Below are positions 1 through 24,496 of a stretch of 24,496 nt of DNA, piece by piece. Under the pieces are notes generated by a model, which saw only the letters and a program-made list of their open reading frames with translations, searched no databases and was not told where the DNA came from. The position numbers were made by a program, and so were the translations under genes. Source of the DNA: a virus; the IMG/VR virus record IMGVR_UViG_3300001533_002177, positions 1-24,496 of that record; one strand, 5' to 3'. Every line of letters begins with the position of its first letter. The first letter of the stretch is position 1.

Positions 1-2
1 AT

Positions 3-30
3 AGCCCGACGCGGGGTAAGCGCTCGGGCT
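3..30. terminator. Possible hairpin at the left edge
   Basis: The arms AGCCCGA (3-9) and TCGGGCT (24-30) are perfect 7-bp complements around a 14-base loop. There is no T-run after it. It may close an upstream transcription unit that lies outside the window, or it may be chance in GC-rich DNA. Confidence 0.25.
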
Positions 31-59
31 GGTGCCCTTGTTGGGCGAGGTGAGAGCAG

Positions 60-248
60 ATGACCGAACAACGCCAATTCCCCGAGGCCGGTAGCGTAGA
101 TTTCGCTATCGGCTGGAAGCTTGATTATCAAGCTTTGATGAAAACGAAAGAACTGGCCAACGAAGATGACGACACGATTTCGCTCGAAGATGTTGAGGCG
201 GTAGTCATGGCGCTTGCGAAACTAGGCTATGTCACCATCGCTCGATAA
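60..248 (+). CDS. Small hypothetical early phage protein, 62 aa
   Basis: This is a short acidic protein I do not recognise. The ATG at 60 follows a good ribosome-binding site (GAGGTGAG) at the usual distance, and the same GAGGTGAG also precedes the next gene, so the two were probably built from one expression unit. The middle of the protein (residues 34-47) is rich in Asp and Glu, and the C-terminal third looks helical. No membrane segment, signal peptide or cysteine cluster is visible. It is the first gene of the rightward arm in this window, placed with other small genes, as expected for early host-interaction proteins. Its function is unknown. The gene itself is likely real because of the Shine-Dalgarno site and its orientation. 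Confidence 0.6.
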   Translation: MTEQRQFPEAGSVDFAIGWKLDYQALMKTKELANEDDDTISLEDVEAVVMALAKLGYVTIAR

Positions 249-250
249 GC

Positions 251-276
251 CTAACGACAAGGCTGGCTCGCCGCCG
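251..276 (+). repeat. 26-bp direct repeat, copy 1
   Basis: The 26 bases from 251 to 276 (beginning CTAACGACAAGGCTGGCTCG) recur exactly at 560-585. Each copy sits at or just after the end of a small gene, so the unit gene plus trailer was probably duplicated or exchanged by recombination. Confidence 0.8.
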
Positions 277-299
277 GCCCGCAATGAGGTGAGTAAGAC

Positions 300-563
300 A
301 TGAGAATTTGGAAATGGACGCTCGATCTGAGCGATGTGCAGCCTGTCATTATCCCGAAAGGCGCAAAGCTCCTTTCTGTACAGATGCAGGGCGACACGCC
401 GCAATTGTGGGTGCTTTGCGACGAAAAAGCCGACAAGGAACGGCGGCATATCGCTATCTATGGTACCGGAACCCCTTTGCCGGATGAGCCTGGCGAGTTC
501 ATCAGCACATTCCAGCTGCACGGCGGCGCGTTGGTATTCCATGCGTTTGAGGTATTTGGCTAA
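300..563 (+). CDS. Small conserved phage protein, DUF7352-like, 87 aa
   Basis: The start MRIWKW and the pattern of an early IPKGA segment, LSVQMQGDTPQLWVLCD and a later IYGTGTPLPD segment match my memory of a family of short phage and bacterial proteins annotated only as DUF7352. Function is unknown for the family. It looks like a small beta-rich domain with no transmembrane segment. The ATG at 300 follows GAGGTGAG at about 286-293, a strong Shine-Dalgarno site. The stop codon falls inside the second copy of a 26-bp direct repeat whose first copy precedes this gene, so the gene is framed by repeats. Family assignment is from recognition of the motif order only and could not be checked by search. 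Confidence 0.7.
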   Translation: MRIWKWTLDLSDVQPVIIPKGAKLLSVQMQGDTPQLWVLCDEKADKERRHIAIYGTGTPLPDEPGEFISTFQLHGGALVFHAFEVFG

Positions 564-585
564 CGACAAGGCTGGCTCGCCGCCG
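560..585 (+). repeat. 26-bp direct repeat, copy 2
   Basis: This is the exact second copy of the sequence at 251-276. It overlaps the stop codon of the gene ending at 563 and ends 20 bases before the promoter at 605. Confidence 0.8.
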
Positions 586-604
586 ACCTGCTGGCGCCTT
601 CATC

Positions 605-633
605 TTGACACCATACCGAGGCCGTGGTATACT
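605..633 (+). promoter_or_regulatory. Sigma70-like promoter P1 with extended -10
   Basis: TTGACA at 605-610, a 17-base spacer ending in TGG, then TATACT at 628-633. It reads toward the small gene at 664. It shares TGGTATACTACA with the promoter at 7876-7904 and the general layout with three others in the window. Confidence 0.8.
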
Positions 634-663
634 ACAGGCTCGGTATCACACAGGAGACCACCG

Positions 664-891
664 ATGATCAAATACTCTCAGACCGAAGGCGGTTCTCGCA
701 CCGGGCATACTTTCCTCCTGGAGGGGTCGTGCGACCTCTGCAAAGCGGAAAACTGCGACGTGATTTTCGACGCCGAGCTGCTCATCGTTCCCGGACACCG
801 GGTATGGTGCTACTCCTGCTACTCCTGCTTCAAAAGGCTGGGCGGCAAGCTCGGCACCGGAAAGGGCCAGCGCTACGAGCGCCTGGCCTAA
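664..891 (+). CDS. Small cysteine-rich protein, possible zinc ribbon, 75 aa
   Basis: This 75-residue protein has six cysteines in two clusters: C23, C26 and C31, then C49, C52 and C55, with a histidine nearby at residue 45. The CxxC pairs suggest a zinc-binding fold of the kind seen in small phage regulators that bind host RNA polymerase or nucleic acid, but the exact family is not recognised. The start at 664 is chosen because it lies 31 bases after promoter P1 and follows AGGAGACC, part of the leader motif shared by several genes here. A longer in-frame reading from 334 is possible but would run through the promoter and overlap the previous gene, so it is rejected. The C-terminus is basic. 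The zinc-binding role is inference. Confidence 0.7.
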   Translation: MIKYSQTEGGSRTGHTFLLEGSCDLCKAENCDVIFDAELLIVPGHRVWCYSCYSCFKRLGGKLGTGKGQRYERLA

Positions 892-897
892 CCACCA

Positions 898-917
898 CCA
901 CCAGCGCCAAGGACGGC
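898..917 (+). repeat. 20-bp leader repeat, copy 1
   Basis: CCACCAGCGCCAAGGACGGC at 898-917 recurs exactly at 2063-2082. Here it lies between genes and just ahead of a CCGGAGACC ribosome-binding leader. The other copy lies inside an open reading frame. Confidence 0.85.
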
Positions 918-925
918 GCCACAAC

Positions 926-937
926 CCCGGAGACCAA
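926..937 (+). promoter_or_regulatory. CCGGAGACC leader/ribosome-binding element
   Basis: CCCGGAGACCAA precedes the ATG at 943. The same element, in full or part, precedes the starts at 664 (GGAGACCA), 2097 (CCGGAGAC), 2777 (CCGGAGACCAA), 6185 (CCCGGAGACCA), 7950 (GGAGACCA), 9426 (CGGAGACC) and 11347 (CCCGGAG). It contains the Shine-Dalgarno core GGAG and is conserved beyond it, so it may also be a pairing site for the antisense RNA proposed at 2938-3036. Confidence 0.75.
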
Positions 938-942
938 CCGTC

Positions 943-1344
943 ATGGCTATCAACACCATCAAAGAAAGCAGCGGCTATTTGAAGACTGCGAGCCGCTGTT
1001 CCCGCATTGCGCGGGCATTTGATCGATGGGACGTGAGGCGGGCGATGGCGCAACACCCGGACGCCGATGGTTGCTGGTGCAGCCTCTGCGGGTACACCAA
1101 CAAGGTGACCATCAACGTCAACGTCAATGTCGGTGAGGACCCGCGCATCGCGGAGATTGCTACGATGTTGAGTAGCGACGACTACGAGGTCAGGGAAGAA
1201 TATGTGGCGCTCGACAACCGCCACGTCGCGCTCAGGGTCTTTGTCAGGGCTACCGCGCCGCTCGACAGCGAGGACAAGGCCCTGCTCCGGAGCCTTGGCA
1301 AGGTTAAGGTCCGCACGGAAGAGTACATCTCCTGCGACGCGTAG
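943..1344 (+). CDS. Hypothetical early protein with CxxC motif, 133 aa
   Basis: I do not recognise this protein. Residues 1-35 are basic and look helical, followed by a short cysteine patch (C44, C46, C49 in CWCSLC) and then an alternating segment (TINVNVNVG) typical of beta strands. The C-terminal half is acidic and helical. The start at 943 follows a complete CCGGAGACC leader. A 17-bp stretch of the gene (1172-1188, coding SDDYE) recurs exactly in the gene at 1710 (1741-1757), and the sequence around the stop (GACGCGTAG) resembles the point at which that gene reads through, so the two are probably related by recombination or duplication. It lies in the P1 transcription unit. Function is unknown. 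Confidence 0.6.
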   Translation: MAINTIKESSGYLKTASRCSRIARAFDRWDVRRAMAQHPDADGCWCSLCGYTNKVTINVNVNVGEDPRIAEIATMLSSDDYEVREEYVALDNRHVALRVFVRATAPLDSEDKALLRSLGKVKVRTEEYISCDA

Positions 1345-1394
1345 CCGCCACCGCCATCAGGGAAAGGAGATTTCCGCCCGGCTTCGGCCGGGCA
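1342..1394 (+). repeat. 53-bp duplicated intergenic leader, copy 1
   Basis: The 53 bases starting at the TAG stop (1342) recur exactly at 1636-1688, again starting at a TAG stop. The unit holds GGAAAGGAGATTTCC, in which GGAAA and TTTCC can pair around GGAGA, and a second hairpin with a TTCG loop. It looks like a movable intergenic module placed between small genes. Confidence 0.9.
1376..1393 (+). terminator. TTCG-tetraloop hairpin
   Basis: GCCCGGC and GCCGGGC pair perfectly over 7 bp around TTCG, an exceptionally stable C(UUCG)G RNA loop. There is no T-run after it, so it may act as an RNA-stability or partial termination element rather than a classical terminator. Confidence 0.6.
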
Positions 1395-1419
1395 CCGACA
1401 ATGAACCGAGGGAACAGCA

Positions 1420-1638
1420 ATGAGCGAAACCGTAAACGGCACAATCATCGGCGAAATCGTGTCGTGTGGCCGCCTGTTCTACGAAGGCCGCCCGCAAGGC
1501 CGCGGACTGTACGCAGACGATGGCGCGGAATTGCGCGCAGAGGCGCAAAGGCTTCTTGAGGAAATCAAAGCCGACTGCGGCGAGTTATATGCCGAAATCT
1601 ACCCGCGCCCAGACGCTTGGGAGCTGCGGGTTTACTAG
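1420..1638 (+). CDS. Small hypothetical phage protein, 72 aa
   Basis: This is a 72-residue acidic protein with no family I recognise. It has an N-terminal beta-like segment (TIIGEIV), a short GRPQGRG loop and a long helix-forming stretch (residues 36-54). The ATG at 1420 follows GAGGGAA at a good distance. It is flanked on both sides by identical 53-bp leader modules, so it looks like a cassette that has been inserted or swapped between repeats. There are two isolated cysteines and no membrane segment. It is probably cotranscribed with its neighbours from P1. Function is unknown. Confidence 0.6.
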   Translation: MSETVNGTIIGEIVSCGRLFYEGRPQGRGLYADDGAELRAEAQRLLEEIKADCGELYAEIYPRPDAWELRVY

Positions 1639-1688
1639 CCGCCACCGCCATCAGGGAAAGGAGATTTCCGCCCGGCTTCGGCCGGGCA
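1636..1688 (+). repeat. 53-bp duplicated intergenic leader, copy 2
   Basis: Exact second copy of 1342-1394, including the TAG stop at its 5' end, the GGAAA/TTTCC pairing around GGAGA, and the TTCG hairpin. Confidence 0.9.
1670..1687 (+). terminator. TTCG-tetraloop hairpin, second copy
   Basis: Identical to the hairpin at 1376-1393. It lies 22 bases before the GTG start at 1710 and could restrict read-through or shape translation of that gene. Confidence 0.6.
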
Positions 1689-1709
1689 TAACTCAACCGG
1701 GAAAGAACA

Positions 1710-2471
1710 GTGAACGACTACCGCGGGATGTTGAACTTTCGTAGCGACGACTACGAGGACGGCACCGAACGCGCCACTTGGTGTGCTAGGATGGTTTACA
1801 AGGCTGGGGAATGCCCGGGCCTGGTCCTCGATCGTCAATGGTCGGCTGGGGGCGAAGAGGACCTGGCCATCCTCTTTACGTCGCTGAACAGACTCGGACA
1901 ACTGGGCGACTTCTTCGACAAGGTTCGCTCTTCCAACGCATGTGGTGACGGGTACGATGTCATTGAGCACCGCAGTAATCACGTCGTCATTCGCGGCACC
2001 CCGAACGGAAGTTGCGGTTACCTGTACGTGGCGGCTGTTTTGCTGCGTGACGCGTATCGCCGCCACCAGCGCCAAGGACGGCACCAACCGGAGACTATGA
2101 TGAAAGACGAAGAAGAGAAGGCCCTGCTCGGCAGCATCGAGCATTGGGAGGGTAACGTGACCCTAAACATGACCGCTCCCTACGGTGAATTTCCGTTCGG
2201 CGGCGAATATTGCCCGTGCTGCCAGTTGCAAGCCGCCCGACAGAACGCCGACATTTCCGATTTCGAGTGTTTCCACGAGACGGGTAATTGCCTGATCGCG
2301 GCTTACACGGGCATGTCCGGATGCGATGGAACACCCTACTTTCACGCGATTCGGAACCGCAAACCAAGGGTTGAGTTGGCCTGGCTCAAGCAGCTTTACG
2401 GACACCTGACGAAGGGCGCCCTTGGCCCGGATCTGTGGCCTGGCGAGGATGAAGACGAGGATGAAGACTAG
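1710..2471 (+). CDS. Apparent fusion of two small phage proteins, 253 aa
   Basis: The GTG start at 1710 follows GGGAAAG. Residues 1-115 form one unrecognised region. Residues 130-253 resemble a separate small phage protein family, starting with a typical LLGSIEHWE helix and followed by paired cysteines (CPCCQL near residue 170, FECFHETGNC near 190, SGCDGTPY near 210) that probably bind zinc. Between them, the DNA at 2055-2096 matches intergenic leader DNA elsewhere in the window, including an exact 20-bp copy of 898-917 and a CCGGAGAC ribosome-binding element just before ATG codons at 2097 and 2100. The simplest reading is that a stop codon was lost (GACGCGTAG at the end of the 943 gene versus GACGCGTAT here), joining two genes. 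The second part may still be translated alone from 2097 or 2100. The C-terminus is a run of alternating Glu and Asp. Function is unknown. Confidence 0.65.
   Translation: MNDYRGMLNFRSDDYEDGTERATWCARMVYKAGECPGLVLDRQWSAGGEEDLAILFTSLNRLGQLGDFFDKVRSSNACGDGYDVIEHRSNHVVIRGTPNGSCGYLYVAAVLLRDAYRRHQRQGRHQPETMMKDEEEKALLGSIEHWEGNVTLNMTAPYGEFPFGGEYCPCCQLQAARQNADISDFECFHETGNCLIAAYTGMSGCDGTPYFHAIRNRKPRVELAWLKQLYGHLTKGALGPDLWPGEDEDEDED
2063..2082 (+). repeat. 20-bp leader repeat, copy 2, inside an ORF
   Basis: Exact copy of 898-917. It is translated here as part of the linker of the 253-aa frame, which supports the view that this linker was once intergenic. Confidence 0.85.
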
Positions 2472-2491
2472 AGTTACGGTGCTCGATCGCC

Positions 2492-2692
2492 ATGCCCAGT
2501 TTCAAAGAGCTTGAGCGGGGCCACCGAACGGCGGCGGACAAATATCGTGGCCGTGACAAAGCTGCCTTGTCACTGCTCGAAGCCGTCGCCACCGCGTCTG
2601 GTGACCATAAAGAAGCGCGCGTGATCCGGCTCGCCCGTTGTACTGGCCCACTCGGCCAGCTCGACTTAGCGAAGTATGCGGGCCTGAAATAG
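2492..2692 (+). CDS. Small basic hypothetical protein, 66 aa
   Basis: A 66-residue Lys- and Arg-rich protein, largely helical by composition (residues 4-50), with one cysteine. It could bind nucleic acid, but no recognised motif supports this. The ATG at 2492 has only a weak upstream ribosome-binding site, so the start is uncertain, and expression may rely on coupling to the gene ending 20 bases earlier. The stop codon lies within the loop region of a hairpin (2678-2698). Orientation, spacing and lack of a better frame favour a real gene. Function is unknown. Confidence 0.5.
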   Translation: MPSFKELERGHRTAADKYRGRDKAALSLLEAVATASGDHKEARVIRLARCTGPLGQLDLAKYAGLK

Positions 2693-2698
2693 GCCCGC
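2678..2698 (+). terminator. Hairpin at gene end
   Basis: GCGGGCCT and AGGCCCGC form a perfect 8-bp stem around GAAAT, spanning the stop codon at 2690-2692. A clear promoter (2723) begins 25 bases later, so this is a plausible end for the P1 unit, though it lacks a T-run. Confidence 0.5.
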
Positions 2699-2722
2699 CC
2701 ATTCCGCGGGTAGTGCTTTGAC

Positions 2723-2751
2723 TTGACCACCGGGTGTCCCAGTGGTACACT
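2723..2751 (+). promoter_or_regulatory. Sigma70-like promoter P2 with extended -10
   Basis: TTGACC at 2723-2728, a 17-base spacer ending in TGG, then TACACT at 2746-2751. It belongs to the same family as the promoters at 605, 5579 and 7876 and reads into the 54-aa gene at 2777. Confidence 0.7.
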
Positions 2752-2776
2752 GGGCATCCACCCACCGGAGACCAAA

Positions 2777-2941
2777 ATGTTGCCTCAAATCCAGTTGATT
2801 CTAGGAGTAATCGAATCGTGGTGCCAGAAGGACCTGGCCAAGCAGTCACCCAGCGCGTACAGCCTATGGCTCGAGAACTTCATGCACAAAATCGAGCACC
2901 TCAAGATTGAGGTGGAAGAGGCGGAGCAGAAGTTCCAATAA
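2777..2941 (+). CDS. Small hypothetical phage protein, 54 aa
   Basis: A 54-residue protein, probably all helical: an amphipathic N-terminal helix with a tryptophan and a cysteine (IESWCQK) and a charged C-terminal helix rich in Glu and Lys (residues 33-52) that could form a short coiled coil. The ATG at 2777 follows CCGGAGACCAA and lies 26 bases after promoter P2. A longer in-frame reading would start inside the promoter and is rejected. It is followed at once by a strong 13-bp hairpin, so it may form a nearly single-gene transcript. Function is unknown. Its position between a promoter and a hairpin suggests a highly expressed early effector, but that is inference. Confidence 0.65.
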   Translation: MLPQIQLILGVIESWCQKDLAKQSPSAYSLWLENFMHKIEHLKIEVEEAEQKFQ

Positions 2942-3036
2942 AGGTGCGCCCCTCCTGGGTCGCCGGCCAGGAGGGGCGCTATTCACGGCAGTGCAGCAAC
3001 GAAATGCCCGGAGACCAATCTAGGCTATCGAGGCTG
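2938..3036 (-). ncRNA. Candidate antisense small RNA complementary to the phage leader element
   Basis: A perfect consensus promoter (3071-3043, minus strand) would start transcription near 3036 and meet a perfect 13-bp hairpin (2979-2946) followed on this strand by ACCTTTATT, giving an RNA of about 100 nt with no evident coding capacity. About 20-30 nt from its 5' end it carries TTGGTCTCCGGG (3018-3007), the exact complement of the CCCGGAGACCAA leader that covers the ribosome-binding sites of several left-arm genes. Pairing would be 12 bp at the 943 gene, 11 bp at the 2777 gene and the helicase at 6185, and 7-8 bp at others including the polymerase and purZ. Promoter, terminator-like hairpin and complementarity are seen directly. 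The RNA and its role are inference. Confidence 0.4.
2946..2979. terminator. Strong 13-bp hairpin, possibly bidirectional
   Basis: GCGCCCCTCCTGG and CCAGGAGGGGCGC pair perfectly around an 8-base loop. Rightward it follows the stop of the 54-aa gene with only TATT after it. Leftward it is followed by ACCTTTATT, a better T-rich tail, so it may mainly end leftward transcription from the promoter at 3071-3043. Confidence 0.7.
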
Positions 3037-3042
3037 ACCCGT

Positions 3043-3071
3043 ATTATACCAGACGCTGACGCGTCTGTCAA
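3043..3071 (-). promoter_or_regulatory. Perfect consensus leftward promoter P5
   Basis: Read on the minus strand this is TTGACA (3071-3066), a 17-base spacer ending in TGG, and TATAAT (3048-3043), matching the sigma70 consensus at every position with an extended -10. It opposes all genes around it and has no minus-strand gene downstream, only the candidate small RNA at 2938-3036. Confidence 0.8.
3051..3066. promoter_or_regulatory. Inverted repeat in the P5 spacer, possible operator
   Basis: AGACGC and GCGTCT flank TGAC as a perfect 6-bp inverted repeat placed almost exactly between the -10 and -35 boxes of P5. This is where a dimeric repressor could block the promoter. No repressor gene is recognised in the window. 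Confidence 0.4.
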
Positions 3072-3085
3072 GCCCGGATTTGACA

Positions 3086-5572
3086 ATGGTCCAACCAGAG
3101 ACGTCCATCGACTGGGAATACGAGAAAGAGAATCAGACGGATGCCTGGCAGCGTCAATGCGAAGTTAGGTGGGCAACCGCTCGCCGGTTGATTGGGATGG
3201 GTTACAGCCTTTGCTGGCTGAGACCCCTAAGCAAGGCGTACGCCAGCAGCGTTGCCCTGGAGAGGCCGATTCGTAACGCTCACGTATTGGCCCAAATGAC
3301 CGACCCCGGCGGTGAATACCGCGATTTCAACTACGGGATCATATGTGGTTGCGGCACCGTCACGTTCCTCGACTTCGACATCAAGACCACCAAGGACGGC
3401 ACGGTGAAGGATGGCCTCGCCTTCTACCGTGAGCTTGCTGCCCGCCAGGGCGAGTCCCACATTTGGTCGACCTCCGTAACGCTAACGCCAAGCGGTGGAC
3501 AACACCACGCCTTTGCCTATGACGAGCGGTTCAACCGCCAGTCCCCTTGGGGCAAGAAGGGCATCGACATCCAAAACAGCGACGGTGCCCGACCTACCCG
3601 TCATGTGGTAGGGCCTGGCTCAGTGGTTTGGGACAATGGTGTCGGTGGCGTTTACCTTGAGGACGACGGAAGCGGTGCGATTGTCAGGGGCGAGACCAAC
3701 GCCATTCCCCGGCCTTATGTGAGCCCGCAGGAGCTGCCCCCGATTCCCGAGGGGATCCTCGAAGCGTTCATTGGTGACAATAAGGTGGTCTCCATTCATG
3801 GCGGACCCGCCCCATCTTTTGGCCGCCATGGCAGAGGTACCGATACCGTTGAAGAAGACGTAACGGTCGAAATGGCCGAGGAAATGCTTGAGAAGATCGA
3901 CGTTCGGGCGTGTCATTACGACGACTGGCTCCGGGTTGGGATGGCCCTCCACCATTGGAATGAGGTCGACGGATTCGAGCTGTGGCGGAAATGGTCGGAG
4001 ACTGACGCGCCCGAACGTTACGACTTCAAACGATTGCAGTCGGCTTGGGACTCGTTCTCGTTGGCACCGAGGGGCCGGGCCCCGGTGACAATAGCGTCCG
4101 TTTGCAAGATGGCCTACGACAATGGCTATTCCGGCCCGGACTGCACCACGACCTTGAGCCTCTACGAAGAGTACAACATCAAACACCCGCTCATAGCGGC
4201 TGACGTTGAGCATGTGTACCGCATGCGCGACGGGCGGGTGATTACCCATTCCGAAGACAAGCTCAAAAAGCTCCTCGTCGGCGAGCGCCACTGGATTACG
4301 GTGAAGGGCAAGCGCATTTGTCGGTTCGACCAATACCTGGAGTGGCCAAACCGAACCATTTATGATAAGCACGAAATGTGGCCGCCTCGTTCGAAGAACG
4401 ATACCCCTGGCTACGGCTGCCCACCACACATCTATAACACCTGGTCAGGGTACGCGCTCGAACCCAAGAAGAATACCGAGTTATTGGCGGCGTACCTTGA
4501 GCTGTTCAGGACCATGTTCCCCGACCCTGCCCAGCGTAAATGGTTCAACACTTGGCTGTGCGCCTTGGTGCAAGGACCGGGCACCAAACCCGGTACTGCC
4601 CCGGTGCTCTGCGGGAAGCAGGGTACCGGCAAGGATATGCTGATGAGCATCTTCCGCCGCATGTTCAAGTCCATGAACAGTGTGGTCATCAACCACGTCG
4701 ACCGGCTGACCAGCAAGTTTAACGACTCCTTGACTAACCGCGTGCTTGTTATAGCTAACGAGGCGCACTATAGTGGCAATCACCGCCACGCAAACCTACT
4801 CAAGGACTACATAACCAACGATGACTTCGACACCGAAGAGAAGAACAAGATAGCAATCTCCAAGCACAACTGCATGAAGATCATGTTGATGACCAACGAT
4901 CGGCGCGCGGCGCCAGTTGAGCGCTCGGACCGACGCTATGCCGTCTTCGAGGTCCCCTTGGTGAGGCCACCGGGGGACGCCTATTGGGGCGAAATGAAGG
5001 ACCGTATCAATCATAATGACGAATTCATACAGGCCGTTATGTACCACTACATGGAAATGGGAATGACCAAGCAGGACTGGCAGTTGATTGCCAGAGCGCC
5101 GGAGAGCGCTGATCGGGCCGCGGTTCAACGGCAGCATTTGTTGGAGGGGTTGGAGTCGAAGCCGAAGGACAAACAGTGCTTGGCGGTGATAACCAACCTG
5201 CTCCGCAAGGGCAAAGCCGCCCATGCCAAAGGGACCACCACCAAAACGCGGCACGGCGAATCGGTGGTTGTCGCGTACGACGGTTATGCCCTGTCGTCAG
5301 AAATGGTCTGCCGTGAGCATCGCCACGTTACTGGGCTGCCGTCTATGGACTGGAACTTCATAACGTTCCTGGCCCAGTGGTTCGAAAAAGAGCTAGAGAT
5401 AGCAATCGTTACCGGGGTCAAGAAGCGCATAGGCGGAACCCAGAAGCAGAGCATCATCCTGCCGTCGGCAAAGATAGTTGCAGAGGCCATATCTGATTTC
5501 CTGGGCGTGCCTCTGGAGGAAATCGACTACCCGGATGAATGGACCGAAGAGGGTCTGGACGACCTCTGGTGA
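3086..5572 (+). CDS. Phage primase-helicase (primase-polymerase, PriCT-2, SF3-like ATPase), 828 aa
   Basis: This large replication protein primes and unwinds phage DNA at the fork. The N-terminal third resembles an archaeo-eukaryotic primase/PrimPol domain: the acidic metal motif LDFDIK (D96, D98), then GGQHHAF, then a later DIQNSDGARPTRHVVGPGS segment. Residues about 260-345 look like the PriCT-2 primase C-terminal domain, with paired Trp/His-rich helices (YDDWLRVGMALHHW). The C-terminal half is a D5/SF3-type ATPase of the DUF5906 kind: Walker A GKQGTGKD (510-517), Walker B-like VLVIANEA (E559), then a MLMTNDRRA sensor segment and a conserved DRRYAVFEV. A TTG at 3080 is an alternative start. 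Neither start has a strong ribosome-binding site, and the upstream region holds the opposing promoter P5, so expression may be controlled there. The downstream SNF2 helicase and polymerase complete the replication set. Confidence 0.9.
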   Translation: MVQPETSIDWEYEKENQTDAWQRQCEVRWATARRLIGMGYSLCWLRPLSKAYASSVALERPIRNAHVLAQMTDPGGEYRDFNYGIICGCGTVTFLDFDIKTTKDGTVKDGLAFYRELAARQGESHIWSTSVTLTPSGGQHHAFAYDERFNRQSPWGKKGIDIQNSDGARPTRHVVGPGSVVWDNGVGGVYLEDDGSGAIVRGETNAIPRPYVSPQELPPIPEGILEAFIGDNKVVSIHGGPAPSFGRHGRGTDTVEEDVTVEMAEEMLEKIDVRACHYDDWLRVGMALHHWNEVDGFELWRKWSETDAPERYDFKRLQSAWDSFSLAPRGRAPVTIASVCKMAYDNGYSGPDCTTTLSLYEEYNIKHPLIAADVEHVYRMRDGRVITHSEDKLKKLLVGERHWITVKGKRICRFDQYLEWPNRTIYDKHEMWPPRSKNDTPGYGCPPHIYNTWSGYALEPKKNTELLAAYLELFRTMFPDPAQRKWFNTWLCALVQGPGTKPGTAPVLCGKQGTGKDMLMSIFRRMFKSMNSVVINHVDRLTSKFNDSLTNRVLVIANEAHYSGNHRHANLLKDYITNDDFDTEEKNKIAISKHNCMKIMLMTNDRRAAPVERSDRRYAVFEVPLVRPPGDAYWGEMKDRINHNDEFIQAVMYHYMEMGMTKQDWQLIARAPESADRAAVQRQHLLEGLESKPKDKQCLAVITNLLRKGKAAHAKGTTTKTRHGESVVVAYDGYALSSEMVCREHRHVTGLPSMDWNFITFLAQWFEKELEIAIVTGVKKRIGGTQKQSIILPSAKIVAEAISDFLGVPLEEIDYPDEWTEEGLDDLW

Positions 5573-5578
5573 TTGTGC

Positions 5579-5607
5579 TTGACACGGGCGGCTCCATCTG
5601 GTATCAT
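5579..5607 (+). promoter_or_regulatory. Sigma70-like promoter P3 with extended -10
   Basis: TTGACA at 5579-5584, 17-base spacer ending in TGG, TATCAT at 5602-5607. It begins 6 bases after the primase-helicase stop and drives the 126-aa gene and probably the helicase at 6185. Confidence 0.75.
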
Positions 5608-5659
5608 AGCGGTACGGGCCACCATACCCGCGCAATCAATCAACCTGCGAGACAAGACG

Positions 5660-6040
5660 ATGGCAAAGATCACTCCCAAAACCAAAGATATGCATAAGGG
5701 CGTTACCGCGTCCGGCGCTGTCTCCCTGAACTGCGGCGACCTCGTCGCGGTGACGCTCGAGGGTTGGCCCCTCGACAGCGTCAAGGACTTCGCCCAGCGC
5801 CTCGGCATCGACCCCGACAAGTACGAGCACCTGAATCCCGGCCAGCAGCGAATGATCATCGGCGGCATGATCCGCAAAAAGGTTCGCGACCAGGACAAGG
5901 CCCATGCCCAAGACGGCGCCGCGACCCCCGGCGACGTGTGGCTCCTTGCCGAAGCGGCGCCGTTCGCCCCGGTCAAGGAAGAGGAAGCCGGGGAAGCCGG
6001 GGAAGCCGGGGAAGCCGGGGAAGCCGAGGAAGCCGCATGA
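5660..6040 (+). CDS. Small phage protein with acidic Glu-Ala-Gly tail, 126 aa
   Basis: The body (residues 1-100) starts with a basic segment (MAKITPKTKD) and has a compact, probably helical middle containing DFAQRLGIDPDKY. I recognise no family. The last 20 residues are an acidic low-complexity tail encoded by six tandem 9-bp units at 5981-6034, giving repeated EAG. Such tails often mimic nucleic acid or tune solubility, but no role can be assigned. The ATG at 5660 lies 52 bases after promoter P3; its ribosome-binding site (GCGAGAC) is only moderate. An in-frame extension to 5573 would cross the promoter and is rejected. It sits between two replication enzymes, so a replication or recombination accessory role is plausible but unproven. 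Confidence 0.65.
   Translation: MAKITPKTKDMHKGVTASGAVSLNCGDLVAVTLEGWPLDSVKDFAQRLGIDPDKYEHLNPGQQRMIIGGMIRKKVRDQDKAHAQDGAATPGDVWLLAEAAPFAPVKEEEAGEAGEAGEAGEAEEAA
5981..6034 (+). repeat. Six tandem 9-bp units encoding EAG/EEA repeats
   Basis: GAGGAAGCC, then four GGGGAAGCC, then GAGGAAGCC, all in frame within the gene at 5660. The number of units is likely to vary by slippage without breaking the frame. Confidence 0.95.
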
Positions 6041-6091
6041 CCATCTGACTTACCGAGCAGCGGTCCAAACGGTGACAGACCAGTGGTGAGC

Positions 6092-6133
6092 ATGAGCCTA
6101 GGCAACTTGGCACTGCAAGCAACAACACGATAA
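6092..6133 (+). CDS. Possible 13-aa leader peptide
   Basis: ATG at 6092 follows GTGGTGAG at a fair distance and opens 13 codons (MSLGNLALQATTR) to TAA at 6131-6133, within the 144-base gap between the genes at 5660 and 6185. It may be a leader peptide or chance. The rest of the gap holds a 5-bp GCCGG/CCGGC hairpin (6148-6163) and the helicase leader element. Confidence 0.2.
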   Translation: MSLGNLALQATTR

Positions 6134-6184
6134 ATCACACCGTGACAGCCGGGAGAGACCGGCATTCCCGACCCGGAGACCACC

Positions 6185-7879
6185 ATGTTGATTGACATTG
6201 CCCCCACCAGGGGGGATTATGTATCTGCCACTTGCGACCACGAAGAGAACTGGCGGGTAAAGTCTATCCCCTCCTGCGAATTTAATAAGAAAACTAAAAA
6301 GTGGGATATCCCCACGATACCGCTCAACATCGACCACCTTCGGTCCAATTTCACTAGGGCCGAGTTCACGCCTGCCGCCATCGACCGTCTTCGCGCGGCC
6401 GTGAAGCCGCCCGACAGTGCGGTATTCGACGGTAGGTATCCCGGCACCCCGATGGAGCACCAGCGGCAAGCCTGTCAGTTGGCACACAACAAACCTGCAT
6501 TTTTCTTTGCCCACGCCATGGGTGCGGGCAAAACGTACACGATGCTCACCTTGGCAGCCGACATGTTCACCCGCGGTGTCATCACGGGTATGCTGGTCAT
6601 TTGCCCCGCGACTATTCGCCGCGATGTCTGGCTGCCCGAGACGGCCAAATGGTTGTCGCTTCTTGACGTGCCTTACGCCCCTCTGGTTGTAGAGCCAAAA
6701 ATGACCGACCGCCAGCTCCGCGCCTGGGAACAGGAAATGGCCCGAGGTCGGTTCGGCATCATGATCTGCAGCGTCCAGTCTATGAGCAACGCTACGCAGC
6801 GGTCATTCAAAGTGGCCAAAGAGTTCCTCCACCACGAGCGCGTGGTAATGGCCGTTGATGAGTCCAGCCGCATCAAAAATCACGATACCAAGCGGACCGA
6901 AAACATTATCGAGTTGGGGCAGGGTGCGCTGGTGCGCTGGTGCGCCACCGGTACTAAGATAACGCAGGGCATCCATGACCTCTACGCCCAATTTCGCTTC
7001 TTAGATTGGCGCATTATAGGCCAAAAATCGTTTTATACTTTTCGTAACCGCTACTGCCAGATGGGCGGCTTCGAGGGGAAACAAATAGTCAGCTATAGCC
7101 GTGTCGACGAGTTGATGGGGCTCATAAAGGACAGCATCCACGTTGTCCGCAAGCAGGACGCCAACGATCTGCCGCCGAAGACGTACCAGATAAGAACGGT
7201 AGAGGCCGCCCCGGAGCAAAAGAGGATGTACCAGCAGCTCAAGAACAGCCTTGAGACCGAGTATGCAGGTGAACCGCTCAACGTCCAGAATGCTCTTGAT
7301 CGCATGATCCGCTACCAGCAGATAGCCGGCGGCAATTTCCCTTACATCGCATACCGCGTTAAGACTGCCGACAAGAAGGGCAGGGTCAAGGTCAAAAAGA
7401 TTTGGGAGACAAAACCCATCGCCAACCCTAAGCTGGCAGAATTGCTTGAAATCATAGACGGTACCGATGACAGTGTCATTATTTGGTGTGTTTTTACCGC
7501 CGAGATCAAAGCCGTCTGGGAGGCTCTAGAGTCGGCCTATCCCGGCAGGGTCACCACCTATTATGGCAAAACCCTAGACCGGACCAAGTCTGTGGAGGGG
7601 TTCCAGTCAGGCAAGTACCGGTTTATGGTGGCGAATCAGCAGACCGCCAGTATGGGTCTCACCCTGACTAAGGCGACCCTGGTGGTCTATTTTAGCAATA
7701 GTTTTAGCTATGAAGACCGCATTCAATCTGAGGACCGTGCTCACCGCACTGGTCAGGTCAATTCCGTTCACTATATCGATATTCTGAGCGATTTACCTAT
7801 CGATAAGGATATTCGCCAGGCTCTCGACAAAAAGCAGAACATGGCTACTTTTGTGAGTGACCGGCTGCGTTCGTCTTGA
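6185..7879 (+). CDS. SNF2-type superfamily 2 helicase/translocase, 564 aa
   Basis: This ATP-driven DNA translocase probably remodels or unwinds phage DNA during replication or recombination. Motifs appear in the standard SF2 order: Q-like region MEHQRQACQLA (90-100), Walker A GAGKT (113-117), motif Ia VICPATIRRDVW, motif II AVDESSRIKNH (D225, E226), motif III ATGTKI (about 254-259), a C-terminal RecA-like domain beginning VIIWCVFTAE, motif V ANQQTASMGLTLT and motif VI SEDRAHRTGQ, the last typical of SNF2 proteins. DESS replaces the more usual DEAH or DEAD. The first 85 residues form a small accessory domain. The ATG at 6185 follows CCCGGAGACCA, the full leader element. Its TGA stop overlaps the -35 box of promoter P4. 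Related single-subunit helicases accompany primases in many podovirus-like genomes. Confidence 0.9.
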   Translation: MLIDIAPTRGDYVSATCDHEENWRVKSIPSCEFNKKTKKWDIPTIPLNIDHLRSNFTRAEFTPAAIDRLRAAVKPPDSAVFDGRYPGTPMEHQRQACQLAHNKPAFFFAHAMGAGKTYTMLTLAADMFTRGVITGMLVICPATIRRDVWLPETAKWLSLLDVPYAPLVVEPKMTDRQLRAWEQEMARGRFGIMICSVQSMSNATQRSFKVAKEFLHHERVVMAVDESSRIKNHDTKRTENIIELGQGALVRWCATGTKITQGIHDLYAQFRFLDWRIIGQKSFYTFRNRYCQMGGFEGKQIVSYSRVDELMGLIKDSIHVVRKQDANDLPPKTYQIRTVEAAPEQKRMYQQLKNSLETEYAGEPLNVQNALDRMIRYQQIAGGNFPYIAYRVKTADKKGRVKVKKIWETKPIANPKLAELLEIIDGTDDSVIIWCVFTAEIKAVWEALESAYPGRVTTYYGKTLDRTKSVEGFQSGKYRFMVANQQTASMGLTLTKATLVVYFSNSFSYEDRIQSEDRAHRTGQVNSVHYIDILSDLPIDKDIRQALDKKQNMATFVSDRLRSS

Positions 7880-7904
7880 CACCGGCACCGAGCCATGGTA
7901 TACT
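7876..7904 (+). promoter_or_regulatory. Sigma70-like promoter P4 with extended -10
   Basis: TTGACA at 7876-7881 (overlapping the helicase stop codon), 17-base spacer ending in TGG, TATACT at 7899-7904. It is the last promoter recognised before the polymerase, purZ, datZ, nuclease and mazZ genes, which it probably drives as one operon. Confidence 0.8.
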
Positions 7905-7949
7905 ACATGGGTGGTGGATAGACCACCACGTGCATCAGGAGACCACACG

Positions 7950-8354
7950 ATGGCAAACTTGACCGATATCATCAGCCTGGCCGGGGAAATGGCCCAGGTT
8001 CAGAAGGAGTTGGAGGGGTTGAAAGCAAAGGAGAAGAAACTGCAGAAGATGCTCGACACGCTCCGCCTCACCGACATTCCGGCGGCGATGGACGAGACCG
8101 GGATCGGTAAGATCGCCCTGGCCAAGGTGGGGACGTTGTACCTCAGCCCTGATGTCAGAGCCGCGGTGCACAGGGACGCCAGGGTAAGAGCGTACAGGTG
8201 GTTGGAGGTCAACGGGTACGGTGACCTGATCCAGCCCTACGTGTTCCCGCAGACGCTGAAAATGTGGGCGATGGAACGCATCAAGGCGGGCGATGAATTG
8301 CCCGATTTCTTCACAGTCGAGCCGTACCAGATGGCAAAAATCCTCAAGGGGTAA
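7950..8354 (+). CDS. Conserved phage protein with N-terminal coiled coil, 134 aa
   Basis: Residues 5-38 are a charged heptad-like helix (EMAQVQKELEGLKAKEKKLQ) likely to form a coiled coil. The rest matches the motif order of a widespread but unnamed phage family: LTDIPAAMDETGIGKI, a VGTLYLSPDVRAAVHRDARVRAYRWLEVNGYGDLI block, then a VFPQTLKMWAMERIKAGDELPDFFTVEPY block. Members commonly sit beside single-stranded-DNA-binding, nuclease or polymerase genes, as here, suggesting a replication or recombination accessory role. That link is from context, not from a known activity. The ATG at 7950 follows AGGAGACCA and lies 45 bases after promoter P4. A longer reading frame would begin inside the helicase gene and is rejected. 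Confidence 0.8.
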   Translation: MANLTDIISLAGEMAQVQKELEGLKAKEKKLQKMLDTLRLTDIPAAMDETGIGKIALAKVGTLYLSPDVRAAVHRDARVRAYRWLEVNGYGDLIQPYVFPQTLKMWAMERIKAGDELPDFFTVEPYQMAKILKG

Positions 8355-8360
8355 ACACAC

Positions 8361-9128
8361 ATGGCAACTCAAGTGACCAAGAAAGAAGCAACGACGGCTC
8401 TGGCCGTTCCGTCCTTCGGCAATAGCGGCCGGTCTCGCGGCAGCGAAAACGTCGGCGTGGCCGACATCACCATTCCGCGCCTGAGCCTTATTCAGAGCCT
8501 CAGTCCGCAGCGCAAGAAGAACGACCCGGAATTTATCCCCGGTGCCGAGGAGGGGATGCTGTACAACAGCGTCACCAAGGCCCTCTATGACAAGACCGTC
8601 TTGGTGGTCCCCATCTATTACCGCCTGGAGTTCCTCCTGTGGAAGATCCGTAAGGAGGGCGGCGGATTCCGCGGGGTCTTCAACAACCGCGAGCAGGCTC
8701 TGAACGAGGCCAGGACTCTGAAAGAGACCACGGAAATCGCCGATACCGGGCAGCAGTTCTGCCTGCTGTCGGCGGACAACGGCAAGACGTGGGCCGAAGT
8801 CGTCATTTCCATGTCCAAAAGCAACCAGAGCGTCAGCAAGAAGTGGAACGCTGATATCCGGCTCCGGACCCAGGATCACGGCCTTGACCGGTTCACCACC
8901 ATCTACGAGGTCGGCGCGGCACCGAAGACCAACGATAAGGGCGATTTCTTCGTCTTCTCGGTCAATTTCCTCCGGTTCATGAACGATAGCGAGCGGTCGT
9001 TGTACGACCGGTGCGAGAAGATCTACGACTCTATCGCCAGGGGCGAGAAGGACATCGACCGGACCTACGAGTCCGAGTCCGAGTCCGAGTCCCGGCCTGG
9101 CCAAGACGATGACGGTCCGGGGTTCTGA
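8361..9128 (+). CDS. Probable single-stranded-DNA-binding-type replication protein, 255 aa
   Basis: The protein begins with a disordered segment, followed by the conserved phage motif ADITIPRLSLIQSLSPQ (residues 34-50) and a mixed alpha/beta core ending near SVNFLRFMNDSERSLYDRCEKIY. The last 35 residues are acidic, with four in-frame Glu-Ser units and a final DDDGPGF that resembles the acidic tail ending in phenylalanine of single-stranded-DNA-binding proteins. I infer a DNA-binding role from the tail and from the location between a helicase operon and the polymerase; the core family is usually annotated as hypothetical. A good AAGGGG site lies before the ATG at 8361. Its stop overlaps the next start as TGATG, so the two genes are translationally coupled. 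Confidence 0.65.
   Translation: MATQVTKKEATTALAVPSFGNSGRSRGSENVGVADITIPRLSLIQSLSPQRKKNDPEFIPGAEEGMLYNSVTKALYDKTVLVVPIYYRLEFLLWKIRKEGGGFRGVFNNREQALNEARTLKETTEIADTGQQFCLLSADNGKTWAEVVISMSKSNQSVSKKWNADIRLRTQDHGLDRFTTIYEVGAAPKTNDKGDFFVFSVNFLRFMNDSERSLYDRCEKIYDSIARGEKDIDRTYESESESESRPGQDDDGPGF
9069..9092 (+). repeat. Four tandem GAGTCC units encoding Glu-Ser repeats
   Basis: Four perfect 6-bp units in frame near the 3' end of the gene at 8361, forming the hinge before its acidic tip. Copy number may vary by slippage. Confidence 0.9.
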
Positions 9129-9388
9129 TGCCAGAATACGACAACACCAACTCGGGGGTGCTGTTCCGAAACCATGACAAACAGACGGATCGGCACCCTG
9201 ACTACAGGGGTAGTTTGAACGTCGAGGGTAAGGAGTATTGGTTCTCCGGCTGGATCAAGGAGTCGACCGGTCGCGGCAAGCTTCCGGCTGGGACAAAGTT
9301 CCTGTCGGTGGCTATCACCGCTAAGGACGACCCGCCCTCCCGGCCACAAGAGGCCGGCCAAGACTTCGACGACGACATCCCTTTCTGA
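9128..9388 (+). CDS. Small protein ending in an SSB-identical acidic tip, 86 aa
   Basis: Residues 1-65 resemble a small phage family with the pattern NTNSGVLFRN, HPDYRGSLNVEGKEYWFSGWIKE and KFLSVAITA, probably a compact beta-barrel-like domain. The protein ends QDFDDDIPF. The last eight residues, DFDDDIPF, are the same as the C-terminal tip of Escherichia coli SSB, the peptide that recruits host replication and repair proteins such as PriA, RecQ, RecO, exonuclease I and the chi subunit. This protein may therefore bind DNA, capture host SSB partners, or both. Start and preceding stop overlap as TGATG. A TTCG hairpin and then the polymerase follow. The core's DNA binding is inference; the tip match is from established knowledge of SSB. 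Confidence 0.75.
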   Translation: MPEYDNTNSGVLFRNHDKQTDRHPDYRGSLNVEGKEYWFSGWIKESTGRGKLPAGTKFLSVAITAKDDPPSRPQEAGQDFDDDIPF

Positions 9389-9396
9389 CACCTGAC

Positions 9397-9412
9397 GGGG
9401 GCTTCGGCCCCC
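9397..9412 (+). terminator. TTCG-tetraloop hairpin before the polymerase gene
   Basis: GGGGGC and GCCCCC pair around TTCG, directly before the CGGAGACC leader of the polymerase gene. No T-run follows. It may reduce read-through or stabilise the downstream message and so set polymerase and PurZ levels. Confidence 0.5.
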
Positions 9413-9425
9413 ACGGAGACCGAGT

Positions 9426-11324
9426 GTGATCAATCTTAATAAATACCCCTATGTGGGGTACGATACCGAGACAACAGGGCTAGTGTACCCTAGGGACAAG
9501 GCGTTCTCGTTCGCCATTGCTACGCCGGACGGCCAAGTTGAGGCGTATGACCTTCGCCGCGACATGGGCGGTCATCCGGAAGAAGCGCGCATCATGGCCC
9601 GGCAACTGATGGACTACCAGGGCACCATCATCTGCCACTACGCCAGCTTCGATTACCGGATGTCCCATGCCGCTGGTGTCAAGCTCAGGCTCGAGAACAT
9701 GGACTGCACCAGCGTGCGGGCCTCGTTGTTGGACGAGCACCGCAACAGCTATAGCCTGGATGATTTGTGCTGGGATTGCCTGCACGAGAGGAAAGCTGGC
9801 GACGACATGTACAAGGAGATGGCTAAGCGGTTTGGCGGGCCGGCTACCCGGAAGGCCCAGATCGGCAGCCTTTGGCGCGCCCCGTGGAACATCATCGAGC
9901 CGTACGTCAAACATGACTCCTGGCTGGCGCTAAGGTTATGGATGTGGCAGGAGGGGGAAATCGAGCGACAGGACAAGTATTTCCCAACCAAAAGCGTGCG
10001 GGATATCGTCGATTTTGAGCGTGGCCTCATGCCGCACTTCATTGCCATGGAAATGCACGGTATCCGGGTGGATGAAGAGGCGGCGCACCGGGCTGTCGAC
10101 GACATGAACCTTGAGGTCAATGGTAATTTCGCCGCTCTGCGGGAACTGATCGGCCGTGACATAAACATCAACAGCTCGGCGCAGGTGCGAGACGTCTTCA
10201 AACCCGTGTTTGACGACGATGTTGGGAGCTGGCAGATAGGCAATACCTACATCGGCGCCACCGGCAAGGGGCAACCATCATTGGCCGCAGACCAGTTGCG
10301 GGCGCTGGCCGCAGCCGGAGACCGTCGGGCGGAGCTTATCCACAAAACCCGGTCGTTAATCAAGACCCGCGACACGTTCCTCCAGGGCCACATATTAGGC
10401 CACATGGTTGGCGATCGGGTTTATCCTCACATCAACCAGGTCAAGGGGGAGGATGGCGGAACCGGAACCGGACGGCTTAGTTATACGGGGCCGGCCCTGC
10501 AACAGATCCCCTCCAGGGACAAGGCCACCGCCGCTATCGTCAAGCCCATATTTCTTCCCGACGAGGGGCACGAATGGTTCGACGTTGATGCCAACAGCTT
10601 CGAGGTCCGTATATTCGCCCATTTAGTGGCGAGGTTCGACCCGCGCATTATCAAGACCTATAAGGATAACCCCAACACTGACTTCCACCAGTGGGTCGCC
10701 GACGAGACCGGGTTGCCCCGGACGGCTAGTTACAATGGCCAGCCCAACGCCAAACAGTTGAATCTGTCTATGATCTTCAACGCTGGCAGTGGCAACACCG
10801 CGATGCAGATGGGGTTGCCCTACACGTGGGACGAGTTTGAAGGCGACGACGGGAGCCTTGTCCGCTATGCCGTCGGCGGTGACGAAGTCATGGAAGTGAT
10901 CAACAAGTACCACGACCAGTTTCCGGGGGTCCGACAGCTACAGCAGCGGGCAAGAGAGGTTGCTCGCGAGCGTGGGTTCGTTCACACCCATCAGGGGCGC
11001 CGAATCAGGTTTCCACGGGGTTGGTACGCTTACAAGGCATCGGGGCTTCTGATCCAGGCCACGGCTGCGGATTACAACAAGGAAAACGTCAGCATCATCC
11101 GTAACGGCTTGGCGAGATTCGGCGGCAACCTGCTGCTGAACACCCACGACTCCTATTCAATGTCCCTGCCGAAGGGCGAGGCGCGGTACATTTGGGCTGA
11201 AATCCAACCGTTGCTCGAAGAACGGGGCAGGGCTAATGTGCCGTTGATTATGGACGTCAACGGGCTAGGCGCCAATTGGTGGGGGGCGCTGACCGACGCC
11301 CACGGTTTCAAGGCCAGTCAATAA
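9426..11324 (+). CDS. dpoZ: Family A DNA polymerase with 3'-5' exonuclease, DpoZ type, 632 aa
   Basis: This is the replicative polymerase, here probably adapted to 2-aminoadenine. The exonuclease domain shows Exo I DTE (D13, E15), Exo II SFD (D76) and Exo III YVKHD (Y160, D164). The polymerase domain shows motif A DANSFEVRIFAHL (D388, E393), a motif B-like region with K443 in NAKQLNLSMIFNAGSG, and motif C THDS (D575). Two features differ from E. coli Pol I: the motif B arginine, phenylalanine and YG positions look altered, and motif C has HDS instead of HDE. The GTG start at 9426 follows CGGAGACC. There is no 5'-nuclease domain. Adjacency to purZ, datZ and mazZ is what makes DpoZ the likely type. 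Discrimination between A and Z in published systems depends largely on the dNTP pool, so a strict Z preference cannot be read from sequence. Confidence 0.9.
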   Translation: MINLNKYPYVGYDTETTGLVYPRDKAFSFAIATPDGQVEAYDLRRDMGGHPEEARIMARQLMDYQGTIICHYASFDYRMSHAAGVKLRLENMDCTSVRASLLDEHRNSYSLDDLCWDCLHERKAGDDMYKEMAKRFGGPATRKAQIGSLWRAPWNIIEPYVKHDSWLALRLWMWQEGEIERQDKYFPTKSVRDIVDFERGLMPHFIAMEMHGIRVDEEAAHRAVDDMNLEVNGNFAALRELIGRDININSSAQVRDVFKPVFDDDVGSWQIGNTYIGATGKGQPSLAADQLRALAAAGDRRAELIHKTRSLIKTRDTFLQGHILGHMVGDRVYPHINQVKGEDGGTGTGRLSYTGPALQQIPSRDKATAAIVKPIFLPDEGHEWFDVDANSFEVRIFAHLVARFDPRIIKTYKDNPNTDFHQWVADETGLPRTASYNGQPNAKQLNLSMIFNAGSGNTAMQMGLPYTWDEFEGDDGSLVRYAVGGDEVMEVINKYHDQFPGVRQLQQRAREVARERGFVHTHQGRRIRFPRGWYAYKASGLLIQATAADYNKENVSIIRNGLARFGGNLLLNTHDSYSMSLPKGEARYIWAEIQPLLEERGRANVPLIMDVNGLGANWWGALTDAHGFKASQ

Positions 11325-11346
11325 CACTCAACACCCGGAGTAACCT

Positions 11347-12390
11347 ATGCTCAAGAACACCGACATGATTATCGACCTCCAGTACGGCAGCACCGGCAAG
11401 GGCCTGGTGGCTAGCTACCTGTCGTACAAGTCGGCCGAAACAGTCCCCTATGACGTTGTGGTGTCCGCCAACATGCCGAATGCCGGGCACACCGCATACG
11501 ACATGGACGGCAGCAAATTCGTCCACAAGGTGCTGCCTTCGGGGGTGTTCCACAAGCCCAACAGTATCTTGGTCGGGCCGGGGGCGGTATTCAACATCAC
11601 CCAACTCGAAAAGGAGATCGTCCGCTTGCTTGACTACGGCCACCTGTCCTTGGGCCAGCAACGGATTTACGTTCACGCCCAGGCTACCGTTCTGACGCGG
11701 GACATGAAGCGCGCCGAGGAGGAATCGCCCGTGACGAAGATTGCGTCCACGGCGCAGGGCTCGATGGCCGCGCAGATGGCGAAAATGACCCGCGACCCCG
11801 ACAGCAACCCCACCGCCAAGATGCGCGCCAACGACCTGCGGCAGTTGGAGGTCAGGGTACTTTCCAACCGTGATTGGCTGACGGTGGCCGCGGGCGCTCG
11901 CCGTATCCTGGCCGAGGGCGCCCAAGGATACAGCCTTGGAATCCACCAGGACTTCTACCCCTACTGCACCAGCCGCGATTGCGGTCCGGCTCGGTTCCTG
12001 TCGGATATGGCCATTCCGTGGAACCGTCTCGACAAAGTTGTCGGGGTGCTGCGCACTTTCCCGATCCGGGTCGGCAGTACCGACAGGGGCTCGTCCGGTC
12101 CCTGTTACGACGACCAGAGGGAGATAACTTGGAAGAGTCTCGGGGTGACGCCAGAAACCACGACTGTTACGGGGCGCGAGCGCCGGGTGTTTACCTTCTC
12201 CAAGTTGCAGCTCCGGGACGCGATTCTGGAAACCGGCGCGTCGGAGCTGTTCATCAACTTCTTCAACTACCTGGCCACGGAAGACCAGCAGTCTTTTCTC
12301 TCCATGATAAAGAACGAGGCCCGCGTCTTTGGGGCCCCGGTCAAGTACATCGGCAACGGACCGACGCCGCAGGAGGTCGTGGAGCTATGA
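11347..12390 (+). CDS. purZ: PurZ, N6-succino-2-amino-2'-deoxyadenylate synthase, 347 aa
   Basis: PurZ is a viral relative of adenylosuccinate synthetase (PurA). It joins aspartate to dGMP using ATP or dATP; host PurB then releases fumarate to give dZMP, which host kinases turn into dZTP. The PurA fold is clear: phosphate loop QYGSTGKG (12-19), NAGHT with the catalytic-type histidine (H48), LPSGV (63-67), EGAQG (190-194), a TFPIRVGS segment and TGRERR (275-280). S15 stands where PurA has its catalytic aspartate in GDEGKGK, a change typical of PurZ and fitting a dGMP rather than an IMP substrate. The length of 347 fits PurZ rather than PurA (about 430). ATG at 11347 follows CCCGGAG. The stop overlaps the datZ start as ATGA, so the two are coupled. 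Confidence 0.93.
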   Translation: MLKNTDMIIDLQYGSTGKGLVASYLSYKSAETVPYDVVVSANMPNAGHTAYDMDGSKFVHKVLPSGVFHKPNSILVGPGAVFNITQLEKEIVRLLDYGHLSLGQQRIYVHAQATVLTRDMKRAEEESPVTKIASTAQGSMAAQMAKMTRDPDSNPTAKMRANDLRQLEVRVLSNRDWLTVAAGARRILAEGAQGYSLGIHQDFYPYCTSRDCGPARFLSDMAIPWNRLDKVVGVLRTFPIRVGSTDRGSSGPCYDDQREITWKSLGVTPETTTVTGRERRVFTFSKLQLRDAILETGASELFINFFNYLATEDQQSFLSMIKNEARVFGAPVKYIGNGPTPQEVVEL

Positions 12391-12902
12391 GCAAAATGAA
12401 CAAGCTATGCAACCAGCTACGGTTGCAGTACGTCAAGCGCTGGCACGTCGTACACCAGACCCACGACCAGTCCGTGGCTGAACACAGCATCAACACAGCT
12501 TTCATCGCCAGGGAATTGGCGGCGAGACTGGGCCTGAGCCATCGTATCCAGGACTTGGTGACGGTGGCCGCTCTGTTCCACGACATCGACGAGGTGATCA
12601 CGGGCGACATCCCCGGCCCGTTCAAGAGGACCATACCGGAAGAAGTGTTCGGCCGGTCGCGTTTGCCCGAGGTCCGCATCTTGGGGGCACCGCCATTGGC
12701 CAGGATCGTCAAGCTGGCCGACATGATGGAGACTGCTTGGCATGCGGCGGTACATGGCGTCACCCCGCACGCACGTCAGGTTGCGGCTGATTGCAGCGCC
12801 GATCTGTTCAAAGCCCTGGATGACTGTCCGTGGCAAGAACTTGCTGATACCGCCCACACAGTGTGGGGCGATGTGCTGAACGCCGAATATGATTTCGTCT
12901 GA
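12387..12902 (+). CDS. datZ: DatZ-type HD-domain dATP triphosphohydrolase, 171 aa
   Basis: DatZ removes dATP by cutting off triphosphate, so that the polymerase inserts Z instead of A. The HD signature is complete: H33 in SVAEHS, H65-D66 in LFHDIDE, E69 and D74 in the following turn, and D112 in KLADMMET. RW at 18-19 near the N-terminus is also usual for this group of small YfbR-like HD hydrolases. The length of 171 is close to the roughly 175 residues I recall for DatZ. The start is the ATG at 12387, overlapping the purZ stop as ATGA, with AGGAGG upstream. A longer in-frame reading from 11874 lies inside purZ and is a shadow. Close coupling to purZ supports the DatZ role over a general nucleotidase. 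Confidence 0.9.
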   Translation: MSKMNKLCNQLRLQYVKRWHVVHQTHDQSVAEHSINTAFIARELAARLGLSHRIQDLVTVAALFHDIDEVITGDIPGPFKRTIPEEVFGRSRLPEVRILGAPPLARIVKLADMMETAWHAAVHGVTPHARQVAADCSADLFKALDDCPWQELADTAHTVWGDVLNAEYDFV

Positions 12903-13368
12903 GGATGACCTCCGGGAGTATTTGTTTGGCGAGTTGAGTGTCGCCATTCATTTCTCCCGCTTAGAGGCGCATGCCAGCGCTCCTGGTATCCCCGACCTGG
13001 CCTACACACTCCAGGGGGTGAATGGTTTTCTAGAGTTGAAGTATGGCGACAAGAAAAGAGCACCAAAAGTGCGCCCCACCCAGTATGCCTGGATGCGACA
13101 AAACGTAAGGTTCGGGGGCGGCAACCCGCTGATACTGGTGGCGATCAGGGGCAGCGAGGCCACCAAATTCAGACTTATCCACGGCTCCTACATCGAGCTG
13201 TTAACACAGAACCCAGGGGTAAAACCATGGCTGACAACACCGGCTCAGGAATGGACCGACCAGATTTGCTGGCCCGAATTTCTGGCAACTTTATTCCGCC
13301 CTCAGAATCTCCTCGTCAACCTCCAGGGGGCAAAAAGCACGACAAGGGTAAAGACCGGTGGGACTTGA
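12889..13368 (+). CDS. VRR-NUC type nuclease within the Z cassette, 159 aa
   Basis: This is a PD-(D/E)XK-fold nuclease of the VRR-NUC group, a family related to Holliday-junction and structure-specific endonucleases. The signature is visible: GIPDL (D36), FLELKYG (E49, K51) and a TQ pair (Q65 in RPTQYAWMR). The ATG at 12889 overlaps the last 14 bases of datZ. The C-terminal 47 codons overlap the start of the next gene in another frame for 142 bases, unusually long for this genome. If the family's usual size of about 100-120 residues holds, this tail is an extension. Its role is unknown: branched-DNA resolution, recombination, or degradation of unmodified host DNA are possible. A role in the Z pathway is suggested only by its position. 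Confidence 0.8.
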   Translation: MISSEDDLREYLFGELSVAIHFSRLEAHASAPGIPDLAYTLQGVNGFLELKYGDKKRAPKVRPTQYAWMRQNVRFGGGNPLILVAIRGSEATKFRLIHGSYIELLTQNPGVKPWLTTPAQEWTDQICWPEFLATLFRPQNLLVNLQGAKSTTRVKTGGT

Positions 13369-13661
13369 TCCCGTGGCCGGAACTGCAAGCGGTGGTAAAG
13401 GTTATCTCGCACGGCGCTGCCAAATACGGCGACAGTAATTGGCAGCATGTCCCCGATGGCCCCGAGCGTTACTTCGCCGCCGCCATGCGCCACATCACCG
13501 CATGGCGCAACGGTGAAGAATATGACCCGGAATCCGGTCTGCCTCACCTGGCGCACGCTGTCTGCTCTACCCTGTTCCTGATGGCCCTGGACAAAGGGTT
13601 GAATGCTGCGCCGGGCGAAAAGCCGAGAGAAGACTGTCAGGGGGCATTCGACTTTCTCTGA
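13227..13661 (+). CDS. mazZ: dATP/dGTP diphosphohydrolase, MazZ-type (DUF5664-like), 144 aa
   Basis: The core from residue 38 has the classic pattern of the phage dATP/dGTP diphosphohydrolase N-terminal family (formerly DUF5664): HDKGKDRWDLIPW, HGAAKYGDSNW, RYFAAAMRHITAW and YDPESGLPHLAHA, with invariant-looking Lys, Asp, Glu and His residues typical of MazG-like all-helical pyrophosphatases. In the Z pathway such an enzyme turns dGTP into dGMP, the PurZ substrate, and may also lower dATP. The N-terminal 37 residues are low-complexity and overlap the nuclease gene by 142 bases; ATG at 13251 is an alternative start, but AGGGGT before 13227 favours the longer form. It is the last gene of the rightward arm. 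The MazZ name rests on family and neighbours; the protein is not necessarily the closest relative of S-2L MazZ. Confidence 0.8.
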   Translation: MADNTGSGMDRPDLLARISGNFIPPSESPRQPPGGKKHDKGKDRWDLIPWPELQAVVKVISHGAAKYGDSNWQHVPDGPERYFAAAMRHITAWRNGEEYDPESGLPHLAHAVCSTLFLMALDKGLNAAPGEKPREDCQGAFDFL

Positions 13662-13662
13662 C

Positions 13663-13679
13663 CCGCCGGCCTCCGGCGG
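13663..13679. terminator. Short hairpin after mazZ
   Basis: CCGCCGG and CCGGCGG pair perfectly over 7 bp around CCT, starting 2 bases after the mazZ stop. It slightly overlaps the larger hairpin at 13678, so the two compete. Confidence 0.5.
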
Positions 13680-13728
13680 CTCTGGCCGCCGACCCGCTAC
13701 TACCATAGCGGGTCAGCGGCCAGAGGCC
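13678..13728. terminator. Long imperfect hairpin between convergent arms
   Basis: GGCTCTGGCCGCCGACCCGCT (13678-13698) pairs with 13707-13728 around ACTACCAT, with one bulge and one weak pair, giving about 20 bp of stem. It lies between the rightward and leftward arms and probably blocks transcription from both sides. Confidence 0.7.
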
Positions 13729-13763
13729 GAGGACAGGGCGCGGGCGCGGCTCCCGACCGGGCA

Positions 13764-13799
13764 GAGACCCCGACTGAGACCCCGACTGAGACCCAGTCT
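13764..13799. repeat. 12-bp tandem repeats, 3 units
   Basis: GAGACCCCGACT occurs twice in tandem (13764-13787), followed by a variant GAGACCCAGTCT (13788-13799), in the non-coding gap between the two arms, just past the end of the leftward genes. No gene is seen at 13662-13802. Confidence 0.8.
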
Positions 13800-13802
13800 G
13801 GC

Positions 13803-14381
13803 CTACTCCCCGGAGCCGTAACCGGCACCCGCCTCTGCACCCGCCTCTCTGCCCAATCTCGGCATCAGTATGTCAGAAACGTTCGGCAGCGGAAAATATG
13901 CTATCGGGGCATTGCGCTGCGCAAGGTAACCACCGGAAACCATCGGCCCCGCCAAAAGCCGCGCCATACCCAATGGGCCAGCAATCGTCTGGACTGCCTG
14001 GCCGGTCGGGGTTCCGGAGTTCGGTACCGGGTTACGTCCATAGTTCGCGGCAATCGATAGATCGTTGATGGGCGTGCCGGGCACCACGTGTTTTCCGCCG
14101 CGGCGGCGGTAGTTGTAGAAAACAGTAGGCCGGAAGTCGCCAGCGCTAATGGCCTTCGACCGCTCTATGTCCCGGAGATTGCGCCACCTCGTGCGGGCCT
14201 CTACCAACTCCGGCAGATCGCCGAAAGCTTTATTGAACTCATAATCCAGCGCGTCGCGGGCAGCGTAAAGGACGCGCTCCGTTGCCGGGTCAGTTGTGCC
14301 CCTGGCCAATGACGCGAGATCGGACACGGTCTGCTGGTAATCGGACACCGTCATATACTGCTGCTCGCCCTTAGCCCGCAA
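13803..14381 (-). CDS. C-terminal part of a split internal virion protein
   Basis: This reading frame has no convincing own start (TTG at 14381) and stays open upstream to 14522, overlapping the end of the gene at 14477-15295 by 43 bases in the -1 frame. Translated through, the joined segment reads FPITSSYYQALDQIERRLSEG, a normal protein sequence, so the two frames probably encode one protein of about 497 residues. The part here is helical at first (MTVSDYQQTVSDLASLARG, residues 10-28), then has a Gly- and Pro-rich region and ends in an Ala/Gly-rich tail. It is the last gene of the leftward arm, where podovirus-like phages often place internal or ejection proteins. Either a -1 shift, a sequencing error or a true mutation separates the halves. 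Confidence 0.7.
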   Translation of the reverse strand: MRAKGEQQYMTVSDYQQTVSDLASLARGTTDPATERVLYAARDALDYEFNKAFGDLPELVEARTRWRNLRDIERSKAISAGDFRPTVFYNYRRRGGKHVVPGTPINDLSIAANYGRNPVPNSGTPTGQAVQTIAGPLGMARLLAGPMVSGGYLAQRNAPIAYFPLPNVSDILMPRLGREAGAEAGAGYGSGE

Positions 14382-14476
14382 CCGGTCTAGAGCTGTTGAT
14401 GCCGAGCTTGAGTCGAGACGAATGCCCTCTGATAGTCTTCTCTCGATTTGGTCAAGGGCCTGGTAGTAAGAACTCG

Positions 14477-15295
14477 TTATCGGAAAAGACTGGGTCTCTC
14501 TGCCAGAATATCGTCTGTGATCTTATCGGAGCCTTCCAAGCCGATTGCCCTTCGCGCTATTCTGTTCGATACTTCTTGGTTGGGGCGGTCGATCCTTTCG
14601 GTAAAGGGGCCGGACATGAATGGATCGCGCGACGCCGCAGCCTCGAATTGCTGGAGCTGAGGGTCCAGCGCTATTGTCGCCGGGGTATGCCGGTACCCCA
14701 AATCTCTAGCCTTCCTTAGTTGCTCGCGATGCGCCGGGGTCATGATCTCCGGCGTGCTGGGCGGACCGAATGCAAGACGGCCACCGAGGCGCGCAGCTTC
14801 GTTACCTAAAACCCCGGCACCAGCAGCGGCGGCTGCCCGAGCCGGGTCGCCGCCGGATTCGACATACTCTTCGCCGCCGGCCGCCGCCGCCGCGCCAGCC
14901 AAGCGGGGGGCGATTCTCGCGGCCCCGCCACCCGGAATCGCCAGCGATGGGGCGATGTTGCCTGCGCCGTAGAAGAGGGGGCGGGCTTCGCGCAACGGCT
15001 CCATCCTCGCTTCACGGGCGGCCCGCGATTCTCTAGCGATATCACCAATCTGCGAATCCGGGCCGCCCAGGCCAAATCTGTCATGCAACATCCCTATGCC
15101 CTCTGCTAAGGCTGCCACTTTGTTGGCGGCGCCCACCAAGAACGCTTGTCCGGGCGACGTGTCTTCGCGCACCTGGTTATCGCGAACTAGCTTGTAGAGC
15201 GCGCCCCTGATCCGCTCCATGACTTCGGTGTCACCGGCGGCTTCCGCGAGTTGGTACATTTCGCGAAGCCGGTCGATTTTCTTTTCATTGTCCAT
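14477..15295 (-). CDS. Internal virion/ejection-type protein, N-terminal part, 272 aa
   Basis: The N-terminus is a helical charged region (DNEKKIDRLREMYQLAEAAGD, residues 2-22). Residues about 110-175 are an Ala/Gly-rich hydrophobic stretch (IAPSLAIPGGGAARIAPRLAGA) with strong membrane-inserting character, as in proteins ejected through the host envelope. Its C-terminus runs out of frame at TAA 14479-14477, while the -1 frame continues for 225 more residues. ATG at 15295 lies one base after the stop of the previous gene. No enzyme motif is visible. The order of large repeat-bearing peptidase protein, then this protein, matches the ejection-protein block of short-tailed phages. Exact family is not recognised. 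Confidence 0.75.
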   Translation of the reverse strand: MDNEKKIDRLREMYQLAEAAGDTEVMERIRGALYKLVRDNQVREDTSPGQAFLVGAANKVAALAEGIGMLHDRFGLGGPDSQIGDIARESRAAREARMEPLREARPLFYGAGNIAPSLAIPGGGAARIAPRLAGAAAAAGGEEYVESGGDPARAAAAAGAGVLGNEAARLGGRLAFGPPSTPEIMTPAHREQLRKARDLGYRHTPATIALDPQLQQFEAAASRDPFMSGPFTERIDRPNQEVSNRIARRAIGLEGSDKITDDILAERPSLFR

Positions 15296-15296
15296 A

Positions 15297-17018
15297 TTAA
15301 AACCCCATCCGGTTCAGTTCGTCAACGACCGCGTCTCTGTCGTAGGTTCCGGGGGACTTGTAGGTCGATTCCAGCGGGGGAAGCTCAACCGCCACCGGCC
15401 CCTTCTGTATGAACTCTTCAATGGACTCTGTGCGCAGCCGCTCAAGAGTACGCGACAATGCGTCGACCTTGGCCTTTCTGATCCTGACGATATCCCGGAG
15501 AATAGCCTTGTTCATTCCCGGTGTATTGAACGCCGAAGCGTCCATCCGGCGGATCAGGTCAATCTCGTAGTTGGACACGGGGGCCAAATTTTCAATACCC
15601 AGGTTGGCCAGCGCCCGGTCCATTTCATAACGTTGTAGCTGCGCCGTTTCCGGGTTGAGAAACTGGCCCACCCGCCCACGAATCGGGCCAGACGCATTGT
15701 CAAATTCTCCCGACTCGAACCGTGCGAGCATGTCCTCGGTTGCGGACAGGGCCTCTCTGGCAACGTTGAGGGCAGCACTAACGTTGGCGGTTGTTTCAAC
15801 CTCCATTCGGCCTAGTTGAGTGCCGCGTTCGCCCGCTTGGGAGACATCCTCGGCTCTCTGCTCTATGACCTCTTGGGTACCCGCGCCCACGGGGCGGTCA
15901 AGGACCCCGCCTTCCTGGTCACGGTCACGCCGCACCGTGGCACTCCCTACTTGGCGCAATTCCCCCACCCGGCCTAGTTGAGTGCCGCGTTCACCCGCTT
16001 GGGAAACACCTTGGGTCCTCTGTTCTATGACCTCTTGGGTGCCCGCGTCCACAGGGCGGTCAAGAGGCCGGCCAAACTGGTCACGGTCACGTCGCACTGT
16101 GACGCTCCCTACTTGGCGTAGTTCTTCGCCGGGACCGCGGATAGCGCCGGTGAACGCCATTTGCAGAATATCTTCATCGCTAAGGTTGGGATACATCCGC
16201 TTCAAGAGAAGGATTTCTTGGATATTGACGGGCAACCCCCCGGCAGCGCTTCTGGCGCTGGCCATGGACAGCTCCCGATTCAGCTCCTGCTGATGAAGCA
16301 TTGACTGCTGCGCGGCCTGGAGCCCCGCCCCGAACCAGTTCCCATTTTGACCCGCGTTAAGCATTCCGGTTCCCGCGGCCATGAGTGTTTGGCCAAGGGA
16401 GAGTGGCAATTGGGCCGTGGGCGGTTGGGCCATCTGGCCCGCGAGCGGATTCGAGGGCAGGATGCCGAGCTGGATTAACTGTTGATCACTAAGGGCAGTG
16501 GGGTCAAACGTGGCATCAGGTCCATTCATGTCGGCCGCCTTTGAAGGTAGCATGTGGGGATTGATGGCCGGGTCCCCCGCGATTGGGTTTGTGCTGGCGG
16601 TGCGGGTGTCAACCCGCGGCGCGCCTTGGATCTGTGACACGACATTCTGATACCATTGGGGTGCCGAACCCATGTGGCGGTTACTGCCGCCCTTCGGGCC
16701 GGTGCCTGCTGGCGTGTGCATTGGCCAGAACGAGCCGTTGGCCCCGGAAATGTCGATGTGGAGGTGGCCCGAAGTGTCGTAGGTGATGAACCGGGCCGCG
16801 CCAAGTTCGTGGGCCTTGCGCACCAAAGCCGCTTTCTGCGCATCCGACAGATGCGAAATCTGGATGTCCGCGGCGAGCCGGCTGCCGTGCTGACCGGAGT
16901 CACCGGGCCGGTAACCGCTGTTGACCTGCAGAGGGATTCCAAGCTCCTGCGATACCCCGTTGAGGATATCCAACAGGCGCTTGTCGATGCCCTCGTATTT
17001 ACCAGTAAGACCGGCCAT
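15297..17018 (-). CDS. Virion protein with N-terminal M15-like peptidoglycan peptidase domain, 573 aa
   Basis: The first 95 residues look like a zinc D,D-peptidase of the M15 type: NSGYRPGDSGQHGSRLAADI with H44 and D51, and GHLHIDI with H85 and H87. Such domains on virion proteins cut a local hole in the cell wall during DNA entry. The remainder is a long, Gln/Leu/Ala-rich structural part (residues 100-300), then two 54-residue near-identical repeats (ELRQVGS... to ...GTQLGR; DNA period 162 bp), then helical segments. Placement between the small structural genes and the ejection-type protein supports an internal virion role. Whether the peptidase is active cannot be told. Start ATG at 17018 is one base after the previous stop. 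Confidence 0.8.
   Translation of the reverse strand: MAGLTGKYEGIDKRLLDILNGVSQELGIPLQVNSGYRPGDSGQHGSRLAADIQISHLSDAQKAALVRKAHELGAARFITYDTSGHLHIDISGANGSFWPMHTPAGTGPKGGSNRHMGSAPQWYQNVVSQIQGAPRVDTRTASTNPIAGDPAINPHMLPSKAADMNGPDATFDPTALSDQQLIQLGILPSNPLAGQMAQPPTAQLPLSLGQTLMAAGTGMLNAGQNGNWFGAGLQAAQQSMLHQQELNRELSMASARSAAGGLPVNIQEILLLKRMYPNLSDEDILQMAFTGAIRGPGEELRQVGSVTVRRDRDQFGRPLDRPVDAGTQEVIEQRTQGVSQAGERGTQLGRVGELRQVGSATVRRDRDQEGGVLDRPVGAGTQEVIEQRAEDVSQAGERGTQLGRMEVETTANVSAALNVAREALSATEDMLARFESGEFDNASGPIRGRVGQFLNPETAQLQRYEMDRALANLGIENLAPVSNYEIDLIRRMDASAFNTPGMNKAILRDIVRIRKAKVDALSRTLERLRTESIEEFIQKGPVAVELPPLESTYKSPGTYDRDAVVDELNRMGF
15808..16131 (-). repeat. Two tandem 162-bp repeats within the peptidase-bearing gene
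   Basis: Copies at 15808-15969 and 15970-16131 both begin CGGCCTAGTTGAGTGCCGCG on the plus strand and encode near-identical 54-residue units. Most differences are scattered base changes, so the duplication is not very recent. Confidence 0.9.
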
Positions 17019-17019
17019 T

Positions 17020-17334
17020 TTATGAGTTCAGGTCACGTTGTTGCAGCGGTGCGCCGGTGGTGGCGTTGGTTCCCCACTGGGGCATCTGGTACCAATTCGG
17101 GATGGCCTTCGACATGCCCGGCATCCCTTGGTATCCTTGCCCGAAAAGGTTCATCGTCTCGCCGCGCATCCAGTCCGGCATGCCCTGCTGGGTGTAAGGA
17201 TTTTGGACCGGCGTCCAGCCGATGCCACCCCAGCCGTAATCTTGGATCTGCGCCTGCGGGACCGGCTTGATTTCCGGCTGCTCTACCGGCCGGTAAACAG
17301 GTTGCCGGGGTTGCTTTCCACCACCACCACCCAT
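17020..17334 (-). CDS. Small proline/glycine-rich virion-type protein, 104 aa
   Basis: The protein starts with a glycine run (MGGGGGK), continues with a Pro/Gln/Val-rich stretch (residues 8-40) and ends with aromatic residues in GQGYQGMPGMSKAIPNWYQ. It is probably disordered and extended, as many small internal capsid or tail proteins of short-tailed phages are. No family is recognised. The ATG at 17334 has one of the clearest ribosome-binding sites here (AGGAG, 7 bases upstream), overlapping the end of the previous gene, which suggests high expression. It precedes the peptidase-bearing protein by one base. Confidence 0.65.
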   Translation of the reverse strand: MGGGGGKQPRQPVYRPVEQPEIKPVPQAQIQDYGWGGIGWTPVQNPYTQQGMPDWMRGETMNLFGQGYQGMPGMSKAIPNWYQMPQWGTNATTGAPLQQRDLNS

Positions 17335-17343
17335 TGTAATCTC

Positions 17344-18420
17344 CTAGTACATTTGCCGGCCAAGCGAGGCCGCGTGTTGACCAAAATCAAGCCCGATAGG
17401 CCGCATTGCTTGTTGTCCGCCACCGAACCAACCTTGCTGCTGCCCGTACATGCCCATTCCAGCGCCGCCGATGGCTCCCCCGAAAGCCGCCTGAAATGGA
17501 CTCTGGTAGGCCGGGTTTGGCGCGGTGCCCACGTTTGCGCCCTGAGTATAGCTTGTGCCGCTGCCGTAGTTCGTTCCAAGGGGCTGGAGGGCGTTCATTC
17601 CCTGCTGCAAGATATCAAGGCGCCGCATCGGTTCTTGATACTGGAAGTTGAAACGGTCCATGGCATCTTGAAGCGCCGCTTGCTGGTAGCCCTCAACACC
17701 TTGCCCGGCCTGGTACGCCTGCCCGGCGGCTTGCCCGAGCATACCGGCCGGCGCCCCGTAGCCTTGCTGCACGCCACCGAGCTGGCCCAGCGCGCCAAGA
17801 CGGGTTTGCAACCCCTGGCCGTAGGCGTTAAGCATCGTGCTGGCGTTGGCATTGGCAAGAGATTGCGCAGCATCCCCGACGGCTTGTCCCTGCATCAACC
17901 CCTGCCGGCTGCTGCCGAGGTTGTTGCCCGATTCGAATTGCTGGTTGATTGCTGGGAGCATGTTGCGCAGCAAACCCTCCTGCACCTGCTGCTGGTTTGC
18001 CCCCATCATGGCTTGCACGTAGGGGTTTTGCGCAACGTCCGTCATTTGTTGGCCGGACAGCTCACCATAGTTTTGGCCGGCGATCCCCGCTGCGCCCCCG
18101 GCTTGTTGTGCCCCCATCATCCAAGCCGGAATGCTGCCCATTTGGAGGGCTGTGCCGATCTGTGTTGGTGCGCTCGGGTCGACGTACGTCTGGCCGGGGA
18201 AAAAGTTTTGCGGGGTCTGGCCAAGCGTCTGAGACTGTTGCGCCAACATGCCGTACAGCGGCGTTGCCGCTTGGTTCGGCACCCACGAGCTTTGGTTTTG
18301 GCTACTGCTGGCGGACGAGCTTTGGCCGCTACTGGAGGTCGTCGGGTTTCTATTCCGCCCGAGCAGACCACCGATAGCGCCGACACCCGCCCCAATCGCT
18401 GGAAGTACCCATGCGGCCAT
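17344..18420 (-). CDS. Gln/Gly/Ala-rich internal virion protein, 358 aa
   Basis: The N-terminus is a hydrophobic glycine-zipper-like helix (WVLPAIGAGVGAIGGLLG, residues 4-21) followed by a Ser/Gln linker; the rest is rich in Gln, Gly, Ala and Met with helices such as MTDVAQNPYVQAMMGANQQQ. Such glycine-zipper plus Gln-rich proteins are common among phage ejection (DNA-transfer) proteins, which line the DNA exit or insert into the host envelope. No enzyme motif is seen. Start and previous stop overlap as TAATG (18422-18418), so it is coupled to the upstream gene. A large open frame on the opposite strand (17038-18621) is a composition shadow. Confidence 0.7.
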   Translation of the reverse strand: MAAWVLPAIGAGVGAIGGLLGRNRNPTTSSSGQSSSASSSQNQSSWVPNQAATPLYGMLAQQSQTLGQTPQNFFPGQTYVDPSAPTQIGTALQMGSIPAWMMGAQQAGGAAGIAGQNYGELSGQQMTDVAQNPYVQAMMGANQQQVQEGLLRNMLPAINQQFESGNNLGSSRQGLMQGQAVGDAAQSLANANASTMLNAYGQGLQTRLGALGQLGGVQQGYGAPAGMLGQAAGQAYQAGQGVEGYQQAALQDAMDRFNFQYQEPMRRLDILQQGMNALQPLGTNYGSGTSYTQGANVGTAPNPAYQSPFQAAFGGAIGGAGMGMYGQQQGWFGGGQQAMRPIGLDFGQHAASLGRQMY

Positions 18421-18830
18421 TATTCGATCCTCAGTTCAAAAGCCCGGCGCTCGATGGCCCCAAGCTTGCGCGCCCAACCGGGGCGCCCAGTTCCGACAAT
18501 CGCCTGTAGGTTCAGGTCTTGTGCGTATTGTATGAGTTGTTCAAGACATTCCCGCCACTGCGGCTCGGTGCCCTCGTCCGCGGCCATCGCGAGTACCTCC
18601 AACACCGCGCGCTTGGGATAGTGGGCTACGCACGTGAGGCAGGCACCAAACACTGCATCCCCGTTAACAAGCGCCCACAACGCGCTGTGGCCCTCGACGG
18701 CGCTATTGTACATCGCCGTGACCGACCAGTCGCGCTCGCCGTCCCCCTCCTTGATGGCGCGATAAAGGTACGGGGAAAGTGTATCCCAGGCACCAGGGTA
18801 TCGGGGGTCAACGCGGACAAGATTACTCAC
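18420..18830 (-). CDS. GNAT-like small phage protein, 136 aa
   Basis: The layout, with a helical N-terminus, a central GDAVFGACLTCVAHYPKRAVLEVLAM strand-like segment and a C-terminal helix and strand (LEQLIQYAQDLNLQAIVGTGRPGWARKLG), resembles a GNAT-fold acyltransferase and similar short proteins found in head or tail gene blocks of podovirus-like phages. The usual acetyl-CoA loop (Q/RxxGxG/A) is only weakly matched by VGTGRPGWAR, so activity is doubtful. The start is GTG at 18830, chosen because it overlaps the previous stop as GTGA. A structural role is possible. The fold is an inference from sequence pattern only. Confidence 0.65.
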   Translation of the reverse strand: MSNLVRVDPRYPGAWDTLSPYLYRAIKEGDGERDWSVTAMYNSAVEGHSALWALVNGDAVFGACLTCVAHYPKRAVLEVLAMAADEGTEPQWRECLEQLIQYAQDLNLQAIVGTGRPGWARKLGAIERRAFELRIE

Positions 18831-19027
18831 GTGAGGCGTACCTTTACCGCGCCCGCTGTGTGGTACAGCTCGCCGGGGAGAACCCCTGCTGCCGCGGCTT
18901 CTGCGTCATTGGCGTACTCCTTGATCTCTTGTGACAGGCCACGTTTCAGGTTCCAAAACTCTCGGTGCGCGTATTGTGACGCCGGGTCGTTCGACGGCGG
19001 AGAAGTCGGTGTCCAGACATATTTCAT
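18827..19027 (-). CDS. Small hypothetical virion-arm protein, 66 aa
   Basis: A 66-residue protein: a Pro/Ser-rich N-terminus (WTPTSPPSNDP), then a helix (YAHREFWNLKRGLSQEIKEY) and an Ala-rich end. It probably contributes to the head-tail or tail structure, but no family is recognised. The start at 19027 overlaps the stop of the tail-hub gene as ATGA; a longer in-frame reading to 19267 would run deep inside that gene and is rejected. Its own stop overlaps the next start as GTGA. Confidence 0.65.
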   Translation of the reverse strand: MKYVWTPTSPPSNDPASQYAHREFWNLKRGLSQEIKEYANDAEAAAAGVLPGELYHTAGAVKVRLT

Positions 19028-20580
19028 CGCGCCCCACCCATTTCGTAACCGATTGTGATGGACCCGAGGCGCCAAGCACCCCGGTTTTCGGGGCTCACGG
19101 CCAAATCCCATGCAATGTATCTGCCGCTCACCCGCGGGTCGAAGTGTTGCGGAACGTCGGGGTTGACCGCAAAAGCTGGGCTCCACATCGTCACCGGCCC
19201 CGTCGGCGTATTCTGCCCGCCGAATCGAATTGTCACCCCCGTATTGCTGCCGCTCATCTCCAACCAAACGTCGTGCACGTCGGCGACACCCTGCGCGTCA
19301 CCAAGCGCGATGCCGAGGCGCTGGGCGCGGCCGGCGACCGGTTGTATTGCCTCAGATGGTGCGAACACTTCGAGGTCTGTCAGTAGAGCAAGCTCATAGC
19401 CGCCACCCGCGGCCTGTTCAAAGGACACCAGCTCTGCGAACGTCGGCCGGTACACGTTGGCCTCCCACACCCCGCTTGCCGCGTCCCAAGTACCGTCTGC
19501 TGCGTCCCATGTTGCAGTGCTCAGGTCCAAGCCAAGCCGGATTTCCGCGAAGTCATACGCCTTACCAAGTATACGGTGGCTCCATGTATTCTCTTCCGCA
19601 TGGTAGATCAAGGCTGTCCGCAGCCTGCCGCCAGCGCCGGAGTTGGCCAACCCCACGTAAAGCCTGCTGGTAGGCTGGTGGTAATACAGCACCGCCTGTT
19701 CGCGGCTAGCGGCACTCAGTTCCTCCAGGAACAACCTGCGAACGCGGCGATCGATCAACGACTGGAACGCGTTCCCACTCCATAGCAACACATCATTGCT
19801 GGTCATGATCGCTAGTTGATCCCGTACCGCGGCTATCCCCCGCGGCGTCGACGTGCCGATGTCGGATAGGCGCCGGGTCTGGAACACCGAGGGCTGCCCC
19901 ACCCATACCATTTCGTAGGTGCCATCCTCCTTGACGACATAGAGCCGGTCGCCCGCTCTGGCGGCACCAACAATGCCGCCGGAAGACTCGCCGAGGATGT
20001 CGTCCCCCGCGGAGTTTTCCAACGTCGGCACCCATTCCGCCGGGATCGCGCCATCTTCGGCACTCGTTGACCATCGGAGCTTGACGGGCAACTGCACCCC
20101 GTCCTCTTTCATGTTCAATGCAACCAGGTTGTACCGCAAGGACGCGATGAACTGGCATTTCCATGTCTCGGGCCAACCGGGCGCAGGCTGCAGCTCTCCG
20201 GAACCATCCCAGTAAAACAGGCCGCCTTCGCTGTGGTTGACGAACAGGACAGTGTTCAGAGACGCAAACGTGACCCTGCCGGATGGGAGACCCTCGCTAG
20301 GCGTTATATCCAGCGGGTCGTCCTGTAACTTCTGCGCGTAGACCTTCACGCCGTCGGAGTACAGCATCCACTGCTGACCGTCCGGTTGCGCGTGCGACGC
20401 ACCGAACAGCGGCTCGCAGCCAAGCGTGGCTAGTGCAAACTTCAACAGCCCGCCCCGCAGTTGGCCGTCTTGCGCCAGCACATGCTGTAACAAAGTGCAT
20501 GCATTCGGCGGCAGGTCCGCCGGGTTCAGGTCGGTATTCAGCCCGACTTGCCCGATTTCGTTGATCCTCAGGTACTGCAT
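19024..20580 (-). CDS. P22 gp10-like tail hub/packaged-DNA stabilisation protein, 518 aa
   Basis: Such proteins close the portal after DNA packaging and form the tail hub below it. The opening (NEIGQVGLNTDLNPADLPPN), repeated beta-rich blades such as LFVNHSEGGLFYWDG, DRLYVVKEDGTYEMVWVG and DQLAIMTSNDVLLWSG, and the length of about 520 residues fit the family I know as P22 gp10-like or phage stabilisation. The exact start is uncertain: ATG 20580 fits the family best, but GTG 20619 and TTG 20706 are also in frame, and no site has a good ribosome-binding sequence. Between the previous stop and GTG 20619 there is a 21-codon chain of overlapping GTGA signals (20681-20616) that could be a coupling peptide. 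The last residues overlap the next gene as ATGA. Confidence 0.75.
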   Translation of the reverse strand: MQYLRINEIGQVGLNTDLNPADLPPNACTLLQHVLAQDGQLRGGLLKFALATLGCEPLFGASHAQPDGQQWMLYSDGVKVYAQKLQDDPLDITPSEGLPSGRVTFASLNTVLFVNHSEGGLFYWDGSGELQPAPGWPETWKCQFIASLRYNLVALNMKEDGVQLPVKLRWSTSAEDGAIPAEWVPTLENSAGDDILGESSGGIVGAARAGDRLYVVKEDGTYEMVWVGQPSVFQTRRLSDIGTSTPRGIAAVRDQLAIMTSNDVLLWSGNAFQSLIDRRVRRLFLEELSAASREQAVLYYHQPTSRLYVGLANSGAGGRLRTALIYHAEENTWSHRILGKAYDFAEIRLGLDLSTATWDAADGTWDAASGVWEANVYRPTFAELVSFEQAAGGGYELALLTDLEVFAPSEAIQPVAGRAQRLGIALGDAQGVADVHDVWLEMSGSNTGVTIRFGGQNTPTGPVTMWSPAFAVNPDVPQHFDPRVSGRYIAWDLAVSPENRGAWRLGSITIGYEMGGAR

Positions 20581-20677
20581 CGGTTGGTCAATGTCGTCTA
20601 GACAGTTGTTGAAAATCACCTTAGAGCCGCGGTATAACACCCGGCTTGCCGCGCCACAGGGGATGCCCCAAACGTCG

Positions 20678-21262
20678 TCACGGGCGCACGCGGGAAGCGG
20701 CGCCAATGTTAGCGTTCCAGCCGTCGATACTTACCTCTTCCAAGCGGCGTCGAAACTGCTGTTGCCATAGGGACATACGCTCGTCGGCTTTTAAGAACAC
20801 CGCGGACTCGACAAGCGCGCCGTACAGGTAAAGGTCGGGAAAATGCACCGAGACCCAGTTTGTCGAGCCGTCCTCCGCCATCGGTTCAAGATGCGCGTAG
20901 TAATCAAGATAGATCGGGCGCTCAACGGCGGACACCCCAACCCACAAGCAATTACCACCATCTACCCAATTATTGCCCGTAAGCTTTGATAGCAGTTCTA
21001 CCCTTTCCCAGGGGGTACCATCCTGCCCGTACACTCGCACCAACTGGGCATAGTCGGTCGGCAACGGGATAGCTTGTGCCACTGCCTCGTCGTGGCCGAT
21101 GGGAATGATGTGGGGGCTCGTTACCCGACTGCGCGGATGACCCCGCAACACACGGTCTATCTCGCCATGCGCCGTGGCGAGCAAAATTGCCACTTCGGCC
21201 GCCGGCATGTTGGGGCGGTTGAGGTATACCTTTACCGCTTCAATTAGCTCAGCCTTTATCAT
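20678..21262 (-). CDS. Head-tail adaptor-like protein, 194 aa
   Basis: The N-terminal half is helical with the pattern IEAVKVYLNRPNMPAAEVAILLATAHGEIDRVLRGHPR, the usual start of phage adaptor proteins that ring the portal (gp4/gp16-like, short-tailed phages). The second half has a beta-rich middle (IPLPTDYAQLVRVYGQDG) and a helical end (VESAVFLKADERMSLWQQQFRRRLEEV). The length of about 195 is typical. Its position, just upstream of the tail-hub gene, is as expected, because the adaptor joins the portal to the hub. ATG at 21262 overlaps the previous gene by 14 bases. Confidence 0.75.
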   Translation of the reverse strand: MIKAELIEAVKVYLNRPNMPAAEVAILLATAHGEIDRVLRGHPRSRVTSPHIIPIGHDEAVAQAIPLPTDYAQLVRVYGQDGTPWERVELLSKLTGNNWVDGGNCLWVGVSAVERPIYLDYYAHLEPMAEDGSTNWVSVHFPDLYLYGALVESAVFLKADERMSLWQQQFRRRLEEVSIDGWNANIGAASRVRP

Positions 21263-21506
21263 GGACCAGCCCCCTCATCAGCGAACCCAGGAGAGAGTTG
21301 TTCTGCGAAGTCATTTCATTGCGGAAGCTCTCGATCGCGGCGCCGGTGCTGTGCTGCAGGTAGGCATTCTCGATCAGAAGCGTCGGCAGGAAAGCCACAG
21401 CACACCCCTCTTTGTCGATCTCCTGGCCTGTATTCTTGTCGGTGCCGCGGATGCGGGTGAACCATAAGCACTCGGAACACGTATGGCCTAGCGGACAAGA
21501 CTTCAC
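21249..21506 (-). CDS. Conserved small phage protein with zinc-like Cys/His motif, 85 aa
   Basis: The start region CPLGHTCSECLW (C4, H8, C10, C13) looks like a small zinc site. It is followed by a conserved-looking block (NTGQEIDKEGCAVAFLPTLLIENA) and a helix with TGAAIESFRNEM. Similar small proteins with this motif order occur in structural-gene blocks of podovirus-like phages, usually as hypothetical. The start is GTG at 21506, overlapping the stop of the tail-fibre-like gene as GTGA; a longer reading to 21554 is rejected. Zinc binding is inferred from the cysteine and histidine spacing. Confidence 0.7.
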   Translation of the reverse strand: MKSCPLGHTCSECLWFTRIRGTDKNTGQEIDKEGCAVAFLPTLLIENAYLQHSTGAAIESFRNEMTSQNNSLLGSLMRGLVHDKG

Positions 21507-22240
21507 GACGCGCTCCGCTGACACAGCATTACGTCGAAATACTTGGGCTGCCAACTCTCCTCACCGGTGACCTCGGTGTTCGGGTTGCCGCCCTCTATCC
21601 ATGCCGCACCGTCGCTGGTCGCGGAGAAAGCATGTACATGCAATGTGTTCTCGGTACCGGACCAGCCCTCATGAGTGTGATCACCCCCTGTTATCCAGCC
21701 TGTGCTTGGCCCAACATTGCGGTTTTGGGCACCCACCGTCCCCACCGCAAAAGCGCCGTCGCCCCGTTCGTAACTGTGTCCGTGGTTCCCACCACCAAGG
21801 CTCACGTAGTGGGCATGGTTGACGTTTTCGTTGCCAGTAGTTCCGTTCACTGTGTGCGTGTGATTGAATGGCCACTTATCTATGGTGTGGCTATGCGACA
21901 CCACGATGTCGTTCAGCACCGGGCTGTGAACGCCCCGAACAGTGTTATCGACCTCAGCGGCACCAACGACCCGGAGCATCGCCTCGGCTTCTGCGAAATC
22001 AACGCGGAACCACCCCGGTGGCGCGGACGCCTGCTGGAATAGCATCCGGGTGCCCGCGGGAAAGCCTGCCAGGTTGAGGTCCCCCTGCGTCAGGGTGACG
22101 GGACCGGCAACGTTAGGGAACGTCTGGCGCAGCACCTGCTTGATAAGGCGAATATGGTCGTCGCCCTCGGACAAGAAGTCATCGCCCGCCGGAAGATCCG
22201 GCGAGAGGCTATCAATATAGGTTGCGAATTCAACGGTCAC
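21503..22240 (-). CDS. Tail-fibre/collar-like protein with HxH metal motifs, 245 aa
   Basis: The N-terminal segment (TYIDSLSPDLPAGDDFLSEGDDHIRLIKQVLRQTFPNV) is a common start of short-tail fibre proteins, followed by a tail-collar-like motif (PAGTRMLFQQASAPPGWFRV). Residues 115-235 contain six HxH motifs (HSH, HTH, HAH, HGH, HTH, HVH). In T4 fibre proteins, HxH repeats bind iron ions that hold three chains together, so a metal-bound trimeric tip is likely. The end (PKYFDVMLCQRSAS) resembles other collar-domain C-termini. Start is GTG at 22240, overlapping the previous stop as GTGA. The length of 245 is short, so this may be a tip or accessory fibre rather than the whole receptor-binding protein. 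Confidence 0.8.
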   Translation of the reverse strand: MTVEFATYIDSLSPDLPAGDDFLSEGDDHIRLIKQVLRQTFPNVAGPVTLTQGDLNLAGFPAGTRMLFQQASAPPGWFRVDFAEAEAMLRVVGAAEVDNTVRGVHSPVLNDIVVSHSHTIDKWPFNHTHTVNGTTGNENVNHAHYVSLGGGNHGHSYERGDGAFAVGTVGAQNRNVGPSTGWITGGDHTHEGWSGTENTLHVHAFSATSDGAAWIEGGNPNTEVTGEESWQPKYFDVMLCQRSAS

Positions 22241-22368
22241 GGTTGCCCCCAGTCAGTATTGGTGGGCCAATCGGCCTGTGATGCTGGAGTAAATCGTGCG
22301 GGTAAGGCCCATCGTCCGGCAATTCCACCGTGCACAATACGCACGGCGGGTAGCCGCACCGGCATCAT
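22237..22368 (-). CDS. Very small coupled protein between lysin and tail-fibre genes, 43 aa
   Basis: An ATG at 22368 (or the next ATG at 22365) overlaps the endolysin stop as ATGA/TGATG and opens 43 codons that end in TGA overlapping the GTG start of the tail-fibre-like gene. The product is MMPVRLPAVRIVHGGIAGRW followed by a Pro/Ala-rich tail with no cysteine or membrane segment. A modest GAGGGCG site lies upstream. The unbroken chain of coupled starts and stops is the main evidence, since a chance frame would rarely use both junctions. Function is unknown. Confidence 0.5.
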   Translation of the reverse strand: MMPVRLPAVRIVHGGIAGRWALPARFTPASQADWPTNTDWGQP

Positions 22369-23165
22369 CTGCACGCCCTCGCCGCTGCCGCCAGCTTCTC
22401 GTCATACCGATTGGCTCGGTAGCCCGCGCCGTTGTAGCCTCTGGCGAAGTCCGCCCAGCGGCCAGCGCGCAGAGGGGTCATCAGGTTGTTGTTCTCGACG
22501 AAGTTCAGCATGTGCTGAAACTGCTCTCGCTCCCCAGTAAAGTTCTCGACCACGAACTGCTGGATGGTTTCGCAGCCAGCCGCCTTGTGGTTGAACCCCA
22601 TTACCTGGCCAAGGCCCCAGCTCGCTGATTTCAGCGCCGGCAGCTCGTCAAACGATACCGCGTCCTCCAGACGGTTCCATTCCGCGCTGCCGCCCTTGTA
22701 CAGCTTTCGGTTCCAGCGCCGTGAACTGAGGTCCGGGCGCGTTTTACTCACCGGCTTCGGGGTCAGCTTGTAGAACCAATGCGCCTCGAACAGAATCTTC
22801 GGGCGTGCCGGGGCGGGCTCACGGAGTAGGAAACCGGAACCAACCGACTCTACCGCGAGCACGGCACGCAGGTGGCAGGGGTCGATGTTCCAAATCTCGG
22901 CCAACTCGTTGATGTCCCCATCTGTCAGCGCTAGCTGCACCGGGATTCCCCCAAACCAGCCTACCGGCATGAAGCGGTCGTCATCATACTCTTCCGGTAC
23001 TGAGTAGCCATGGATGAACCCCGAGGTGCCCCATGGTTCAAGCTTGTCTGACACCGGCAACGCGCCCCTCTCGTCTACGGTATTCGGTTCTGGCCCCCAA
23101 GTCCGGGGCGGGCAGCCAAACAGAGCGCCGAAGGGTGTCCCGCCAAGAACTTTGCACAGATTCAT
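22365..23165 (-). CDS. Endolysin with N-acetylmuramidase (DUF3380-like) domain, 266 aa
   Basis: The C-terminal 190 residues match the N-acetylmuramidase fold of phage lysins: AVLAVESVGSGFL (with the likely catalytic glutamate in VESVGSG), then PKILFEAHWFYK, SSRRWNRKLYKGG, SASWGLGQVMGFN and FARGYNGAGYRANRYDEKLA. These enzymes cut the glycan backbone of peptidoglycan at lysis. The first 75 residues carry Pro/Gly-rich segments and are an unclear N-terminal region with no signal peptide or SAR anchor, so release probably depends on a holin. The start ATG at 23165 overlaps the previous stop as TGATG with AAGAGGA upstream; a longer in-frame reading is rejected. Confidence 0.88.
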   Translation of the reverse strand: MNLCKVLGGTPFGALFGCPPRTWGPEPNTVDERGALPVSDKLEPWGTSGFIHGYSVPEEYDDDRFMPVGWFGGIPVQLALTDGDINELAEIWNIDPCHLRAVLAVESVGSGFLLREPAPARPKILFEAHWFYKLTPKPVSKTRPDLSSRRWNRKLYKGGSAEWNRLEDAVSFDELPALKSASWGLGQVMGFNHKAAGCETIQQFVVENFTGEREQFQHMLNFVENNNLMTPLRAGRWADFARGYNGAGYRANRYDEKLAAAARACR

Positions 23166-23524
23166 CAGGGGTGTCCTCTTAACCATTGCCAAGCACTGTA
23201 CAAGGCCGCGACGGTGGCGGCCACTGCGGTAACTCCGGCCGCCAAACTCTTGGCGGTTCGTATCCAGATCCTGCGCGCTGTCTCTTCGTCGACCCATTGG
23301 GAGATATGAGAAAGTGTGCTCGACCCGATGGTCATCAATGGCTCAGCGTCCTTTATGTGCTTATCCACCTTCTGTCTCGCCGCGTCCGCGGTAAACTGGG
23401 CGCGTCTTACTTCTTCTCTCAGCCCGTGTAAGTCTTCACTCACGGCGTCAAGCTTGGTTTCTAACCGATGCAGTTGGGGGATGAGAAACTCCTTGAGCCA
23501 TGCGTCTGGAGGGGCGAGGTACAC
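23165..23524 (-). CDS. Coiled-coil protein with C-terminal membrane anchor, 119 aa
   Basis: Residues 15-60 form a heptad-rich coiled coil (RLETKLDAVSEDLHGLREEV) and residues about 95-112 a membrane helix (LAAGVTAVAATVAALYSAW). It sits between a holin-like gene and the endolysin, so it is probably part of the lysis machinery or a membrane-anchored partner; it is the reverse of the usual spanin topology, so a spanin call is not made. The GTG start at 23524 lies one base after the previous stop; a longer frame to 23626 would overlap the holin-like gene. The stop overlaps the endolysin start as TGATG. Confidence 0.65.
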   Translation of the reverse strand: MYLAPPDAWLKEFLIPQLHRLETKLDAVSEDLHGLREEVRRAQFTADAARQKVDKHIKDAEPLMTIGSSTLSHISQWVDEETARRIWIRTAKSLAAGVTAVAATVAALYSAWQWLRGHP

Positions 23525-23525
23525 G

Positions 23526-23786
23526 TTACCGTCCCAGGGGGGCAATGGGTCGGGTAGCTTTGACCCGCCCGTGTACCGAGAGAAGCCCCCCGAGCGAAGA
23601 GGCCGCGCCCGCCAACGCGAGTACACCCTCCTGCAACAGGTTCACGTCGACACCGTTTCCCCCAAGCAGGGGCGCGGCGGCAAACGCGATAAGCACGACG
23701 CCCGTCAACAGCGACAGAACGCCGCCGCGAATCGTCTCGGATCGATACCACTCTTTCGCCGGGGCGTCATTCTGTTGTGTGTTCAA
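23526..23786 (-). CDS. Holin-like membrane protein, 86 aa
   Basis: Two membrane helices are visible, GGVLSLLTGVVLIAFAAAPLLGG (about 21-43) and LLQEGVLALAGAASSLGGLLSV (about 50-71), with a charged, polar N-terminus and a basic C-terminal end, as in small class II holins. Holins make the lethal hole in the inner membrane so that the endolysin can reach the cell wall. ATG at 23786 follows GAGGTAAC. Location upstream of the endolysin supports this role. The alternative that this is an unrelated membrane protein cannot be excluded. Confidence 0.7.
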   Translation of the reverse strand: MNTQQNDAPAKEWYRSETIRGGVLSLLTGVVLIAFAAAPLLGGNGVDVNLLQEGVLALAGAASSLGGLLSVHGRVKATRPIAPLGR

Positions 23787-23846
23787 GTTTCGTTACCTCG
23801 CGTTTGTGGGCTCATTGTTTGCGGATGCCGACGCACGCCTGCTCGG

Positions 23847-24017
23847 CTACTGCGGCACCACGATTGCCCAGACGAGCAGGCACCAGCCGATCAGCGACAC
23901 GAGCCCGGCGAGCTTAGACGCAAGCAACCACCAAGCCACCAGTCCGCCAAGGCCGAGCGCTAAGCCGGCGATGGCAATCCAGAAGATCGTGATGATGTAG
24001 GCTTCGTGTCGGTTCAT
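23847..24017 (-). CDS. Small two-helix membrane protein, 56 aa
   Basis: This short gene encodes MNRHEAYIITIFWIAIAGLA followed by a second helix (LLASKLAGLVSLIGWCLLVW) and a final VVPQ. Two closely spaced membrane helices over nearly the entire length suggest a holin, antiholin or lysis accessory protein. A good AGGGGT site precedes the ATG at 24017. It overlaps, in a different frame, the gene at 23914-24111. The coherent hydrophobic pattern makes this the likelier real frame in the overlap. Function beyond membrane insertion is inferred from the neighbouring lysis genes. Confidence 0.65.
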   Translation of the reverse strand: MNRHEAYIITIFWIAIAGLALGLGGLVAWWLLASKLAGLVSLIGWCLLVWAIVVPQ

Positions 24018-24111
24018 TTGCAAATACCCCTGGTATCCAACTTGCGGCCAGCGCGAGCGGGCCGAAGGTGCCGATGATCAGCGCGATGCGCCAGCGGCTC
24101 GGCCCGCTCAC
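23914..24111 (-). CDS. Small protein with N-terminal membrane/signal segment, 65 aa
   Basis: The GTG start at 24111 overlaps the previous stop as GTGA, a junction used repeatedly in this arm. The N-terminus (SRWRIALIIGTFGPLALAAS) is a good membrane or signal segment, followed by WIPGVFANEP, with a possible cleavage after VFA. After residue 36 the frame overlaps the two-helix gene and looks like a shadow of it (LHHHDLLDCHRR). It might be a spanin-like or antiholin-like product embedded in the other gene, but no lipobox cysteine is seen. Whether the C-terminal half is meaningful is uncertain. Confidence 0.4.
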   Translation of the reverse strand: MSGPSRWRIALIIGTFGPLALAASWIPGVFANEPTRSLHHHDLLDCHRRLSARPWRTGGLVVACV

Positions 24112-24284
24112 AGCGCCGCCATCGCCGCCGAGATGGCGACAATCTGCGCCGCCGTGGGCTGCGCGTTGCCCGGCCACCAGGCAACTGCGTGGATATCCAC
24201 AGGCGCAGGGAACGGGAAGTTCACATTAGCGCTGCGCCCGGCCAGCGCCGCGCTGGCACCAGAGACGCCGGCCCGGTCCGCAAT
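24108..24284 (-). CDS. Small protein with possible ATT start, 58 aa
   Basis: The frame is closed upstream by a stop only 8 codons before 24284 and has no ATG, TTG or GTG before 24224, yet reads coherently as IADRAGVSGASAALAGRSAN and then a VNFPFPAPVDIHAVAWWPGN block followed by a helix (AAQIVAISAAMAAL). It opens at ATT overlapping the previous stop as TAATT, and ends in TGA overlapping the next GTG as GTGA. This is the same layout as the TAATG and GTGA junctions elsewhere in the arm, so an ATT start is plausible. A shorter 38-aa product from the GTG at 24224 is the alternative. Function is unknown. Confidence 0.4.
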   Translation of the reverse strand: MADRAGVSGASAALAGRSANVNFPFPAPVDIHAVAWWPGNAQPTAAQIVAISAAMAAL

Positions 24285-24496
24285 TATTTGCTGACTGCGA
24301 CCGGCTCACCGTCCACCCAGACCGCGATCCCGACCCCGATCCCCGTCATTTGGATGCACGCCACGTGCGGCGCGGTGCCGGAAGCTACGTTGTTTTCCGT
24401 CCGGGCCCAGGCTATGTGGTTTCCGCCGCCGGTGCCGTCAACCACTGTAACGGCCAGCGCGTTTTCCAATGACACAACATCGCGATCGTCCACGGC
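24284..24496 (-). CDS. Partial gene at the right edge, C-terminal part
   Basis: The frame is open to the window edge, so the true N-terminus is probably outside. The visible 69-70 residues (DDRDVVSLENALAVTVVDGT onward, then GIGVGIAVWVDGEPVAVSK) look like a beta-rich domain of a virion structural protein, for example a decoration, neck or tail protein, but no family is recognised. It is transcribed with the downstream small genes and ends in TAA overlapping an ATT at 24284. Confidence 0.6.
   Translation of the reverse strand, partial: AVDDRDVVSLENALAVTVVDGTGGGNHIAWARTENNVASGTAPHVACIQMTGIGVGIAVWVDGEPVAVSK

Follow-up and report, generated by a model that had tools for sequence, protein, structure and literature searches.

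A candidate Z-genome phage whose cassette lacks MazZ and carries a stand-alone DUF5664 gene

The viral DNA analysed here, a stretch of 24,496 bases that we call the window, carries purZ, datZ and dpoZ of a 2-aminoadenine (Z) cassette, together with a gene for a stand-alone DUF5664 protein, and has no mazZ between purZ and datZ. We think it probable that the window belongs to a Z-genome phage and that DUF5664 has taken the place of MazZ there in supplying PurZ with dGMP. A Z cassette as such is of an already known type; what is new is the MazZ-free layout, which is at odds with the published rule that places mazZ between datZ and purZ without exception.

The window comes from a tailed phage, uncultured and probably a podovirus, and since it has no end repeats it is probably a fragment. 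A DNA-level search of the reference phage collection with the window returned no similar or near-identical phage. Its right part is encoded on the - strand and specifies virion proteins, a DNA ejection protein and a muramidase, while a SNF2 helicase and two genes related to proteins of phage Pam3 lie upstream of the cassette, as does a primase-like gene. The preliminary description had read positions 9426-13661 as a coupled run of four genes forming a complete candidate Z cassette, made up of a family A polymerase, a PurZ with serine for aspartate, a DatZ-type HD dATPase and a MazZ-type diphosphohydrolase. The first three of these identifications agree with what we find, and the genes do form a single coupled run on the + strand, but the run has five genes, the nuclease gene at 12889-13368 having been skipped. 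The last gene is not mazZ, and the cassette is complete only if DUF5664 does the work of MazZ. The features of this region are as follows.

3080-5572: primase-like gene, upstream of the cassette
9128..9388, + strand: small single-strand DNA-binding protein (phrog_7364, 3.2e-17), directly upstream of dpoZ and part of the replication module
9426..11324, + strand: dpoZ, phiVC8-type family A DNA polymerase with 3'-5' exonuclease and polymerase parts, of the aminoadenine-preferring clade
11347..12390, + strand: purZ, succino-2-amino-deoxyadenylate synthetase, after a gap of 22 nt from dpoZ
12387..12902, + strand: datZ, HD dATP triphosphohydrolase, its ATG overlapping the purZ stop by 4 nt (ATGA)
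12889..13368, + strand: nuclease gene, PD-(D/E)XK, Hjc/VRR-NUC-like, overlapping datZ by 14 nt
13227..13661, + strand: DUF5664 gene, stand-alone PF18909, overlapping the nuclease gene by 142 nt, with AGGGG 7 nt upstream of its ATG

The three core proteins were compared residue by residue with the structural papers on DpoZ, DatZ and PurZ (PMC8342488, PMC8065100, PMC8599892). PurZ scores 321.9 bits on the NCBIfam model amino_Aden_PurZ (NF038379), whose curated cut-off is 300, and its best solved relative is phiVC8 PurZ (PDB 6fm1, 1.5e-88). Ser15 stands where PurA has its catalytic Asp13, and the dGMP/ATP pocket is kept (G47-H48-T49, R149, Y206, T208, R241-V242, T272, R279, N304-F305, P339), with A133 in place of Gly as a change. 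A position within PurA had been named as grounds for abandoning the Z assignment; in a tree with three bacterial PurA sequences these stand apart (100/100), PurZ0 of phage Wayne branches next and the window protein falls inside phage PurZ (97/97), and archaeal PurA, compared by search score only, reaches 73.9 bits against 300 for phiVC8 PurZ. That the gene is a PurZ, predicted from its sequence to make succino-2-amino-dAMP from dGMP and aspartate, is well supported.

The HD protein matches the dATP triphosphohydrolase family phrog_7076 (4.5e-29) and S-2L DatZ (PDB 6zpa, 7.7e-12). It keeps R18, W19, H33, H65-D66, E69, P78, K80, K109 and D112; the reference residues, in S-2L numbering, are R19, H34, H66, D67, E70, K81, K116 and D119 for metal and phosphate and W20, I22 and P79 for the base, and I22 is conservatively replaced by Val21 in the window. 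DpoZ reaches 742 bits on the phiVC8-type NCBIfam model phage_DpoZ_1 (NF038380; curated cut-off 500), and its best solved relative is phiVC8 DpoZ (PDB 7pbk, 1.4e-177). In the alignment it keeps R432, L447, F451 and G540 together with the clade-specific insertions, so that F459, L455, G548 and the three insertions of phiVC8 DpoZ all have counterparts (F451, L447, G540); in Exo II, the window has Tyr where phiVC8 DpoZ has Asn. Among the matches listed from the phage collection, polymerase identity is 41-48% in Z phages versus 26-27% in other records; a scan of IMG/VR with DpoZ alone found no relatives. Taken with the curated models, the diagnostic residues, the phylogeny and the synteny, synthesis of dZTP, removal of dATP and Z-preferring replication by PurZ, DatZ and DpoZ are well supported.

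The open reading frame at 13227-13661 matches only PF18909 (DUF5664), with 111.1 bits against a Pfam gathering cut-off of 27 (2.7e-32), and the domain search found no MazG, DUF550 or PRA-PH domain in it (PF04447, PF03819, PF01503, PF12643). The current name of PF18909, 'dATP/dGTP diphosphohydrolase, N-terminal' (dGTP_diPhyd_N), makes for an easy misannotation, but a PF18909 match alone does not make a MazZ, and with MazZ profiles silent throughout the window we reject that identification. A hidden homology was considered as well, and profile-profile comparison of DUF5664 with MazZ-1 and MazZ-2 found no relation. The predicted DUF5664 model has a confident four-helix core, and a fold search with it gave no significant match; S-2L MazZ (7ody, Z 4.0) and iMazG (4.3) appear as weak matches within a helical background, and because MazG-type chains occur only among such matches we claim nothing about a link between DUF5664 and the MazG-HisE fold of MazZ.

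What DUF5664 might do is suggested by a single paper (PMC12884076), the only one in the open-access literature that names it, which describes stand-alone DUF5664 in PurZ0 phages. The stand-alone protein of phage Wayne, the only one for which hydrolysis has been shown, converts dATP, dGTP and dUTP to monophosphates, with a kcat of 0.48 per s for dATP and 0.053 for dGTP, or about tenfold slower on dGTP (PMC12884076). The window protein has the K..G..KY..RH..G..D..H core of the family and keeps K42, G63, K66, Y67, R88, H89, G96, D100 and H107, all nine of them near-invariant in a family alignment that includes the Wayne protein. We therefore predict it to be a dATP/dGTP pyrophosphohydrolase and propose it as a functional replacement of MazZ and the likeliest supplier of dGMP. 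A trimeric dUTPase of DutZ type is ruled out as the missing enzyme, being absent from the window and from the mazZ-less records of the same layout.

The mazZ slot lies between purZ and datZ in phiVC8, S-2L, ZP6, BUCT555, Bm1 and SH-Ab 15497, and in the window it is empty because the two genes overlap by 4 nt. Pfam MazG (PF03819) and DUF550 (PF04447) were rejected as MazZ detectors; PF03819 missed known MazZ-1 genes, and we therefore relied on home-made MazZ profiles with positive controls. These profiles detected all five control records and found no MazZ-1 or MazZ-2 in the window or in 11 whole records of the same layout. PurZ-guided scans of IMG/VR and GTDB genomes, together with phage records, gave 93 loci in the first survey, and about 140 PurZ loci were surveyed overall, with layouts assigned by home-made profiles for each gene. 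In this sample, which was ranked by likeness to the query and whose proportions are not population frequencies, the dereplicated loci (S-2L counted) fall into 53 that have MazZ but no DUF5664, 11 that have MazZ beside a separate DUF5664, three in which the two are fused (DUF5664-MazZ), 11 (the window among them) that have DUF5664 but not MazZ, four others and two incomplete. Scored for both genes after dereplication, all 11 loci without MazZ have DUF5664 and none lacks it (window included), whereas only 14 of the 66 loci with MazZ have it and 52 do not; this count omits the four others, of which three (L002, L081, L090) carry another small protein in the purZ-datZ slot and one (L040) has PurZ but no DatZ.

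The order purZ-datZ-nuclease-DUF5664 recurs in 11 further uncultured IMG/VR records, 10 of them distinct (L010, L020, L021, L022, L023, L025, L029, L030, L034, L036, L038), and in every one of the 11 DUF5664-only loci the purZ-datZ gap is zero or less and DUF5664 directly follows the nuclease gene. When whole records were scanned, DUF5664 turned up in 11 of 11 tested MazZ-less records; 20 records with MazZ whose locus lacks DUF5664 did not contain it anywhere else, so the missing gene is no artefact of how much flanking sequence was analysed. A second scan led by mazZ-less PurZ sequences found no new contig of the DUF5664-only kind; from one led by a distant PurZ branch came the majority of about 55 additional loci, almost all of which have MazZ. 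Among the loci from the second scans are three more with the unassigned small slot protein and one, L184, with a stand-alone DUF5664 and no DUF550 within the purZ-datZ slot itself, so that every surveyed locus with PurZ and DatZ has MazZ, DUF5664 or a slot protein. Cultured isolates sampled across the Z-phage groups (phiVC8, K300, ZP6, BUCT555, Bm1, SH-Ab 15497, Barton, PMBT28, PSA28, Kokobel2, K21lambda1 and S-2L) without exception carry either MazZ or the fusion at that position; the Vibrio K300 group, mazZ-less according to its annotation, proved to have an unannotated mazZ-2. Thus 12 uncultured records have the MazZ-free layout, whereas no cultured relative examined has it.

On the PurZ tree, absence of mazZ requires about four changes, two of them forced by supported branches; L036, which has no mazZ, is sister to L018, which has mazZ-2 (100/95). 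The DUF5664 tree, which has only 125 columns and weak deep branches, groups the window and L010 with DUF5664 of ordinary phages and of Wayne (97/97), and the remaining DUF5664-only records with DUF5664 of phages that have both genes. From this position among ordinary-phage proteins it follows that the window acquired its DUF5664 independently of most other mazZ-less records, and from the split that at least two DUF5664 lineages came to the same site. With two to four mazZ losses, a sign test on independent pairs had too few pairs for significance. On balance we favor, a little less firmly than the reading of the window itself, a history in which stand-alone DUF5664 displaced MazZ at least twice in phages with PurZ, DatZ and phiVC8-type DpoZ, from different sources and at the same place, with both enzymes sometimes coexisting first. 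In that case DUF5664 would be a general phage enzyme of the dNTP pool, available for recruitment to base substitution.

PurZ depends on dGMP, which MazZ of S-2L produces from dGTP (PMC8342488). Transfer of datZ, mazZ and purZ together into E. coli led to Z in plasmid DNA (PMC8342488). In the pathway we propose for the window, DUF5664 would convert dGTP to dGMP and dATP to dAMP, PurZ would join dGMP and aspartate into succino-2-amino-dAMP, and host PurB and kinases would carry this on to dZTP. DatZ would remove the triphosphate from dATP, with DUF5664 helping it to lower the dATP pool, and DpoZ would replicate the genome by placing dZTP opposite T. MazZ would have been lost from the purZ-datZ slot and its role taken over by a DUF5664 from the general phage gene pool.

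It is also possible, though we consider it rather unlikely, that DUF5664 is a common gene parked beside the cassette of an ordinary Z-genome phage and unrelated to Z synthesis, and that host metabolism or an undetected enzyme provides the dGMP. The window DUF5664 is matched by 1,252 of 50,697 phage records, and for a family this common among phages with ordinary DNA, being present is in itself hardly informative; the window copy also groups with those of ordinary phages, and several phages have MazZ and DUF5664 at the same place. A parked gene would nonetheless have to occupy the same site in 11 of 11 distinct empty-slot loci while occurring nowhere in the 20 scanned MazZ records, and to have done so from two different lineages, with L184 holding it in the slot itself and every surveyed PurZ and DatZ locus having at least one of MazZ, DUF5664 and a slot gene.

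MazZ could instead lie elsewhere in the genome, beyond the window, with DUF5664 an accessory as in phages that have both; known relatives measure 38-40 kb, well above the length of the window with its missing end repeats. We hold this to be very unlikely, as mazZ lies inside the purZ-datZ interval at the surveyed MazZ loci and is nowhere to be found in five same-layout records of 36-38.5 kb, about the full size of complete relatives. Less credible still is a relic or repurposed cassette, in which the DNA is ordinary and PurZ, DatZ and DpoZ are used otherwise, for example only during host takeover. Sequence does not reveal the base composition of the DNA in this respect, and the Tyr in Exo II would suit such a reading, but all three core genes lie intact in a single coupled run and retain their diagnostic residues, and DpoZ and PurZ both exceed Z-specific cut-offs.

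Among known systems, vibriophage phiVC8 resembles the window in DpoZ (48% identity), PurZ (46%) and DatZ (36%), in the nuclease gene after datZ and in the helicase and SSB genes upstream. It differs in having mazZ-2 between purZ and datZ, where the purZ and datZ of the window overlap, and in that a primase gene separates its dpoZ from its purZ. In the window dpoZ and purZ abut, the primase-like gene lies upstream, and DUF5664 comes after the nuclease gene. Acinetobacter phage SH-Ab 15497 shares PurZ, DatZ, DpoZ and a DUF5664 domain, but there the domain is N-terminal to a MazZ-1-type DUF550 in a fusion that sits in the mazZ slot, whereas in the window DUF5664 stands alone, without DUF550, two genes further down. 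The SH-Ab 15497 fusion has dATP/dGTP pyrophosphohydrolase activity (PMC12884076). Arthrobacter phage Wayne shares with the window a stand-alone DUF5664 and its near-invariant residues, but has PurZ0, a Wayne-type DpoZ and a DmtZ-DutZ fusion and no DatZ, whereas the window has PurZ, DatZ and a phiVC8-type DpoZ and no dUTPase. The preliminary description's appeal to four parts known from phages such as S-2L and phiVC8 was inexact, since S-2L lacks DpoZ and has a PrimPol (PMC8065100), and since in both phages mazZ occupies the slot between purZ and datZ that is empty here. The same-layout IMG/VR records share purZ-datZ-nuclease-DUF5664 and the lack of mazZ, but L010 alone is close (PurZ 54%), and its DUF5664 belongs to the ordinary-phage group, unlike the separate lineage present in the others.

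If DUF5664 does feed PurZ, this provides a further design, free of MazZ, for the production of Z-DNA in cells, and assigns a role to a family found in about 2-3% of phage records, many of whose members are annotated as 'hypothetical'.

The nuclease gene matches phrog_2165 (1.6e-13), which PHROGs labels 'DNA helicase'. Its predicted model (pLDDT 89.8) has Hjc resolvases as best PDB matches (E 1e-4), and E5, P35-D36, E49, K51, Q65 and W68 are invariant among 18 relatives. By synteny, this gene sits after datZ in most Z-phage cassettes.

The interval between purZ and datZ, where published PurZ phages keep mazZ, is occupied in six of the surveyed PurZ loci by another protein, roughly 90-140 aa long:

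L002:11058-11486, slot protein
L081:9053-9367, slot protein
L090:1986-2321, slot protein
L211:5398-5667, slot protein
L264:3387-3710, slot protein
L229, about 1882-2214, slot protein

The six share the pattern ER..Q..K.G...H....W......EL.EA..A...GG..R.....E..Q..A...A..EQHG, and those that were tested match phrog_2831, a family with no assigned function; a Pfam search with the slot proteins returned nothing above cut-off. Possibly, they represent a third MazZ type. In L184, a contig whose PurZ belongs to the distant branch, purZ and datZ directly flank a stand-alone DUF5664 gene (3870-4238), from which DUF550 is absent. Vibrio phage K300 would appear from its deposited annotation to be a mazZ-less phage, but this is ruled out by an unannotated mazZ-2 between purZ and datZ (L114:2191-2487).

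DatZ was not found within 8 kb in three PurZ-MazZ loci (L052, L059 and L066), where an apparently hydrophobic small protein occupies the place of datZ. A much larger viral contig (L040, IMGVR_UViG_3300033696_000004; 119,931 bases), whose PurZ is 44% to that of the window, lacks DatZ, MazZ, DpoZ and DUF5664 within 8 kb of the PurZ gene.

In most Z cassettes the gene that comes next after datZ encodes a PD-(D/E)XK nuclease. The window gene in this position, 12889-13368, belongs to phrog_2165, and although PHROGs labels this family 'DNA helicase', its product is a PD-(D/E)XK nuclease of Hjc/VRR-NUC type. The Exo II motif of the window DpoZ (9426-11324) reads CHYASFD, with Tyr where the DpoZ of phiVC8 and SH-Ab 15497 has Asn, a substitution that may change proofreading.

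Two adjacent ORFs of the window, neither assigned to a known family, are separated by about 95 bases:

13803-14381, - strand, ORF
14477-15295, - strand, ORF

They might be a single virion gene broken by a frameshift.
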